A stretch of DNA of 64,000 nucleotides from Rubrobacter indicoceani (GTDB lineage Bacteria > Actinomycetota > Rubrobacteria > Rubrobacterales > Rubrobacteraceae). Below the pieces are notes generated by a model. It saw nothing but the letters and a program-made list of their open reading frames with translations, ran no database searches and was not told the DNA's origin. The stretch covers positions 2,108,001 to 2,172,000 of the forward strand of contig NZ_CP031115.1 of NCBI RefSeq assembly GCF_003568865.1. Reading direction: 5' to 3'. Both the position numbers and the translations under genes were made by a program. This document shows, one piece after another, positions 1-64,000 of this stretch; position 1 is the first letter of the stretch, and each line of letters begins with the position of its first letter.

Positions 1-367
1 CCGAAACGCCGGCGGTCGTCATGGCTACCGGGCCGCCGTTTCGGCCTCCGACGCGGTGTATAAGCGTCCCGGCTCCGTATCCGGCGGCGCCGGAGAGGAT
101 AAAGGTGAGGAATCCTATCTGGAAGATCACGGAAACGACGAGCAGCCCGGCGGCGGCCACCCCGACCCCGGTAAGGACCGTTTTGGCGATCTGGTTTGTC
201 TTCATGACCCCGGCGCGCGCCCCGCGAGGCAGGCGGGCGTCATCGGGGCACTTGATGCCGACATCGGTCTGAACCATGCACTCCGTGCAGATAGGTCTGC
301 CGCAGGTGGCGCAGGAGATTCGTGTGTCGCGGCCAGGGTGTCGGTAGCACTTCATTACCTCGGGCAT
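1..367 (-). CDS. B-box-type zinc-finger membrane protein (3' part cut off by the window edge)
   Basis: An open frame runs on the minus strand from an ATG at 365-367 to the window edge (122 codons). The start lies 3 bp beyond the hspR stop, so it is probably the last visible gene of the dnaK operon. Near the N-terminus there is a Cys/His cluster (C7, H10, C19, C22, C27, C30, then a further CPDD) like the B-box-type zinc fingers found on small bacterial membrane proteins and some rhomboid proteases. Residues about 60-105 form one or two hydrophobic segments rich in Gly and Ala. A membrane protein with a cytosolic zinc finger is inferred. The C-terminus is missing, so a rhomboid domain further on cannot be excluded. 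Function unknown. Confidence 0.7.
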   Translation of the reverse strand, partial: MPEVMKCYRHPGRDTRISCATCGRPICTECMVQTDVGIKCPDDARLPRGARAGVMKTNQIAKTVLTGVGVAAAGLLVVSVIFQIGFLTFILSGAAGYGAGTLIHRVGGRNGGPVAMTTAGVS

Positions 368-370
368 CTC

Positions 371-817
371 TTAGAATGAGTCCTTTCTGGATCTGTGCTG
401 CTCATCTGTCGGTCCCGCACCCCCGGCCTTGTGGCGAATGACCACCTCGGCCTTGGGGATCAGGACCAGCTCACGCTTGTAGCTTCGGTGCACCTCTGCG
501 ATGGCGCGCTCGTACTCGGCCTCGCGAGCTTCGAGCCTGCGGACGAGCCGGGTGTTCTGCTCTTCGAGCGACCTCACCCGCGCTTCCAGTTCAAGGATCT
601 TCCGCACCCCGGCGAGGTTGAGGCCCATCTCCTGGGTGAGACGCTGGATGTGCTGACCGAGCTCTATATCCTCCTGCGAGTAGAGGCGGGTGTTCTTGAT
701 GCTCTTGCGCGGCACAAGCAAACCCTTCTGCTCGTACATCCGGAGCGTCTGCGGATGGACCCCGATCAACTCCGAGGCGATCCCGATCATGAAAACCGGA
801 CGCTTCCTGAAGCTCAC
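371..817 (-). CDS. hspR: HspR, MerR-family heat-shock repressor
   Basis: 148 residues starting with GTG that overlaps the dnaJ stop (GTGA), so translation is probably coupled. The N-terminal MerR helix-turn-helix is clear (GVHPQTLRMYEQKGLL), followed by the wing and a dimerising coiled coil (residues about 70-110). HspR in Actinomycetota represses its own dnaK operon by binding HAIR inverted repeats, with DnaK as co-repressor. Its place as the fourth gene after dnaK-grpE-dnaJ is the classical arrangement. The tail is basic and lacks metal-sensing cysteines, as expected for HspR rather than a metal-responsive MerR protein. Confidence 0.93.
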   Translation of the reverse strand: MSFRKRPVFMIGIASELIGVHPQTLRMYEQKGLLVPRKSIKNTRLYSQEDIELGQHIQRLTQEMGLNLAGVRKILELEARVRSLEEQNTRLVRRLEAREAEYERAIAEVHRSYKRELVLIPKAEVVIRHKAGGAGPTDEQHRSRKDSF

Positions 818-1926
818 CGATCAGTCGCCCCCTCGAACAACGCTTGGCGAACGTCCTCGTCGCGCTCGTCGGCCAGCGCCTCAAGGATTTCCCGCTCCCG
901 CTTCGTGACCTTTTTCGGCACAACAACCCTTACACGAACGATAAGGTCCCCCCGGACGCCACCTTTCCTAGCGCTCGGAGAGCCTTCGCCTCTGACCTTG
1001 AACTGCCGTCCGTCCTCGGTCCCGGCGGGCAGCTTGAGCTTTACCCTGCCGCCACCCGGCTTCGGAACCTCTATCCCGGCCCCGAGCGTCGCCTCCACGA
1101 AGCTGACCGGTACCTCCACGACAAAGTCATCCCCGCGCCGGACAAAGAGCGGATGCTCCTCGACGTGGGTAACAACGTACAGGTCGCCGTTCGGCCCGCC
1201 CTTTCGACCAGCGCTCCCCCGGCCCGGAACCCGAACCTTCATTCCGTCTCTGGCCCCAGCCGGAATCCTGACCGTAACCTGTCTGGCCCGGCTCACGCGA
1301 CCGCTCCCCGAACACGACGAACAGGGACGCTCTATATAGACCCCCTCGCCACCACACTTCCGGCACGACTCCGAGAGCGCAAAGAACCCCTGATCCCGGG
1401 TGTAAGTTCCCCGCCCCCCGCAATCCGGACAACTCCTCATCGTCGTGCCGGGGGCCGCCCCCGAACCACCACAGTCCATACACTGATCCTCTACCGTCGC
1501 CCGAACCCGGGTCGTAACACCTTCCAGCGCGTCTCTGAACTTCAAGTTCACGCTTACTGTTACGTCCTCACCGCGTATCTTTTGCGGGCTCTGAGCCTGT
1601 TGACGGCCAAAGACATCCCCGAGCCCGCCGAACCCTCCGAAGAGGTCGGAGAACTCGGAGAAGCCACCCGTACCTCCCTGTCCCCCGGTCGGGCTTCCCT
1701 GTCCGAAGTACGAGGTCGGCCCCGCGTCGTACTGCCTTTTTTTCTCGGGGTTTGAGAGGGTTTCGTAGGCGTTCTGGATCTCCTTGAACTTCACCTCGGA
1801 GGCGGGGTCGTCGGGGTTCGCGTCGGGATGGTGCTTCCGGGCGAGCTTCCGGTAGGCGGCGCGGATCTCGTCCTTGGAAGCATCGCGCTTCAAACCGAGA
1901 ACGCCGTAGAGATCCTTTGTCTCCAT
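814..1926 (-). CDS. dnaJ: DnaJ co-chaperone (type I Hsp40)
   Basis: 370 residues, normal length for DnaJ. The J domain (residues about 4-70) carries the HPD tripeptide that stimulates DnaK ATPase. A Gly/Phe-rich linker follows at about 75-110. The zinc-binding region (about 145-215) has four CxxCxGxG-type repeats (CMDCGGSG, CPDCGGRG, CRKCGGEG, CSSCSGSG), then the C-terminal substrate-binding domains. It delivers unfolded clients to DnaK in the cytosol. It lies 34 bp after grpE and overlaps hspR. Some Actinomycetota carry two DnaJ paralogues; this is the operon-encoded one. Confidence 0.96.
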   Translation of the reverse strand: METKDLYGVLGLKRDASKDEIRAAYRKLARKHHPDANPDDPASEVKFKEIQNAYETLSNPEKKRQYDAGPTSYFGQGSPTGGQGGTGGFSEFSDLFGGFGGLGDVFGRQQAQSPQKIRGEDVTVSVNLKFRDALEGVTTRVRATVEDQCMDCGGSGAAPGTTMRSCPDCGGRGTYTRDQGFFALSESCRKCGGEGVYIERPCSSCSGSGRVSRARQVTVRIPAGARDGMKVRVPGRGSAGRKGGPNGDLYVVTHVEEHPLFVRRGDDFVVEVPVSFVEATLGAGIEVPKPGGGRVKLKLPAGTEDGRQFKVRGEGSPSARKGGVRGDLIVRVRVVVPKKVTKREREILEALADERDEDVRQALFEGATDR

Positions 1927-1960
1927 TAGACTTTACCTGTACCTTAGCTTCATCTGACTC

Positions 1961-2596
1961 CTACTGGGCGACCACGACTTTGGCGACGCGCACGGTCCTA
2001 CCGTTCAGGAGGTAGCCGCGCTCGAAGGTCTGCAGGACAGTGCCTTCCTCATGTTCGTCGGAGGGCTGGCTCATAACGGCTTCGTGGATGTTCGGGTCGA
2101 AGTGTTCACCGTCGGACTCGACGGGGAGTAGCCCCTCGTTGTCAAGGACCTCTACAAGCTGGTCGCGCGTCGCCCGGACGCCCTCACGCACATCGCCCTC
2201 CGACTCAAGGGCGCGGTCGAGGTTGTCCAGCACCGGCAGCAGCGACACCAGTATGCGCTCCGAGGCGGTCTGGAGGATTCGCTCCCGCTCCCGTTCGAGC
2301 CGCTTGCGCGAGTTGTCGAACTCGGCCCTCAGCCGAAGCATGGAGTCAAGGTACTCGTCGCGTTCGCGGGTCGTCTGCTCCAGTTGCGCCTCGACCTCTT
2401 CGAGTCGGGCGGCGGGGTCGTCTTCCGGCCTGGCCTCTGAACGGACCTCGTCAGCAGCGGGTTCCCTGTCCACTACTTCAGCCTCTTCAACGACCTCATC
2501 CGGTACGAGGTTCGCCTCCGGTTCGGCGTCGGTGCCCGGTTCCGGTTTGCCGGGGTTCTGTGCCTCCGGCTCGCGGTTGTTCTCTTCGGTACTCAA
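1961..2596 (-). CDS. grpE: GrpE nucleotide exchange factor
   Basis: 211 residues. The first 65 or so are acidic and disordered, then a long coiled coil (about 65-125) and the C-terminal beta domain (about 140-211) with the family features [15 protein letters not shown] and FDPNIHEAV. GrpE releases ADP from DnaK and acts as a thermosensor in the chaperone cycle. The start is TTG at 2594-2596, supported by a purine-rich GAGGGG about 8 bases upstream. It sits between dnaK and dnaJ; an 89-bp gap containing a 10-bp-stem hairpin separates it from dnaK. Confidence 0.94.
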
Positions 2597-2619
2597 TCTA
2601 TAGGCCCCTCTTGATGAGT

Positions 2620-2651
2620 CCGGGACGGAGACTACGGAGTTTCCGTCCCGG
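2620..2651 (-). terminator. Intercistronic hairpin between dnaK and grpE
   Basis: A perfect 10-bp stem (2620-2629 pairing with 2642-2651, CCGGGACGGA and its complement) with a 12-nt loop lies 34 bp after the dnaK stop and before grpE. No strong U-tract follows on the minus strand. It may be a leaky terminator, a processing site or a 3' stabiliser that keeps DnaK in excess over GrpE and DnaJ. The stem is seen; the role is inferred. Confidence 0.5.
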
Positions 2652-2685
2652 CGGATTAAGGAAATATGCTCGGCCCGGCGGTTCG

Positions 2686-4602
2686 CTAGGAGCGGTCCGA
2701 GCCGCCGTTGCGATCGCGGTCAGCATCGTCCTCGTCTATGACCTCCGCGTCTTCGACAAGGTCGTCTTCGTCGGCGCGGGTATCGGAGGCGCTGGCCTGC
2801 TGCTCCTGAGCCTGCGCGTAGAGAACTTCGGAGAGCTTGTGCGAAGCCGTCATCAAGGCTTCCTGCTTGACCTTTATCTCCTCGATGTCGTTTCCGGCGA
2901 GGGCCTCCTTTGCCTCCTTTATCGCCTGCTCGACCTGGATCTTTGTCTCTCCGTCTACCTTGCCGTTCACGTCGTTCAGGGACTTCTCTATGGAGTAGAC
3001 GAGGCTGTCGGCGTTGTTGCGGACGTCGGCTTCCTCCCTCTTGCGCCGGTCTTCGTCGGCGTGGGATTCCGCGTCGCGTACCATCTGTTCGATGTCCGCA
3101 TCCGACAGACCACCCGAGGCCGTGATCGTGATCCTCTGCTCCTTGCCCGTCCCGAGGTCCTTCGCTCCGACGTTTACGATGCCGTTCGCGTCTATGTCGA
3201 ACGAAACCTCTATCTGAGGTACACCCCTAGGTGCGGGCGGGATGCCGACAAGCTGGAAGTTGCCGATAAGCTTGTTGTACGAAGCGATTTCACGCTCGCC
3301 CTGGTAGACCTTTATCTCCACCGAACCCTGGTTGTCGTCGGCGGTGGTGAAGGTCTCAGCCTTACGTGTAGGTATAGTCGTGTTCCGCTCGATAAGCTTT
3401 GTCATAACGCCGCCCTTGGTCTCGATGCCGAGGGAGAGCGGGGTAACGTCGAGAAGGAGGACGTCCTTGACCTCACCGGCGAGGACCCCGGCCTGGATGG
3501 CGGCACCGATAGCGACGACCTCGTCGGGGTTGATACCCCGGTGCGGCTCCTTGCCGGTTATCTCCTTGACCTGCTCCTGCACGGCGGGGATACGCGTTGA
3601 GCCTCCGACGAGGATGATCTGATCTATCTCACCCTGCTGGAGCCCGGCGTCGCGCATCGCCTGACGCACCGGGTTCGCCGTCGCTTCGACGAGGTCGCTC
3701 GTGAGCTGGTTGAACTGGGCGCGGCTGAGCGTCAGGTCCATGTGCTTCGGGCCGTTCGCGTCGGCCGTGATGAACGGCAAGTTGATGGACGTGGAGGTCG
3801 TGGAGGAGAGCTCCTTCTTTGCCTTCTCCGCCGCTTCGAGAAGTCGCTGGCTCGCCATCTTGTCGTTGGAGAGGTCTATGCCCTCGGACTTCTTGAACTC
3901 GGAGACAAGCCAGTCAACTATCTTCTCGTCGAAGTCGTCGCCGCCGAGGTGGTTGTTCCCGCTCGTGGCCTTGACCTCGAAGACGCCATCTCCGAGTTCG
4001 AGGATGGACACGTCGAACGTACCGCCGCCGAGGTCAAAGACAAGGATGGTCTGATCGGTCTCTTTGTCGAGGCCATAGGCGAGCGCCGCCGCGGTCGGCT
4101 CGTTGATAATGCGCTTGACGTTCAGCCCGGCGATGCGGCCCGCGTCTTTTGTAGCCTGCCGCTGAGCGTCCTCGAAGTAGGCCGGGACGGTGATGACGGC
4201 GTCGGTTACTTCCTCGCCGAAGTACTCTTCAGCGTCCCTTTTGAGCTTCTGCAGCGTCATCGCGCTGATCTCCTGCGGCGAGTACTCCTCATCGGCTATC
4301 TTGACCTGAACATCGCCGCCGGAACCCGAGGTCACCTCGTAGCTCGTGCGCTCGTTCTTCACGTCGTTGTAGCGCATGCCCATGAAGCGCTTGATTGAAT
4401 AAACCGTCCGGTCGGGGTTTGTAACCGCCTGACGTCGGGCCAGCTGACCCACGAGCCGGTCCCCGCTCTTCCGGTCGAATGCAACCACCGAAGGTGTCGT
4501 CCGCTCTCCCTCGGAGTTCGTTATGACGACCGGGTCGCCACCCTCCAGAACGGCCACGCAACTGTTCGTTGTCCCGAGGTCTATCCCTATGCTCTTGCCC
4601 AT
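2686..4602 (-). CDS. dnaK: DnaK (Hsp70) chaperone
   Basis: 638 residues, full length. The ATPase domain opens with [13 protein letters not shown] and contains the phosphate loops [10 protein letters not shown] and [10 protein letters not shown]. The hydrophobic linker ([14 protein letters not shown]) leads into the substrate-binding domain and helical lid. The C-terminus is acidic and ends in a Gly/Ser/Arg tail. DnaK is the ATP-dependent hub of cytosolic folding and in this group also co-repressor with HspR. It is first in the operon, behind a TTGAAG-N17-TATACT promoter and a GAAAGGA Shine-Dalgarno. Confidence 0.98.
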
Positions 4603-4655
4603 TTAGCTTCCTTTCGATCTGTCAGATAACACCAAGCGTGATCTAATGCTCTGTA

Positions 4656-4685
4656 AGTATAAAATCTAAGTGTCCGAGCTTCAAG
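4656..4685 (-). promoter_or_regulatory. dnaK promoter overlapped by a degenerate HAIR-like dyad
   Basis: Read on the minus strand, -35 TTGAAG (4679-4684) and -10 TATACT (4656-4661) are exactly 17 bp apart, a good vegetative promoter about 55 bp before the dnaK ATG. Overlapping the -35 and spacer is a 7-7-7 arrangement (4665-4685) that matches the HspR HAIR consensus (CTTGAGT-N7-ACTCAAG) at 9 of 14 positions with the correct spacing. The promoter is well supported by eye; the operator is only suggestive. Confidence 0.55.
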
Positions 4686-4798
4686 TTTACGAAGTCCATG
4701 TTACAGGGAGAATACGAGGGGCGAGCGAGACGGTTTCAGGTAGGATAGACGTGTAAATAGCGGGTTCTTCGGAGCGGCTGGTATCGAGAGGGTTTCGG

Positions 4799-5494
4799 GT
4801 GGAAGAGAACATCTTGCTGGTGGACGACGATGCGGCGCTGCTGGAGGTAACGTCCATAGTTTTGATGTCCGAGGGCTATGAGGTCGTGACCGCGGAGGAC
4901 GGGGTCGAGGCGCTCAGGCTTCTGGACCGGGGCAACTACGACCTTGTGGTTCTGGACGTGATGATGCCGAAGCTCTCGGGTTTCGAGGTTTTAAAGGAGA
5001 TCCGGGAGAAGAGCGACGTTCCGGTGGTCCTGTTGACGGCGAAAAGCCAGTCGGTGGACAAGGTCGTCGGGCTGGAGCTCGGAGCCGACGACTACATCAC
5101 GAAGCCCTTCGACACAAAAGAGTTCCTTGCGCGGATCAAGGCGATCCTCAGGCGGTTCGGAAGAAACGACGGAGAGAGCCGTGCCGGGGTGATCAGGCTC
5201 GGGCCGATTGAGCTGGATCAGAACGGCTACACCGTCAGCCGCGACGGTGAGGTGCTCGACCTCACCCCGACGGAGTTCAGGATTCTTGCGCTGCTGATGA
5301 AGCGTCCCGGTCAGGCTTTTACGCGGGCGCAGATCTCGGAGGCCGTTTCGACGAGTTCACACTATCTGGCGAGTCGGTATATAGACGTGCACATAAGTCG
5401 TTTGAGGTCGAAGATCGAGCGGGACCCTTCAAAGCCCGGCATAGTTCAGACCGTGCCGAGCGTGGGTTACCGGGCTGCGCGTCCCGGCAAGTAA
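4799..5494 (+). CDS. OmpR/PhoB-family response regulator (MtrA-like)
   Basis: 231 residues from a GTG start. The receiver domain shows the acidic pocket DDD (9-11), phospho-acceptor D53 (LVVLDVMMPK), T80 and K102. The winged-helix DNA-binding domain (about 130-230) contains LTPTEFRILALL and the recognition helix region DVHISRLRSKIE. The sensor kinase and a lipoprotein follow directly, the same layout as MtrA-MtrB-LpqB, which controls cell-wall and division genes in Actinomycetota. MtrA identity is inferred from context; PhoP- or RegX3-type regulators look similar. Confidence 0.9.
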   Translation: MEENILLVDDDAALLEVTSIVLMSEGYEVVTAEDGVEALRLLDRGNYDLVVLDVMMPKLSGFEVLKEIREKSDVPVVLLTAKSQSVDKVVGLELGADDYITKPFDTKEFLARIKAILRRFGRNDGESRAGVIRLGPIELDQNGYTVSRDGEVLDLTPTEFRILALLMKRPGQAFTRAQISEAVSTSSHYLASRYIDVHISRLRSKIERDPSKPGIVQTVPSVGYRAARPGK

Positions 5495-5524
5495 GTCGCT
5501 CTCGGCGGTCAGGCGGGTTTTTCG

Positions 5525-7471
5525 GTGAAGACGCTTGGTAAACGAACCGGGTTCCGGCGAAAGAGGCCGGGCTGGCTTAAATGGAGCTCCGAGGCGGGGT
5601 CTTCGAGCACGCTCGGCCTGAAGGCGCGGGTCTTTATCGCGCTTGTCGGCATCTCATCGGTCGCGAGCCTCGTTATCGGGCTGGTGCTGTACTACTTTGC
5701 CCAGACGCGGCTCACCGAGGCGGAGAACAACCTGCTCGAGCAGCGTTCGAGGACGGCCAACGCCGGGGCCATAGCCTTTGTGGAGGTCCAGAGAAACCCG
5801 GAGGATCAGACCCTCCCGGCCCCCGACACCTACGCCGAGGAACTCACGCAGGTCGTGGCCGACCCGACGGGTCTCGGGGTGGTGTACATCGGTCCGGGCG
5901 GGAGGCCGCTTGCCGCAAGGGACGGCCTCGGGGACTCGGCCCCGCCGGAGCAGACGCTCGAGAGCCTCGGGGTCAACCCGACGGTCATCGAGGCGGTGCA
6001 GAGTTCGTCGAGCGGCGAGGGTCGACTCGTCCGGGGCGAAGAGGGATACGTCGCCGTCTGGCCGCTCGCCGTCGGGGACGGTGCGCCGCAGGGGGTCATG
6101 GTCTACGACTCGCCGCAGGATGAGCTGTCGCAGACGCTCTCCTACCTCAGGTTCGGGATAGTCGGGGCTATCCTGACGAGCGTCGCCCTCGGCAGCCTCG
6201 CAAGCTACGTGATGGCGCGTCAGATCACCCGCCCGCTCACCGAGACCCGCGACGCCGCCATCCGCATAGCCTCCGGCGACTACAACACCAGCGTCCCCGT
6301 TACAAGCCGCGACGAGCTCGGCGAGGTCGCCCGGGCCGTCAACTACATGTCAGAGGAGATAGAGCACTACGTCGGGGAGATCCAGGAACAGAAACGTCGC
6401 CTCGAAGCGGTGCTCGAAGCCACCCCCGAAGCCCTGATAGCGACCGGCAGGGACGAGCGCGTAACGATGTCCAACCCGGCGGCGGGGATGCTCGGGGTCT
6501 CGGGGGATTCGCAGGGCCAGACCCTCGACGACCTCGGGGTAAACGGGGATCTGATCTCCTGTGTCAGACGGGCCGCCTCGGAGGGCTTCGCCGTCCGGGA
6601 GTTCGAGGAGAAGGGCAAGATCTACTGGGCCTACGCCGCCCGGATGCGGCCCGAAGCGGAAAAAACCTCGGACGGCCATCAGGACGACGGGCCGGAGATC
6701 ATCCTCGCCGTCCGGGACATAACGGAACATCGGTCGCTTGAGCGCTCAAAGACGGCGTTCGTCTCGGACGTTTCGCACGAGCTCAGGACCCCGCTGGCGA
6801 CGATACAGAGCGCAGTCGGCCTTCTGGAGCGGGCCGGTGAACGCCTCGACCCTCTGGAGCACCGCGCCCTGGAACTCGCGGAGGGCGAACTCGTACGGAT
6901 AAGGAACATGGTCGAGGAATTGTTGACGCTGGCCCAGATGGACTCCTGGAGGTACTCGCTGAGGCTCGACTCGAACAGCGTGGAGCGGATAATAGAGAAT
7001 GCCCGTCGCTCGGTGGCGGCGAAGGCCGAAAGGTTCGGCATAGAACTCGTCTCTCCGGAGAGGGGGGACGGCGGCGGGCTTCAGATCATCTGCGACGCGG
7101 AGAAGCTCTATCAGGTTTTCCTGAACCTCATAGACAACGCCGTCAAGTACTCGGAGTCCGGGGCGCGGGTCGAGGTCGTAGCGACGGAAGATCCCACGAG
7201 CGTTACCGTCTCCGTCCGGGATACGGGCCCGGGCATCCCCCCGGAGGACCTGCCACACCTCTTCGAGCGGTTTTACCGCGTGGACAAGAACCGCTCGCGG
7301 GCTACGGGCGGCAGCGGCCTCGGCCTCGCCATAAGCAAACAGATAGTTGAGATGCACGGGGGTGAGATCTCGGTCAGGAGCACACCGGGTGAGGGGTCCA
7401 CCTTTGCGGTTCGGCTGCCGAAGAACCCGCCCACAACCACCTCATCCTCGCAGGTGGTCCATGAAAAGTAG
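5525..7471 (+). CDS. Membrane sensor histidine kinase (MtrB-like, with PAS domain)
   Basis: 648 residues from a GTG start, 30 bp after the regulator. Order: a basic N-terminus, TM1 (about 35-60), an extracytoplasmic sensor region, TM2 (about 207-230), HAMP (about 230-285), a coiled coil, a PAS domain (about 292-395), HisKA with phospho-acceptor H418 (SHELRTPLA), then HATPase with N box (NLIDNAVKY), G1 (DTGPGIPPEDL), F box and G2 (GGSGLGLAI). It autophosphorylates and passes phosphate to the adjacent regulator. The PAS domain is an addition relative to mycobacterial MtrB, so signal input may differ. Its stop overlaps the next gene by 11 bp. Confidence 0.93.
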   Translation: MKTLGKRTGFRRKRPGWLKWSSEAGSSSTLGLKARVFIALVGISSVASLVIGLVLYYFAQTRLTEAENNLLEQRSRTANAGAIAFVEVQRNPEDQTLPAPDTYAEELTQVVADPTGLGVVYIGPGGRPLAARDGLGDSAPPEQTLESLGVNPTVIEAVQSSSSGEGRLVRGEEGYVAVWPLAVGDGAPQGVMVYDSPQDELSQTLSYLRFGIVGAILTSVALGSLASYVMARQITRPLTETRDAAIRIASGDYNTSVPVTSRDELGEVARAVNYMSEEIEHYVGEIQEQKRRLEAVLEATPEALIATGRDERVTMSNPAAGMLGVSGDSQGQTLDDLGVNGDLISCVRRAASEGFAVREFEEKGKIYWAYAARMRPEAEKTSDGHQDDGPEIILAVRDITEHRSLERSKTAFVSDVSHELRTPLATIQSAVGLLERAGERLDPLEHRALELAEGELVRIRNMVEELLTLAQMDSWRYSLRLDSNSVERIIENARRSVAAKAERFGIELVSPERGDGGGLQIICDAEKLYQVFLNLIDNAVKYSESGARVEVVATEDPTSVTVSVRDTGPGIPPEDLPHLFERFYRVDKNRSRATGGSGLGLAISKQIVEMHGGEISVRSTPGEGSTFAVRLPKNPPTTTSSSQVVHEK

Positions 7472-8753
7472 CCTCACATCCGCGTTCGTATTCGCGTTCG
7501 TATTCGCGTTCGCTCTCCGGGTCCGCCTCGCCCTGATCGCATCTGCGGGCTTTCTTTTAGTCGGCTGCGCGGCCTCGGAGGGCGTGCCGCTGCAACCGCT
7601 GCCGACCGGAAGCGGGGGAACGGAGTTGAGGCTCGGCGCCGACGTGAGGGCCGTCAGCGAAGGGCCGGGCTACAAGAGTTCTCCGGCGTGGAGTACGAAC
7701 GGTGAGCGGCTGTCCTACGTCGTTGACGGCTACGTTGTAGCCAGACCCGCAGCCGGAGCCTCGGGCGGCCGCGAACCCAGCGCCAGAACAGAGGCGGACT
7801 TCGGGGCGCAGGCCGCCCTCTGGGAGACCGACGGCGACCTCGGTGTCTTCGGGAGAGCCGACGAGGAATCGGGGGGCGTCTTCGAGGGCGTCAGGACTAT
7901 GACGCTCTACAACGTCCCCGAAGCCGGAGAGCCGACCGAGACCGCCGGGGGTATCATCTCCTTTGCCCGCCTCTCACCCGTCGTCCAGACCGGGGGCGTC
8001 CTTGAGCGCTACCTCGTCGCGAAGCGCAGGGGTCGGGAGAGCGAGCTCTCGGTCCTGCAGGGTTCGCAGACCCCGGACACCTACCGGCAGACCATCCCCG
8101 GCGTGGTTACGAGTGTCTCGATCTCACCGGACGAGACAAAAGCCGTTCTTGCCGTAAGGACCAGCGAAGCCGGGGAGACAAGCGAGTACCAGATAAAGAT
8201 CTTCGACCTCGTAACCGGTTCCCACACGGACCTCCTGGCCCTTGAACCGGGAAGCTACATAGCGGGGTCGCCGCAGTGGTCCTCGCGGGGTATCCACTAC
8301 CTCGCGGGCGACGAAACCCGCGAGTCCTCCAACTCGGCCCCGGAGATGACGACCGGCACGAGCGCGACAACCCAGAGGCTCTTTATAGTAAGAAACGGCC
8401 CGGACGGACCCTACGGTCAGCCCGCCCCGGGGCCGGGTTCCGGGTTTACGGCCTCCAACCTGCAACTCTCGCCGGACGGTCAGGAACTCGCGCTTATCGG
8501 GCGGTTGCGCTCGGACTCCCCGACAAACGTCTACGTTCTGGATCTCCGGGACTCGAGCCTTCGTCCGCTGACCGAGAACGAGGACATGGAGATGAAGAAC
8601 GGTCCGAACGACCTCTCATGGTCGCCCGACGGAAGATACCTCGCCATCGTAGCCCGGGGCGTCTCGCCCACCGGGCTCAAGGTGTACCCGGCCCCGGCCA
8701 GCGCCCTGCTGGAAGCCTTCTACAACGTCTATCGGGTACCGACGGAGGCGTAA
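7461..8753 (+). CDS. LpqB-like lipoprotein with a TolB/WD40-type propeller
   Basis: 430 residues from the ATG at 7461, inside the end of the kinase gene. A lipoprotein signal peptide is clear: basic and hydrophobic stretch, then LLVGC with the acylated Cys at residue 36. The rest has repeating beta-propeller motifs (SPAWSTNGERLSYV, SPQWSSRGIHYLA, LQLSPDGQELALIG, DLSWSPDGRYLAIV) typical of TolB/WD40-like repeats. In mycobacteria LpqB sits after mtrAB and modulates MtrB; context suggests the same here, but no GerMN domain is evident, so this is a shorter relative. The signal peptide contains a 12-bp tandem repeat (7482-7513) encoding FVFA units. Confidence 0.82.
   Translation: MKSSLTSAFVFAFVFAFALRVRLALIASAGFLLVGCAASEGVPLQPLPTGSGGTELRLGADVRAVSEGPGYKSSPAWSTNGERLSYVVDGYVVARPAAGASGGREPSARTEADFGAQAALWETDGDLGVFGRADEESGGVFEGVRTMTLYNVPEAGEPTETAGGIISFARLSPVVQTGGVLERYLVAKRRGRESELSVLQGSQTPDTYRQTIPGVVTSVSISPDETKAVLAVRTSEAGETSEYQIKIFDLVTGSHTDLLALEPGSYIAGSPQWSSRGIHYLAGDETRESSNSAPEMTTGTSATTQRLFIVRNGPDGPYGQPAPGPGSGFTASNLQLSPDGQELALIGRLRSDSPTNVYVLDLRDSSLRPLTENEDMEMKNGPNDLSWSPDGRYLAIVARGVSPTGLKVYPAPASALLEAFYNVYRVPTEA
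7482..7513 (+). repeat. 12-bp tandem repeat inside the lipoprotein signal peptide
   Basis: Unit GCGTTCGTATTC is present about 2.7 times, encoding repeated Ala-Phe-Val-Phe in the hydrophobic core. The unit is a multiple of three, so copy changes would alter h-region length by four residues without breaking the frame. Confidence 0.8.
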
Positions 8754-8756
8754 GCC

Positions 8757-9305
8757 GTGTCCCCGGGCACGAGGTCGTACATAAGGGAGTTTCCGCGAGG
8801 GGCCATCGGCTGGGTTCTCGCCACCCTCTTCACCTTCGTCGTCGTCTCCCTCGCCTTCCTTGTCCTGGCGAGCTTCGCCAACAACCCCCCGGAGGTCAGC
8901 CTGATCCCGAACCCCTCGGAGAACAGACCCGGGGCGTCGCTCTCGCTGGACCTGAACGAGGAAGAACTGTCCCTGCTCCAGCCGACCGCCGGACAACCGC
9001 TGACCGTTACGCTCACCAACGGCGGGTCCGAGCGTCTCCCGAGCGTCTCCATCATCACCGAAGTCTCCTCTGAGAACACCGCCCGGACCCTGCCCGTGCT
9101 CTACGAGGAACAGATAGAGGACCTCGCCGCCGGAGAGAGCCGCCAGGTAGGTTTCGAGATAGACCTCTCCGAAAACCCGGAAAGCAGCCCCGATTACCCG
9201 GACGGCACAAGAAGGATAGTCGCCGTTCGGGCGATTGCCCCCGGCGGCCTTTCGGACTTCGAGACGGCGATCTTCCCGGTCGGCGTCAACACCGACGAGG
9301 GCTGA
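8757..9305 (+). CDS. Membrane-anchored protein with an extracytoplasmic beta-sandwich-like domain
   Basis: 182 residues from a GTG start 3 bp after the lipoprotein stop, so it is fourth in the two-component operon. One N-terminal transmembrane helix (about 17-42, WVLATLFTFVVVSLAFLVL) is followed by a secreted domain. Its spacing of hydrophobic strands and phrases such as TVTLTNGGSERLPSVSI and ESRQVGFEIDLS resemble CARDB/Ig-like folds that handle gain or loss of adjacent groups. I do not recognise the family. The position suggests a partner of the sensor or lipoprotein at the outer membrane face. Confidence 0.75.
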   Translation: MSPGTRSYIREFPRGAIGWVLATLFTFVVVSLAFLVLASFANNPPEVSLIPNPSENRPGASLSLDLNEEELSLLQPTAGQPLTVTLTNGGSERLPSVSIITEVSSENTARTLPVLYEEQIEDLAAGESRQVGFEIDLSENPESSPDYPDGTRRIVAVRAIAPGGLSDFETAIFPVGVNTDEG

Positions 9306-9311
9306 GGTCGG

Positions 9312-10043
9312 CTAGCGCAGGCTTATCCGGCAGAGGTCGGTTCCGGCCTCTGCCGGGGCTTCTGGATCGGGCTTCCGGCCCTCGCCGGGGGCTTCGGTGA
9401 AGGCGAGCATCACCTCGTCAAAGGCCCGCGACGCAAGAGAACCGGGCGACGACCGCCTCAGATGCGGCAGCCGGACCTGTCCGATCAGGGCCCGCGCGAA
9501 CTCCCCGGCCTCAACGACGTCCCCGAGCTCGAGCTCGAAGAGCGTGTAGAAACGCCCGAGGTGCAGGGTCCGGCGCACGGGCTTCCACCCCATCTGGTTC
9601 AGGCTTCGGGTGCAGACGTGGTGCTGTCTTCCCCCGTCGCTCGCCGCAACCGAGACACCCGAAACACCGCGCAGCTTGAAATCCCTGAGCATGCGGAGGA
9701 TTATCCGCTTCTCGGTTCGGGCGTCCCCCGCGCTGCACGCCAGAACGACCCGGCCCGGACCCCATGCCTCGGAGTCGAAGGGATACTCCCGAAACTTCTC
9801 CAGGTACCGGGGCGGCGCAAAAAAGCAGAAACCGAGTACTTCCTCCCCCCGTGAGGCGTACAGCCCGCAGCTCCCCCACTCCCGACGTACCCGGTCGACC
9901 CACTCTTCGGCGGATTGCTCCCCGCGCGTCCAGTAACGCACCGCCTCCTCGAACCCGTAGAGCCTCGACGCATCCCGAGTTTCTATTTCCTGGATCGTCG
10001 CCCCGAAAGAGGGCCGCTTCAGACCGACCGACCTACCGCGCAT
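9312..10043 (-). CDS. Hypothetical protein, weakly GNAT-like
   Basis: 243 residues from ATG with a strong GGAGGGG Shine-Dalgarno. The middle (residues about 55-110) has the strand pattern of GNAT acyltransferases (GLYASRGEEVLGFCFFAPP, then GPGRVVLACSAGDARTEKRIILRML), but the canonical Q/RxxGxG/A acetyl-CoA loop is not clear. The C-terminal 40 residues are Pro/Glu-rich and probably disordered. It overlaps the YtxH gene by 11 bp and converges with the two-component operon. Function not assigned. Confidence 0.65.
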   Translation of the reverse strand: MRGRSVGLKRPSFGATIQEIETRDASRLYGFEEAVRYWTRGEQSAEEWVDRVRREWGSCGLYASRGEEVLGFCFFAPPRYLEKFREYPFDSEAWGPGRVVLACSAGDARTEKRIILRMLRDFKLRGVSGVSVAASDGGRQHHVCTRSLNQMGWKPVRRTLHLGRFYTLFELELGDVVEAGEFARALIGQVRLPHLRRSSPGSLASRAFDEVMLAFTEAPGEGRKPDPEAPAEAGTDLCRISLR

Positions 10044-10500
10044 CTCCCCCCCCTCCTTCGGAGTTATCCCGGGTGTTCAGGCGATTTCGGGTTTCGCGGA
10101 TCTTGCGCCGAAGCTCATCCGACCTTCCACTCTCCGGTGCCGCTTTAGCGGGGTCTTCGTCCGGCCCCGCCTGTGAAACGTCCCTGAGAAACGGTCGTTC
10201 GGCGTTCAATTTCTCGGGCGAAGGTTCGGGGCTGAGCTCAAAATCCGGTTCCGCCGGGCGGGTCGGTCCCCGGGTAGGGGTCAGGTCCGGTGTGGTGGTC
10301 GTGTCGGCGCCGGAGGAGACCCGTTCGCGGAGCCTCTCGCGGGCATCGAAGTAGGTTTCGCTGCCGCGCTGTCGGGCCTCTCCGGCCCGGTCGGCAAGGC
10401 CACCCCGCATCTCGCGCCCGCTTCTCGGCGCGAGCAGGATCCCCGCCAGCATCCCGGCGAGGCCGCCGACTACGAAGCTCCCGAGTCGTTTCCTGTCCAA
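10033..10500 (-). CDS. YtxH-domain protein
   Basis: 155 residues from a TTG start, chosen because AGGAGG lies 8 bases upstream. The N-terminus has the YtxH signature: a short Gly-rich membrane helix (GSFVVGGLAGMLAGILLAPR) directly followed by SGREMR. YtxH proteins are small stress-associated membrane proteins of unknown biochemical role. The remaining 110 residues are charged, Pro-rich and low in complexity. It overlaps the following gene, so the two are probably co-transcribed. Confidence 0.8.
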   Translation of the reverse strand: MDRKRLGSFVVGGLAGMLAGILLAPRSGREMRGGLADRAGEARQRGSETYFDARERLRERVSSGADTTTTPDLTPTRGPTRPAEPDFELSPEPSPEKLNAERPFLRDVSQAGPDEDPAKAAPESGRSDELRRKIRETRNRLNTRDNSEGGGGDAR

Positions 10501-10570
10501 TTCCCTGACCTCCTGTCGCCCGGCCTCGCGAAGACGCTCGCCGGTACTACTATCGGGATCATTCTAACTT

Positions 10571-11572
10571 CTAAAGGCGGGTCGGGTCGGGTTGAGAGCT
10601 TCGGGGGCGTCCACCGGCTGCGGCGTCGCCCGGCTCTCCGGCGTCGAAGAGAAAAGACGGACGCTTGGCGGCCCGCTCCGCTATGCCCGAGACCCGGTTG
10701 GCGACTATCTCCACCGCAGCATCGGAGGTATTCTCGACGGAGAGGTTCTCCACCGCCTGAACCCCGACGCGGCGGGCGGAGCCGAGGATGTAGTCGTGGA
10801 TCTTGCGTATCTCGGCGAAGTGGCTTATGTACTCCTCGGCGGGCCGCCTCATGGCCGTCCCGAGGGCCCGGATGTAGAACCGCGAGCGGTGGGCCGCCTC
10901 ATCCGAGAGATAGACCGTGATAATGCAGACGTTCGGGTGATCGCGGTACCTCTTAGAGATGATCTCCGGCACGAGATGAACTCCTTCGATCACGAGGTTC
11001 GTCCCTTCTTTCAGGCCCCGGTCTACAAGGGCCTCCACCCCGACGGCGACCTGCGAGGCCTGAACCCGGAACCCGAGCAGCGTCGTGTCCTCGCCCTCGA
11101 CCGACACACGGATGTCCGACGGCTCTATGGAGTATGAACTCTTGTGCAGCGCGGGTAGAAGGTCGGGGCTTACGATGCGCCGCAGTATCTCCCGGATGGA
11201 GTCCGTCCCGATAACGCTCTGGATGTTCAGGCGGCGGGCGACGTCGGCCGCCAGCGTGGAGGTTCCAACCCCGGTCGCCCCCCCGATCAGCACGACGATG
11301 GGCTCGGTCGACTCGCGGAGCACCCGCCACTTGTCCAGCCGACCGACGACCATGGAATCCTTTTTTACGAGCTTCTCCCGGACCCGGGCGATAACCTCCT
11401 CCTCCTCGACGCTGAAGATCTCCTCGGCCAGAAGCTCGGCGCGGACTTCACCCGCTATCTGGTATGCGATCTCCGAGCGCGTCCCGGCCTGCGAGAGGGT
11501 CTGCGCGAGTACCCCACGGGAGAACGGCGTCTGCCGCCCGGCTTTGACTATCAGGATCTCCCTCTCCTGCAT
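10571..11572 (-). CDS. ATP-cone plus P-loop kinase, 2-phosphoglycerate kinase-like
   Basis: 333 residues. Residues about 4-88 form an ATP-cone regulatory domain (starting EREILIVKAGRQTPFSRGVL). Then comes a P-loop kinase with Walker A GGATGVGTSTLA at about 97-108 and kinase features (SVIGTDSIREILRRI, NLVIEGVHLVP). This arrangement matches the 2-phosphoglycerate kinase family first known from methanogens, which makes 2,3-bisphosphoglycerate as precursor of cyclic 2,3-diphosphoglycerate, a thermostabilising solute. No cyclic-DPG synthetase is nearby, so the product's fate is unknown. It lies upstream of, and in the same orientation as, the ytxH gene. Confidence 0.8.
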   Translation of the reverse strand: MQEREILIVKAGRQTPFSRGVLAQTLSQAGTRSEIAYQIAGEVRAELLAEEIFSVEEEEVIARVREKLVKKDSMVVGRLDKWRVLRESTEPIVVLIGGATGVGTSTLAADVARRLNIQSVIGTDSIREILRRIVSPDLLPALHKSSYSIEPSDIRVSVEGEDTTLLGFRVQASQVAVGVEALVDRGLKEGTNLVIEGVHLVPEIISKRYRDHPNVCIITVYLSDEAAHRSRFYIRALGTAMRRPAEEYISHFAEIRKIHDYILGSARRVGVQAVENLSVENTSDAAVEIVANRVSGIAERAAKRPSFLFDAGEPGDAAAGGRPRSSQPDPTRL

Positions 11573-11667
11573 GTCCCACCCCGGTCCTCGAAGGCTAAGT
11601 AGAGCGTGACCTCACGCTTGGGGGCATGCTACAGCAAGGTTTCATCTCCCGGCAAGCGAGAGGGCGG

Positions 11668-12246
11668 CTAGTCGCCGAGTATGCGAAGCCCCTCGTACTT
11701 TCTGCTCCGGCGTCGGCGTACGCGGTAGAAGAAGTACAGCAGGAACGCCACCAGCAACAGGGAGACAAGCGGGACGAAGAGAGCGATGATCCCCCCGAAG
11801 AACGCCACCACATCTTCGGTCGAGCTCAGAAACGGCGCGGAGACCCCGGCGGCGGCGACGTTCGCCGGTGGACGAAGAACCATCTTCAGGGAAGCGACCG
11901 CCCCGGCTATGACGCCACCCGCTACAAGCTCCGGCAGAGACGAGACATCGAGCCCCGCGCCCGTCGCCGCCGCAAAAAGAGCCGCTCCCGCGAGCATCCG
12001 AAGGGGCAGCGCGATGATGTCCGAGGGCCTGTCTATCGCCGGTATCCTGTCGGCTACGCTCTCTATCACCGCAAGAACAAAGAGCGCGACGAGCACGACG
12101 GGCTGGCCGAAGACATCGTAGGGGGCGGGCAGGTCGTAGAGGCCGAGGGTCGTGGCCAGCCCGACAAGACCCACCGGCAGAAACGCCCGAAGACCCGAGA
12201 CGGCGGCCAGCCCGACGGCGGCGCCTATGGCGAGTAAGATTTCCAT
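11668..12246 (-). CDS. DUF4126 integral membrane protein
   Basis: 192 residues, almost entirely hydrophobic, with about five transmembrane helices. The start (ILLAIGAAVGLAAVSGLRAF) and the segment SVADRIPAIDRPSDIIALPLR are typical of the DUF4126 family. The C-terminus ends in a basic tail (RVRRRRSRKYEGL). The cellular role of the family is unknown. It is transcribed away from glycyl-tRNA synthetase. Confidence 0.85.
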   Translation of the reverse strand: MEILLAIGAAVGLAAVSGLRAFLPVGLVGLATTLGLYDLPAPYDVFGQPVVLVALFVLAVIESVADRIPAIDRPSDIIALPLRMLAGAALFAAATGAGLDVSSLPELVAGGVIAGAVASLKMVLRPPANVAAAGVSAPFLSSTEDVVAFFGGIIALFVPLVSLLLVAFLLYFFYRVRRRRSRKYEGLRILGD

Positions 12247-12399
12247 GGGCCCATTATATATCCCCGCCAGAGCCGGAAGGTGCTTTCGGCAGCCCGCCGC
12301 ATATCCCGGGGGGACCGCCCCGACCGTCCGGTGGTAATCACGCTACGCTATACTCCCGACTCACGCCGGACAACGTTGCACACCGAAAGGAAATCCCCC

Positions 12400-13785
12400 A
12401 TGTCACAGTCGGTAACCATGGAAAAAATCGTCTCGTTCTCAAAGAGGCGCGGCTTTATCTTCCAGTCCTCGGAGATATACGGCGGCATCCGCTCGGCCTA
12501 CGACTACGGCCCGCTCGGGGTCGAGATGAAACGCAACGTCAAGGACGAGTGGTGGCGCTCGATGGTCCACACCCGAGACGACGTCGTCGGCCTCGACGCC
12601 GCAATCATCATGCACCCGCGCGTCTGGGAGGCGAGCGGCCACGTTGGCACCTTTAACGACATGCTAGTCGAGAGCCGCACGTCGGGCCGCCGCTACCGCG
12701 CCGATCACCTCATAGAAGCCGCCACCGACATAGACGCCGAGGGCATGACCGCAAGCGAGCTGACGGAGCTTATCCACTCCGACGAGCGCATAAAAGACCC
12801 GCTCGACGGAGGGCGCGACTTCACCGAGGTGCGACCGTTCAACCTGATGTTCGAGACCTACACCGGGCCCGTCAAGAGCGAGGAGAACATCGCCTACCTC
12901 CGGCCCGAGACGGCGCAGGGCATCTTTACGAACTTCAAGAACGTCCTTGATACGAGCCGCGTAAAAGTACCTTTCGGCATCGCTCAGATCGGCAAATCTT
13001 TCCGTAATGAGATCACCCCCGGTAACTTCATCTTCCGCACCCGCGAGTTCGAGCAGATGGAGATGGAGTTCTTTGTCGAGCCCGGCACCGACGAGGGCTG
13101 GCACGATTACTGGCTCGATCAACGCTGGAACTGGTACACCGCGCTCGGCATAGACCCCGAAAATCTGCGCCGCTACGAACACCCGAAAGAGAAGCTCTCC
13201 CACTACTCCAAGCGCACGGTGGACCTCGAGTACAACTTCCCGTTCGCCGGGTGGTCGGAGCTCGAAGGCGTCGCCAACCGCACCGACTACGACCTGAAAA
13301 GGCACACCGAGTTCTCCGGCCAGAAGCTCGAATACCGCGACCAGCAGCAAAATCGGGCCTACGTCCCCTACGTTATCGAACCGGCGGGCGGGGCCGACCG
13401 CATGACCCTCGCCTTTCTCGTCGACGCCTACGAGGAGGAAGAGGTCTCGGAGGACGACGTTCGCACCGTCCTGAAGCTCCATCCGCGCATCGCCCCGATC
13501 AAGGCCGCCGTCTTCCCCCTCTCCAAAAAGGAACCCGTCTCCACCGTCGCCCGCGAACTCTACGACGACCTGAAGGGCGACTACCGCATCGCCTACGACG
13601 ACGGTGGCTCCATCGGCCGCCGCTACCGCCGCCAGGACGAGGCCGGAACACCCTTCTGCGTTACCGTGGACTTCGACACGCTGGAGGACAAACAGGTGAC
13701 CATCCGCGACCGCGACACGATGACGCAGGAACGCATCCCGGTGGAAGCCGTGCGCGACCGGCTTAAAGCACTCATCTCCGGGTAA
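12400..13785 (+). CDS. glyQS: Glycyl-tRNA synthetase, single-chain dimeric type
   Basis: 461 residues from ATG 12400, chosen over upstream starts because GAAAGG lies just before it and the family begins about here (KIVSFSKRRGFIFQSSEIYGG). Class II motifs are visible: motif 1 region with DYGPLGVEMKRN, motif 2 (FRNEITPGNFIFRTREFEQME) and motif 3 (GADRMTLAFLVDAY). The C-terminal anticodon-binding domain starts around residue 360 (HPRIAPIKAAVFPLSKK). It charges tRNA-Gly in the cytosol. A TATACT-like -10 is present near 12348. Confidence 0.96.
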   Translation: MSQSVTMEKIVSFSKRRGFIFQSSEIYGGIRSAYDYGPLGVEMKRNVKDEWWRSMVHTRDDVVGLDAAIIMHPRVWEASGHVGTFNDMLVESRTSGRRYRADHLIEAATDIDAEGMTASELTELIHSDERIKDPLDGGRDFTEVRPFNLMFETYTGPVKSEENIAYLRPETAQGIFTNFKNVLDTSRVKVPFGIAQIGKSFRNEITPGNFIFRTREFEQMEMEFFVEPGTDEGWHDYWLDQRWNWYTALGIDPENLRRYEHPKEKLSHYSKRTVDLEYNFPFAGWSELEGVANRTDYDLKRHTEFSGQKLEYRDQQQNRAYVPYVIEPAGGADRMTLAFLVDAYEEEEVSEDDVRTVLKLHPRIAPIKAAVFPLSKKEPVSTVARELYDDLKGDYRIAYDDGGSIGRRYRRQDEAGTPFCVTVDFDTLEDKQVTIRDRDTMTQERIPVEAVRDRLKALISG

Positions 13786-13795
13786 ATTCACCGAC

Positions 13796-14542
13796 ATGGT
13801 AGACAAGTCAGAAAAAACGAAAAAGCCAATCGCCCTCTGGGCGGTTCCGCGTTCTATCTCCACGGCGTTCGAGCGGTATTTCGTGGAGCGCGACGACTTC
13901 GAGGTTCTGCACGAGCCGTTCGGGCAGTCGTACTATTACAGCGAGGACCGTCTCTCCGAGCGTTACGCCGACGAGGTCGAGCCGGGCAACGGCTACGGGG
14001 CCGTGCTCGAAGAAGTGGTAAGACCCCGCAGGAAGCGGGTCTTTATCAAGGACATGGCGTATCACGCCAGATCCCTTATAGAGAGTGAAGGCGAGGGGTT
14101 CGCCGGGCGGTTCATCAACACGTTTATCGTGCGCGACCCGAAGTACGTCATCACCTCGATGGCGAAGATGTGGCCGGACTTCACGCAGGAAGAGGCCGGC
14201 TACGATGACGTGTACAAGCTGTTTCGGCTGTCGGGTTCGCTCGGGCAGGATGCGGTCGTGGTGGACGCGATGAGCTTCACGGAGAACCCGGAAGGCGTGA
14301 TGAAGCGGTACTGCGAGAAGGTCGGGGTCGAGTTCGAGAAGGGTTCGCTCTCGTGGGAGGCGAAGAAGGTGCAGGAGTGGGAGAGCTGGGACGGCTGGCA
14401 CGACGCGGCCGAGAAGAGCACCGGCATCAAGCCCGCGACCAGAAAAGACCCGGTGCTCTCCGTAGAGCTGCTGGAGATCTACGAGCGGTGCCTCCCGGCT
14501 TACTACAAGCTCGCCGCGAGCGCGATCCCCGCTTCCCGATAG
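13796..14542 (+). CDS. Sulfotransferase-like protein
   Basis: 248 residues, ATG 10 bp after the glyQS stop, so probably co-transcribed. The N-terminal loop (ALWAVPRSISTAFERYF) resembles the 5'-phosphosulfate-binding loop of PAPS-dependent sulfotransferases, and FIVRDPKYVITSM resembles their 3'-phosphate-binding motif. Substrate unknown. The subgroup is sometimes annotated as a branched-chain aminotransferase-like protein, but the PAPS-type motifs favour a sulfotransferase fold. No role in aminoacylation should be assumed from its neighbour. Confidence 0.75.
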   Translation: MVDKSEKTKKPIALWAVPRSISTAFERYFVERDDFEVLHEPFGQSYYYSEDRLSERYADEVEPGNGYGAVLEEVVRPRRKRVFIKDMAYHARSLIESEGEGFAGRFINTFIVRDPKYVITSMAKMWPDFTQEEAGYDDVYKLFRLSGSLGQDAVVVDAMSFTENPEGVMKRYCEKVGVEFEKGSLSWEAKKVQEWESWDGWHDAAEKSTGIKPATRKDPVLSVELLEIYERCLPAYYKLAASAIPASR

Positions 14543-14655
14543 GGGGCTGGGAAGTCGTCAAAGGGTCAGAGCTACCCGGAGCCTCGACTGTTTCCTGGCT
14601 TATCTCGGCGGCGAAAAGTCCGTCGGTGCCGGTCGTGTAGAGGTTCGTCGCGGGC

Positions 14656-14693
14656 GCGCCCTTCCGTTCGATGAGAGCAAGTCGGAAGGGCGC
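14656..14693. repeat. Inverted repeat between convergent genes
   Basis: A perfect 11-bp stem (GCGCCCTTCCG at 14656-14666 with its complement at 14683-14693) and a 16-nt loop lie in the 250-bp gap between the sulfotransferase-like gene and pknB, which converge. No U-tract follows on either strand. It may act as a structured terminator. I see no gene in the rest of this gap. Confidence 0.5.
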
Positions 14694-14792
14694 TCACCGT
14701 GGTTCGGAGAGCCGGGATCTCATCTCCGAGCGTCGTGAGGTTTCCTCCGCCTCGATCGCGGCTGTCCATCCCTGGCAGAGGCCCGGGGTTTG

Positions 14793-16637
14793 CTACTGAG
14801 CGTACTGATCGTCTACGGCGACGGCGCTGTCTTCGGGCGGCGCGGCCGGTACTTCTGGTTCGGGTGCTGACTGCCCGGTCGGCGCTTCGACCTGCGTTTC
14901 CTCGGCTTGAGGTACAACGACATCGTTTGCGTCCGGTTCGGTAACCTCCGACACTTCGACCTCGTCTCCACCGCCGCCGGAGTTATCGGTTTCGGAAACC
15001 CCGCCGGCATCAGAGCCGTCCTGAGAGTCACCGCCCGGAGGCGCTTCATCCGCAGGGGTCTCGTCTGCAGGGGCTTCGCTTACTGGTGCCTCTGAGGGTG
15101 CCTCGTTTACCGATTCTTCGCTTAAAGATACATCGGGGGCTGCGGGTCCCGAACTAAGCACGAGGTCCACGGGTTCTCCGGCCCTCAGCGAGGTTCCGGG
15201 CGCGGGGTTCTGATCCACGACCTCCCCTTCGGAGACGGTCTCACTCGGGGCGTCGCTGACGCCTCCGAGGGTCATGCCCGCTTCTTCGAGGGCGGTCTGC
15301 GCTTCGGCGTAGCTGTCGCCGAGCAGGTCGGGGACTATTACCTCCGCAGCGGCTGCCGACTCCGGCGGGCCGTCTCCGACCGCGAGCAGGATCCTGGAAC
15401 CTCGCTCGACCTCCTCCCCGCCCGGGACGGATTGCTCCAGCACTTGTCCGACCTCTTCTTCGGGACTTTCGCGGTAGCGAAGGACGGCCCCAAGGTCTGC
15501 AGCGGCGAGCTGTTCGCTGGCCTCCCCGGACGGCAGACCCTCCACGTCGGGGACCTCCATCTGCGAGGAGAGCACCGCCCGCTCGACGTTCCCGATGGCC
15601 CCGAGCGTTCTGTCCGGCACCCCCTTCAACGTGCCGACGATATCTCCGCCGCCGCTCGAACTCCCGAAGTTCCCCCAGCCGAGAATACTCAGCATGCCGA
15701 GCAGCCCGACAAGGGCGACGGTGGCGAGCGTCAGCTTCTTTCTGCGGTGCGTCCCGACTGAACCGGAGGCCACGGGTGCGAGCATCCGTCCGCCGAGCGC
15801 GAGCGGGTCTTCACCCGAGATCACCCGCCGGAGGTCGGAGATCAACTCCTCAGCGTCGGCGTAGCGGTCTTCGGGATCTTTGGCGAGGAGCTTGAGCACC
15901 AGCGCGTTCATGCCCGCCGGGATGGCGGCGTCCGTTTCGTCCGGTGGCTGCGGCAGTTCGTGGAGGTGTTTTACAAAGATGGCGACCGGGGTTTCGGCCT
16001 CGAACGGCACCTGACCTATGAGCATCTCGTAGAGAACGACGCCCAGGGAGTACAGGTCGCTTGCCGGAGTTATGGCCTCCCCGGTTACCTGCTCGGGCGA
16101 CATGTAGCGGATGGTTCCGAGGATGTTGCTCGCCTCGGAGATAGCGGTTGACGCAGCGGCCCGGGCTATCCCGAAGTCCGCAACCTTCACGTCGCCGGAC
16201 TCGCTCAAGAGTATGTTCTGGGGCTTTATGTCCCGGTGGATGATCCCGTTCCGGTGGGCGACCCCGAGGGCCTCGGCGATCTGCAGGGTCATCCCTGCCG
16301 CCGCGTGCGGTTCAAGGGGACCGTCCCGGATGATGCGGTCCTTGAGGGTGCCGCCCGACACGTACTCCATCGCCAGGTAGTAGTGGCCGTTCCCCGTCTC
16401 TCCCCGGTCGAAGATCTGGACGACGTTCGGGTGGGAAAGCCTTGACATGCTCAGGGCTTCGCGCCTGAAACGCTCGACGAACTCCTCGTTTTCGGCGTAC
16501 TGCTCACGAAGTATCTTCAGGGCAATGTCCCGCTCGAGAACCCTGTCGCGAGCCAGAAACACCCGCGCCATGCCCCCTTCACCTAAAGGATTTAGAAGGG
16601 TATAACGCTTATCTACAGTGGAGTTTTGTTCCATCAC
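14793..16637 (-). CDS. pknB: PASTA-domain Ser/Thr protein kinase (PknB-like)
   Basis: About 614 residues. The kinase domain (about 12-275) has the Gly loop GEGGMARVF, catalytic loop HRDIKPQN, DFG in VADFGIARA and APE-equivalent SPEQ. A juxtamembrane stretch leads to one transmembrane helix (about 335-355). Two extracellular PASTA repeats follow (starting VPDVEGLPSGEASEQL and VPDLLGDSYAEAQTAL), then a 130-residue acidic, Pro/Ser/Glu-rich tail. PASTA kinases sense muropeptides or lipid II and control growth and division. GTG 16637 is followed at once by ATG 16634; either may be the start. The usual RodA/PBP neighbours are absent. Confidence 0.93.
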   Translation of the reverse strand: MMEQNSTVDKRYTLLNPLGEGGMARVFLARDRVLERDIALKILREQYAENEEFVERFRREALSMSRLSHPNVVQIFDRGETGNGHYYLAMEYVSGGTLKDRIIRDGPLEPHAAAGMTLQIAEALGVAHRNGIIHRDIKPQNILLSESGDVKVADFGIARAAASTAISEASNILGTIRYMSPEQVTGEAITPASDLYSLGVVLYEMLIGQVPFEAETPVAIFVKHLHELPQPPDETDAAIPAGMNALVLKLLAKDPEDRYADAEELISDLRRVISGEDPLALGGRMLAPVASGSVGTHRRKKLTLATVALVGLLGMLSILGWGNFGSSSGGGDIVGTLKGVPDRTLGAIGNVERAVLSSQMEVPDVEGLPSGEASEQLAAADLGAVLRYRESPEEEVGQVLEQSVPGGEEVERGSRILLAVGDGPPESAAAAEVIVPDLLGDSYAEAQTALEEAGMTLGGVSDAPSETVSEGEVVDQNPAPGTSLRAGEPVDLVLSSGPAAPDVSLSEESVNEAPSEAPVSEAPADETPADEAPPGGDSQDGSDAGGVSETDNSGGGGDEVEVSEVTEPDANDVVVPQAEETQVEAPTGQSAPEPEVPAAPPEDSAVAVDDQYAQ

Positions 16638-16868
16638 CTTCTCGTTTGCCGGGGAGCCTCGATGCCTTCTACTGACTAGTACCCGATCGGGGCCACCTTC
16701 AACATGGTTGCAAGGGTTTTATTCTGACCTTCGGTTCCCCCGCGACAAAGACGGGGCCGGATCGGCGGTCCGCCGGAAGAGAACACAGCGAACGACCCCG
16801 GCCGCACGTCGTCGGTGAAACCTCGAGTCAGAGAACGAGACGTTCTGATCGCCGGGGGTGATCCTGCT

Positions 16869-17804
16869 TCAAGAGGTCCGTACTTTTGCGGTGTAGACCC
16901 AGGAGGCCACAAGCGAGCTGTTGTCCTCGGCCCAGGCTTGCGCCCCCCGGTACGGGTCGCCCTCCTCCTGAAGGACAGCCAGCTCCAGGCTCTCGACCTG
17001 CGCCTGAGTTAGACGAAGCCCGTCCAGCATCGCGTAGACGAAAGGATCATCCAGACCGAGGCCGGGTCTACCGACCGAGCGTACGGAGTGGGGCTCGTTG
17101 AATCTGTAGAGTTGTTCTTCGCCTTCCAGGTAGCTCAACTCGTAGCGTTCACTGGTCCAGTTCGGGGAGTAGGCAAAGACAACGAACGCCTCCCCCCGCC
17201 TGTAGAGCGGTCCGGCCTCATCCCAGAGCGAGGACATATCCGGGTAGTAACGCGGCTCGAGACCGTAAGCGGCGAGGGTTTCCTGAGAAATACCTCCGAG
17301 TACAAAGGAGCTGTCCTCCAGCACGAAAGCGCGGGTCGCACCGGCCTCCCGGGCCGAGGCGAGATCCCTGACCCCGAGGTACGACGGCGCGGCGAGCCCG
17401 GCGCGGGTCGTGCCGACGAGCCAGCCGCCCAATAGGTTGAGGTGGTTGAGGTCGTCCTCGCTTTCGGCCAGCAGCCCGTCCTGAGCCGGGCTCCAGAGCC
17501 CCTGGTATGCATCGTATTCTCCGGCGGCCACGCCCTCCACCGCGCTGCGCGGGTCCGTCTCGGTGAGCGTTACCCTGTAGCCTCTGTATTCTTCGAGCAC
17601 GAAGGCCGTCAGGTTTGCGACGGCCACGTTCTCGTCCTGTCGGGTGTAGGCGACGTCGAGAACACCGTCCGCCTGCACCCCGGCGGTCGAGGTCTCCCGG
17701 CCCCCGGCGGAGCACCCCACCCCGACAAGTAAAAAGCACGCTGCCGCAGCGAGCATCAGCAGGCGCGCGGGTAAGGCGAAGGGGCTTGCCGACCTTTCTC
17801 TCAA
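16869..17804 (-). CDS. Glycine betaine/proline-type ABC substrate-binding lipoprotein
   Basis: 311 residues with a lipoprotein signal (hydrophobic helix ending LVGVGCSAGG). The mature part follows the OpuAC/ProX fold (VLDVAYTRQDENVAVANLTAFVLEEY, then YDAYQGLWSPAQDG and VFAYSPNWTSERY). Trp and Tyr residues at these positions usually build the aromatic cage for a quaternary amine. It lies 30 bp downstream of a second paralogue in the same orientation. No permease or ATPase is adjacent, so it may work with the OpuC-like importer at 44.6-48.4 kb or one elsewhere. Confidence 0.82.
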   Translation of the reverse strand: MRERSASPFALPARLLMLAAAACFLLVGVGCSAGGRETSTAGVQADGVLDVAYTRQDENVAVANLTAFVLEEYRGYRVTLTETDPRSAVEGVAAGEYDAYQGLWSPAQDGLLAESEDDLNHLNLLGGWLVGTTRAGLAAPSYLGVRDLASAREAGATRAFVLEDSSFVLGGISQETLAAYGLEPRYYPDMSSLWDEAGPLYRRGEAFVVFAYSPNWTSERYELSYLEGEEQLYRFNEPHSVRSVGRPGLGLDDPFVYAMLDGLRLTQAQVESLELAVLQEEGDPYRGAQAWAEDNSSLVASWVYTAKVRTS

Positions 17805-17834
17805 GCAGGGGAGGTTATCACGAAAGGCGAGGGT

Positions 17835-18815
17835 CTAGCTCGTGCCGCCAGCGGCGACGGCCGCGTCGAGCCAGGGCTGCACGACCTCCGGGTTCTCCGA
17901 GACCCAGAGCCTCGCGCCGTCCTTCGCGCTGCCCTCACGCCTTATGAGCAGCTCTATCTCGGAGGTCTGCTTTTTGTCCAGGCGCATGGAGTCCATAAGC
18001 GCGTAGGCGACGGGGTCGTCCTCTTCCAGGCCGACGCGGTAGGCGTTGTGGAGCTTCGACGGCCGGACGATCTCATCCATCGTGTGCTTCGGGTCTTCAA
18101 GGTAGTGAAAATCGTAGTTCACGTTCATCCAGTGCGGAGACCAGGCGAGAAAGACAAACGGCTCCTTGCGCGCATAAGCCTTCTCAAGCTCGCTCATCAT
18201 CACCGGGGTGCTCGACTCTATAAGCGCGAGGTCGAGATCGTACTCCGGTATCACCCGCGTCTGGATGCGCTCCATGAGGAGCGTCCCCGGCTCGATGCCC
18301 GTGATCATGGCCGCCCCCGAGCTGTTGAGGTCTTCTATGCTCTGCGTGTCCTCCATGTAGTACGGGACGGCCAGACCGAACTCAGTCTGCCCAACGTACC
18401 ACGGCTCCTCGGAGAGCTGAATCCTACCCCCCACCTCCTCGATGACCTCGCCGTGAGCGGGCATCCACACGTCCAGAAAGGCGTCTACCTCACCCTTCGA
18501 TACCTTCTCGAAGACGGGCCGGAGGTAGCTCCGCTCCAGCTCTACTTCGTAACCCAGCTCATCCTCCGCCAGAACCGCTATAAGGGCGGAGTTCGCCACG
18601 TTCTCGTCCCACTCGATGTACCCGATGGTCAACTCGTCGCTGGCCGACGCGGCGGGCAACGAACACCCTTCGCTGAAGAGCATCAGACCGACGATCAGAA
18701 ACACCACCAGGCCGCCCGCCGTCCAGAAACCGTCGTGCCTCACCCGGGCTCTGTTCTCCCCGCTCGCAGAGAAGTGGTCGGCCGAGGAACCCCCGCCTCT
18801 ACCCTCGTCTATCAT
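17835..18815 (-). CDS. Second glycine betaine/proline-type substrate-binding lipoprotein
   Basis: 326 residues. An unusually long polar N-terminus (about 30 residues) precedes the hydrophobic helix and lipobox (LMLFSEGCSLP), so a start further inside is possible. The mature region begins LTIGYIEWDENVANSALIA and contains DAFLDVWMPAHGE and FLAWSPHWMN, the OpuAC-family positions for ligand-binding aromatics. It is the first gene of the pair. The two proteins clearly share family motifs but differ widely, suggesting old duplication or different ligands (glycine betaine, choline, carnitine). Confidence 0.82.
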   Translation of the reverse strand: MIDEGRGGGSSADHFSASGENRARVRHDGFWTAGGLVVFLIVGLMLFSEGCSLPAASASDELTIGYIEWDENVANSALIAVLAEDELGYEVELERSYLRPVFEKVSKGEVDAFLDVWMPAHGEVIEEVGGRIQLSEEPWYVGQTEFGLAVPYYMEDTQSIEDLNSSGAAMITGIEPGTLLMERIQTRVIPEYDLDLALIESSTPVMMSELEKAYARKEPFVFLAWSPHWMNVNYDFHYLEDPKHTMDEIVRPSKLHNAYRVGLEEDDPVAYALMDSMRLDKKQTSEIELLIRREGSAKDGARLWVSENPEVVQPWLDAAVAAGGTS

Positions 18816-18926
18816 GCAACCTCATGCTCCCGTAAGCCCGTCTGGAGGTATGCCCCGGTCCAACATCCGGCTTGCCCGTCCGCCCCACGCTCCTCCGTCC
18901 GGCAGGATAGCAGAAAGCATTTACGC

Positions 18927-18956
18927 TGTATACACCGTATTACATACAACATGTTG
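18927..18956 (-). promoter_or_regulatory. AT-rich upstream region with two short dyads
   Basis: Between the binding-protein gene and the rrf2 stop lies a locally AT-rich patch. It holds TGTAT-N12-ATACA (18927-18948), overlapped by the perfect 10-bp palindrome CAACATGTTG (18947-18956), about 110 bp upstream of the 17835-18815 gene. A promoter or operator for that gene is plausible. No convincing -35/-10 pair could be fixed. Confidence 0.35.
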
Positions 18957-19035
18957 CGCCCGGCTCCGCCTCGCCGCGCATTTCTTGTGAGAACGACCGC
19001 AGGGACAGGTCCGGCGGGGCAGGTCCTGCAGGGGG

Positions 19036-19500
19036 CTAGTGGTGTATCCAGGCTTCGGGGCTTGAGGTGAGGTTTGTAACGGCTTCGGGGAGTTCGCCCT
19101 CGACAAGGTCGGCAAGGGTTACGTTCTCGAGAACGGCGCGAAGGTTAGCCCGGACGGCGATCCAGACCTCCCTGAGGCGTTCGGCGGCTCCGGTGTACTC
19201 GACCAGCTCGGGCCACTCACCGCGCACGTCGGCGAGCGGCCCCTCCACGGCGCGGATAATCTCGGCCAGGGTGATCTCCTGTGCCGGACGGGCGAGCCAG
19301 TAGCCGCCGGAGGCCCCGCGCTGCGCCCGGACTATCCCGGAGCGCTTGAGGTCGAGAAGGATGTTCTCCATGAACTTCTTCGGGATCTTCTGCGTCTCGG
19401 CTATGGCCTCGCCCTTGACCGGCCCGCTCTCCCTGACCGAGGCGTATGCAAGCTCCGCCGTGGCCTTGAGCGCGTAATCGGTTCTGGCGGAGACCTGCAA
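19036..19500 (-). CDS. Rrf2-family transcriptional regulator without cysteines
   Basis: 154 residues from a TTG start; the family begins exactly here (VSARTDYALKATAELA). The winged helix-turn-helix is intact (KIPKKFMENILLDLKRSGIV, then RGASGGYWLA). IscR, NsrR and RsrR bind Fe-S clusters through cysteines after this region, but this protein has no cysteine at all, so it cannot be a cluster sensor of that kind. It resembles the cluster-free Rrf2 proteins such as CymR. The target could be the flanking transporter genes or itself. It lies 38 bp after a small membrane protein gene. Confidence 0.88.
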   Translation of the reverse strand: MQVSARTDYALKATAELAYASVRESGPVKGEAIAETQKIPKKFMENILLDLKRSGIVRAQRGASGGYWLARPAQEITLAEIIRAVEGPLADVRGEWPELVEYTGAAERLREVWIAVRANLRAVLENVTLADLVEGELPEAVTNLTSSPEAWIHH

Positions 19501-19538
19501 GGCTACCTGCTTTCCGGGGTCGGCTTGTTGGGGCGCAT

Positions 19539-19709
19539 CTACCGGGACTGGGTTTTCGAGGAGTTCTCGCGCTCGTTCCGGATGCGTTCGTCGTTCTCCC
19601 GCTTTACCGGGGCGTATACAAACCAGTACGAACCCGCGAGTATCCCGATAAGGAAGATCAAAGCCAGCACGAACTGGATAACCTCCGTTGTCTGGTTGAT
19701 GTTCACCAT
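19539..19709 (-). CDS. Small single-pass membrane protein (56 residues)
   Basis: An ATG at 19707-19709 with GGAAGGGG just upstream opens a 56-codon frame. Residues about 11-33 form one transmembrane helix (VIQFVLALIFLIGILAGSYW). The C-terminal 22 residues are highly charged (KRENDERIRNEREN) and probably cytosolic. It ends 38 bp before rrf2 on the same strand, so co-transcription is likely. The hydrophobic/charged split, good Shine-Dalgarno and position support a real gene. Function unknown. Confidence 0.65.
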   Translation of the reverse strand: MVNINQTTEVIQFVLALIFLIGILAGSYWFVYAPVKRENDERIRNERENSSKTQSR

Positions 19710-19988
19710 CCCCTTCCGCTAATCTCGTGGACTTCCGCAGTAACCCGGAACCTGTTTCGCCCGTTCCGTAATGCCGGTCATTCTACGCTACGAGCCCGCT
19801 GTGCGCCGCTGAAACGCGATAGAACCCGTCGCCTCCGACGCCTTGCCCGCACTCTACCGAAGATGCTACCATCGAACCGACTGTTCCCGGGGGAAAGGGA
19901 GCCAGCCCAGGACCGGAGCGACCGCCGGACCGGTGGCGGTCGGCTTTTTGCGGACCTCACACTCGGCCAGCTACACGGAGGAGAGAAG

Positions 19989-21611
19989 ATGCAGGGACTC
20001 ACGATGGACTACCAGCTCACCCTACCCGCGCTCCTCAAGCGCGCCGACGACCTTTTCGGTCCCAAGGAGATAGTTACCCGGCTCCCCGACAGGTCCCTTC
20101 ACCGCTATACCTACGCCGATTTCGTGGAACGCTCCAAGAAGCTCGGTCTCGCTCTCAGAGAGCTCGGCCTCGAAAAGTCCGACCGCGTAGCGACGCTCGC
20201 CTGGAACCAGTATCAGCATCTGGAGGCGTACTTCGGGGTTCCGTCGGCGGAGCTCGTGCTGCACACCATAAACCCGCGCCTCGCGCCGCACGAGATAGCC
20301 TACATAATCAACCACGCCGAGGACAAGGTTCTCTTTGTGGACGAGACGCTTGTAAAGCTTGTAGACGGCTTCAGGGACAGCGTAGACCTTGAACACATCT
20401 ACGTCTACACCTCGGGCGAGCACAAGGCTCCGGACGGTTTCACGAGCTACGAGGACTTCATCAAAGACGCCGACACCTCGGAGTTCGTCTACCCCGAGAC
20501 GGACGAGGACGATGCGGCCGCGCTCTGCTACACGAGCGGCACGACGGGCCCTCCGAAAGGGGCGCTCTACTCGCACCGCTGCCTGTGCATCCACTCGCTG
20601 CTCGTCGCGCTGCCCGACAACTTCAACTTCCGCGAGTCCGATTCGGTCCTGCCCGTCGTCCCGATGTTCCACGTCAACGCCTGGGGGATGCCCGTAACGG
20701 CGACCATGATCGGCTGCAAACAGGTTATGCCGGGGCCGCACCTCGACGCCGAAAGCCTGCTGGAGCTGTTTCAGAACGAAGAGGTAACCTTCACCGCCGG
20801 GGTGCCGACCATCTGGCTCGGCATACTCCAGGAGCTGGACAAAAACCCCGACAAGTACGACCTCTCGAAGCTGGAAAAAATGGGCGTCGGCGGTTCGGCG
20901 GCCCCGGAGAGCATGATCCGGGCCTACGAAAAGCGGCACGGCCTGAAGATCCTCCACGCCTGGGGCATGACGGAGATGTCCCCGGTCGGGACGGCGGCCT
21001 ACATGACTTCGGAGCTGAAGAAAGAGCCGGAGGACGTGCAGTTCAAGTACCGGGCCAAGCAGGGCATCCAGTTCCCGTTTGTCGAGATCCGCGCCGTCGG
21101 TGAGGACGGCCTCGTTCCGTGGGACAGCAAGACGATGGGCGAACTCGAGGTGCGCGGCCCGACGGTCGCAAGCTCCTACTTCAACACCGACGAGGGGGCG
21201 GACAAGTTCACCGAAGACGGCTGGTTCAGGACGGGCGACGTGGTCAGCATCACGCCGGGCGGGTACGTTGAGATCCGCGACCGCGACAAGGACCTCGTCA
21301 AGTCCGGCGGAGAGTGGATCTCGTCCGTTGACCTTGAGAACACCCTGATGGGCCACGAGGCCGTGGCCGAAGCCGCCGTTATCGCCATCCCGGACGAGAA
21401 ATGGGACGAGCGCCCGCTCGCCGTCGTCGTTCTCAGGGAAGGTCAGTCGGCCTCCTCGGAGGAGTTGCGCGAGCACCTCGCAAAAGACTTCGCCAAGTGG
21501 CAGCTCCCGGACGCCTACGAGTTCGTGGACGAGATACCGCGCACCGCGACCGGCAAGTTCCTGAAGATGGCCCTGCGCGAACGGTTCAAGGGCTACGAAG
21601 TCAAAACCTGA
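19989..21611 (+). CDS. AMP-forming acyl-CoA synthetase (fatty-acid CoA ligase)
   Basis: 540 residues from ATG 19989, chosen for the GGAGGAGAG just before it and the family-typical N-terminus. The adenylate-forming superfamily motifs are intact: YTSGTTGPPKGALYSH, the WGMTEMSP region, GWFRTGDVV, DKDLVKSGGEWIS and the C-terminal lysine in PRTATGKFLK. It activates a carboxylic acid through an acyl-AMP to acyl-CoA; the sequence suggests medium- to long-chain fatty acids. It lies 37 bp before the CocE-type hydrolase. Confidence 0.92.
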   Translation: MQGLTMDYQLTLPALLKRADDLFGPKEIVTRLPDRSLHRYTYADFVERSKKLGLALRELGLEKSDRVATLAWNQYQHLEAYFGVPSAELVLHTINPRLAPHEIAYIINHAEDKVLFVDETLVKLVDGFRDSVDLEHIYVYTSGEHKAPDGFTSYEDFIKDADTSEFVYPETDEDDAAALCYTSGTTGPPKGALYSHRCLCIHSLLVALPDNFNFRESDSVLPVVPMFHVNAWGMPVTATMIGCKQVMPGPHLDAESLLELFQNEEVTFTAGVPTIWLGILQELDKNPDKYDLSKLEKMGVGGSAAPESMIRAYEKRHGLKILHAWGMTEMSPVGTAAYMTSELKKEPEDVQFKYRAKQGIQFPFVEIRAVGEDGLVPWDSKTMGELEVRGPTVASSYFNTDEGADKFTEDGWFRTGDVVSITPGGYVEIRDRDKDLVKSGGEWISSVDLENTLMGHEAVAEAAVIAIPDEKWDERPLAVVVLREGQSASSEELREHLAKDFAKWQLPDAYEFVDEIPRTATGKFLKMALRERFKGYEVKT

Positions 21612-21648
21612 CCGGCGGCGAGACTCCGGAGCGAGCTGGAGGGAGAAG

Positions 21649-23382
21649 ATGACCCACGCCCGCGAAGTGACCGTCCGGTTCGACGTGCCGGCTACGATGC
21701 GCGACGGCACGACGCTCCTGGCGAACGTGTACCGTCCGGCGGGCGACGGCGCATATCCCGTTCTCCTGACCCGTCTTCCCTACGGCAAGGACAACCCCCG
21801 CGACACGGCGTACTTCGATCCGGCGAAGGCCGCCCGCCGAGGGTACATCGTCGTGGTGCAGGACGTGCGGGGTCGCTTCGCCTCGGAGGGAGAGTTCGAG
21901 TCTTTTCCTCAAGAGTCCCGGGACGGCTACGACTCGGTTGAGTGGGCGGCGCGGCTACCCGGTTCAAACGGCTCGGTCGGGATGTGGGGGCTTTCGTACT
22001 ACGGCAAGACGCAGTGGCACGCAGCGACCGAAGCCCCGCCGTCGCTCGGGGCCATCGCACCGGGACAGACGTGGGGCAACCACCTGAACGGCGCGAGCCT
22101 CAGGGGCGGGGCGCAGGAACTCGGCCTCGTACACCTCTGGGCGCAGGGCTCCATCGCGCCGGATCTCCTGTCGAGAAAATACGCCGACGAGCCGGAAAAG
22201 CTCCGGGAGAAGATGCTCGAGGTGGTCGGGATCATAGACACCCTCAGCGCGGGCGGCGGCTTCGACGTTCTTCCCTACTCACAACTCCCGGACCCCGAAG
22301 GTCTCGAACCGATGCTCTTTCTCGGGCGCGGTGCGGACGATGGGTTCTGGAGTTCCGTTAACCTGGACGAGCTCTACGCTAACGTAAAAGTCCCGGTACT
22401 CCACATCGGGGGCTGGTACGACTGTTTTATCGGGGAGACCCTCCGGCAGTACGCCGCGATTCAAAGGCTCTGCCTGGAGCGTCGGATGCCTCCCCCGCGT
22501 CTCGTCGTCGGACCGTGGACCCACGCAAACTTCGGGAGCCTTCACGGCGACCTCGATTTCGGGGTGGCGGCCTCCGGCGCCGCGGTGGACCTCCGGGAGA
22601 CGCTCTGCGACCTGCAGCTCCGCTTCTTTGACGAGACGCTGAAGGGCGAAAAAGCCGTCTCGCCGGAACCCCCGGTGAAGATCTTCTTTATGAGTGAGAA
22701 CCGCTGGCGCACCTTCGAGAGCTGGCCGCCGCAGGACTCGCGCCGGACGGACTGGTATCTGGGAGCGGAAGGGACGCTCACCCGAGAACCACCGCCCGCT
22801 GGCGCTCCGGGCTATGAGTACGATCCCCTGCACCCGGTTCCGACGCTCGGGGGGCAGACGCTGCTCGCCCCGGCGTATGGTTCCGGGCCGGTGGATCAAA
22901 GCCCGATCGAAGCCCGCCCGGACGTGCTGGTCTTTACCTCCGGGCCGCTTGCGCAGGAGATCACCCTCTGCGGCCCGGTGAGCGCGACGCTCTTCGCCTC
23001 GTCCTCTGCGCCGGATACGGACTTTGTCGTGCGCCTGACGGACGTGTACCCCGACGGTCGCTCCATCGTCCTGACCGACGGCGTCGTGCGGGCGAGCGCG
23101 CGGGATTCGTACCCGCAGCCGGATGAGGTCTCCCCCGCAGAGCCTTCCCCCATCAAACCGGGCTGCATCTACAGGTACCCGGTGGATCTCTGGCAGACAG
23201 CCGCGACCCTTGCGCCGGGTCATCGCCTGCGAGTGCACGTAACATCGAGCTCGTTTCCCCGCTGGGACCGCAACCCGAACACCGGAGGGTCCGGCCACAC
23301 CTCGGCGGAAACCCGCAAGGCGCACCAGACGGTCCACCTCGGCGGCGACCACCCGAGCCGCATCTCCGTGACGATCCGCTGA
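21649..23382 (+). CDS. CocE/NonD-family hydrolase (X-Pro dipeptidyl-peptidase S15 fold)
   Basis: 577 residues. The alpha/beta-hydrolase core shows the nucleophile elbow GLSYYGKTQW (Ser at about 124) and the oxyanion-side region YGKDNPRDTAYF typical of S15/CocE enzymes. The second half is the galactose-binding-like jelly-roll (CGPVSATLFASSSAPDTDF). Relatives hydrolyse acyl esters or amides such as cocaine and cephalosporin esters, or X-Pro peptides; the substrate here is unknown. AGGGAGAAG precedes the ATG. Probably co-transcribed with the acyl-CoA ligase. Confidence 0.9.
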   Translation: MTHAREVTVRFDVPATMRDGTTLLANVYRPAGDGAYPVLLTRLPYGKDNPRDTAYFDPAKAARRGYIVVVQDVRGRFASEGEFESFPQESRDGYDSVEWAARLPGSNGSVGMWGLSYYGKTQWHAATEAPPSLGAIAPGQTWGNHLNGASLRGGAQELGLVHLWAQGSIAPDLLSRKYADEPEKLREKMLEVVGIIDTLSAGGGFDVLPYSQLPDPEGLEPMLFLGRGADDGFWSSVNLDELYANVKVPVLHIGGWYDCFIGETLRQYAAIQRLCLERRMPPPRLVVGPWTHANFGSLHGDLDFGVAASGAAVDLRETLCDLQLRFFDETLKGEKAVSPEPPVKIFFMSENRWRTFESWPPQDSRRTDWYLGAEGTLTREPPPAGAPGYEYDPLHPVPTLGGQTLLAPAYGSGPVDQSPIEARPDVLVFTSGPLAQEITLCGPVSATLFASSSAPDTDFVVRLTDVYPDGRSIVLTDGVVRASARDSYPQPDEVSPAEPSPIKPGCIYRYPVDLWQTAATLAPGHRLRVHVTSSSFPRWDRNPNTGGSGHTSAETRKAHQTVHLGGDHPSRISVTIR

Positions 23383-23436
23383 ACTGGTGCGCGGGGTTTG
23401 CGGTGCTATTACAATTCGTCCGCACGCAGACGCATG

Positions 23437-23448
23437 TACGTAAACGTA
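23437..23448 (+). promoter_or_regulatory. Short dyad upstream of ohr
   Basis: TACGT-AA-ACGTA is an inverted repeat with a 2-bp centre, ending 15 bp before the ohr start. Slightly upstream, at 23410-23416, TACAATT matches one half of the published OhrR operator style (TACAATT...AATTGTA). Either could bind an OhrR-type repressor; only the sequence symmetry is seen. Confidence 0.35.
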
Positions 23449-23463
23449 TAGAAAGAGAGCGAC

Positions 23464-23880
23464 ATGGACATTCTGTACACGGCGACGGCTACGGCGCACG
23501 GCGGTCGTGAGGGCCGGGTGGAGAGCTCGGACGGAAAGATAAACGAGAACCTCGTCGTTCCGGAGGGCATGGGCGGCCCCGGCGGCGACGGCACCAACCC
23601 CGAGCAGCTCTTTGCCGCCGGATACGCGGCCTGCTTTGAGGGCGCGCTGCGGCTGGTGGCGGGCAAGCAGAAAAAAGACGTCGGCGACGCTTCGGTAACG
23701 GCCAACGTCGGCATCGGCCCGGAGGGCAAGAGCTTTGCCCTTGAAGTGGAGCTTGTGGGCTCCGTGCCCGGTGTATCCCGTGAGGAGGCCGAGAGGCTGA
23801 TGCAGGACGCTCACGAAGTCTGCCCGTACTCGAAGGCGACGCGAGGAAACGTGGAGGTTACGCTCAGCGTCGCCGACTGA
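23464..23880 (+). CDS. ohr: Organic hydroperoxide resistance protein (Ohr, OsmC family)
   Basis: 138 residues, standard length. Two redox cysteines are present in their family contexts: the peroxidatic one in GYAACFEGAL and the resolving one in HEVCPYSKATRGN. The N-terminus (LYTATATAHGGREG) is typical of Ohr rather than OsmC. Ohr reduces organic and fatty-acid hydroperoxides using lipoyl-dependent electrons. It stands alone between two operons and is followed by a strong terminator. Confidence 0.94.
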   Translation: MDILYTATATAHGGREGRVESSDGKINENLVVPEGMGGPGGDGTNPEQLFAAGYAACFEGALRLVAGKQKKDVGDASVTANVGIGPEGKSFALEVELVGSVPGVSREEAERLMQDAHEVCPYSKATRGNVEVTLSVAD

Positions 23881-23903
23881 TCAGCGGACGCCGCACGGAA
23901 CGA

Positions 23904-23937
23904 GGCGGAACCCTTTGTCGGGGTTCCGCCCGTTTTA
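23904..23937 (+). terminator. Rho-independent terminator after ohr
   Basis: A 10-bp perfect stem (GGCGGAACCC at 23904-23913 with its complement at 23921-23930) and a 7-nt loop is followed by CGTTTT. It lies 24 bp after the ohr stop and also faces the convergent ferritin-like gene. Confidence 0.85.
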
Positions 23938-23973
23938 CTTGCCCGCGCGGGTGCAGCGGGTACCTTCGCAGCC

Positions 23974-24697
23974 CTAGGGGCCGGTCTCCGGCTGGATGGT
24001 ATCCGGGAGCTTGTCCACAAAGGCCTGGAAGTTCCCGTAGGGTCCGTAGGGCTCCGGCGTTCCGGTGATGAAACCGGTCCCGAGAACGGCGTCTACGATA
24101 TCGGTCGGGGCGACGGCCGCGTCAAAGGAGTCCGGGAAGGGAAATTCCCCGTTCAGGCCGTTGAGGTAGGCCGCGTGGCGGGCCTCGACGGTGGCTATGG
24201 TCGCCCCGTAGGTCAGGTTCTCGGCCCCGCTTATGTGGGCTATGGCCCCGTCGTAAGCCGAGACGCCCGTGTTCTCGAGAAGCTGTGCCGTAGCGTAGAA
24301 TCTCCTGATCCCGGTGAACTTGAAGTCGTAGGTTGCCGCCGGTACGGCCTGATCTCCGAGCGCCCCCGTCAGGAAGTCCACGTGTTCGTTCTCGTGCTTT
24401 CGGATCAGCTGTATCCGCTTGCGCTCGCTGTTACCGAAAGCTCTGCGGAACTTCGCAAAGCCCTGGTTGTAGAATGCCGCTTCGAGATGCTCCAGCGTAA
24501 GGGCGTAGTTGAGGATGTCCACATCGGTGTAGGTCGCCTCGGTAGTGTGCGCCCCGGCAGCGCCCGGCAGCGCCCGGCAGCACGCCCGCGAGCGCACCCG
24601 CCCCGAGAACCCCCGCCGTACCGAACAGGAACCCTCTGCGCGAGAGGCTCGACCCGGCCTCTTCCGCCGCAGCCCCGATCTGCGCTTTCCCGGTCAT
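23974..24697 (-). pseudogene. Tat-exported ferritin-like protein, frameshifted at a 10-bp tandem repeat
   Basis: The first frame starts at ATG 24697 and gives a twin-arginine signal (SSLSRRGFLFGTAGVLGAGA...). The mature domain is in another frame, beginning AHTTEATYTDVDILNYAL. It has the ferritin-like helices LEHLEAAFYNQGF and HENEHVDFL, with Glu/His ligand candidates, as in the desiccation-related Ferritin_2 family. The break falls in three copies of a 10-bp unit (24551-24580). With two copies the reading would run straight from VLPGAAG into AHTTEA. As written the protein is not made in full. It may be phase-variable, recently inactivated, or a sequencing error. Confidence 0.85.
24551..24580. 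repeat. 10-bp tandem repeat, three copies, frame-setting
   Basis: Two identical copies of CGCCCGGCAG (24561-24570, 24571-24580) and one near-identical copy (24551-24560, differing in its first two bases). It lies between the signal peptide and mature domain of the ferritin-like gene; each unit gained or lost shifts the frame by one base. Confidence 0.9.
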
Positions 24698-24851
24698 TTC
24701 TTTTCTCTCTTTCCCGAAGTCGACCCCGAATCCGCAGACGTACACCCGACCGCCGGAGAGCCAAACTGTGAATGCTGTCTCTACGGCGCATAAGACAGGG
24801 CGGATCACAAAGAGAATTCCGGTCCGAAGATTCTCTTCGGGGCGCAGATGC

Positions 24852-25712
24852 CTAGGTTGTTCGACTGCCTTCCAGCAAGACTTTCGCGATAAGCTTCGGG
24901 GCGTCGTAGGTCGGGACGTGGCCGCAGCCGGGGAGCCTTACAGACCGGGTCTGCGGCGGCAGCTCCCGGAGGTCCTGCGCCAGCCCCGGAAGAAGGACCT
25001 TCTCCCTTGCCCCGAACGCGACGGTGACCGGCACGGCTATGCTGCGTCCGTCCCTGAAACGCTCGTTGCGTCCGTCCGCTATCACCCTCGGAATGCCCGG
25101 TGAGTACGTGAAGCCTTCAAGGGTTTCAAGGGCCTCCCTTGCCGTGAGCCGCCACGGACGCCCGAAGAACTGCCCGACGAGCAGCGACCTGAGCACCGGG
25201 TCCGAGGCGATGCGGGGCGCAAGGGCGCCAAACCAGCTGGTCATGGCGTAGCTTGCAAAAAACACCGCCCCGATGTACGGCGGCGGGCTCCCCGGCCAGA
25301 GCCCCGCCGGAGACAGACCCGTAACGGATCTCGCCCGACCGAGCTTTGCAAGCTCCAGAGATATCCACCCCCCGAGCGAGTTCCCCGCCAGATGCGCCTT
25401 TCCGTCCGGCAGGTCCAGATCGTCCATAAACTCCGCAACCCTCCCGGCGAGCCCGCTCGGGGCAAACGAAGCCCGCCCGCCGGAGAGCGCGGACGCGCCG
25501 TGTCCGGGGAGGTCTATGGAGATCACCTCCCTCTCCCCTGCCAGCGCGTCGAGCACCGGCTCGAAGACCTGCCAGCGACTCCCGACGCCGTGAATAAGGA
25601 TAAGCGGCTCCCCCGACCCGCGACGGTCGTGGTTCAGGTGGTTCGGTGACGCTGCGGTGAGAGATTTCGAGGCTGAGACCGGACGGCGGTTCCCCGACCG
25701 GGCTCTAACCAT
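24852..25712 (-). CDS. Alpha/beta-fold hydrolase
   Basis: 286 residues. Features in order: oxyanion region LILIHGVGSRWQVFEP, strand and loop ISIDLPGHGASA, nucleophile elbow AGNSLGGW (Ser), an acid candidate in the VTVAFGAREKVLLPG region and a late His in GCGHVPTYDAP. This is a complete esterase/lipase-like catalytic set. The start overlaps the PPOX gene by 8 bp, making it the last gene of a tight four-gene minus-strand operon with enoyl-CoA hydratase and thioesterase. A role in lipid or CoA-ester breakdown is inferred. Confidence 0.85.
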   Translation of the reverse strand: MVRARSGNRRPVSASKSLTAASPNHLNHDRRGSGEPLILIHGVGSRWQVFEPVLDALAGEREVISIDLPGHGASALSGGRASFAPSGLAGRVAEFMDDLDLPDGKAHLAGNSLGGWISLELAKLGRARSVTGLSPAGLWPGSPPPYIGAVFFASYAMTSWFGALAPRIASDPVLRSLLVGQFFGRPWRLTAREALETLEGFTYSPGIPRVIADGRNERFRDGRSIAVPVTVAFGAREKVLLPGLAQDLRELPPQTRSVRLPGCGHVPTYDAPKLIAKVLLEGSRTT

Positions 25713-26154
25713 TCAAGGTTTCCGGGGTGTCCGGAGAGGCTATCTCCACAAAGACCCGCTTCGCCCTGCGGGAGATAACGTTGCGCGCGGCGCCGAAGGC
25801 CCGGTACCTGAAGCCGTACTTCCCGGCGAGGGCCCGGTCGGCGCGACGTTCGTCCCTCTCTTCGGAGAGCATCCGCGCCCGCCCCCCGACCGCCCCGCCG
25901 AGCAACCGCCCGCGAAAGTCGCACGGCGCGAGCGTTACGGACGGGTTGTTTCTGATGCGCTTGACCTTGCCCGTGCCGTCGATGGTCATCACGTAAAGCC
26001 TGTTCTCCGCCTCGGCGAACCACACCGGGGTCACAACCGCCTCGCCGCTTCTTTTGAAGGTCGAAAGGCTCGCGTACCGCTGACCTTCAAGCGCCCCGAA
26101 GTGTCCGGGGCCGCCGCTGCTTCCGGGGGTGTTTCGCTTGTCCAAGGTCCTCAC
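25705..26154 (-). CDS. PPOX-class flavin or F420-dependent oxidoreductase
   Basis: 149 residues from a GTG that overlaps the thioesterase stop (GTGA). The split-barrel pattern is clear (RYASLSTFKRSGEAVVTPVWF, then VKRIRNNPSVTLAPCDFRG). It matches the actinobacterial PPOX subfamily that binds F420 or flavin. The substrate is unknown. Third gene of the tight operon; being translationally coupled to a thioesterase suggests a shared metabolic context, but the sequence does not show which. Confidence 0.82.
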   Translation of the reverse strand: MRTLDKRNTPGSSGGPGHFGALEGQRYASLSTFKRSGEAVVTPVWFAEAENRLYVMTIDGTGKVKRIRNNPSVTLAPCDFRGRLLGGAVGGRARMLSEERDERRADRALAGKYGFRYRAFGAARNVISRRAKRVFVEIASPDTPETLNG

Positions 26155-26594
26155 CGGGTCTTTGTCTCGTGAAAATCTTTTGCTCCGAATATTCTATCCC
26201 CGCCGAGCCCCGCCGGGATGCGCACCGGACGCCCGCTTGCGATGTCTATGCAGCCGTGGCGTGTTTTTCCGGCGACGAGCAGTTCCTCCCCGCGCAGAAC
26301 CTTGTATGCAAACGAGAGCGACGCCCGCCTGAGCTCCAGCAGCGTGGTCCTCACGGTGAGTTCGTCGTCGAAGCGGGCGGGCTTCCCGTACTCTATCTCC
26401 GCCTTTACCACGACGAAACCGTAGCCGTCCCGCTCCAGTTCCGCGTAGGAGAAGCCGGCGTTCCGGAGCCACTCGACGCGTCCGACCTCGAAGTACGCAA
26501 GGTAGACGCCGTTGTTGACGATGCGCTGGGCGTCGGTCTCCGAGTAGCGGACGCGCAGGCGGGTTTCGCTCGTCCGGTGGTCGCCCCTGTTCAC
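26151..26594 (-). CDS. Acyl-CoA thioesterase, hot-dog fold (4HBT/YbgC type)
   Basis: 147 residues from a GTG start that overlaps the enoyl-CoA hydratase stop. The N-terminal signature VRYSETDAQRIVNNGVYLAYFE is the 4-hydroxybenzoyl-CoA thioesterase pattern, with the catalytic Asp in SETDA and the usual His position replaced by Asn (VNNGVY). It hydrolyses acyl-CoA to free acid. The Asn substitution occurs in part of the family. Context with crotonase and hydrolase supports fatty-acyl or aromatic-CoA turnover. Confidence 0.88.
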   Translation of the reverse strand: MNRGDHRTSETRLRVRYSETDAQRIVNNGVYLAYFEVGRVEWLRNAGFSYAELERDGYGFVVVKAEIEYGKPARFDDELTVRTTLLELRRASLSFAYKVLRGEELLVAGKTRHGCIDIASGRPVRIPAGLGGDRIFGAKDFHETKTR

Positions 26595-27367
26595 GCGCCC
26601 CGGAACTCGGCCTTGCGCTTCTCGACAAACGCGCCCATCCCCTCCCGGGCGTCCTCGGTAGAGAAAAGAAGTCCGAACTGGTCGGCTTCGTACTCAAGGC
26701 CGCTTATGAGGTCCACATCGTGCGCCCGATTTGTGCAGGCTTTGGCGAAGCGCACCGCGAGCGGGCCGTTCGCCGCTATCTCCGCCGCTATCTCCCTCGC
26801 CGCGTTCAACGCCTCGCCCCGCGCCACGACCCGGTTTACGAGCCCTATACGGAGGGCCTCGTCCGGCTTTATACGCCGCCCGGTGAAGATCAGTTCCTTT
26901 GCGATAGCCGGGCCGACGACGCGCGGCGCGCGCTGCGTACCGCCCATCCCCGGCAGAATCCCGAGGCCGACCTCGGGGAAGCCCATCAGCGCGTTCTCGG
27001 AGGCCACCCGGATATCGCAGGCAAGGGCGATCTCAAGCCCCCCGCCGAACGCGTAGCCGTTCACCGCCGCGATCGTCGGGACGGGGCTGCGGTCGAGCAG
27101 GGCCATCGCCGCGTGGCCGATCTCCGCAAACCGCTTTGCCTGGAGCGCGGACATGCTGCTCATCTGGCTTATGTCCGCCCCGGCGACAAAGGATTTCTCC
27201 CCGGCTCCGGTTACGATGATCGCGCGCGGCGACTCCGACTCGACCTCCAGCAGGGTCTGGCCTATCTCCTCGACGACCTGCATGTCGAGGGCGTTGAGCT
27301 TCTCCTGCCGATCTATCGTGAGTATCGCTACGCCGTTGTCCTCGCGCTCGAGCCTTACGAAATCCAT
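26591..27367 (-). CDS. Enoyl-CoA hydratase/isomerase (crotonase family)
   Basis: 258 residues, typical length. The oxyanion hole is formed by SFVAGADISQM and YAFGGGLEIALACDIRVAS. Both acidic residues used by true hydratases are present, in GGGLE and GFPEVGLGILPGMGGTQ. It hydrates trans-2-enoyl-CoA to 3-hydroxyacyl-CoA in beta-oxidation and could also supply PHA precursors. It is the first gene of the four-gene operon. Confidence 0.92.
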   Translation of the reverse strand: MDFVRLEREDNGVAILTIDRQEKLNALDMQVVEEIGQTLLEVESESPRAIIVTGAGEKSFVAGADISQMSSMSALQAKRFAEIGHAAMALLDRSPVPTIAAVNGYAFGGGLEIALACDIRVASENALMGFPEVGLGILPGMGGTQRAPRVVGPAIAKELIFTGRRIKPDEALRIGLVNRVVARGEALNAAREIAAEIAANGPLAVRFAKACTNRAHDVDLISGLEYEADQFGLLFSTEDAREGMGAFVEKRKAEFRGA

Positions 27368-27489
27368 GTTCTCCCCCTGTTTTTCGCGTGTCTTTTCGGA
27401 TGGGTTTTCGCTGGTGAACTTTCACTTTCGAATGGTGAGGGTCACCGGGCGCGCGTGATCCCGAGGTCACCGACTGACCGGGCCGCGCT

Positions 27490-27900
27490 TCAACTCGCGG
27501 TCGGAACGGCCCCCTGCACGTACTCGACGGCTTTCTTTGTCGGTGTTCCGGGCGTGAAGACCTCCCCGACGCCGAGCTCCTTGAGCTTCGCTATGTCCGG
27601 CTTCGGGATGGTTCCGCCGCAGAAGACAAGGATATCGTCGGCCTCGTTCTCCCTGAGGAGGTCCATGATGCGCGGCAGAAGCGCCATGTGCGCCCCGGAG
27701 AGAATCGAGATGCCGATGGCATCCGCATCCTCCTGGATGGCCGCCTCGACGACCTGCTCCGGCGTCTGGTGCAGCCCGGTATAGATGACCTCCATCCCCG
27801 CATCCCTGAGAGCGCGGGCGATTATCTTCGCCCCCCGATCGTGTCCGTCCAGCCCGACTTTCGCGACTACCACCCTGATCGTCCTTTCCATGCTCACCAT
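27490..27900 (-). CDS. Stand-alone B12-binding subunit of an acyl-CoA mutase
   Basis: 136 residues. The cobalamin-binding motif DGHDRG (with the base-off ligand His), the SILSGAHM stretch and the GGTIPKPD loop match the C-terminal domain of methylmalonyl-CoA mutase. Here it is a separate protein, as in two-subunit mutases of the isobutyryl-CoA, ethylmalonyl-CoA or 2-hydroxyisobutyryl-CoA type. The catalytic large subunit is not in the window. ATG 27900 or the internal ATG 27891 may be the start. Confidence 0.88.
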
Positions 27901-27925
27901 TCTATAGGAGTTTCTTGTCCGGGGC

Positions 27926-29296
27926 TTACAGGGGGATGACTTTGCCGGGGTTCATTATGCCCTTCGGGTCGGCGAGGGCTTTTATCCCGCGCATGAAGTC
28001 CAGGGAGTCCCCGTGTTCTTCCTGCAGGTACTTCGCCTTCCCGGAACCGATGCCGTGCTCGCCGGTGCAGGTCCCGCCCCGGGCGAGCGCGTAGGCGACT
28101 ATCTCGGCGTTGACGGCTTCGGCTTTTGCAAAGTCTTCCGGGTCTTCGGCATCGACCGGGAAAACGGCGTGGTAGTTACCGTCCCCGACGTGGCCGAGGA
28201 TCGCACCATCAACCCCGTAGCAGTCTATCGTCTTTCTCGCCTCCACGAGCGCGCCCGGCAGCCTGGAGACCGGGACGCAGACGTCGGTGGTCATGGGCCT
28301 TTTGTCCGGGTTGAGCCTCGCGACCGCCGTCCCGGCCTGATGCCTTGTCTCCCACAGACGCTCCCGTCCGGCCTCGTCCGTCTCGAAGTCGAAGCCCTTG
28401 CAGCCCTCCGTCGACGAAACCCGACCGGCGACCTCCACGTCGTGCTCCACCGACGGCTCAGAACCGCTGAACTCCAGAAACAGCGTCGGGGCGACCGGGT
28501 AGTCCGTCCCCCGGTAGGCGTTCACCGCCTCGACCGTGCGGGCGTCTACAAGCTCCACGCGGCCTATGTTCATCCCGCTCTGTATAAGCGCGACGGCTAC
28601 CCTGGCGGCGGCCTCCACGCTCGGGAAAACGGCTCTTGCGGCCCGGATGCTCTCCGGGACCGGGTACAGCCTGAGCGTAACCTCGGTGAACACCCCGAGC
28701 GTCCCCTCCGAACCGACGAACAGCCCCGTCAGGTTGTACCCGGCGGAGGACTTCATCGAGAGCCCCCCGGTGTGCATGGTGCTCCCGTCTGCGAGCACGA
28801 CCTCTAGGCCGAGTACCTGATCCCTCATAACCCCGTACCGGACGGCGTTGGTTCCGCTCGCGTTCGTCCCGACCATCCCCCCGATGGTCGCGTCCCAGCC
28901 GGGGTCCACCGGAAAGAACAGGCCGTGTTCTTCGAGCGCGGCGTTCAGCTTGCCGCGAGTTACCCCGCCTTCGACGCGGGCTATGAAGTCGTCCGGGCGG
29001 ACCTCCACGATATTGTTGAGGCCGTTCAGGTCGAGGCTGATGCCGCCCTCCACGGGGGTTGTATGACCTTCGAGGCTGCTCCCGGCACCGAACGGCGTTA
29101 CCGGGATGCCGTTCTCGCTGGCGTAGCGAAGGACGCTCGCGACTTCGTCTTTGCTCTCCGGCACGACTACGACCTCCGGCAGGCGAGGCAGATGGTGCGT
29201 GAAGAACCCCCCGGCACGCCGCTGGAGTTCTTTCTCGTCCGTCAGGATGCGTCCCGCAGGCACAGCCCTTTCGAGTTCCGTCGCCAGTCCCATCAT
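27926..29296 (-). CDS. FAD-linked oxidase (GlcD/D-lactate dehydrogenase family)
   Basis: 456 residues from ATG 29296; the frame stays open further upstream, but that extension has no family character. The PCMH FAD domain shows [14 protein letters not shown] and [16 protein letters not shown]; the C-terminal substrate domain ends with [17 protein letters not shown], containing the His of the flavin pocket. It oxidises a 2-hydroxyacid such as D-lactate or glycolate. A GlcD/GlcF fusion lies 3 kb away, so this protein is a second, single-domain member. Confidence 0.88.
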
Positions 29297-29604
29297 CACC
29301 CCCGAAGTCGCGGCGTTGACCTTCTCGGTTTCGATCTTAACAGCAAGACTATCTCCGGTCGAAGCTCGACCCTGCGGGCCTGTTCTGATCCCCTGCGTTT
29401 TCGCAGCGTTTCTGACGAAGAAACATTCGGGTAGCTGGTGTCCGGGAGAGTGGAGATCACAAAACAGAGCAGGTAATGTTCTGAGTTCTGTATTCCGCTC
29501 GAAGCTCGGTCGTCTTATGGCGATGTTCATACCGGAGTTCGTGCTGTTCCCGTTAGCGGTTTCACAAGCCGGATCGGAGGCCGGGGACGAAACCAGCTCA
29601 CCCG
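29297..29604. other. Gap upstream of the FAD oxidase, no gene supported
   Basis: The oxidase frame continues open to 29530 without recognisable residues, so a longer N-terminus is possible but unlikely. No tRNA, clear promoter pair or terminator is seen before the amylase remnant. Confidence 0.4.
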
Positions 29605-30038
29605 AAGAAGACCGACCCGACTCAAGCTCAGGTCGTACCGCGTCTGCCGCACCCGGTTCAGAGCAACCAGTTCCGCTTCGTCATGCCCGACCGCTTCTCC
29701 GACGGCGACGGGTCCAACAACTACGGCGGCTTAGATAACGGTGACACCGACAAAGACATCCTCCATCAAGGCTACGACCCGACGAAGAAGCCGACGCGAA
29801 AGTTCCGGAGTGGCTCAACGACCCAATGCTCTATCACGGTCGCGTCGACACGGACTTCACGGGCAAGGACAAAGACAAAGGCCAGCGTCGGCGACTTCGT
29901 CGTCTTATACAGCACGAGCGAACTCGAAGACGGCGAGGACTTGGAGTAAAAGTCGCCGTCAACGACCCGAGCGGCAATGCCGCCCGGACCGGGTCGCAGA
30001 CGCTGACCTTCCGCAGCGACGCGCCCTCAAGGGACTGA
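29605..30038 (+). pseudogene. Remnant of an alpha-amylase (GH13)-like gene
   Basis: Short stretches typical of secreted GH13 amylases appear in two alternating frames. Frame 1 has FVMPDRFSDGDGSNNYGG and HQGYDPTKK, like the start of the catalytic barrel. Frame 3 has PEWLNDPMLYHGRVDTDFTG, like a segment from the middle of the enzyme. Frame 1 then gives a GDF stretch, and frame 3 ends with DPSGNAARTGSQTLTF, like a C-terminal Ig-type domain. Only about 430 bp remain of a gene normally above 1.5 kb, so large internal deletions and frameshifts are implied. No catalytic Asp/Glu region survives. Family identity is from motif memory. Confidence 0.6.
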
Positions 30039-30053
30039 GAGACAGATCGGAGA

Positions 30054-30698
30054 CTACGGCTGGAGCCGTGAGATGCCCCAGCCGCTTTTTCCTCTATCTG
30101 CCTCGTAGACCAGACGGTCGTGCAAACGGCTCTCACGCCCCTGCCAGAACTCAACTCGGCGCGGTACTAACCTGTAACCGCCCCAGAAAGGCGGCCTTGA
30201 CACCTCGTCCGGGAAGCGCTCCTCGACCTCCGCTACCTTCGCTTCAAGAGCTTCGCGCCTCTTGAGGTCGCGGCTCTGCTCCGAGGCCCACGCCCCGATA
30301 CGGCTCCCCCTCGGGCGGCTGGCGAAGTACGCATCCGACTCATCACCGGACACGCGCTCCACCCCGCCCTCGACCCGAACCTGACGCTCCAGTTCGCCCC
30401 AGTAAAAGACAAGCGCGGCCTTCGGGTTCTCCTCAAGCTCCAGACCTTTGCGGCCCTGGTAGTTCGTGTAGAAAACGAAACCACGCCTGTCGTAGCCGCG
30501 CAGCAGCACGACCCGTGCCGAGGGGGTTCCGTCCGGCGTTGCGGTGGCCAGGGTCATGGCGTAGGGTTCGTCGAGACCCGCCGAGAACGCATCGTCCAGC
30601 CAGCGCCCGAACTGCTCGACCGGCCCCGGCGCAAGGTCACCCTCCGAAAGCCCGCCCCGGGTGTAATCGCGGCGCATCCGGACCACCTCATCAGACAC
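30054..30698 (-). CDS. pdxH: Pyridoxamine 5'-phosphate oxidase
   Basis: 214 residues from GTG 30698, which shares a base with the stop of the upstream DUF427 gene (TAGTG); a longer reading would run inside that gene. Family features: [14 protein letters not shown] at the N-terminus, [24 protein letters not shown] and [17 protein letters not shown] for FMN binding, and the C-terminal [16 protein letters not shown]. It oxidises PNP/PMP to pyridoxal phosphate with FMN, producing H2O2. Confidence 0.94.
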
Positions 30699-31213
30699 TA
30701 CCAGCCCCACGTCCCCGGCGCGCCCTTGAACGGCCCGACGATGTTCTCCGTTACCCAGCCGCCGTAGAAGTCGCCCTCCTGAGCCTCGACCTTCTCCCCC
30801 CCGACCCAGCAGTTGTCCATCTTCGAGGGGTAGAACGCCACGTAATCCTTGAGCTCCGTAAAAGATCGCGTCGGCTCCGGATAGAACCACGCAACGGCGG
30901 AGGCGGACTTCTTCTCGCCCGTGATCTCATCCTCCGTAGCAATATCGTAGTACTTTGCACGACCCTTCCACTCGCAGTACGAAGTGCCGCCGGACTCGGA
31001 GAGAAACTCCATTCTGATATCTTCGGGCGGGATATAGTAGACGGGCGGGTGGCTGGTTTCGAGGACCCGCCTGGCGCGGCTCGTGTAGGCGATCGTCACC
31101 CCGCCGAAGACGACCTTCACCTTGTCGGTAACGTCTTCGGTGCGTGGTGGGCGCGGGTAGTCCCAGACCGATTCCTGTCCGGGGCCGGGTTCTACTCTTG
31201 TAACTCTACTCAA
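30698..31213 (-). CDS. DUF427-domain protein
   Basis: 171 residues. The core [32 protein letters not shown] and the later [12 protein letters not shown] / AVAWFYPEP are characteristic of DUF427, a small beta-rich family of unknown function. It overlaps pdxH by one base, so the two are co-translated. The partner suggests small-molecule metabolism, but nothing in the sequence gives a reaction. Confidence 0.88.
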
Positions 31214-31237
31214 AGCGGCTCCTCCGGTAGTTGGTGA

Positions 31238-31639
31238 TCACGCCGGATACTCCCCTGAGATCAGGGCGTCGGCCTCGACCTCGACAAGCATCCGTCCGTC
31301 TATCAGGCGGCTGACCTCGATCAGGCTGGAGGCGGGTTTTATCTCCCCGAAGGCCTCGCCGTGTGCCCGTCCGACCTCTTCCCAGAGTCGGATGTCCGTT
31401 ACGAAGATGCGCGTCCGAACCACGTCCGGGAGCGTCGCCCCGGCGACCTCGAGCGCGACTCGGATGTTGTTTATCGTCTGCACCGTCTGACGGTAGGCGT
31501 CCCCTTCACCGACGATACCGCCCATACCGTCGGTCGCGGTCGTGCCGGAGACAAAGACGAAGGGCCCGCGCCGAACGGCTCGCGAATACCCGACCGCCTC
31601 CTCCCACTCCGTGCCGCTGACAATGTTCTCCCGGCGCAT
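31238..31639 (-). CDS. RidA-family protein (YjgF/YER057c/UK114)
   Basis: 133 residues with the Rid fold pattern VFVSGTTATDG, then VVRTRIFVTDIRLWEEVGRAHGEAFG, and the arginine position that binds the 2-imino acid carboxylate (RTRIFV). The C-terminal segment SRLIDGRMLVEVEADAL matches one of the Rid subfamilies rather than canonical RidA. The family deaminates reactive imines produced by PLP enzymes, which fits the nearby pdxH. Confidence 0.85.
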   Translation of the reverse strand: MRRENIVSGTEWEEAVGYSRAVRRGPFVFVSGTTATDGMGGIVGEGDAYRQTVQTINNIRVALEVAGATLPDVVRTRIFVTDIRLWEEVGRAHGEAFGEIKPASSLIEVSRLIDGRMLVEVEADALISGEYPA

Positions 31640-31640
31640 A

Positions 31641-32453
31641 TCACAACTCCTTTTTCACGGTCATCTCCCTGATAAAAGCGTCGAGCATCGAGCGGGCGAT
31701 GGAGAGGCGGGGCGGGAGGGTCGGAAGGGTGTCTACGGTAAACCAGCCTGCGTCTTCGATCTCGTCTTCCTGAAGCCTGATCTCGCCGCCCGTGTAGGTT
31801 GCGGTGAAGCCGAGCATCAGCGAGTCCGGAAACGGCCACGTCTGGCTGCCGAAGTATTCTATCTCTCCGACCTCCACGCCGACCTCCTCGCGGATCTCCC
31901 GCCGGATGGTCTCCTCCACGCCTTCGCCCACCTCGACGAAGCCCGCGAGCGCGCTGTACACGCCGGGCGGAAAGCCGGGAGACCGGGCCAGGAGAAGCCG
32001 GTCGCCGTCGCGGATAAGGATGATGGCGGCGGGGCTGATCTTCGGAAAGAAAACCGCCCCGCACCTGGGACAGCGCATGGCAAGTTCACCGGCGCTCTTC
32101 ACGGTCTCGGTGGCACACCGCCCGCAGAAGCGGTTATTGCGGTGCCAGTCCGAGATCATGCGCGCCCGTCCCGCCCGCAGAAAGAATTCCAGGTCCACCG
32201 ACGAACCGATAAGCGCGCGAAAGTCCCGCAGGTAAGTCCCCGCCGGGGCCTTTACGTCGAGGTCGAGGTTCACCGCCACGCACTCCCGGCCTTCCAGCGG
32301 CGCAAGGCCGTGGACGAGGCGGAGATCCAGCCCCGAACGCTTTACCTCCCCGAACGTCGGGACTTTCTCCTTCTCTCCGTCCACGACCAGCAGGTCTCCG
32401 CCGCTGAACGCAAAGCACAGCGCGTCCGGGCTGGCCGGGTCCACCGTCGTCAC
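31641..32453 (-). CDS. nudC: NADH pyrophosphatase / NAD-cap decapping enzyme NudC
   Basis: 270 residues from GTG 32453, overlapping the upstream stop (GTGA). A four-Cys zinc ribbon (FCGRCATETVKSAGE, MRCPRCG) precedes the Nudix box (GFVEVGEGVEETIRREIREE), followed by the NudC-specific SQTWPFPDSLM. It hydrolyses NADH and removes NAD caps from RNA. Coupling to a large flavin/Fe-S oxidoreductase is unusual and may be simple operon packing. Confidence 0.94.
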   Translation of the reverse strand: MTTVDPASPDALCFAFSGGDLLVVDGEKEKVPTFGEVKRSGLDLRLVHGLAPLEGRECVAVNLDLDVKAPAGTYLRDFRALIGSSVDLEFFLRAGRARMISDWHRNNRFCGRCATETVKSAGELAMRCPRCGAVFFPKISPAAIILIRDGDRLLLARSPGFPPGVYSALAGFVEVGEGVEETIRREIREEVGVEVGEIEYFGSQTWPFPDSLMLGFTATYTGGEIRLQEDEIEDAGWFTVDTLPTLPPRLSIARSMLDAFIREMTVKKEL

Positions 32454-35386
32454 GCCGACTCCCGCTTATCGTTCGCCGCGTCTCCGTCCGGTGTCCGTTT
32501 CTCCGGCACCGCTGCTGCAACCGCAAGGCGCGAGGCGAGGTACTCGGCGGGATGGAGGGCACGGGCTTCGGTGCCGTCTTTGATCTGCTCCCGGCAGCTT
32601 GTCCCCGCCGCGACCACGACGCGTCCGTTTGCGTCCCGGACCGCCGGAAACAGCCGCCTCTCCCCCATCTTCATGGAGACTTCGTAGTGCGAGCTCTCGT
32701 AGCCGAACAGCCCGGCCATCCCGCAGCAGCCCGAGTCAACCGTCGAAACATCCGCCCCGCCGAGCGCGAGCATCCTTTCCACCGGCCCCGTCCCGACAAG
32801 CGATTTCTGGTGGCAGTGCCCGTGCAGAAGGACTTCCCCGCCGTCCTTCACGGAAAGCTCCGCGCCGTCGTCGACAAGCTCCAGCACCGCCTCCTCGAAC
32901 AGCCGCGTCAGTCCGGAGAGCTTCTCGACGCGCTCGTCCTCGGGCAATAATTTCTGGTAGTCCTCACGCATCGTCAGGATGCACGACGGCTCGAGCCCGA
33001 CAAGCGGAACCCCGGCTTCGATAAACGGCGTGAGCAGGTCGAGGTTCTTCCTTGCGTTCTCCCGCGCTTCCTCCACAAGTCCCTCCGAGAGCATCGGTCT
33101 TCCGCAACACACCACTTCCGGCAGGCTCACCCTTGCCCCGGCGGCGGCCAGAACGCGCACGGCTCCCTCCCCGATTTCGGGCCGCTGATACTCGTTCCAC
33201 GTGTCGTTGAAGAGGGCGACTTCTCTGCCGGCGCCCTGCGGCAGCTCCGGGAACCGCTCGGAGAAGACCCGCTCCGTTACCTGCGGCAGCGTCCGGCGGC
33301 GGTCTATCCCGACAAGCGACGCCCCGAGCTTTGCAAGGAAACTCCCCGTAACCGCGTTGAACAGCTTCGGGTACTTCGAGGCGAGCTTCAGGGTGGTTCG
33401 TATGTGCCCAGCGCCGCGCTGCTTGAGCGAGAACCCCTTGCGCTTCCCGGTCTGGTAGAGGACTTCGGTCTTCATCGCGGCCACGTCCACCTGCGAGGGG
33501 CATTCCGTTTTGCAGGCCTTGCACCCGACGCAGAGGTCGAAGGTCTCGCGCATCCGCTCTCCGGTGAGTTCCTCCTTCGGGAGCGTTCCCTCGATCACGG
33601 CGCGGAGCATGTTCGCCCGGGCGCGCGTCGTGTCCTGCTCGTCGAGCGTCGCCATGTACGATGGACACATCGTCCCGCCGTCTTTCTTGCGGCAGAAGCC
33701 GGAGCCGTTGCAGAGCTCGACCGCCTTTGCAAAGCCGCCCTGCGAGCGGAAGTCCATCCCGGTTGTGATGGGCAGCCGCCTCCGCTCAGGCCCGATGCGG
33801 AGCTGCGTATCCATCGGCTTCGGACCGACGATGACATCCGGGTTCAGGAGACGCTCCGGATCGAAAAGGTTCTTCACCTCCTCGAAAGCCCGCAGCACCT
33901 CCGCCCCGTACATCTTCTCGAGGAACTCCGAGCGGGAGAGGCCGTCGCCGTGTTCCCCGGAGATGCTCCCGCCAAGCTCCGCGACGAGGTCCGCGACGCT
34001 CTCGGCGATGCGCCGCATCCTCTTGACACCCTCCGGGTCCGAGGTGTCGAGGGCGGGCCGGACGTGCAGCGTCCCGACCGAGGCGTGGCCGTAGAAGCAG
34101 GCCCAGGTGTCGTTTGCGGCGACTATCTCCTCGAAACGGGTAACGAACTCTTCGAGCCTGTCCGGCGGCACGGCGGCGTCCTCGACAAAGGCGACCGGTT
34201 TCGCGTCGTCGGGGGTTCCGAGAAGGATGGGGAGCGTGGACTTCCTCAGCTTCACCGTCTGGGTCTGCTCGGCCGGGGAGAGACGTACCGAGCTCGTCGC
34301 CTTTATCTCAGCCGAGATCTCACCCAGCCGCCCGAACCTCTCCTCTACCTCATCCTCCGTCCCGCTCCACTCGCAGAGCAGGACGGCCTTCGGCTCGCCG
34401 CGCACGAACTCCGTGTAGGGGCTGTAGGTCGCGTTCTTCCGGGCGATGTTTATGGCAACGTCGTCGAGAAGCTCGACCGCCGACGGCTCCATCTCAAGGA
34501 GCTGCACCGTCGCCCGGGCCGAAGCGGCAAGCGAATCGAACTCGAAAGAAGCCATCGAGCGTTTCTCGGGGAGTTCCTTCAGGATAAGTTCCGCGCGGGT
34601 TACAACGGCGAGGGTTCCCTCGGAGCCGCAGAGGATGCGCGTCAGGTCGAGTTCGTCCGGGTCCACAAGTGCGTCTATGCCGTAACCCGAGACGCGGCGT
34701 ATGAGGCGCGGAAAACGGCGTTTTATCTCGGTCGAGTAGCGGCTCCCGATGTCGAGCGCGCCCCGCAGGAGCCGTGCCTCCGTGCCCTCACCCTTTGACT
34801 TGCGCTCGGCATCCCGACGCGGCATCGAGTAGAACTCGACGACCTCGCCGTCCGGCATCACGCAGCGCAGGGAGAGGATCTGATCGGCGGTCGTCCCATA
34901 TACGACGGAGCGCATCCCGGCGGAGTTGTTGCCGATCATGCCCCCGAGGGTCGCTACGTCGCTTGTCGAGGTATCCGCCCCGAAAAAGACGCCGTGCGGC
35001 TCTACAAGAGCGTTCAGCTCGCCCTGTACCATCCCCGGCCCGACAACGACGCGCCGCTTCTCGAGGTCGAGTTCGTGAACCTCGTTCATCAGGGACGTGT
35101 CGAGGGCAAGCCCCGGCCCGGTCGCCTGCCCGGCGAGCGAGGTTCCCGTTCCGCGCGGCGTTACCGACAGCCCCAGTTCCGAGGCGACGAACACCGCCTG
35201 GCGCACGTCCTCCTCGGACTTCGCCACAACGACGGCCACGGGGCTTCGCTTGTAGATCGAGGCATCGGTCGCCCACATCGCCCGCGAGGCGGCGTCGGTG
35301 CGAAGGTCGCCGTCGAGTCTCCCGGCCAGACGTTCCTCGAGTTGCCTCTGGACGGACCCTTCGGCCTTTGTGCGTGCAACGCTCAA
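32450..35386 (-). CDS. GlcD-GlcF fusion: FAD-linked 2-hydroxyacid dehydrogenase with Fe-S and CCG domains
   Basis: 978 residues from a TTG start. Order: PCMH-type FAD domain (about 45-220, GTGTSLAGQATGPG and GGMIGNNSAGMRS), FAD-oxidase C-terminal domain (about 235-500, SGEHGDGLSRSEF), a ferredoxin-like part (NGSGFCRKKDGGTMCPSYMA and DLCVGCKACKTECPSQVD), then two CCG heterodisulfide-reductase-type domains (VCCGRPMLSEG, GCCGMAGLFGYE). The fusion oxidises D-lactate, D-2-hydroxyglutarate or a similar acid and passes electrons via Fe-S centres to quinone or another carrier. Substrate not fixed by sequence. Confidence 0.92.
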   Translation of the reverse strand: MSVARTKAEGSVQRQLEERLAGRLDGDLRTDAASRAMWATDASIYKRSPVAVVVAKSEEDVRQAVFVASELGLSVTPRGTGTSLAGQATGPGLALDTSLMNEVHELDLEKRRVVVGPGMVQGELNALVEPHGVFFGADTSTSDVATLGGMIGNNSAGMRSVVYGTTADQILSLRCVMPDGEVVEFYSMPRRDAERKSKGEGTEARLLRGALDIGSRYSTEIKRRFPRLIRRVSGYGIDALVDPDELDLTRILCGSEGTLAVVTRAELILKELPEKRSMASFEFDSLAASARATVQLLEMEPSAVELLDDVAINIARKNATYSPYTEFVRGEPKAVLLCEWSGTEDEVEERFGRLGEISAEIKATSSVRLSPAEQTQTVKLRKSTLPILLGTPDDAKPVAFVEDAAVPPDRLEEFVTRFEEIVAANDTWACFYGHASVGTLHVRPALDTSDPEGVKRMRRIAESVADLVAELGGSISGEHGDGLSRSEFLEKMYGAEVLRAFEEVKNLFDPERLLNPDVIVGPKPMDTQLRIGPERRRLPITTGMDFRSQGGFAKAVELCNGSGFCRKKDGGTMCPSYMATLDEQDTTRARANMLRAVIEGTLPKEELTGERMRETFDLCVGCKACKTECPSQVDVAAMKTEVLYQTGKRKGFSLKQRGAGHIRTTLKLASKYPKLFNAVTGSFLAKLGASLVGIDRRRTLPQVTERVFSERFPELPQGAGREVALFNDTWNEYQRPEIGEGAVRVLAAAGARVSLPEVVCCGRPMLSEGLVEEARENARKNLDLLTPFIEAGVPLVGLEPSCILTMREDYQKLLPEDERVEKLSGLTRLFEEAVLELVDDGAELSVKDGGEVLLHGHCHQKSLVGTGPVERMLALGGADVSTVDSGCCGMAGLFGYESSHYEVSMKMGERRLFPAVRDANGRVVVAAGTSCREQIKDGTEARALHPAEYLASRLAVAAAVPEKRTPDGDAANDKRESA

Positions 35387-35562
35387 AAGCCACGCCCCCG
35401 CCGGACGTACGTCCCGTAAACCGCGAAACTTCGCGCTCCCAACGTCAAGATCACACCCCCGCTGCCGGATACGACTCGCCCGTACACCGGACGAACCCCT
35501 GTAAAAACACGATTTTATCCGGTTTCGGCGGAACGTTTCGTGTCGCGGGCTACGCGGCGCTG

Positions 35563-37125
35563 CTAGGCGGTCGCGAACCGCCCGACGGTGCGGCTGGTCG
35601 GCACGTCACCGAGGTGCTCCGAGAAGATCCGGAAGTAAGCCGCCTCCTCCCGCGTCCGGAGCGGCGGCTCGGCGGCGTCTTTCATCCCCTTGAATTCCTC
35701 TTCGGTTACGCTCTTTTCCATCCGCTCCTTCAGGACGCTCGACGCGCCGGAGCCGTCCCCGAACTGCGACTTCACGCGCCACAGAAGCTCGTCCGGGAGC
35801 CAGCCGTCGAAGGCAAGCCGCAGGAGGCGTTTCTCCATCTGCCCCTCGCCGGCCAGCTTCCAGCCCGCCGGGAGCGCGAGGCCGAGTTCGATCATCTCAA
35901 GCTCCAGAAACGGGACCCGCGCCTCGAGCCCGTGCGCCATCGTAACCCGGTCGCACCGCTGCAGGTTCAGGTTGTGAAGCCCCTCGATAGTTCGGACAAG
36001 CTCGGTGTGCAGGTCTTCTTCGGTCGTGAAGTCGCGCAGGTACTCGTAGCCGGCGAAGATCTCGTCGGCCCCCTCGCCCGTCAGAACGACCTTGACGTGC
36101 TTTGCGGTGAACTTCGCAAGGATAAAGTTCGGCACCGCGCTCCGCACGAGCGACGGGTCAAAGGACTCTATCGCCCGCACAACGTCCGGGACGGCGTCTA
36201 TCGCATCCTCGGCGGTGTAGATGCTCTCGTGGTGATCAGTCCCGATAAACTCCGCAGCCTGCCGCGCCGCGACGAGGTCGGGCGAACCCTCCAGCCCCAC
36301 CGCGAAGGTCTGAAGCTTCTCGCCGGGACGGTTTTCTTCATACCACTTCTGAGCGATGGCCGCGATGAGCGTCGAGTCCAGCCCGCCCGAGAGAAACACC
36401 CCGACCGGAACGTCGCCCATCATCTGACCGTTGACCGTCTGGATCAGCTTCGTCCGGACAAGCTCGAGCATGTCGTCCGGTATATCCGCGCCCGGCTCGC
36501 TCGGCCCGTCGAACTTGTGCAGCCGTTTGGGGTCTCGCGGAACCGCGAAGTCGAAACGGGTGAGCTTTCCTTCGGGGGTTTCGTCGGGCGTCCAGTAGTG
36601 TCCCGGCGGAAAGACCTCGACATGCGGCTGCCAGTCCTCGTCGAAGGCGTGTATCTCCGAGGCGAACCGGACCTCGTCGCCGCGACGCGCCCAGTAGAGC
36701 GGCTTGATGCCGACCGGGTCGCGAGCCGCCAGAAAGAACCCGTCCTCGCCCGAGATCACAAACGCGAACATCCCCCGAAGCTCCGCGACGGCCTCGATGC
36801 CGCGCCGCGCTATAACGTGCAGGGCGACCTCGTTGTCCGAGTCGGTCCTGAACTCGGCGCCCGGCAGCGTCTCGCGCAGGGCTTCGTGGTTGTAGACCTC
36901 GCCGTTTCCGACCAGGTAGAGCGTCCCGCGCTCGGTTTCGGTAAAGAGCGGCTGACGCCCGTTCGCCACGTCCACGATCGAAAGCCGCCGGTGCCCGAGC
37001 CAGTTCCCCGACACCTCGACCTGCCCGTCCTCGTCGGGACCCCGGTGGGTGATCCTCTCGAGCATCCTCTCCGCTTCGTCGAGGTCTGAGTTCTTCGCGC
37101 CATAGATAGCGGCGATTCCACACAT
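35563..37125 (-). CDS. asnB: Asparagine synthase (glutamine-hydrolysing)
   Basis: 520 residues from ATG 37125, chosen so that Cys2 becomes the N-terminal nucleophile (MCGIAAIYG). The class II glutaminase half shows HRGPDEDGQ and GHRRLSIVD, with GNGEVYNH. The synthetase half has the PP-loop SGGLDSTLIAA and the LTGEGADEIFAGYEYL motif. It makes asparagine, or amidates a related acid, from aspartate, ATP and glutamine. Monocistronic. Confidence 0.93.
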   Translation of the reverse strand: MCGIAAIYGAKNSDLDEAERMLERITHRGPDEDGQVEVSGNWLGHRRLSIVDVANGRQPLFTETERGTLYLVGNGEVYNHEALRETLPGAEFRTDSDNEVALHVIARRGIEAVAELRGMFAFVISGEDGFFLAARDPVGIKPLYWARRGDEVRFASEIHAFDEDWQPHVEVFPPGHYWTPDETPEGKLTRFDFAVPRDPKRLHKFDGPSEPGADIPDDMLELVRTKLIQTVNGQMMGDVPVGVFLSGGLDSTLIAAIAQKWYEENRPGEKLQTFAVGLEGSPDLVAARQAAEFIGTDHHESIYTAEDAIDAVPDVVRAIESFDPSLVRSAVPNFILAKFTAKHVKVVLTGEGADEIFAGYEYLRDFTTEEDLHTELVRTIEGLHNLNLQRCDRVTMAHGLEARVPFLELEMIELGLALPAGWKLAGEGQMEKRLLRLAFDGWLPDELLWRVKSQFGDGSGASSVLKERMEKSVTEEEFKGMKDAAEPPLRTREEAAYFRIFSEHLGDVPTSRTVGRFATA

Positions 37126-37490
37126 TTTCCAGCTACTCCTCACGGTCGCCCGGCAAGCTACTGCTTTTTTGAAACGCTCTAGAGGATGATAACAGCAACC
37201 CGTTCCCGCACCCCGCCAGACGCCGTTCGAAACCGGGTTCGACCCCATCCGACAAGAACTCATCCCGGCGTACAACCGGCGCCGCCGGTCGGCGGGAAAA
37301 TCTCTCCTGCGGGCCCATGCGCAATGCTTTCGGAGAGGGTATATTTCAGACATGACCCCGCGAGGCATCCGGCCTCGTCGCCGACTCCGTCTTTCGGAGC
37401 CGGGATCACCGGGGCGTTCATGGACAGATAACGTAAAAGCGAATACGGGGGTCGCCCGGCAGGCGCGACCCGAACGAGAGGAGGGTCGAA
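37126..37490. other. 365-bp divergent intergenic region
   Basis: It separates asnB (minus) from the nitrilase (plus) and must hold both promoters. A TATATT -10-like hexamer lies near 37340 on the plus strand and a TATCAT-like one near 37185 on the minus strand, neither with a good -35. No small ORF or RNA gene is convincing. Confidence 0.4.
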
Positions 37491-38414
37491 ATGCGCGTAA
37501 TCTCTGGTGGTGCCGGAAATAGTACCGATCTCCCGTCGAACGGCATATCGTTCGGCATGACCCTGCTCGAAAGCGATGTTCCCGGGCCGGTAGACATTGC
37601 CCGCAGGACCCCCTCCGGGGTTGTAGCTTCGCTGAACCTCTCGCCCGTCCCCGGCGACGTGGAGGCGAACCTCTCGCTCGCCGAGGGTGCCATCCGCAGC
37701 GCGAAGCTCCAGAACCCCGAGCTCGGCTGGGTTGTCCTGCCCGAGCTCTTCACCTGTGCCTACACCGACCTCGGCGGGGCGCACGAATACGCGGAGGACG
37801 CCTCGGCGGGGATGAGCGTCTGGCGGTTCTCCTCGCTCGCCCACGAGCTCGACCTGCACATCGCTTACGGTTTCCCCGAAAGGCTCCCGGACGGGAGCGT
37901 CGCCAATAGCGCGAACCTTGTCGGCCCCGACGCGCCGGGACCGCTTCTGACGTACCGGAAGATCAACCTCGTCGAGACAACCCCCGAGCACCTGACCTTC
38001 ACCCCCGGCTTCGACGTTCCGGTGGTGGAGTCGGGCGGTCTGCGGGTCGCGATAGTCGTCTGCTGGGATCTCGGCCACCCCGAAACCGTGCGCGAGGCCG
38101 TCGCGAAGGGGGCGAACCTGATCCTCTCCCCCGCTGCCTGGCGCGAACCCTGGGGCCTGCAGTACGAACTCTCCTCCGCCGCCCGCGCCCTCGATAACGG
38201 AGTCTATCTCGCAACCGCAAACCAGCTCGGCCCCTACCCCGAAGCCGACTTTGCAACCCCCGGCGGCGTCTTCGCCCCGAATGGTGTGCGCCTCTCCGAC
38301 GGCGATACGCTCGGCTTCGGGCGGGTGGATCCGGACTTCGCCGATGCCTGGCGCATCAGCTACGGCGACGCCCGCGTGGCGATCGTGGCCTACGAAGGCG
38401 AGGAGTGCGGCTAG
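37491..38414 (+). CDS. Carbon-nitrogen hydrolase (nitrilase superfamily)
   Basis: 307 residues with GAGGAGGG just upstream of the ATG. The Glu-Lys-Cys triad is visible: Glu in WVVLPELFTCAY, Lys in TYRKINLVETTPEH, Cys in VVCWDLGHPETVREAV. The first 40 residues are extra compared with typical members, and an internal ATG (37558) could be the real start. It hydrolyses an amide or carbamoyl bond; the relatives act as amidases and N-carbamoyl hydrolases. Substrate unknown. Confidence 0.87.
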   Translation: MRVISGGAGNSTDLPSNGISFGMTLLESDVPGPVDIARRTPSGVVASLNLSPVPGDVEANLSLAEGAIRSAKLQNPELGWVVLPELFTCAYTDLGGAHEYAEDASAGMSVWRFSSLAHELDLHIAYGFPERLPDGSVANSANLVGPDAPGPLLTYRKINLVETTPEHLTFTPGFDVPVVESGGLRVAIVVCWDLGHPETVREAVAKGANLILSPAAWREPWGLQYELSSAARALDNGVYLATANQLGPYPEADFATPGGVFAPNGVRLSDGDTLGFGRVDPDFADAWRISYGDARVAIVAYEGEECG

Positions 38415-38984
38415 GCCAGCGGAAGAAGTAGCCCGGACCGCGGTAGGCTCTCGGGAGCATCGGCCACGGTGCTTGGGTTCCCCGGAAACCACAAACTCGT
38501 CGGGGCCGTAGCGACCTGATCTCCGGCCTGCAGGACGGACGGGACGGAAGCTGGGGGCATAGCTGGCTTTCAAGAGATGCCGACCACAACACCTTCTGAC
38601 ATCTACGCGGGATAGACGCACCTCTTTAAATCGCGAAGAACTCGAAAGGGGCAAATCCGCCTGCCCTGAGCTGCTGCGCGGGCAACCTGGAGCAACCGGT
38701 GTTTCTATAAAGAAGCTCCGAGCAAGAGCATTGCTTCTCCCGGGGAGAGTTGGCCGTTCCCGGAGGTCCGGGTATATTGTGTTTGTCGACGTCCAGGATG
38801 AAAGCAGGCGAGCGGACGACAGGCGCAAATCCCTGTTGCGCCGCCTCTCCGACGCGCCGCTTTACGCTGGAACGCCCCCTACCCGCGGGCTGCCGGGCTT
38901 CACAAAGCCGGTACGTAGCGCGCTCATGAGACCGTCCTGATACGCGGCTCGTGGCGCCATACACGGACTAAATGGAGTTGGAAT
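38415..38984. other. 570-bp intergenic region with one good promoter
   Basis: No ORF here has family character on either strand. The notable item is the TTGGCC-N17-TATATT promoter at 38750-38778, about 200 bp upstream of the hydrolase. The rest may be a long leader or decayed sequence. Confidence 0.45.
38750..38778 (+). promoter_or_regulatory. Promoter with a long leader before the membrane-anchored hydrolase
   Basis: TTGGCC (38750-38755), a 17-bp spacer and TATATT (38773-38778) form a good vegetative promoter. Transcription would start near 38785, leaving a leader of about 200 nt before the GTG at 38985. Confidence 0.55.
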
Positions 38985-40199
38985 GTGACCCGGACAGCGC
39001 AGACAGATCCCGGCGAACGAGCCGCTCGCGCGCGTCGCTTCGGATGTGTCGTCCTGATCCTCTTCGCCGTCCTCGTCGCAGGCGCGGCGACGACCAGTCT
39101 CATCCCCTGGTCCCGGCTGGACGCGCAGGTTCGCGCGGTCGTGGTGCTCGTTTCGGTTATCCGGCCCCCTGTCGCCACACCGATAGTAGAGGGGGTTACC
39201 GGTGAGCCGCAGGTCGAGGAGACCTCGGTGGCGGGCAACCCCGCCTCCGTGTTCCACCCTGCCGGAGACGGGCCTCACCCGGCGGTCGTATTCGGTAACG
39301 GTATGATCCCTCAGGGCAGGGAATACCAGGCAGTCAGGGAATTTGCGGCGGGCCTGGCCCGAGCCGGGTATCTCGTGGTGGTGCCCGACCTTCCGGGGCT
39401 TATGGACGACACTATCACCGTGCGTACCGTTGCAGAAGCGACCGAGGTAGCGCGCGAGGTTTCGGAGAGAAAAGACGTCCGGGGTGGCAGCGTCGGTTTC
39501 GTAGGGGTCTCGACCGGAGCGACCCTGGCGCTTCTGGCCGCCGAGGACCCGAGCCTGAAGCAGAAGATCTCGGCGGTCGTGGGGGTAGCTCCCTACACCG
39601 ATATAAGGACGATACTCGCCCTTGCAACGACCGCTCATTACGAACTCGATGGCAGGATGGTTCCCTACAGATCCGAGCCCCTGCTCTCCTACGCGGTAGC
39701 GAGGTCCACGATATCCGCTTTAGACCCCGGCGAGGGACGCGAGGCCCTCCTCTCGGAGATGGACGCCGTGAATCGCGATGACCCCGCCCCGCTTACAGCC
39801 CTCCGCAACTACCCGACGGAGGACCTCGGGCCTGAAGCTCGAAGTGTTGTTTCGCTGCTCGCCAACCAGGACCCGGAACGCTTCGGCGAACTCTACGCAG
39901 ACCTTCCGAGTTCCGTAAAAGCCGATATGGAGAAGCTGTCGCCGATAGACGGAGCCGGACAGCTTGAAGCACCCGTCGAGCTTGTCTCAGGCTCCCGGGA
40001 CAGGTACTTTCCCGTCTCCGAGTCCTACCAGCTCAGGCAAGTAGTACCCGAGCGCGTCGTTACCGTCACCGAGGTCCTCGACCACTCGGAGTTGAGCATC
40101 TCCCTTGCAACCCTACCCGACCTCCTTGAACTCAACGCCTTCGCCGGACGCGCCATGGAGAACTTGCGCTCGGAGTCGCAACCCACCAGCCCTCCCTGA
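38985..40199 (+). CDS. Membrane-anchored alpha/beta hydrolase
   Basis: 404 residues from GTG 38985 (TGGAG upstream). One N-terminal transmembrane helix (about 19-38) is followed by a hydrophobic stretch, then a hydrolase domain. Nucleophile elbow GFVGVSTGATLAL (Ser), acid candidate in LVSGSRDRYFPVSES and His in VLDHSELS complete a plausible triad; the architecture resembles dienelactone-hydrolase-like enzymes. Anchoring suggests action at the outer membrane face. Substrate unknown. Confidence 0.85.
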   Translation: MTRTAQTDPGERAARARRFGCVVLILFAVLVAGAATTSLIPWSRLDAQVRAVVVLVSVIRPPVATPIVEGVTGEPQVEETSVAGNPASVFHPAGDGPHPAVVFGNGMIPQGREYQAVREFAAGLARAGYLVVVPDLPGLMDDTITVRTVAEATEVAREVSERKDVRGGSVGFVGVSTGATLALLAAEDPSLKQKISAVVGVAPYTDIRTILALATTAHYELDGRMVPYRSEPLLSYAVARSTISALDPGEGREALLSEMDAVNRDDPAPLTALRNYPTEDLGPEARSVVSLLANQDPERFGELYADLPSSVKADMEKLSPIDGAGQLEAPVELVSGSRDRYFPVSESYQLRQVVPERVVTVTEVLDHSELSISLATLPDLLELNAFAGRAMENLRSESQPTSPP

Positions 40200-40500
40200 C
40201 CCGGCAAGAGAGTTCTTGATGCGATCCCTCACAAGATACGCGTGGCTTCTGCTCCGAACACGGGTTCCGTCTACCCGGATAGTCACCATGAAACCTGCTC
40301 TAATTGGCGTCTTCCCGCTTCTCTGGGCCCCTCGGAGCGCTGACAGCGGCGCTTGCAAGGGCTGATCGCCGCGCCTTCGAGCGTTGCCGTAGACAGCGAC
40401 ACGGCTGTCGCATCCACCGGCTATCCGGCGCCGGGCGCGACCGGAGATGCCGCTGGAAGCAGAGGGCCTGGCGCCCAGCGAAACGAGGTCTTCCCGAATA
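40200..40500. other. 301-bp convergent gap, nothing supported
   Basis: Between the hydrolase (plus) and the Fe-alcohol dehydrogenase (minus). Small plus-strand frames exist but have no family character and no good Shine-Dalgarno. I see no clear terminator hairpin. Confidence 0.4.
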
Positions 40501-41700
40501 CTAGGCCCGTCGCAAGGGAGGCTCACCGGACCCTTGCGGTTCGACCTTGACGAGCGTTGCGCACAGCAGGTTGCGAACCTCACCCTCAGACGGAGGCCTT
40601 GGGGTATTGGAGATCACGGGGTCTTCCAGCGTATCCCGGATCAACCGCTCCACCTCGTCCCCGCCGACGGTGTAGCGCGGCAGCTCTCCGGCGACGCGAC
40701 GCACGAGCTCCCCGACGAGCCTCACGGCTTCCTCCGGTTCCCCGTCGCCCCCGAGGACGGTCGAAACCAGCGCGAGCTTCGGCCCGCTCACCTTCCGGTT
40801 GAACTCCATAACGGCCGGCAAGACCGAGGCGAGGGCCTCGCCGTGCGGCGCGTGAAGCCTCGCCCCCACGGGGTGCGCGAGGGCGTGTCCGAGGCCGAGC
40901 CCCGTGCCGCTCGCAAAAGACAGCCCGGCGAGGTGCGCCGCAAGGAGCATCTGCGAGCGAGCCTCGATGTCGGTGCCGTCCGCGACCGCTCCGGGGAGCC
41001 ACTCGTTTATCATCCGCGTCGCCTGAAGCCCGAGCCCGTCGGCGTAGGGGTTGCCGTTTTTCGACATCATCGCCTCCAGCGCGTGCGAGAGGGCGTCTAT
41101 CCCGGTCGCGGCGGTAGGCCCCGGCGGGAGCCCGACCGTCATCTCCGGATCGAGGATGCTCGCGCGGGGCTTGACGCTGTCATGTCCAACGTAGAACTTC
41201 CGTCCGGACTCGACCGAAGTGATGACCCCGAAGGCGTTTGTCTCGCTCCCCGTGCCCGCCGTTGTCGGGACGGCGACGACCGGCAGACCGTCCCGCTCCG
41301 GCGCGGGTCCGAGGCCCATCTCCTCCGCCCGCCCGCCGTTTGTCGCGTGCAGGGCGATGCCTTTTGCAGCATCCATCGCGGACCCGCCCCCGACCGCCAC
41401 CACGACGGTGCTCTCTATAGCGGACCCGGCGAGCCTCGCGCTCCCGGACTCGATGTTTTCGGTCGACGGGTTCGGCTCCACGCCGTCGAAGACCTCCACG
41501 GCGAGGCCGGATTTCCTGAGCGATGCAACGACGGGTTCGTGCACCCCGGCACGGACGATCCCCGCATCGGTAACGACGAACGCCCGTTTCGCACTCATCG
41601 AGCTTACGACCTCCCCGGTGCGCTCTGCGACGCCCGGGCCGAAGGTGGCGTTCATAGAAAGTCCAAGGGTCAGGTTCCGATCCGAGAGTCGCGGCATCAT
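40501..41700 (-). CDS. Iron-containing alcohol dehydrogenase (group III)
   Basis: 399 residues. NAD-binding GGGS in VAVGGGSAMDAAK and the TTAGTGSE loop are present. Metal ligands fit Asp in ATGIDALSHALEA and His residues in LGHALAHPVGARLHAPHG. It oxidises an alcohol with NAD. The start ATG overlaps the stop of the aldehyde dehydrogenase (ATGA), so an alcohol-aldehyde-acid path is probable. With the betaine importer downstream, a GbsB-like choline dehydrogenase is an attractive guess, not shown by sequence. Confidence 0.9.
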   Translation of the reverse strand: MMPRLSDRNLTLGLSMNATFGPGVAERTGEVVSSMSAKRAFVVTDAGIVRAGVHEPVVASLRKSGLAVEVFDGVEPNPSTENIESGSARLAGSAIESTVVVAVGGGSAMDAAKGIALHATNGGRAEEMGLGPAPERDGLPVVAVPTTAGTGSETNAFGVITSVESGRKFYVGHDSVKPRASILDPEMTVGLPPGPTAATGIDALSHALEAMMSKNGNPYADGLGLQATRMINEWLPGAVADGTDIEARSQMLLAAHLAGLSFASGTGLGLGHALAHPVGARLHAPHGEALASVLPAVMEFNRKVSGPKLALVSTVLGGDGEPEEAVRLVGELVRRVAGELPRYTVGGDEVERLIRDTLEDPVISNTPRPPSEGEVRNLLCATLVKVEPQGSGEPPLRRA

Positions 41701-43205
41701 CGGTCCCCGATCCTGATCCAGGTTGTCTTGAGCTGCTCGTACTGTCCTATGGCGTGCAGGGATTTGTCCCGCCCCGTCCCCGACTCCTTGAAGCCCCCGA
41801 ACGGCACGGTTACGTCGCTTGCGTCAAAGCAGTTGACCCAGACCGTCCCGGAACGCATCGCCCCCGAAACCCGGTGCGCCCGCCCGACGTCCTGAGTCCA
41901 TACCGCCCCCGCCAGCCCGTAGGCCGTTGCGTTCGCCAGGCGGACGGCTTCGGCTTCCCCCCCCGCATCGGTAAAATCGAGAACGGAGAGAACGGGGCCG
42001 AATATCTCCTCCCGCGCGACCCGCATCTCCTCCCCGACCCCGGAGAATACCGTCGGCTCGACGTAGAAGCCGCCCGTCTCCGGGAGCTTTCTCCCGCCGC
42101 CGACCGTGACCTCCGCGCCCTCCCGGCGAGCAAGGTCCACATAGCCGAGGACCCGCTCCATCTGGGATCTATCCACCAGCGTGCCGAGCGTGGTATCCGG
42201 GTCGAGGGGGTCGCCGGGCGCGTACGTGGCGGCGTGAGCGGCGATTTTCTCGATAAGTTCGTCGCGGACGCTCCTGTGAGCTATAACCCTGGACCCCGCA
42301 TGGCAGGTCTGTCCGGCGTTGTAGAAGATCCCGCCCGCGACGGTCTCCGCGACTTCGTCCAGGTCCGGCGCGTCCGGGAAGACAACGTGCGCGCTCTTTC
42401 CGCCGCACTCCAGGGAGACGTGCTTCATGTTCGACTCCCCGGCGTACTTCAGGAACAGCTTCCCGACCTCGGAAGACCCGGTGAACGTTATCTTGTCCAC
42501 GTCCGGGTGCCGCCCGAGCGCGGCCCCGGCGCCCGGACCGAAGCCCGGCAAGACGTTGAAGACCCCGTCCGGCAGCCCGGCCTCGCTTGCAAGCCGGGCG
42601 AGGAGTATCGCCGAGAGCGGCGACTGCTCGGCGGGCTTAAGGACAACGGAGTTCCCGGTGGCGAGCGCGGGAGCCGCCTTCCAGGCGGTGAGGATAAGCG
42701 GGTAGTTCCACGGCACGACCGCCCCGACGACGCCCATCGGCTCGCGGGTGATCGTCGCAAGAAACTCCGGTGCGGTCGGGGCGACCTCACCGTAACGTTT
42801 GTCTATTGCCTCGGCGTACCACCGGAAGTACGAGGCGCACGAGGGTACGTCAACGCTCAGAGCGTCCGAGACGGGCTTCCCGACGTCAAGCGATTCGAGC
42901 AGCGCGAGTTCCTCGAGGTTTTCCTCGATCAGGTCGGAAAACCGAAACAGGACCGCCTTTCTCTGCGCCGGAGATTTCCCCGACCAGCGACCGTCCTCGA
43001 ACGCCCGCCGCGCCGCCCTCACGGCGAGATCCACGTCTTCCCGGTCGCACTCCGCGACGTTCGCGAGCAGCGAACCGTCGCGGGGCGTGGTCTTCTCGAA
43101 GGTCTTGCCGGAGACGGCTTCCGTGTAGGCTCCGTCTATAAAAGCCCGGGGCTCGGGGCTCAACTCTCCGGCCCGGTCGTGCCATTTCGTGCTGGCCTGG
43201 GTCAT
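41697..43205 (-). CDS. NAD(P)-dependent aldehyde dehydrogenase (betaine-aldehyde dehydrogenase-like)
   Basis: 502 residues. The family motifs are complete: VVPWNYPLIL, the FTGSSEVGK Rossmann loop, catalytic-base Glu in LECGGKS and nucleophile Cys in NAGQTCHAGSRV. The overall style is closest to betaine-aldehyde or gamma-aminobutyraldehyde dehydrogenases. Together with the coupled Fe-alcohol dehydrogenase and the nearby OpuC-like importer it could convert choline via betaine aldehyde to glycine betaine. Substrate assignment is inference. Confidence 0.92.
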   Translation of the reverse strand: MTQASTKWHDRAGELSPEPRAFIDGAYTEAVSGKTFEKTTPRDGSLLANVAECDREDVDLAVRAARRAFEDGRWSGKSPAQRKAVLFRFSDLIEENLEELALLESLDVGKPVSDALSVDVPSCASYFRWYAEAIDKRYGEVAPTAPEFLATITREPMGVVGAVVPWNYPLILTAWKAAPALATGNSVVLKPAEQSPLSAILLARLASEAGLPDGVFNVLPGFGPGAGAALGRHPDVDKITFTGSSEVGKLFLKYAGESNMKHVSLECGGKSAHVVFPDAPDLDEVAETVAGGIFYNAGQTCHAGSRVIAHRSVRDELIEKIAAHAATYAPGDPLDPDTTLGTLVDRSQMERVLGYVDLARREGAEVTVGGGRKLPETGGFYVEPTVFSGVGEEMRVAREEIFGPVLSVLDFTDAGGEAEAVRLANATAYGLAGAVWTQDVGRAHRVSGAMRSGTVWVNCFDASDVTVPFGGFKESGTGRDKSLHAIGQYEQLKTTWIRIGDR

Positions 43206-43255
43206 CGCTCTGGGTCGCTCCGTTTCGGGTTCGGGGTTTTCCTGCGTGGCTCGAG

Positions 43256-44371
43256 CTATTCTGCGAGGAGTACCCGTTTGTGTTCCTCTTTCAAACAGAC
43301 GCCGAGGCCGGATTTTTCGGGGATGCTTATGTATCCCTCCCCGTCCGCCCGCACGGGTTCTTCGAGCATGAAGTCACGACGCTCCGGCGTCCAGCCCGGC
43401 GGGTCGTAGGGATACTCAAGGTACGGGCCGCCCCCGACCCCGCAGGTTACGTGCAGGTTGGCGAGCAGACCGATACCGTTTGTCCAGGTGTGCGGGGTGA
43501 AGAGGCGGTTTCGGTCGAGCGCAAGCTCCGCGAAGGTCCGGGCGCGCATCATGCCCAGGGAGAGCACGACGTCGGGCTGGTAGACGTCCAGGGCGTCGGC
43601 GTCGAGGCAGGAGAGGAGTTCGTTCATCGTGCGGGCCATCTCACCCCCGGCGAGCCGCAGACCGCTCGCCTGTTTCAGGAGGCTCAAGCCGCTTGTATCG
43701 GAGATGGGAAGCGGCTCTTCAAGCCAGAAAACGTCGAGTTCTCTCAGGCGGGCGGCGATACGCCGGATGCCTGCGACGTCCATGCTGCGGGTCGCGTCCC
43801 CGGCCATCCGCCAGGCCTGGTTGAGGTCTACCATGATCTCCATCGAGTCCCCGACGGCCTCCCTTGCGGCGGCAACGGAGGCGATCCCCTCGTCGGCGCG
43901 ATGCGGGTCGACCCGGATCTTCATCGCCCGGAAACCCTCTTCCCTGAGTTGAACGGCGGATTCGGCGCGGGCCCCGGGCGACTTCAACTCGCCGCAGGAG
44001 GCGTAGGCCGGGACGCGGTTCATCTCGCCGCCGAAAAGGTTGGCGACGGGCTGGGCCGTGATCTTCCCGACAAGATCCCAGAGCGCCGCCTCTAGAGGCC
44101 AATAGCGTCCGGCGTGGAAGTCCAACGTCTCTATCGTTCGGACGTGCCGGGCCATCCGAAGCGGATCTTCACCGATAAAGAACGCCTCGAAGCCGCTCTC
44201 CGAGAAACCAGCCATCGTATCGCCGGAGCCGATGCCCGTAAGCCCTTCGTCCGTCTCGACGGCGACGAGGGTTGCGTCGAAGGTGCGCCGGGGTTCAGGG
44301 TCCCACGCGGCGTAGAGGGGTGGTTCGAGGGTGGTCTGGATGCGACGAGTTTTCACGTCCGTGATCTTCAT
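43256..44371 (-). CDS. Mandelate racemase/muconate lactonizing-type enzyme (enolase superfamily)
   Basis: 371 residues. The capping domain is followed by the barrel with KxR in AMKIRVDPHR, metal ligands in EIMVDLNQAW, FWLEEPLP and LAGGEMA, and a late His in LFTPHTWTNG. The Lys plus His pair is typical of acid-sugar dehydratases of the MR subgroup. It lies just downstream of the aldehyde dehydrogenase start, same strand, 50 bp away. Substrate cannot be read from the sequence. Confidence 0.88.
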   Translation of the reverse strand: MKITDVKTRRIQTTLEPPLYAAWDPEPRRTFDATLVAVETDEGLTGIGSGDTMAGFSESGFEAFFIGEDPLRMARHVRTIETLDFHAGRYWPLEAALWDLVGKITAQPVANLFGGEMNRVPAYASCGELKSPGARAESAVQLREEGFRAMKIRVDPHRADEGIASVAAAREAVGDSMEIMVDLNQAWRMAGDATRSMDVAGIRRIAARLRELDVFWLEEPLPISDTSGLSLLKQASGLRLAGGEMARTMNELLSCLDADALDVYQPDVVLSLGMMRARTFAELALDRNRLFTPHTWTNGIGLLANLHVTCGVGGGPYLEYPYDPPGWTPERRDFMLEEPVRADGEGYISIPEKSGLGVCLKEEHKRVLLAE

Positions 44372-44523
44372 CGCTTTGTCGGTCCTCCGGCTCCTCGATT
44401 CGGGTCTTCTGCGGGTGATCTCGCCCCCGGAGGTCGCTGTCCGGCAGCCGACTTTCCGGTTTGCGCCGGGTCTGGTGTCGTTGCGGGGTTATCGTACCTC
44501 AAGGGCGTTCGGCGGGTGTAAAG

Positions 44524-44556
44524 AAGCCCCGGCAACAGACACCGGGGCTTTCTCTT
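44524..44556. terminator. Bidirectional-type terminator at the end of the opuC-like operon
   Basis: A 9-bp perfect stem (AAGCCCCGG at 44524-44532 with its complement at 44542-44550) and a 9-nt loop lie about 30 bp after the binding-protein stop. Plus-strand reading is followed by TCTCTTTT, minus-strand by CTTTAC. Confidence 0.8.
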
Positions 44557-44587
44557 TTCACGGGTCTTGATCTACTCTGCGGTGGTG

Positions 44588-45565
44588 CTACTCGACGAAG
44601 CCGTTCTCTTCCAGCCATTCGTCGGCGACATCCTCGGGGAGTTCGCCGTCAACGTCGACGCGGGCGTTCATCGCGCTCATCTCCTCGTCGGTGAGGGCCT
44701 CGGCGATAGGCGTAAAGAGCGTGTCGAGCTGCTCGCCGTACTGCTCGTAGGTCTCGGAACGCACTTCAAGAACCGGGTTGTAGTTCGGGAAGAAGTTCAT
44801 GTCGTCTTCAAGGACCGTCAGGTCAAGGGCGGCGATGCGTCCGTCGGTGGTGAAGACCTCACCGAAGTTGCACGGGTCGCCCGAGTCCGTCCGGTCGTAC
44901 ACTACGCCCGTGTCAAAGAGGGAGACGTTGTCGTTCGGGAACTCGTAGCCGTAGGCTTCCTCCATCCCCGGCAGGCCGTCGTCGCGGGAGTTGAACTCGC
45001 TCTCCACGCAGACGGTCGCCTCCTCCGGCCTCTCCTCGATAAGCGTCCCGATATCCGAAAGAGAGGTTACGCCGAGGTCTTCGACCGCTTCGGAGCGCAC
45101 CGCAAGGGCGTAGGTATTGTTGAAGGGCGCAGGTGTTTCAAGAAGCTGGAGCTGGTTCTCTTCAAGGTCCGCATCCCGGGCGGCGGTGTACTGTTCCTGC
45201 TCGTCGGCTATCGGCTCGGTGTTGCCGAGGTGGTTGATCCAGATGGTCCCCGTGTACTCCCAGTACATGTCTATGTCGCCGCCGATAAGCGCCTGTCGGG
45301 TCGCGTCGGTACCGGAGAGGCCGACCTGATCCTCAACGCTCGCCCCCGCCGCTTCAAGCGCTCCCGCCGTGATGTAGCCGAGCACGAGCTGCTCCGTGAA
45401 GTCCTTTGACCCTACGGTGAAGTCCGCGTCCGAGAGGTCCGCCCCGCTGGAGGTCTCCGCGCCGCCGCCGCAGCCCGCCGCGAGCATCGCCGCGACCACG
45501 CTCACACCGAGAACCTTCACCGCAGGTCTGCCGAGCATCCCGCTGAACCTGTCGCCAATCGTCAC
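44588..45565 (-). CDS. opuCC: Glycine betaine/choline ABC importer, substrate-binding lipoprotein
   Basis: 325 residues. The N-terminal signal ends in a lipobox (AAMLAAGCGGG). The mature part has the OpuBC/OpuCC family features (FTVGSKDFTEQLVLGYITAGALEAAG, then DMYWEYTGTIWINHLG). The aromatic positions for quaternary ammonium binding fall in the latter segment. Last gene of a four-gene importer operon, followed by a terminator. Exact ligand (betaine, choline, carnitine) is not determined. Confidence 0.92.
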   Translation of the reverse strand: MTIGDRFSGMLGRPAVKVLGVSVVAAMLAAGCGGGAETSSGADLSDADFTVGSKDFTEQLVLGYITAGALEAAGASVEDQVGLSGTDATRQALIGGDIDMYWEYTGTIWINHLGNTEPIADEQEQYTAARDADLEENQLQLLETPAPFNNTYALAVRSEAVEDLGVTSLSDIGTLIEERPEEATVCVESEFNSRDDGLPGMEEAYGYEFPNDNVSLFDTGVVYDRTDSGDPCNFGEVFTTDGRIAALDLTVLEDDMNFFPNYNPVLEVRSETYEQYGEQLDTLFTPIAEALTDEEMSAMNARVDVDGELPEDVADEWLEENGFVE

Positions 45566-45655
45566 TAAACCGCTCCTTTTTTCGACTGCATTGCTCCTCC
45601 TGCTGAACCGAGCTTTCGTCCGGCCCGCACTTTGTTACCGACTTCGCGTGCTTCC

Positions 45656-46486
45656 CTAAAGTCCTTTCGGACGGAAGATATCCTCCGCTATCCCGGCCAG
45701 GTAATCCACCGCGAGCGCGAGAACCGCCGTCAGAACGGCCCCGGTAATCAGGATCGGGTCGCGGCTGGTCTTGATGCCGGTGTTGATGATGTCCCCGAGG
45801 CCGCCCGCGTTGATAAACGTCGCAAGGGCCGCCGTACCGACAACGATGATAAGCGCGGTGCGGATACCGGCCAGCATGATCGGCACGGCCAGCGGAAGCT
45901 CTATCCTGAACAGAACCGCCCGCTTTGTCATCCCCATGCCCCGGCCCGATTCTATAACCGAACGGTCTACCTGGTTTATACCGACCATCGTGTTGCGTAG
46001 GATCGGAAGGAACGCCGTGATGATAAGCGCGATGACCGCCGCCCGGAAACCGATCGCACCGAAAAGAACCGCTAGCAGGACTATGATGCCGATGGACGGC
46101 AGCGCCTGCCCGGTGCTCGCCACCGCGATAATGTACGGCGCCACCTTCCGCATCGCCGGTCGAGTCAGGATCACGCCGAGCGAAATAGCGAGCGTCACCA
46201 CGATAAGCGTCGCAACGACCGTGATCCTCAGATGCTGGAACGTCCGGTCAAGGATAACGTTTGCGTTGAGGCTGCGCTGCTCGATGCTGTCGAGCGTCAG
46301 GCTCCCGATGTACAGGTACAGCCCGAGGCACACGAGCGCAAGGATTATCGGCATGGTCAGGTAACGCGCCAGCTTCAGGAGGCGGGCCGATTTCCCCGTG
46401 ACCTTCACCCCGGACGAGGAGATGTACTCCAGCTCCGGCGTCTGCTCCGGCTCCGCTGCCTGCGGTGGAGCTTTGAGCGCGCTCAT
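45656..46486 (-). CDS. opuCD: Glycine betaine/choline ABC importer permease 2
   Basis: 276 residues. A 35-residue polar N-terminus is followed by about six transmembrane helices, with the binding-protein-dependent permease EAA-type loop in ESGRGMGMTKRAVLFRIELPLAVP. ATG starts one base after the ATPase stop. It forms half of the membrane channel with the 47723-48367 permease. Confidence 0.92.
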   Translation of the reverse strand: MSALKAPPQAAEPEQTPELEYISSSGVKVTGKSARLLKLARYLTMPIILALVCLGLYLYIGSLTLDSIEQRSLNANVILDRTFQHLRITVVATLIVVTLAISLGVILTRPAMRKVAPYIIAVASTGQALPSIGIIVLLAVLFGAIGFRAAVIALIITAFLPILRNTMVGINQVDRSVIESGRGMGMTKRAVLFRIELPLAVPIMLAGIRTALIIVVGTAALATFINAGGLGDIINTGIKTSRDPILITGAVLTAVLALAVDYLAGIAEDIFRPKGL

Positions 46487-46487
46487 C

Positions 46488-47726
46488 CTAGCCCTCCGCT
46501 CTCAAGCGCTCCGCCCGGGCGCGGTCGGCCTCGCTCCGGCGTTCCTCCGGCGGACGCATGGACTCGATGGCGTGCAGGACCGTCTCGAAGTCAACGACGC
46601 CCCGGTAGGAGCCGTTTGAGTTCACCACTATCGCCGAGCCTCTGTAGGACGTGATCATGGTGTCCAGCGTGTCGTACAGGCTCGACTTTTCCTCGACTAT
46701 CGCAACGGCGGGCCATCCGGCTTCGGCGAGCTTCGCGTCCCTCATCGCAAGGTCGTCGGCGTTGACCCAGCGGCGCGGCTTGCGCTCCCGGTCCAGGAGC
46801 AGCACGTAGTCCCGGCCGCTGTCTGCGAGCCTCCGGCGCACGTCGTCCGGGCTGTCCGTCATGTACGCGACGGGCGTCTCGCTTGTCTCGATATCGCGGA
46901 CCTTGCTCAAAGACAGACGCTTGATGGACGCCCCCGAACCGATAAAGTCCTCCACGAACTCGCTCGCAGGGTCGGTCAGGATGCGCTCCGGTGTGTCGTA
47001 CTGCGCTATAACCGATTTCTCCTGCAGGATGGCGATCCGGTCGCCCATCTTTATCGCCTCGTCTATGTCGTGCGTGACAAAGATGATGGTCTTTCTGATG
47101 TCGTCCTGAATCCTGAGGAATTCGTCCTGAAGCCGGTCGCGGGTTATCGGGTCCACCGCCCCGAACGGCTCGTCCATGAGCATTATCGGCGGGTCGGCGG
47201 CCATCGCCCGCGCAACGCCTATGCGCTGCCTCTGACCGCCCGAGAGCTCCTTCGGGTAGCGGCTTCCGTAGCTGGTCGGGATCTTCACCATCTCGAGCAG
47301 TTCCTCGGTGCGGCTCTGGACGCGGCTCTTGTCCCAGCCGAGCATCTTCGGCACCGTAGCGACGTTCTCCGCGATGGTCATGTGCGGAAAGAGACCTATC
47401 TGCTGGATAACGTAGCCGATGTTGCGGCGAAGCTGGTCAGCGTTCGCCTTTGTAACGTCCTCGCCCTTGATAAAGATGCGCCCGGAAGACGGCTCGATGA
47501 TGCGGTTGATCATCTTCATCGTCGTTGTCTTGCCGCAGCCCGACGGCCCGACGAAAACGACTATCTCGCCCTCGTAGATATCCATCGTGAGTTCCTCGAC
47601 GGCGGGCTCCGACTGTCCGGGGAAAACCTTGGCGAGCTTCTCGAGACGGATCATGACCTCGCGGTCGGCGTCTTTGTCTGCGCTTGTTCTGCCGACTGTA
47701 TTCGCTCTGTTGTTGTTCTCGCTCAA
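46488..47726 (-). CDS. opuCA: Glycine betaine/choline ABC importer ATPase with CBS pair
   Basis: 412 residues from a TTG overlapping the upstream stop (TTGA). Walker A GPSGCGKTTTMK, signature LSGGQRQRIGVARA and Walker B PIMLMDEPFGAVDP are intact. After residue about 270 come two CBS repeats (VAYMTDSPDDVRRRLAD and YDTLDTMITSYRGSAIVV). In OpuA/OpuC the CBS module senses ionic strength or cyclic-di-AMP and gates transport; the same is likely here. Confidence 0.95.
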   Translation of the reverse strand: MSENNNRANTVGRTSADKDADREVMIRLEKLAKVFPGQSEPAVEELTMDIYEGEIVVFVGPSGCGKTTTMKMINRIIEPSSGRIFIKGEDVTKANADQLRRNIGYVIQQIGLFPHMTIAENVATVPKMLGWDKSRVQSRTEELLEMVKIPTSYGSRYPKELSGGQRQRIGVARAMAADPPIMLMDEPFGAVDPITRDRLQDEFLRIQDDIRKTIIFVTHDIDEAIKMGDRIAILQEKSVIAQYDTPERILTDPASEFVEDFIGSGASIKRLSLSKVRDIETSETPVAYMTDSPDDVRRRLADSGRDYVLLLDRERKPRRWVNADDLAMRDAKLAEAGWPAVAIVEEKSSLYDTLDTMITSYRGSAIVVNSNGSYRGVVDFETVLHAIESMRPPEERRSEADRARAERLRAEG

Positions 47727-48367
47727 TTCAATCCTTTCGATATCGTGAGCTTGCTGAGCAGCGCAAAGGCCGCTTCAAAGATAAGGGCGAGGATAACGAT
47801 GCCGAGTATTCCGCCCAGCACCGAGTTGACCGAGTTCGCCCCGCCTATCCTGCTCAAGCCGTTGAAGATGTCGCCGCCGAGCCCGGGGCCGTTTACGTAA
47901 GCCGCGATGGCCGCGATGCCGAGCAGGAGCAGGGCCGAAACCCTGAGCCCCGCTATTATGACCGGCCAGGCCATCGGGAGCTCTATCTTGTAGAGCCGCT
48001 GCCACTTATTGTAACCCATCCCGAGCGCGCTCTCGGCTATCGCCGGGTCAACCGAGCGCAACCCCACTATCGTGTTCTGGAGGATGGCGAGTATGGCATA
48101 GGCCGTCAGCGCGATCATCGTGGGCGTGAACCCGAGACCCAGAAACGGGATCATGATGGCGAACAGGGCAAACGACGGTATCGTGAGGATCGTAGCCGCC
48201 ACCGCAACTGATATCTGTGCCGCTATCGGCCTCCGGTACGTGAGTATCCCGACCCCGACACCGATGATCGTCGCGATCAGGAGCGCGGCCAGAACAACCT
48301 GCGCGTGCGCTATCCCGTCTTCCAGGATGTTGTCCCAGCGAGACCCGAGGTAATCAAGAAAGTTCAT
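47723..48367 (-). CDS. opuCB: Glycine betaine/choline ABC importer permease 1
   Basis: 214 residues, about five transmembrane helices, with the permease cytoplasmic loop in AESALGMGYNKWQRLYKIELPMAWP. First gene of the importer operon. GAGGGGGTGATGTT precedes the ATG. The two permeases differ in length and N-terminus, as OpuCB and OpuCD do in Bacillus and Listeria. Confidence 0.92.
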   Translation of the reverse strand: MNFLDYLGSRWDNILEDGIAHAQVVLAALLIATIIGVGVGILTYRRPIAAQISVAVAATILTIPSFALFAIMIPFLGLGFTPTMIALTAYAILAILQNTIVGLRSVDPAIAESALGMGYNKWQRLYKIELPMAWPVIIAGLRVSALLLLGIAAIAAYVNGPGLGGDIFNGLSRIGGANSVNSVLGGILGIVILALIFEAAFALLSKLTISKGLN

Positions 48368-48582
48368 AACATCACCCCCTCGACCTGCCGGTTGTTTCTA
48401 CGTGAACATGCATTTTACTGTCGTTCCTTTCTAGTCGGTCACCCGCTCGTGCCGAGAATGAAAAACCGATCCTTTTCCGGTCGGTCTCTGCGATCAAAGC
48501 TGCGCTTTCCGCACCGGGAGGGCTCTCCGTCGGGCCCTCCGGTCGTCGCTAGTTACCCATCACCCTGTCTTTTATGCTTGAT

Positions 48583-48643
48583 CCCGGGGCAAAAGTCAAA
48601 TTTCTGAGGCTATTTGTGCCTCACGGTACACTTTTACCCGGGG
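48583..48643. repeat. Nested dyad between a methyltransferase-like gene and the opuC-like operon
   Basis: Outer arms CCCGGGGCAAAAGT (48583-48596) and ACTTTTACCCGGGG (48630-48643) pair at 12 of 14 positions. Inside, TGAGGC (48605-48610) and GCCTCA (48618-48623) form a perfect 6-bp stem. On the minus strand the inner stem is followed by GAAATTTGACTTTT, so it could end the 48663-49553 gene. The 215 bp between it and opuCB hold no gene. Confidence 0.55.
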
Positions 48644-48662
48644 ATTGCGCTGCTCTTTTGTG

Positions 48663-49553
48663 TTAACCCGAGGTCACTTTCTTGAGCAGTTCGCCGACAG
48701 GAGTTTCGGTGTCTTCCAGCGGACGCGAGAGGTAGAAATCGGCGTGATAGACCCCTTCGGCTTCTTTCCCGTCGGTGTCGAGCCCCATCTTCGCGAGTTC
48801 CCCGAGAACGTACTCGCGCTCTTTTTCGTCCGCGAAGGAGCGCTGCGGGAACGTGTGTCCGGCGAGCTTCTCGGTTACGAGGCCGTAGCTTTCGAGAAGC
48901 TCGGCGTACCTGTCGTATGAGACCCACCGCAGGGCAAAGCACGCCACCCAGGGCTTCTCTTCGCTTTCGGCCTCCAGGCCGCCGAGTATGCGGTCGAAGG
49001 TCTTCTCGGAGACATAGCCTATCCCCCCGGTAACGGTGATGAGTTCCGCCCCGCAGAGCGACCCCCGAAGCTCCGGCGTGAGGTCTTCGGCCTCCAGGTT
49101 TTCGGCGAAGCCCGCGTCGAGCATCCCGGTCTCGACCCCGTAGAGGACGGCGTTCTCGGCGATGTCCACGCCGACGACCTCCGGTGCGCCTTCCCGCCTC
49201 CTGCCGGAGTAGAACTCCGCGTCCGAGACCACAAGCTCCTCGCTCGTCAGGTCGGCCATCTCCTCCGAGCGGTAGCGGTCGTAGAGGTCGTTCAGGGTGA
49301 GGTCGTGCTTGAGCAGCGCGCCGTTTATCCCGTAAGAGCAACACACGTCCAGAACCTTGGTCGGGTCGGAAGCGACCTTCCCGGTGCGGTCTCTGTTGCG
49401 GATCAACTCCGAAAACACCCGCCGACCATGATCCGGCGTCTCGTAGTCGAGTTCGCCGAGCTCGGCGAAGTATGGTCTTGGGTCTTCCATGTTGTAGATG
49501 TCGTGGAAGCTGGCCTTCCCCGATTTCTGGTGCTGTGATCCTGACTTAGACAC
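48663..49553 (-). CDS. SAM-dependent methyltransferase-like protein
   Basis: 296 residues from GTG with GGAGGATT upstream. The Rossmann-type SAM loop VLDVCCSYGINGALL and the acidic strand PEVVGVDIAENAVLYG followed by ELITVTGGIGYVS are the class I methyltransferase pattern. The N-terminal part (DIYNMEDPRPYFAELGELDY) and C-terminal part are not recognised. Substrate unknown. Stand-alone gene with its own likely terminator. Confidence 0.75.
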   Translation of the reverse strand: MSKSGSQHQKSGKASFHDIYNMEDPRPYFAELGELDYETPDHGRRVFSELIRNRDRTGKVASDPTKVLDVCCSYGINGALLKHDLTLNDLYDRYRSEEMADLTSEELVVSDAEFYSGRRREGAPEVVGVDIAENAVLYGVETGMLDAGFAENLEAEDLTPELRGSLCGAELITVTGGIGYVSEKTFDRILGGLEAESEEKPWVACFALRWVSYDRYAELLESYGLVTEKLAGHTFPQRSFADEKEREYVLGELAKMGLDTDGKEAEGVYHADFYLSRPLEDTETPVGELLKKVTSG

Positions 49554-49706
49554 GCTGGACGAATCCTCCTATCGAGAACATACCTTCAGATGCGGAACAT
49601 AGCCGTATCCGACGACCGATTCCCTTGATGCATCTTATGCTGTTCTCGTTGCAGGTCCCGTAGGGGATACCCGGGGTATGTCTCTCCTAAACCGCCGGGG
49701 ACCGGA

Positions 49707-49740
49707 AGACGGGTCCCGCAGCTTTTCGCGGAACCCGTCT
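49707..49740 (-). terminator. Hairpin after the lactonase gene
   Basis: AGACGGGT (49707-49714) and its complement (49733-49740) plus an inner CCGC/GCGG extension form a strong stem 27 bp after the lactonase stop. The U-tract is weak, so efficiency is uncertain. Confidence 0.6.
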
Positions 49741-49766
49741 GAGAAGGATGTTTCGCCGTCAGGCGT

Positions 49767-50555
49767 CTAGGAGTAGAACTCCGGGGCCTTCTTGAACTTC
49801 GGCCATTCTTCGGGGTCGTGGCCGGTTACGAGCGTCGCACCGACGCCGTCTACCTTGCGGCGGATCTTGCGCGTCGAGCTTGCGACGTCGGCGGCGGAGT
49901 GGATAAGCCCCGGCAGAGCCTTCTCGTTGTAGTGATCCATCGTGTAGCAGGCGTCCGCCGAGAGGAGCATCGGGCCTTCGCCCTCGAGGTTGACGAGAAG
50001 CGACTGGTGCCCCGGTGCGTGTCCGGGGGTGAACATTACCTGCACCGCTCCGTCCCCGAAGACATCGTACTCATCGTCGTGTTCGCCGTCGAGGTAGATC
50101 CAGCGAACATCCCGGTCGAAGTCCTTTCGGATGTAGGCGGGCTTCTGAAACCAGTCCGGCGTGAAGGCGTACTCGAGTTCTCTGCGCTGCACGATGTACT
50201 CGGCGTTCGGGAAGTGTCCTATCGCCCCGGAGTGGTCGAGGTGCAGGTGCGACTGCACGACGTAGCGGATGCTCGCCGGATCCACGTCGAGCCTTTCCAA
50301 CTGGTTCAGAACGAAGTCGTCCTCGGTCATCACCGGCTGGTAGGCGTCCACGACGGCATCCCAGTGACCACGGGCGTCCTGCGCGACTTCGAGGGCGTTG
50401 CCGCCGTCGTAGAGAACGTTGCCGTTCGGATGCTGTATCAGGTAGAAGGGAACCGGGATCTCGTACGGGTCCCCGAGCCCCTGGTTCATCTTGATGAACT
50501 GCACCTGCGTCTTGAGGCTCCCGCACTCCATAAAGTACAGCTTTACGTCTGACAC
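49767..50555 (-). CDS. Metallo-beta-lactamase-fold lactonase (AttM/AiiA-like)
   Basis: 262 residues from a GTG start. The dinuclear zinc motif HLHLDH (in VQSHLHLDHSGAIG) and a later His in TPGHAPGHQSLLV and Asp in LSADACYTMDHYN match N-acyl-homoserine lactonases and gamma-butyrolactonases. It lies 36 bp downstream of an iron alcohol dehydrogenase, the order seen in the Agrobacterium att operon. Quorum quenching or gamma-butyrolactone hydrolysis are both possible. Confidence 0.87.
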   Translation of the reverse strand: MSDVKLYFMECGSLKTQVQFIKMNQGLGDPYEIPVPFYLIQHPNGNVLYDGGNALEVAQDARGHWDAVVDAYQPVMTEDDFVLNQLERLDVDPASIRYVVQSHLHLDHSGAIGHFPNAEYIVQRRELEYAFTPDWFQKPAYIRKDFDRDVRWIYLDGEHDDEYDVFGDGAVQVMFTPGHAPGHQSLLVNLEGEGPMLLSADACYTMDHYNEKALPGLIHSAADVASSTRKIRRKVDGVGATLVTGHDPEEWPKFKKAPEFYS

Positions 50556-50591
50556 GCTGTTTTCCTTTCGCTTGTCCTGCAGTTCCCCGGA

Positions 50592-51872
50592 CTACCAGTT
50601 CTCCATCGAGTCGCGGATGATGTTTGCGAGGTCTTCTTCGGTAACTTCCTTCGGCGTACCGATCAGAAGCCGCTGCTGCTTTATCGCACCTTCGACGAGC
50701 TGCGGTATCTCGTCCTCTGAGTAACCGAGTTCCCTTACCCCGGTCGGAGCGCCGATGTCGCGCATGAGTTCTATAAGAACCTCGGGCAGGGTATTCTCGT
50801 CCGGGTTCTGGATAACTTCTCCGGCGAGCAGGTTGGCGACCTCGTGGTGCCTCTCGGGCATCGTGTCGTAGGTAAACCGGAACGCAGCCGGAGCGGTTAC
50901 GATCACCGACCAGCCGTGCGGCACGAAGGGGTGATCCGTCGGATAGCCCGTCGGGGTCCACTCGTGCTTCAGGCCCGCTATCGGATAGGCACAGGCATGG
51001 GGAATGTGTACCCCGGCGGAACCGAAGCCGACCCCTGCAAGCGAAGCGCCGAGCATCATGTAGCCGCGAGCCTCGATGTCGTCGCCGCTTGCAACGGCCC
51101 GGCGGAGGTATTTACCACCGTACTCCAGAGCCTTCGCGCTCCACATATCCGCGACGGGGTTCGCCCCCTGATACGGCGGACGGTCGTCCGGGTCTTCTAT
51201 TTTGGGACGCTGATCAAAGGGCAAAGTCAGGTACGACTCCGCCGCATGACAGACCACGTCCAGCCCGGCGGACGAAGTCACCGCCGCCGGAGCGGTGCGC
51301 GTCAGAAGCGGGTCAACGACGCCCCGCGCCGGGCGCAGGTAGGCGTGTGAGATCCCGGTCTTTATCTTCATATCCGGGATGTCGAGGATGGCGGCGGTGG
51401 TGGCTTCGGAGCCGGTGCCGGCGGTGGTCGGGACGCAGATCAGGGTCTTCAGAGGGCCGGGTGGCTTTCTGCCGCCGCCGATGGGCGGGTTTACGTAGTC
51501 CATGATCTCCCCGCCGTGCGTGGAGATAAGGTTCGCTATCTTCGCGGTATCCATGCTCGAACCGCCGCCGACCGCCACAAACCCGTCGAAGTCGCCTTCT
51601 TTTGCAAAATCCGCCGCCGCCTGAAAGGAACTGCTCGTCGGCTCGACGCTCGACCTGTCCCAGAGCTCGACCTCTATCCCCTCGGCCTCCAGAAGCTCCT
51701 GCATGTGAGCGGCGATACCGGCCTTCACCACGCCGGGGTCGGAGACGAGCATGACCCGTTTCAGGCCGAAACGCTTTGTCTCCCAGCCGATCTCCTCCGA
51801 GGCGCCGGGTCCGTACTTTATGGGCGTCGCCTCCATCGTGAAGATCGTCTCTCGGGGACCGTTGCCCTGCAT
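50592..51872 (-). CDS. Iron-containing alcohol dehydrogenase (AttL-like context)
   Basis: 426 residues with AAAGGAGAG before the ATG. VAVGGGSSMDTAK and PTTAGTGSE bind NAD; metal ligands fit Asp in TSSAGLDVVCHAAESY and His residues in VHIPHACAYPIAG and later. An insertion (FDQRPKIEDPDDRPP) distinguishes it from the paralogue at 40501-41700. Upstream of the lactonase, it could oxidise 4-hydroxybutyrate released from gamma-butyrolactone to succinic semialdehyde. Confidence 0.9.
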   Translation of the reverse strand: MQGNGPRETIFTMEATPIKYGPGASEEIGWETKRFGLKRVMLVSDPGVVKAGIAAHMQELLEAEGIEVELWDRSSVEPTSSSFQAAADFAKEGDFDGFVAVGGGSSMDTAKIANLISTHGGEIMDYVNPPIGGGRKPPGPLKTLICVPTTAGTGSEATTAAILDIPDMKIKTGISHAYLRPARGVVDPLLTRTAPAAVTSSAGLDVVCHAAESYLTLPFDQRPKIEDPDDRPPYQGANPVADMWSAKALEYGGKYLRRAVASGDDIEARGYMMLGASLAGVGFGSAGVHIPHACAYPIAGLKHEWTPTGYPTDHPFVPHGWSVIVTAPAAFRFTYDTMPERHHEVANLLAGEVIQNPDENTLPEVLIELMRDIGAPTGVRELGYSEDEIPQLVEGAIKQQRLLIGTPKEVTEEDLANIIRDSMENW

Positions 51873-52039
51873 AAATGCTCTCCTTTCGATCCACTTGCAT
51901 CTATCCCCCTGCCGGAAAACATCCGGCAGCCCACACTATACAGTCGCCTGAAATCCCGCGTTGACACAGGCCACCCGTAACCCAACAATACGTCCTGGGG
52001 AAAGCGAAATAGAATCAAAGCACCGAGGAGGCTCCGTCC

Positions 52040-53719
52040 ATGCCGTCCATCTACGAAGAAAAGCCCTGGCTGGAACTCTATGCCGACTACGTACCGAAAG
52101 AACTTCCCGCCCCCGAGAAGAGCATGGTTGACCTTTTCGAGGACTCCGCCCGGCGCGTCCCGGACGCGGATGCCATCCGCTACTTCGACGAGACGGTTTC
52201 ATACGGGGAGCTGGACAACCTGGCGAGCCGGTTCGCGAAGGTCCTCTGCGAGAAGGGCGTAAACAAGGGCGACCGGGTGGCGGTCTACACGCAGAACAAC
52301 CCGCAGTTTCTCATTGCGGTGTACGGCGCGTGGAAGCGCGGGGCGGCGGTCGTGCCTCTGAACCCGATGTTCAAGGCAAAAGAGCTCGACTATCATCTGA
52401 ACGACTCCGGCGCAAAGGTGCTGGTCTGCCTGGAGAGCCTCTACAAGAGCGTGGCGCGGGGCGTCGTGCCGGATACAGAGGTCGGGTGCGTCTTTACGAC
52501 AAGCGAGCTCGACTTCCTCCCCAACGGCTACGAGAGGCCGAACCTCGCCTCTTCCGGTCGGCTCGGGTCGGGGGAGGGCGCGGAGGACCTGCTCGAGGCG
52601 CTGCGCTCCGCGCCGGAGCCGGACGGCTCGGAGAAGGTTTCGACCTCGCCGGGGGACATGGCCCTTATCGTCTACACAAGCGGCACCACGGGCCGCCCGA
52701 AGGGTGCGGTCTCGCTGCATTCCAGCGTCGCCTACAACGCCGAAGTCTACCGGACCTGGATGCAGTTGGGCGACGAGGACTCGGTTCTCGGGGTCGCGCC
52801 GCTCTTTCACATCACCGGGATCATCGGTCACCTCGCGGTGGCGGGGCTGGCCGGTATACCGCTTGTCCTCTACCACCGCCCCGACCCGCTGGAGACGCTC
52901 AGGGTAGTAGAGAAGTGGCAGCCGACGTTCACGGTAGGGGCGATCACGGTCTTTCTCTCCTTGATGAACGCACCCGGGGCCTCAGAGGATTCGCTTGCCT
53001 CGCTCACAAAGGTCTACAGCGGCGGCGCGCCCATCGCTCCCTCGATAACGGAGCAGTTCGAAGAGAAGTTCGGGGTCTACATCCACAACATCTACGGCCT
53101 GACGGAGTCCAACTCTCCGACCCACGCAACCCCGATGGGCGAACAAGCCCCGGTCGATAAAAACAGCGGCGCGCTCTCCGTCGGGGTTCCGATACCGGGC
53201 TGCGAGGCGCGGCTCGTAAGCCTGGAAGACCCGGCGGTCGAGGTCGGGGCCGGAGAATCCGGCGAGTTCGCGGCTCGCGGGCCGATGATCTTCTCCCACT
53301 ACTGGGAGAAACCCGATGCAACCGAGGCGGCCTTCCACGACGGCTTCTTCCTCACCGGCGACGTGGCAATAATGGACAGGCGCGGCTTCTTCTACATCGT
53401 GGACCGGAAAAAGGACATGATCAACGTCTCGGGCTACAAGGTCTGGCCCCGCGAGGTCGAGGATACGCTCTACACCCACCCCGCCGTCAAGGAAGCCGCA
53501 GTCGTCGGCGTCCCGGACGAGTACCGGGGCGAAACGGTCAAGGCCTTTGTCGCCCTGAAAGAGGGCAACGTCGCGACCGAGGAAGACATCATCGTCCACT
53601 GCAAGGAGAACATGGCCGCCTACAAATACCCGCGCAGCGTCGAGTTCCTCGACGAAGTTCCGAAAACGGCGACGGGAAAATTCCTGCGAAGGGAGCTTCG
53701 CGACGGGCCGAAGGCGTAG
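52040..53719 (+). CDS. AMP-forming acyl-CoA synthetase
   Basis: 559 residues with GAGGAGG upstream. Superfamily motifs are complete: VYTSGTTGRPKGAVSLH, YGLTESNSPTH, FFLTGDVAIMD, DRKKDMINVSGYKVWP and the C-terminal lysine in PKTATGKFLRREL. It activates a carboxylic acid to its CoA thioester. Standing directly upstream of the phaEC genes in the same direction, it could feed hydroxyacyl or fatty acyl groups to storage polymer synthesis; chain length is not evident. Confidence 0.92.
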   Translation: MPSIYEEKPWLELYADYVPKELPAPEKSMVDLFEDSARRVPDADAIRYFDETVSYGELDNLASRFAKVLCEKGVNKGDRVAVYTQNNPQFLIAVYGAWKRGAAVVPLNPMFKAKELDYHLNDSGAKVLVCLESLYKSVARGVVPDTEVGCVFTTSELDFLPNGYERPNLASSGRLGSGEGAEDLLEALRSAPEPDGSEKVSTSPGDMALIVYTSGTTGRPKGAVSLHSSVAYNAEVYRTWMQLGDEDSVLGVAPLFHITGIIGHLAVAGLAGIPLVLYHRPDPLETLRVVEKWQPTFTVGAITVFLSLMNAPGASEDSLASLTKVYSGGAPIAPSITEQFEEKFGVYIHNIYGLTESNSPTHATPMGEQAPVDKNSGALSVGVPIPGCEARLVSLEDPAVEVGAGESGEFAARGPMIFSHYWEKPDATEAAFHDGFFLTGDVAIMDRRGFFYIVDRKKDMINVSGYKVWPREVEDTLYTHPAVKEAAVVGVPDEYRGETVKAFVALKEGNVATEEDIIVHCKENMAAYKYPRSVEFLDEVPKTATGKFLRRELRDGPKA

Positions 53720-53824
53720 TGAGACCCGGACGAAAAGCCGCGAAACAAAGAGATCAAAACTTCGTTGCAGGGTCGCGTCTCCGTTTTCGTGAGTCGGGTG
53801 CGTCGGTATATGCCGATCGCACAT

Positions 53825-53846
53825 ATTCTGCAGAATCGGATATAAT
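53825..53846 (+). promoter_or_regulatory. phaE promoter with a 12-bp palindrome in the spacer
   Basis: A perfect -10 TATAAT (53841-53846) is preceded by the perfect palindrome ATTCTGCAGAAT (53825-53836), which occupies the -35/-10 spacer. The -35 region is weak. The palindrome is in an ideal place for a repressor of phaEC. The start of phaE is 45 bp further on. Confidence 0.6.
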
Positions 53847-53890
53847 CTGTCTCTGACAGGTAGGAAAGCGATCTTGTTTCGGAGGAAGTT

Positions 53891-54916
53891 TTGTCTGAGA
53901 GACCTGGAGTGTCGGGGATGGACCCGACGGATCTCTGGCGGCGGTGGTACGAGATGGGTTCTCGTATGTGGCAGGGGCCGATGCAGGCCGGCGGCGACTC
54001 GATGATGGACCCGTGGGGTCTGTACCGTCAGTGGTTTGAGGGGATGGAGAACGTCCGCGAGCAGACCATGCAGGCGGTTCAGGGTGGCATGAGCGGGATG
54101 CCGGGCATGGGCTCGATGCCGTCTATGCCGGGGATCGACACCGATCAGGCCGCGGAGACCTGGCGCAAGGCCGTTGACGCGACGGTGGAGGGCTGGCAGA
54201 AGTCCGCCGACATGACCAACGAGCTTATGGAGCTTGCCCCGAAGTGGCAGGAGATGGTCGAGCAGTCGCGCAGCAACCTTCTCGCCATAGAGAAGTTCCC
54301 GACCGACCCTCTGGAGTTCGCGGTGCAGTGGTACAACGCCACGAGCGGTCCGTACTCGGACTTCGTGCAGGAGCTTATAGAGCGTGAGGAGTTCCTTGCG
54401 CCGGCGAGCCAGTTCCTCCAGAACTACGCGAGCCTCTACAAGCTTTTCCGCAAGAACTCGGAGGACTACCTCAAGAACCTGCAGGTCCCGACCCGCAGCG
54501 ACATAACCCGCGTCGCAAGCCTTATCGTGGCCCTGGAAGAGAAGGTGGACCACATCGAGGAGGCTCTGGAGGACATGCAGGACGCCGCTCTTGAGCTGTC
54601 CGAGCCGTCCGCTCCGTCCGTCTCGGATGAGCGCATCGAGGCTCTCGAGAAGCGGCTCGACGGCGTCGAGGGCAAGCTCGACCGGCTCATCACCGCCGTC
54701 GAGAACGCCCCGGCGGCGAACACGGTAGCGGGCGAGTCCCCGAACGGCAACGGTTCGGCTTCGAACGAGACCGCCCAGGCGGAAGAAGAGGTCAAAGCCA
54801 CCGCAGCGGCGCGCCGGAAGGCTCAGGACCTTGGAGTAGACCTCTCAAGCGTAGACGGCACCGGAGCGGACGGGCAGATCACGGTAGACGACGTCCGCAA
54901 GAAGGGGGATGCGTAG
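53891..54916 (+). CDS. phaE: PHA synthase subunit PhaE with a C-terminal E3-binding-like domain
   Basis: 341 residues from a TTG start backed by GGAGGAAG. Residues 1-200 are PhaE-like: WRRWYEMGSRMWQGPM, a Met/Gly-rich patch, KAVDATVEGWQKSADM and the FAVQWYNATSGPYSDFVQEL region. A coiled coil follows (about 215-280), then a Ser/Asn/Glu linker. The last 37 residues (ARRKAQDLGVDLSSVDGTG, then ADGQITVDDVRK) match the peripheral-subunit-binding domain of 2-oxoacid dehydrogenase E2 chains. It pairs with PhaC, 3 bp downstream. A PhaE with such a tail is not the textbook form. Confidence 0.88.
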   Translation: MSERPGVSGMDPTDLWRRWYEMGSRMWQGPMQAGGDSMMDPWGLYRQWFEGMENVREQTMQAVQGGMSGMPGMGSMPSMPGIDTDQAAETWRKAVDATVEGWQKSADMTNELMELAPKWQEMVEQSRSNLLAIEKFPTDPLEFAVQWYNATSGPYSDFVQELIEREEFLAPASQFLQNYASLYKLFRKNSEDYLKNLQVPTRSDITRVASLIVALEEKVDHIEEALEDMQDAALELSEPSAPSVSDERIEALEKRLDGVEGKLDRLITAVENAPAANTVAGESPNGNGSASNETAQAEEEVKATAAARRKAQDLGVDLSSVDGTGADGQITVDDVRKKGDA

Positions 54917-54919
54917 AGC

Positions 54920-56011
54920 ATGACCGAAGCCATCACCACAACCCAGAACCCGCAGACAAGCAACTTTGTCCCGGCGGACACCGAGAACTTCTTCGACAAG
55001 TACACGCAGGGCATGCGGATAGTCGTCGAAGGGGCGCAGGCCGAGACGGGCCTCACCCCGAAAGAGGTTATCTGGACAAAGAACAAGGCGAAGCTCTACC
55101 GCTACCAGCCCGCCGCCGAGAAGACGCACAAGACGCCGATCCTTATCGTCTACGCGCTCATCAACCGTCCGTACGTGCTGGATCTCATGAAGGGCAACTC
55201 GCTTATCGAGTTCCTGACCGATCAGGGCTACGACGTGTACATGCTCGACTGGGGCATACCGGGTGACGAGGACAAAGACCTCAATTTCGAGAACTACGTC
55301 CTCGACTACATCCACCGGGCCGGCAAAAAGGTAATGCGCAGCGCCGGGACGGATCAGTTCACCCTCTTCGGTTACTGCATGGGCGGAACGATGAGCGCGA
55401 TGTACGCCTCGCTCTACCCCGAAACCCTGAAGAACCTTATCCTTATGACCGCGCCGCTCAACTTCGAGCGCGAGCACCTCGGGCTGTACTCGCTCTTCAC
55501 CAACGAGAAGTACCTGAACCCCGGCCTCCTGGCCGACGCGTTCGGCATCATCCCCGGCGAGATGATAGACACCGGCAACCGGATGATGAAGCCCGTAACC
55601 AACTACGTCGGTTCCTACGTCGGGATGTGGGAGCGGCTCTTCGCCGACAAGCCGATGGAGGGCTGGCTCGCTATGAACAAGTGGGTCAACGACGGCCCGC
55701 CGTTCCCCGGCGCCGCGTTCAAGCAGTGGATCACCGAGTTCTACCAGGACAACAAGCTTATAAAGGGCGAGATCAAGCTGCGCGGCCACGAGGTCAAGCT
55801 GGAGAGGATCACCATGCCGCTCCTGAACATCGCCGGAACGCAGGATCACATCTGCACCCCCCCGCAGGCCGAGGCGACCATGACCGCCGTCGGCAGCGAG
55901 GACAAGGAGTTCTTTACCCAGAACGCCGGACACGTCGGCCTCCTCACCGGACGCGGCGCAAAGACCGGCCTCTGGCCCAAGCTCGACAGCTGGCTCTCCG
56001 AGCGCGACTAG
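54920..56011 (+). CDS. phaC: Class III PHA synthase catalytic subunit PhaC
   Basis: 363 residues, the class III length. The lipase-like box GYCMGG holds nucleophile C153, with Asp in GTQDHICTPPQ and His in NAGHVGLLTG completing the triad. With PhaE it polymerises (R)-3-hydroxyacyl-CoA, mainly 3-hydroxybutyryl-CoA, on granule surfaces. A strong terminator follows. This is the second of two synthase types within 3 kb. Confidence 0.96.
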   Translation: MTEAITTTQNPQTSNFVPADTENFFDKYTQGMRIVVEGAQAETGLTPKEVIWTKNKAKLYRYQPAAEKTHKTPILIVYALINRPYVLDLMKGNSLIEFLTDQGYDVYMLDWGIPGDEDKDLNFENYVLDYIHRAGKKVMRSAGTDQFTLFGYCMGGTMSAMYASLYPETLKNLILMTAPLNFEREHLGLYSLFTNEKYLNPGLLADAFGIIPGEMIDTGNRMMKPVTNYVGSYVGMWERLFADKPMEGWLAMNKWVNDGPPFPGAAFKQWITEFYQDNKLIKGEIKLRGHEVKLERITMPLLNIAGTQDHICTPPQAEATMTAVGSEDKEFFTQNAGHVGLLTGRGAKTGLWPKLDSWLSERD

Positions 56012-56057
56012 GAAAGCCGGTTAGTAAAGCTTCATAGTCGGATAACGGTACGAATAG

Positions 56058-56091
56058 AAAAGGGCGGGGGCTTTGAATCCCCGCCCTTTTT
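56058..56091 (+). terminator. Rho-independent terminator after phaEC
   Basis: A 12-bp stem (AAAAGGGCGGGG at 56058-56069 with its complement at 56079-56090) and a 9-nt loop end in a run of T on the plus strand. Also usable from the minus strand. Confidence 0.92.
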
Positions 56092-56142
56092 ACGTGTAAC
56101 CCGGAGCCCTTGTCTACAACCTCCCCCACCGGGACCCTCGGC

Positions 56143-56442
56143 TCAGTTCAGCTCTTCCAGTTCCCTCCGGTAGCATCGCTCCGAGCGTTCCGGCACCGCA
56201 AGCTCTCCGTTCCAGGGCGCTTCCCGGTTCTCTATGCCCGCCAGACGCTCCCGGACCGTCCGGGTGTGGTCCCGGCCACACCCGCAGATCGCCTCCTCGT
56301 CACAGGCCTTGAACTCCAACCGACTTCCACACTCGCACTCAAGCTCGATGCTCCCCGGACACCACACGTAGCTGCGCGCAAACCAGCTCTCCCGCACCTC
56401 GTAATGCCCCGCGCGAGCCTCAACGATAGTAACCACCAGCAA
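56143..56442 (-). CDS. Small Cys-rich protein, possible zinc ribbon
   Basis: About 97-99 residues; the start is TTG 56442 or, better placed after AAAGGGG, GTG 56436. The middle has paired cysteines (ELECECGSRLEF, then CDEEAICGCGRDH) in a zinc-ribbon-like pattern. The C-terminus is charged. I do not recognise the family. An AT-rich patch with TATAGT/TACAAT-like hexamers at 56465-56525 could be its promoter. Confidence 0.6.
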   Translation of the reverse strand: MLVVTIVEARAGHYEVRESWFARSYVWCPGSIELECECGSRLEFKACDEEAICGCGRDHTRTVRERLAGIENREAPWNGELAVPERSERCYRRELEELN

Positions 56443-56625
56443 CCGCCCCTTTCCCCGGAAGTTTCATACGGTAGCTTGCATATAACTATTGTATCTATTC
56501 ACTATATCTGTGGTCTTTTAAGGCCGTCAACCCGATATGTGGATCCTTAACACAGCTTAAAATCGTCGTAACAGGGATTTCACCGGACCGCTCTCCGGGT
56601 TGCCGAAGGGCGGAGCTGGAGAAAG

Positions 56626-56667
56626 AGAAGAACCGCCCGAGGGTTGAGTTCCCCGGGCGGTTCTTCT
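56626..56667 (-). terminator. Terminator after the class I PHA synthase
   Basis: A perfect 14-bp stem (56626-56639 with 56654-56667) and a 14-nt loop lie 36 bp after the synthase stop; minus-strand reading continues CTTTCTC. Confidence 0.85.
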
Positions 56668-56702
56668 TGGCATTTGGTTGTCGAAAGGGTGGTCGGTGGG
56701 TC

Positions 56703-58571
56703 TTACTTCTCTTTTACGTACGTTCCCGGCGCGTCCTCGATAGGCGGGTACTTCTCGCTGCCCATCTTCGGCGGGGCCACCTTCTTACCGCTGCGCGTGT
56801 TGAGCCACTTCGTCCAGTCTTCCCACCACGAGCCCTCATGCTTCTCCGTTGCCTTGAACCACTCGTCACACGTCTCGAACTTCGCGGCGTCGGGGGTGTT
56901 CCAGTAGTTTCCTTTGCCCTTCGCCGGAGGGTTGATGATCCCGGCGATGTGGCCGCTGTTGGCGAGGGTGAAGTGGACCTTCCCGCCCGTCAGCTGGCTT
57001 ATGGACCAGGCCGACTTCCACGGTACGATATGGTCTTTCTCCGCCCCGACGGCGTATACGTCCTGTCTGATCTTCCCGAGGTCTATCGGCGTGCCGCTCA
57101 GCTTCACCTTCCCCGGCTCGACGAGGTTGTTCTCACGGTAGGTGTTCTTGAGGTAGAAGCTGTGGGCGGTGCGGGCCATGCGGGTCGAATCGGAGTTCCA
57201 GTAGAGAAGGTCGAAGGACGGCGGCTTCTGCCCCATCAGGTAGTTGTTCACGACGTTCGACCAGATAAGGTCGTTCGAGCGCAGCAGGTTGAACATATTG
57301 TAGAGGGAGCTTCCGTCGAGGTAACCGCGCTCCATCATCTGCTGCTCGATAAAGTCCACGTTGTCATCGCCGAGGAATATCGCCGTGTCCCCCACGTCCG
57401 AGAAGTCCTGCAGGCTCACCATGAACGTCGTCGGACCGAAGCCGTACCGGTCCGCCTCGCCGCGCTCCTCAAGGTAGGCGAGCGTCATCGCCAGAAGCGT
57501 CCCGCCGATACAGTAGCCCATCGGGTTGATCTGCTTGGAGCCCGTTATATCCTTCACGACCTCGGCCGCCGCAAGCGGACCCAGCTCCATATAGTCCTCG
57601 AAAGTAATGTCCTCCATCGAGGAATCCGGGTTCTTCCACGAGACCATGAAGATGGTGTAGCCCTGGTCGAGCATGTACTTCACGAAGCTGTTCTTCGGCT
57701 GCATGTCAAGGATGTAGTACTTGTTGATCCAGGGCGGCATCCAGATCATCGGTACTTCCTTGACCTTCTCCGTTGTCGGTGTGTACTGGATCAGCTCTAT
57801 AAGCCGGTTCCTGTAGACGACCTTGCCCGGCGTGGTCGCGAGGTTCTCCCCCGGCTCGAAGGCGTCGGCGTCGGTCATGGTGAGGCGACCCTGCTCTATG
57901 TCTGCTAACAGGTGCCGGGTGCCTTCGGCCAGGGAAGCCCCGCCCGTCTCGACGACGCGCTTGAGGGCCGCCGGGTTCGTGAGCAGGAAGTTGACCGGGG
58001 CCATCGCGTCCACGAACTGCTTCAGGTGGAACTTTATGCGCTTCTCCTCGTCGGAGTCGTCGCCCTCGTTCTCCTTCGCCGCTTCTAGCAGGTACTCACT
58101 TGCGAGGTTGTACGACTCCCTGAGGGTCTGGTAGTACGGGTTCATCTCCCACTCGGAGGCGGAGAATCGCTTGTCGGGGCGACCTTCGGGCTCCTTCACC
58201 GGAATGCCCCAGGCACGGGACAGGGCGTTGCTCCAGGCGTTCATCGTCGCGCTCCAGACCTTCAGGTTGAAGTCCACGGCGCGTTCGAAGGCGCGGTTCG
58301 GATCGCTCATCTCGCGCTGCCAGAGGGTCTGCAGGGCCATCGTTATCCCGCCCCAGTCTATGGGCAGGACGCTCTGCATGGGGTTCATCTCCCACGCTTT
58401 CTGTACGGCCTGGAGCATCGGGTCACGCCCCGAAGGCCGGACGGCGTGCGCCTCTTCACCCGGCGCTACCATCATCGGGGGCATCGCGGCCTTCATGTTC
58501 CCCGCAAACCACTCCGACCACACGTCCATGGGCATTGTCTGCTGGCCGCTTCGATCTCTGGTTTCGCTCAT
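56703..58571 (-). CDS. phaC: Class I-type poly(3-hydroxyalkanoate) synthase
   Basis: 622 residues from ATG 58571, chosen for GGAGGATC just upstream; the open frame beyond is not PhaC-like. The N-terminal helical region, the PhaC_N segment (LIELIQYTPTTEKVKEVPMI) and the lipase box GYCIGG with C354 are present, plus late Asp (GAEKDHIVPW) and His (NSGHIAGI). Class I enzymes work as homodimers. Having both class I and class III synthases divergent within 3 kb suggests different monomer preferences or conditions. Confidence 0.94.
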   Translation of the reverse strand: MSETRDRSGQQTMPMDVWSEWFAGNMKAAMPPMMVAPGEEAHAVRPSGRDPMLQAVQKAWEMNPMQSVLPIDWGGITMALQTLWQREMSDPNRAFERAVDFNLKVWSATMNAWSNALSRAWGIPVKEPEGRPDKRFSASEWEMNPYYQTLRESYNLASEYLLEAAKENEGDDSDEEKRIKFHLKQFVDAMAPVNFLLTNPAALKRVVETGGASLAEGTRHLLADIEQGRLTMTDADAFEPGENLATTPGKVVYRNRLIELIQYTPTTEKVKEVPMIWMPPWINKYYILDMQPKNSFVKYMLDQGYTIFMVSWKNPDSSMEDITFEDYMELGPLAAAEVVKDITGSKQINPMGYCIGGTLLAMTLAYLEERGEADRYGFGPTTFMVSLQDFSDVGDTAIFLGDDNVDFIEQQMMERGYLDGSSLYNMFNLLRSNDLIWSNVVNNYLMGQKPPSFDLLYWNSDSTRMARTAHSFYLKNTYRENNLVEPGKVKLSGTPIDLGKIRQDVYAVGAEKDHIVPWKSAWSISQLTGGKVHFTLANSGHIAGIINPPAKGKGNYWNTPDAAKFETCDEWFKATEKHEGSWWEDWTKWLNTRSGKKVAPPKMGSEKYPPIEDAPGTYVKEK

Positions 58572-58755
58572 AGCATGATCCTCCACTTCCCTCGCTGATC
58601 CGTTCCGGTGTGCGCTTTCACGTCCAGAAGTGTACTTCCCCCCGTAGCGGGCCGCCGAAAACAAGGTCCGTTGCTTTCGGGCCGTTTTTCGCTGGAAGCC
58701 CGGAGGTGTCGGTATACTCGGGCGCACATACGAAGCGAGGGGAAGGACGATTTTC

Positions 58756-59994
58756 ATGACGATCTCACCCGAAAGTACCGTCAGGGCGACCGTACCGACG
58801 GACTTTATAAAGGCGAGCCGCCTGCTCTCCGAAGACGAACTCGCCGTGCAGCGGATGGCGCGGGAGTTCGTGGACAGGCACATCGTTCCGATCTCGGCCG
58901 ACTTCTGGGACCGGGCCGAGTTCCCCTTCGAAGTCCTCCCGAAGCTCGGCGAAACCGGAATCATGGGCGGAACCTACTCGGGGGATTACGGCTGCGCGGG
59001 CTGGAACAACGTCGCCTACGGCCTCGCCGTCGCCGAGATAGCTCGCGGCTCGGGAAGCATGTCCACCTTTCTGCACGTTCACTCCGGCCTCGCAATGGCC
59101 GCCATCCACGAACTCGGCTCGGAGGAGCAGAAACAGAAGTGGCTCCCGCCGATGGCTCGTTGCGAGAAGATCGGCTGCTTCGGCCTCACGGAGCCGGACG
59201 CCGGAAGCGACCCCGGCGCGATGAAATCCGTTGCAAAGAAAGTCGCCGGCGGCTACGAAATAACGGGCGAGAAGAAATGGATCGGCAACGCTTCGTTCTC
59301 CGACGTGGCCGTGATCTGGGCGCGCATCAGGGACGAAAGCTCGGAACTCGATGGCAAGATCGGCGGCTTCCTCGTGGAAGATGCCAGGTCCACCGACGGC
59401 TTCGTCGCGGACGTGCTGCCGCGCAAGGGTTCGCAGCGTTCGGTCTGGCAGACGCACGTAACCTTGACCGACGTGTTCGTACCGGAAGAAGACCGCCTCC
59501 CGAAGGCCCGCAGCCTCGGCTCGACGCTGAAGATCCTCACCCACTCCCGATACGGCGTCGGCTGGGACGGGCTCGGGCAGGCAACCGACTGCTACGAGAA
59601 CGCGCTCTCGTACACGAAAGAGCGCGAGCAGTTCGGCAACCCGATAGCGAGCTACCAGCTTGTGCAGCAGAAGCTTGTCGGGATGGTGAACGCTATAAGC
59701 CAGATGCAGCTTCTCTCCATTCAGACCGGCAGGCTCAAGGACGACGGCGAACTCGACGCCCCGATAGTCTCCATGTTCAAGATGAACAACGTCGCCCGCG
59801 CCCGCGAGATAGCCGCCTCGGCCCGCGACGTTCTCGGCGGCAACGGCGTCCTTCTCGACTACCGCGTGATGGAGCACATGGCCGACATCGAAGGCGTCTA
59901 TACCTACGAGGGAACCAACGACGTGAACACCCTGATCGTCGGCCAGGAGATAACCGGCCACCGCGCCTTCGCCCCCCGCCCGACCGCAACGTAA
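58756..59994 (+). CDS. Acyl-CoA dehydrogenase (glutaryl-CoA dehydrogenase-like)
   Basis: 412 residues. FAD-domain features: CFGLTEPDAGSDPGAM, KKWIGNASFSDVAVIW and the catalytic Glu in YTYEGTNDVNTLIVG, placed as in glutaryl-CoA dehydrogenases. The Arg needed to bind the glutaryl carboxylate cannot be fixed by eye, so a general acyl-CoA dehydrogenase is also possible. It yields enoyl-CoA or crotonyl-CoA, which could enter PHA synthesis. Divergent from the class I synthase, with its own terminator. Confidence 0.9.
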   Translation: MTISPESTVRATVPTDFIKASRLLSEDELAVQRMAREFVDRHIVPISADFWDRAEFPFEVLPKLGETGIMGGTYSGDYGCAGWNNVAYGLAVAEIARGSGSMSTFLHVHSGLAMAAIHELGSEEQKQKWLPPMARCEKIGCFGLTEPDAGSDPGAMKSVAKKVAGGYEITGEKKWIGNASFSDVAVIWARIRDESSELDGKIGGFLVEDARSTDGFVADVLPRKGSQRSVWQTHVTLTDVFVPEEDRLPKARSLGSTLKILTHSRYGVGWDGLGQATDCYENALSYTKEREQFGNPIASYQLVQQKLVGMVNAISQMQLLSIQTGRLKDDGELDAPIVSMFKMNNVARAREIAASARDVLGGNGVLLDYRVMEHMADIEGVYTYEGTNDVNTLIVGQEITGHRAFAPRPTAT

Positions 59995-60029
59995 ATGGCC
60001 TGACGCCCCCAGAGAAAGTCGCAGGCAAA

Positions 60030-60070
60030 AAAGCCACCGCAGTTGGGCCGTGCCACTCTGCGGTGGCTTT
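60030..60070. terminator. Terminator after the acyl-CoA dehydrogenase
   Basis: Stem AAAGCCACCGCAG (60030-60042) with its complement (60058-60070), loop 15 nt, flanked by A-runs and T-runs, so usable in both directions. Confidence 0.85.
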
Positions 60071-60094
60071 CACATCCGCCAGAGCGAATGAGGT

Positions 60095-60122
60095 TTGGCC
60101 GGGTACGGTATAGCGGTATAAT
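60095..60122 (+). promoter_or_regulatory. Promoter giving a probably leaderless mRNA
   Basis: TTGGCC (60095-60100), a 16-bp spacer and a perfect TATAAT (60117-60122) are followed only 6 bp later by ATG 60129, so transcription should begin at or next to the start codon. No Shine-Dalgarno exists. Confidence 0.7.
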
Positions 60123-60128
60123 CACTAT

Positions 60129-60680
60129 ATGCAAAACACATATACATTAACCAGGCTGGTGCTTCACGACGGGACGGAGTTAAAGGTTCGTCCGGTCAGG
60201 CCGGGGGATGCGGGGGCGTTGCAGCGTCTGGTCGGGCGGCTGAGCGAGCGGACGACGTACCTGCGGTACTTCGGTCCGATGAAGGAGCTTGGGGAGAAGA
60301 AAGCGCGGCACTTCGCGGAGGTAGACGGTTACGACAGGTTCGCGCTCGTCGCGCTCGACCCGGATAACGAGGGTGAGATAGTAGCGGTCGTCCGGTTCGA
60401 CCGGGAGCGGGAAAAGTGTGAGGATCAGGCCGAATACGCCGCTCTTGTCGAAGATAAGTTCCAGGGTCAGGGGCTCGGCATCGGGATGACGTGGATGGTC
60501 ATAGACGCGGCGAAAGAACGGGGGATAAAGCGTCTTTTCGCGCTTGTCCTCTCGGAGAACCGCAGGATGCTCGGGCTGCTGCGCGCGCTTGAGCTGCCGG
60601 AGAAGCTTTACTGGGAAGATGGAGCGACCAGGATCGAAATAGACCTCGAAAAGAGTGGTGAAGTCCGCGGCACGGAATAG
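60129..60680 (+). CDS. GNAT-family acetyltransferase (Pat-like domain)
   Basis: 183 residues. The GNAT acetyl-CoA loop is clear (VEDKFQGQGLGIGMTWMV), with RPVRPGDAGALQRLVGRLSERTTYLRYFG at the N-terminus as in the acetyltransferase domain of Pat-type lysine acetyltransferases that control acetyl-CoA synthetase. No cyclic-nucleotide or CoA-ligase domain is fused. In this cluster a regulator of acyl-CoA ligases is plausible. Leaderless expression is suggested by the promoter. Confidence 0.85.
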   Translation: MQNTYTLTRLVLHDGTELKVRPVRPGDAGALQRLVGRLSERTTYLRYFGPMKELGEKKARHFAEVDGYDRFALVALDPDNEGEIVAVVRFDREREKCEDQAEYAALVEDKFQGQGLGIGMTWMVIDAAKERGIKRLFALVLSENRRMLGLLRALELPEKLYWEDGATRIEIDLEKSGEVRGTE

Positions 60681-60703
60681 CACGGCTTCGCTTCTAGACG
60701 CAG

Positions 60704-60740
60704 AAGCGCCCGGAGACCTGAAATCTCCGGGCGCTTTCCG
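60704..60740. terminator. Bidirectional terminator between GNAT and thiolase genes
   Basis: A 13-bp stem (AAGCGCCCGGAGA at 60704-60716 with its complement at 60724-60736), 7-nt loop, T-run on the plus side and TTCTGCG on the minus side. It separates two convergent genes. Confidence 0.85.
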
Positions 60741-60778
60741 TTGCGGAGGCTTTCTCCGCTCACCGGGTAAACGGAGGG

Positions 60779-61987
60779 CTAGATCCGCTCGAAGATCGCC
60801 GCGATGCCCATACCGCCGCCGATGCAGAGCGTAACGAGGCCGTACTTGCCGTTAGTGCGGGCAAGCTCGTGGAGGATCTTGACGGTCAGGATCGCCCCCG
60901 TCGCGCCGATCGGGTGCCCGAGGGCTATAGCGCCGCCCATCGGGTTCAGCTTCTCGTCCGGCACGCCAAGCTCGCGACCGACCGTTACCGCGATGGAGGC
61001 GAACGCCTCGTTCGCCTCGACGATGTCTATCTCCTCGATGGAGAGACCGGCCTTCTTCAAGGCCATCCGGGAGGCCGGGATCATACCAACGCCCATGACG
61101 GACGGTTCGACGCCCGCGACCGCCGCCGAGACGAGCCGCCCGGCTACCGGGAGGCCGAGTTCCTCCGCCTTCTTCGCCGAAGACACGATCATCATCGCCG
61201 CGCCGTCGTTGACGCCGGAGGCATTCGCAGCGGTTACCGTGCCGCCGTCGCGCTTGAAGACCGGCTTGAGCTTGCCGAGACCCTCGACGGTCGCGCCCTC
61301 ACGGATGTGTTCGTCTCTGGTGAACTGGATGGTCTCCTTGCGGGACTTCACCTCGACGGGGACGATCTGATCCGCAAAGTAGCCTTCCTCTACGGACTTC
61401 TGCGCCCGCTGGTGGCTTGTCGCCGAGTAGTTGTCCTGATCCTCGCGCGTTACGTTGTACTGCTCAGCGACGTTCTCGGCCGTCAGGCCCATGTGGTAGT
61501 CGTTGAACACGTCCCACAAGCCGTCATAGACCATGTGGTCGTACATATCCGCCTTCGGCATCCCCATCCGGTAACCGTAGCGCGCCTTCGGCAGAAGAAA
61601 CGGAGCGTTGTCCATGCTCTCGATGCCGCCCGCCATCACGACGTCCGCATCTCCGAGCGCTATCTCCTGCGCCGCCGAGATGATCGCCTGCAGGCCCGAA
61701 CCGCACATCCGGTTCAGCGTCAGACCCGGCGTCTCCACCGGAAGCCCCGAGTAGATGCCGACCTGGCGACCGGGGTTCATCCCCTGTCCCGCCGACAGTA
61801 TGTTCCCGACTATGCACTGATCCACCGCCGACGGGTCAACGCCGGACTTCTCCACGACCGCCTTGCCGACCGTCGCCCCGAGCGTCGTCGCCGGTACGTC
61901 CTTTATGGTCCCGCCGAACGTGCCTATAGCCGTCCTCAGAGGGGTAGAGATAACAACCTCTCCCCCGTTGCCGTTCCCGAAGCTCAT
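60779..61987 (-). CDS. phaA: Acetyl-CoA acetyltransferase (thiolase, PhaA-type)
   Basis: 402 residues with GGAAGGAGA before the ATG. Active-site Cys in NRMCGSGLQA, His in GHPIGATGA and the second Cys in CIGGGMG are all present. It condenses two acetyl-CoA to acetoacetyl-CoA, the first PHB step, or runs in reverse in beta-oxidation. A terminator separates it from the phasin genes upstream, so it has its own promoter. Confidence 0.93.
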   Translation of the reverse strand: MSFGNGNGGEVVISTPLRTAIGTFGGTIKDVPATTLGATVGKAVVEKSGVDPSAVDQCIVGNILSAGQGMNPGRQVGIYSGLPVETPGLTLNRMCGSGLQAIISAAQEIALGDADVVMAGGIESMDNAPFLLPKARYGYRMGMPKADMYDHMVYDGLWDVFNDYHMGLTAENVAEQYNVTREDQDNYSATSHQRAQKSVEEGYFADQIVPVEVKSRKETIQFTRDEHIREGATVEGLGKLKPVFKRDGGTVTAANASGVNDGAAMMIVSSAKKAEELGLPVAGRLVSAAVAGVEPSVMGVGMIPASRMALKKAGLSIEEIDIVEANEAFASIAVTVGRELGVPDEKLNPMGGAIALGHPIGATGAILTVKILHELARTNGKYGLVTLCIGGGMGIAAIFERI

Positions 61988-62065
61988 GCGTTCTCCTTCC
62001 CGAACATCGCTTCCACCTCAAGGGTTCATACCCCGAATGCTCAAAGCATAGCAAGGATGGCACGA

Positions 62066-62103
62066 TAAAAACCGGGCCGCCCTCAAGAGAGTGGCGACCC
62101 GGT
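62066..62103 (-). terminator. Terminator after the phasin-like genes
   Basis: An 11-bp stem with one mismatch (62071-62081 pairing with 62093-62103), 11-nt loop, followed on the minus strand by TTTTA. It ends the padR-phasin transcript. Confidence 0.88.
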
Positions 62104-62131
62104 CGGGTGATCCGGCTTATAAGAGCCGACG

Positions 62132-62485
62132 TTACTTCTTGTCGGCCTTCCTGACATCGTCCTGCGCCCGGTTGAGGTTCCGCTCGCTGTAGGCGAACAT
62201 CGAGTTTATAAACTCGCTGTAGACCTTCGTGGACTGCTGGAACATCTCCTGCGCCGCCTGACGCTGCTTCTGCTGCTGCTCCACGAGGTTCTGAGCCAGC
62301 GACTGGTTTGCCTGAGCCTGCGACTGGAGGTTGTTGATGACCCCGTTGAAGAAGCTCTGCGTAAGCTGAGCGTTCATGTCCTGAGCGCTCACCGCCCGGT
62401 CGGCCACCGACTGGTTGGCTTCCCTTACCGCCTCGGCGAACTTTTCGGCTGCCTCGTTGATCTGCTTCTGCTGCTTGTTATCCAT
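62132..62485 (-). CDS. Phasin-like granule protein 1
   Basis: 117 residues from ATG 62485 (GGAGACAG upstream; the longer frame lacks a start signal). The protein is one long amphipathic, Gln/Ala-rich helix (QSQAQANQSLAQNLVEQQQK) with a charged C-terminus, the make-up of phasins. Phasins coat PHA granules and control their size. It is the last gene of a three-gene operon with a PadR regulator. No catalytic features. Confidence 0.75.
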   Translation of the reverse strand: MDNKQQKQINEAAEKFAEAVREANQSVADRAVSAQDMNAQLTQSFFNGVINNLQSQAQANQSLAQNLVEQQQKQRQAAQEMFQQSTKVYSEFINSMFAYSERNLNRAQDDVRKADKK

Positions 62486-62569
62486 GCTCTGTCTCCTTTT
62501 TCCGTTCCACGTCTTTCTCTGCCTTACCCGATTTCCCACCGGATACACAACCCCACGCTTCGAAAACCG

Positions 62570-62896
62570 CTACTTGACGGCCTTGAGCCCCTGCTTGTAG
62601 TAGCTGAACGGCGCGTAGACAAGGTCCATGTAGGCGTCCACGTTCTCGTTGATGAGCGTCTGGTAAGCGCCGCGCTGCCTCTCGGCCCGCTCGACAAGCT
62701 CCTGCGTCATCGCCCGGTTGCTCTCGGCCTGCTGACGAAGCTCCTCTATGGAACCGTCGACCACCGACTGCACGAAACGCACGTTGCGCTCCTGCAACCC
62801 GACCATGTGGTCCAGAACCGTCTGATAGGAGTCCCGCGTCGTCTGCGCAAGCCTCTCAGCAGCCCTGCCGGCCTTCTTTTCCTGCTGCGTAGCCAT
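62570..62896 (-). CDS. Phasin-like granule protein 2
   Basis: 108 residues from ATG 62896 (GGAGAGCAG upstream). Like its neighbour it is predominantly helical and amphipathic (TVLDHMVGLQERNVRFVQSV, ELVERAERQRGAYQTLI), with an aromatic end VYAPFSYYKQGLKAV resembling FAYSERN in the neighbour. The two probably arose by duplication. Granule binding is inferred from composition and from the adjacent PHA genes. Confidence 0.75.
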   Translation of the reverse strand: MATQQEKKAGRAAERLAQTTRDSYQTVLDHMVGLQERNVRFVQSVVDGSIEELRQQAESNRAMTQELVERAERQRGAYQTLINENVDAYMDLVYAPFSYYKQGLKAVK

Positions 62897-62945
62897 CCCT
62901 CTGCTCTCCTTTCTCGCGCCCCGTCTCCGGGCAGACGCGAACTCT

Positions 62946-63413
62946 CTATCCGCTGCTTTTCCTGTCGTCTTCGTCTCTTTCTTCGCGGGAGAGCGGTTGC
63001 CCCGTGTACATACGAAAGAAAGTGTCCATGGTCCGCTGGTACTGCTCCAGAGACTTCGCCCAGAAGTCCAGATACGCCTTGCCGGCGTCCGTGATGGAGT
63101 ACATCCGACGCGCCGGACCACCGCGGGAGGTCTCCCACGACGACTCGACGATGCCCTCCTTCTCCATCTGACGAAGCGTCCGGTACAGGGTCCCTGGGTT
63201 CATAGCCTCAAACCCGAAGCGCGTCGAACGCTCCATCAACTCGTAACCGTACGAGTTCCAGTCCCTGAGCGACAGAAGTATCACCGGCACCAGCCAGTTC
63301 CTCGGCCTCGCCTCGACACTCCGAAAGCCCTCGTCACCAGACGGTTTTCCACGCCCGGTCTTCGACTCCCTGAAATCTGACCCATCTTCGTTCATCATGG
63401 CTCTCTCTTCCAT
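62946..63413 (-). CDS. PadR-family regulator, PhaQ-like
   Basis: 155 residues from ATG 63413; ATG 63398 with GGAAGAGAG upstream is an alternative start. The N-terminal 38 residues are charged and disordered, then the PadR winged helix (VILLSLRDWNSYGYELMER, then NPGTLYRTLRQMEKEGIVES) and the C-terminal dimer helix. Bacillus PhaQ is a PadR-type PHB-responsive repressor that controls phaP and itself. The same operon layout with two phasin-like genes supports that role here. A dyad TATGT-N7-ACATA overlaps its own -10. Confidence 0.88.
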   Translation of the reverse strand: MEERAMMNEDGSDFRESKTGRGKPSGDEGFRSVEARPRNWLVPVILLSLRDWNSYGYELMERSTRFGFEAMNPGTLYRTLRQMEKEGIVESSWETSRGGPARRMYSITDAGKAYLDFWAKSLEQYQRTMDTFFRMYTGQPLSREERDEDDRKSSG

Positions 63414-63415
63414 AC

Positions 63416-63450
63416 TATGTGCATTTTACATATATATTCCGTGGCGTCAA
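63416..63450 (-). promoter_or_regulatory. padR promoter with overlapping TATGT-N7-ACATA operator
   Basis: Minus strand: -35 TTGACG (63445-63450), 16-bp spacer, -10 TAAAAT (63423-63428). The dyad TATGTGCATTTTACATA (63416-63432) covers the -10. Transcription would start near the ATG at 63413, so either the mRNA is leaderless or translation begins at 63398. Confidence 0.65.
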
Positions 63451-63738
63451 CCTTTATCTACAGGGCCCCGGACTTTCCACCGAACTTTTCCGGTCGGTGG
63501 TCCTCTGGCCCCGACCCTGTGTTTCTATGTGTTGGCGATTTGCCACTGTGCATTCCTTTTCCCTTCAAACTCCGTGTTGGCGCGGAGGGTTGGGTACATT
63601 GTAGCGTGAATGCACACTTTTATGTGCCTACGGTACATAGTGAGTGTAATTTCCAGTACGGGTAGACTGATCCCAGCAGGGGTTGGTCGAAGCCCCGTGT
63701 CGGGTTGTTGGGAAGAGCAGGTCAGGGAGAGGAGACAC
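63451..63738. other. Divergent control region between padR and the SDR gene
   Basis: This part holds a second TATGTGC...ACATA dyad (63621-63639) and several other TGTG/CACA patches. No ORF is convincing. The plus-strand promoter for the SDR gene could not be fixed. Confidence 0.5.
63621..63639 (+). promoter_or_regulatory. Candidate PadR operator upstream of the SDR gene
   Basis: TATGTGCCTACGGTACATA is a near-perfect palindrome (half-sites TATGTGCC and TATGTACC, 3-bp centre). It shares its outer TATGTGC...ACATA with the dyad on the padR promoter. Confidence 0.6.
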
Positions 63739-64000
63739 ATGGCTTCACTTGAGGGAAGAGTAGCGATAGTGACCGGGGCGGGCCGAGGTCTGGGTGCGGC
63801 CATAGCCAAAGAGCTCGGCGCGGGCGGAGCGAAGGTGGTGGTGAACTACTCCCGCAGCAAGGAACCGGCGGAGGCGGTGGCAAAGGAGATAGAGTCCTCC
63901 GGTGGCGAGGCGGTCGCGGTTCAAGGGGACGTATCGAACCCGGAAGAGGCGAAGAGGCTCGTTGAGCAGGCGGTCGAGAAGTACGGGCAGCTCGACATCC
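63739..64000 (+). CDS. Short-chain dehydrogenase/reductase (PhaB/FabG-like), 3' part beyond the window
   Basis: An ATG with GGAGAGGAG upstream opens a frame that runs to the window end (87 codons). The NAD(P)-binding motif TGAGRGLGAAIA and the acidic GDVSNPEEA are clear. The Asn-Tyr start (VVVNYSRSKEPA) is common in NADPH-dependent acetoacetyl-CoA reductases and FabG. With thiolase and synthases near, the PhaB step (acetoacetyl-CoA to (R)-3-hydroxybutyryl-CoA) is likely. The catalytic Ser-Tyr-Lys is outside the window. Confidence 0.85.
   Translation, partial: MASLEGRVAIVTGAGRGLGAAIAKELGAGGAKVVVNYSRSKEPAEAVAKEIESSGGEAVAVQGDVSNPEEAKRLVEQAVEKYGQLDI

What the first reader, a model, noticed from the sequence alone, without database searches (positions are those of the whole stretch)
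23974..24697. Ferritin-like Tat protein switched off by one extra copy of a 10-bp repeat
The Tat signal and the ferritin-like domain are both intact but in different frames. The junction is exactly three copies of a 10-bp unit (24551-24580). Reading with two copies joins VLPGAAG directly to AHTTEA in frame. Because 10 is not a multiple of 3, copy number sets ON or OFF. Slipped-strand phase variation is well known in other bacteria, but a phase-variable exported ferritin/desiccation-type protein would be new as far as I know.
Basis: partly seen in the sequence, partly recalled or inferred. Interest (0 to 1): 0.78.

Follow-up and report, generated by a model that had tools for sequence, protein, structure and literature searches.

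The report
Ferritin-like gene broken by repeat duplication
An exported ferritin-like protein gene of a Rubrobacter-type bacterium is knocked out of frame by one extra copy of a 10-base repeat; this looks like an ordinary, possibly reversible, slippage mutation, and nothing tested here shows that it is a regulated on/off switch.

Summary
On the minus strand (start 24697, stop 23974) a twin-arginine-type signal and a complete Ferritin_2 (PF13668) domain lie in different frames. The switch falls on a perfect 29-bp run of a 10-bp unit (24553-24581, 2.9 copies). Codon bias puts the frame change at the same place. In the two-copy register the RR-to-domain spacing is 33 residues, exactly as in two intact relatives and within one of three more; one extra copy is the only inactivating lesion found. 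The repeat is not a chance pattern: no comparable run arose in 9.3 Mb of simulated sequence or elsewhere in 464 kb sampled from this genome (window included).

The phase-variation reading is not established. No relative carries the repeat, the sister species lacks the gene, no other gene in the sample is broken this way, and the two-copy state is only a 9-bp direct repeat. The best reading is a recent slippage duplication that inactivated a dispensable gene and can probably revert. The genome keeps two intact paralogues. Reads or other isolates would decide; neither could be reached. The only solved relative is the tardigrade phosphatase RvFeMP-1, so 'iron storage' should not be assumed.

The parts
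24563..24697 (-). N-terminal part in frame A: start ATG 24697, twin-arginine-type signal SRRGFLFGTAGVLGAGALAGVLPGAAG
   Evidence: Translation; PF10518 TAT_signal 17.2 bits (cut-off 22.7) and TIGR01409 13.3 bits (cut-off 16.7), both below cut-off; aligned region in relatives carries the same SRR/K-x-F-L signal
24553..24581 (.). 10-bp tandem repeat CCCGGCAGCG, 2.9 perfect copies; frame A ends and frame B begins here
   Evidence: codon-bias frame switch 24571 to 24543; two-copy unit found only here in the genome, 1 mismatch allowed
23974..24562 (-). Ferritin_2 domain in frame B, open to its stop; all conserved metal-ligand positions of the subfamily present
   Evidence: PF13668 1.5e-40, 138.9 bits; invariant E36, E69, H72, E108, E138 and H141 in the alignment; AlphaFold2 four-helix bundle, mean pLDDT 87.9
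24431..24552 (-). Out-of-frame tail read by frame A after the repeat, ending at a stop near 24433 (predicted product about 88 residues, no domain)
23904..23930 (+). Terminator-like hairpin after the OsmC gene (plus strand), facing the ferritin gene's stop
   Evidence: 11 pairs, T-rich tail
23464..23880 (+). Neighbour: OsmC-family protein, converging with the ferritin-like gene
   Evidence: PF02566 2e-18; orthologue in sister species G001, 87%
24852..25712 (-). Neighbour: alpha/beta hydrolase; in G001 it lies directly next to OsmC, with no ferritin-like gene between
   Evidence: PF12697 1.1e-20; G001 orthologue, 69%, 79 bp from OsmC match

Best explanation
The gene codes for a Tat-exported (or similarly exported) PF13668 protein and has been inactivated by one recent slippage duplication of a 10-bp unit at the signal/domain junction. 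The inferred earlier state held GCTGCCGGG C GCTGCCGGG, a 9-bp direct repeat in a GC-rich stretch, and misalignment during replication would add a copy. As written, the ribosome starts at 24697, makes the signal, leaves the ferritin frame in the repeat and stops about 88 residues in, so no ferritin-like protein is exported. Loss of a copy by the same slippage would switch it back on, so the allele is probably revertible, but nothing shows it is maintained as a switch. Shown: the break, its place, the absence of other inactivating lesions, intact relatives. Inferred: slippage as the origin, recency, revertibility, dispensability.
For: Single lesion: ferritin frame open for 207 codons with PF13668 at 1.5e-40 and codon bias strong on the domain. 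Two-copy register gives 24+9=33 residues between RR and DVDILNYA, as in L004 and L006 (33), against 32 in L007, L062, L063. Relatives intact and without the repeat. Gene is dispensable in this lineage: absent from the same site in sister species G001 and found above the 1e-20 threshold in only 10 of 40 family genomes. Two intact PF13668-type paralogues sit in tandem elsewhere in the genome. Spontaneous short tandem duplications inside ORFs are a known way to lose function (Waite 2001 and 2003, cited in PMC4022640).
Against: No reads or second isolate, so an assembly or consensus error is not excluded. A three-copy run is rarer than a two-copy one in this genome, which leaves room for an active repeat. 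The domain has otherwise stayed intact, as expected for a gene that is still sometimes ON.
Confidence: 0.72

Rival explanations
1. A true phase-variable (contingency) locus: copy number of the 10-bp unit changes often by slipped-strand mispairing, giving mixed ON and OFF cells, and this has been kept by selection.
For: Unit length not a multiple of three, placed just after the signal so that loss of one copy restores the whole protein; product probably exported, as with many phase-variable proteins; repeat exceptional in this genome. Copy-number change of few-copy tandem repeats within a culture is reported in another actinobacterium, M. tuberculosis, though in promoters (PMC12817950).
Against: Only 2.9 copies. 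No repeat in any of seven relatives' genes examined. No other gene of this type in a 464-kb sample. No population data.
Confidence: 0.12
2. Assembly or consensus error: the real genome has two copies and the gene is intact.
For: The two-copy protein fits its relatives exactly; no reads could be inspected; errors at tandem repeats are reported even in reference genomes (PMC12817950).
Against: A 10-bp unit added exactly is not the usual homopolymer error; the 29-bp array is short enough for any read to span; the assembly is near complete (3 contigs, 99.99% complete, 0.94% contamination) and frame breaks are rare in the sample.
Confidence: 0.1
3. The protein is still made: either from an in-frame start inside the ferritin frame (GTG 24597 or the GTG of DVD near 24520), giving a cytoplasmic form, or by +1 ribosomal frameshifting in the repeat.
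For: The ferritin frame is open upstream to 24693 and has a GTG at 24597; the domain is intact.
Against: No clear ribosome-binding site before either GTG (read); the frame A stop lies far downstream, so translational coupling is not helped; the new N-terminus MRSRACCRALPGAAG has no counterpart in relatives and is predicted disordered; no conserved slippery site, since relatives have no frame break.
Confidence: 0.06

Closest known systems
Spontaneous sequence duplications within pneumococcal capsule ORFs (cap8E, tts, type 3 locus; Waite et al. 2001, 2003, cited in PMC4022640; details from own knowledge)
   Same: A short tandem duplication inside an ORF shifts the frame and removes function; loss of the copy restores it
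   Different: There, switching was seen in culture in both directions; here there is one static sequence in an unrelated organism
Slipped-strand phase-variable genes as classified in PMC3711429 (GeneTack)
   Same: Frame transition at a tandem repeat
   Different: That classification needs a cluster of homologous frame-shifted genes plus a known phase-variable function; here there is a single case and intact relatives
Promoter tandem-repeat copy-number variation in Mycobacterium tuberculosis (PMC12817950)
   Same: Few-copy tandem repeats in a GC-rich actinobacterium, two or three copies in one population
   Different: Units of about 50 bp in promoters that tune expression; not a coding frameshift
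RvFeMP-1 / DRB0118, ferritin-like metabolite phosphatases of PF13668 (8kce, 8w9k; PMC11616004)
   Same: Same Pfam family and fold; only sequence match in the PDB at E<0.1 (6.9e-12) and the best fold match (E 5e-7); ligands E51, E90, H93, E132 retained
   Different: D135 is Gly and D162 is Glu here; tardigrade protein has an extra IgG-like domain; activity not tested

Membership tests
PF13668 Ferritin_2 | Profile match above gathering score | tested here: met
   138.9 bits against 24.7, profile 1-137 of 138
PF13668 Ferritin_2 | Four-helix bundle with two-metal ligand set | tested here: met
   Helices 25-53, 56-83, 97-119, 125-148; invariant E36, E69, H72, E108, E138 and near-invariant H141
Ferritin-like metabolite phosphatase (RvFeMP-1/DRB0118 type) | Metal ligands E51, E90, H93, E132, D135, D162 | tested here: inconclusive
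   Four identical, D162 to E, D135 to G
Ferritin-like metabolite phosphatase (RvFeMP-1/DRB0118 type) | Phosphatase activity | not testable with these tools
   Needs an assay
Tat-exported protein | Twin-arginine signal recognised by profile | tested here: inconclusive
   SRRGFLF followed by a hydrophobic stretch; PF10518 17.2 bits (cut-off 22.7), TIGR01409 13.3 (cut-off 16.7)
Slipped-strand phase-variable locus | Tandem repeat in the ORF with a unit that is not a multiple of three | tested here: met
   10 bp x 2.9
Slipped-strand phase-variable locus | Loss or gain of one unit restores the reading frame of the full protein | tested here: met
   Spacing of the two pieces equals that in intact relatives
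Slipped-strand phase-variable locus | Copy number varies within or between isolates | not testable with these tools
   One genome of the species; no reads held
Slipped-strand phase-variable locus | Repeat tract kept in orthologues or used at several loci of the genome | tested here: not met
   No tract at the junction in seven relatives; no second gene-breaking tract in 464 kb
Frameshift pseudogene or recent null allele | Inactivating lesion in a gene that is intact in relatives | tested here: met
Frameshift pseudogene or recent null allele | Further decay | tested here: not met
   No other stop or frame break; only in-frame length differences from relatives, e.g. 3 residues in helix 2. Consistent with recency

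The most novel reading that the evidence does not exclude
An exported ferritin-like (possibly metabolite-phosphatase) stress protein of a radiation- and desiccation-tolerant actinobacterial lineage is switched on and off by copy number of a 10-bp coding repeat, giving mixed populations.
Probability: 0.12. Interest if true: 0.5.

Novelty: new member of a known kind. Interest (0 to 1): 0.22.

Why it matters
If it were a real switch, it would be a coding-repeat phase-variation case in a free-living, stress-tolerant actinobacterium, where such loci are little studied, and it would tie cell-to-cell variation to a stress protein. On the present evidence it matters mainly as a warning for annotation: an intact domain behind a short tandem duplication may be called either a pseudogene or a cytoplasmic protein, and both the export signal and the ON form would be missed.

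Tried and rejected
Looking for a second strain of the species: the genome collections hold one genome per species, and the only congeneric genome (G001) lacks the gene. A 14-bp x 3 repeat elsewhere (L077 7207-7249) looked like a second case, but it lies at the very end of a small gene and in the spacer next to rpiA-like DNA and breaks no domain. Other frame-change candidates from codon bias: L073 19054-19561 is two overlapping genes (PucR HTH and TOBE), and L088 18238-18790 is a truncated response regulator without a tandem repeat; L083 8151-10323 was not followed up. A single-base indel upstream in the C/G runs was considered instead of the repeat: it would take the frame off before the hydrophobic part of the signal, so it does not fit the relatives. 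Programmed frameshifting: no support from relatives. Literature searches for phase variation in Rubrobacter, for ferritin with slipped-strand, and for the likely strain's genome report gave nothing direct.

Full report
What is there. The gene lies on the minus strand. From ATG 24697 it reads a twin-arginine-type signal, SRRGFLFGTAGVLGAGALAGVLPGAAG, and then runs out of the ferritin frame and stops about 88 residues in. The ferritin frame is open from upstream of the repeat to its stop at 23974. It matches PF13668 Ferritin_2 over nearly the whole profile (1.5e-40). The two frames meet in a perfect 29-bp run of the 10-bp unit CCCGGCAGCG at 24553-24581.

Is it more than chance? Yes. In the window plus twenty 20-kb stretches of the same genome (464 kb, about 15%), it is the only run of at least 2.8 perfect copies with a unit of 7 bp or more that is not a multiple of three. 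Twenty simulated sequences of that size gave none. The doubled unit occurs nowhere else in the genome, even with one mismatch. A codon-bias scan that knows nothing of homology ends coding frame A at 24571 and begins frame B at 24543, on the repeat.

Is one extra copy the whole cause? The signal piece has 24 residues between RR and the end of LPGAAG, and the ferritin frame has 9 more to DVDILNYA. The sum, 33, is what the two-copy register would give; L004 and L006 have 33, and L007, L062 and L063 have 32. No further stop or frame break is present. This was done by counting the two pieces.

Relatives and surroundings. The named relatives are Rubrobacteraceae assemblies, so the window is from that family; that it may be Rubrobacter indicoceani is my guess from genome size and replicon number and was not tested. 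Ten of 40 family genomes have a close relative at E<=1e-20, all with open frames and, in the seven examined, no 10-bp tract at the junction. The one congeneric genome, G001, has the OsmC and hydrolase neighbours side by side, 79 bp apart, with no ferritin-like gene. The gene is therefore patchy and dispensable over evolution. The genome has two further PF13668-type genes in tandem at C1:1619740-1620850, 32-35% identical, intact and with signal-like N-termini.

What the protein would do. AlphaFold2 gives a confident four-helix bundle (mean pLDDT 87.9). The only PDB sequence match at E<0.1 is RvY_06210 = RvFeMP-1 of a tardigrade (6.9e-12), also the best fold match (5e-7). That protein and Deinococcus DRB0118 have phosphatase activity on metabolites, including damaged nucleotides (PMC11616004). 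Of its six metal ligands, four are identical here, D162 is Glu and D135 is Gly (the numbering offset of 3 was inferred from the alignment). So an exported two-metal enzyme is plausible and iron storage is not implied. Function is inference.

How it most likely arose and works. Take away one unit and the site is GCTGCCGGG C GCTGCCGGG, a 9-bp direct repeat one base apart, of the kind this genome has by chance (about 3.7 two-copy runs expected, 12 observed, per 464 kb). Replication slippage there adds 10 bp and shifts the frame. The reverse event restores it. That makes the OFF allele probably revertible, as in the pneumococcal capsule duplications of Waite et al. (cited in PMC4022640), but revertible is not the same as maintained as a switch. 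The features that would mark a contingency locus, variation among isolates and a tract kept in orthologues or reused in the genome, are respectively untestable here and not found.

Verdict. Observation confirmed; interpretation partly supported. Most likely a recent null allele made by a tandem duplication (0.72); phase-variable locus 0.12; assembly error 0.10; alternative translation 0.06. The decisive test is simply counting copies in reads and colonies.

Noticed in passing
L077:7207-7249 (own genome C1, about 667207-667249): A 14-bp unit repeated 3.1 times at the end of a small gene (ORF 7235-7516, minus strand) and in the spacer after an rpiA-like ORF; the other short triplicate seen in the sample.
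   Followed up: partly
L088:18221-18673, minus strand (own genome C1): A response-regulator receiver domain (profile 1-66 of 111) runs into what reads, in another frame, like the end of a histidine kinase (GLGLAIAK...), as if a two-component pair had lost its middle; no tandem repeat there.
   Followed up: partly
own genome C1:1619740-1620850 (L002, L003): Two intact PF13668-type genes in tandem; the same paired arrangement recurs in many family genomes (two neighbouring matches per genome), suggesting a conserved pair.
   Followed up: no
window 23974-24562, helix 2 of the domain: The domain is three residues shorter in helix 2 and has a shorter linker after helix 1 than its closest relatives; in-frame, so not inactivating, but might reflect relaxed constraint.
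   Followed up: no
464-kb sample of the genome: Two-copy tandem runs with unit not a multiple of three number 12 against about 3.7 expected from a second-order Markov model, a mild excess.
   Followed up: no
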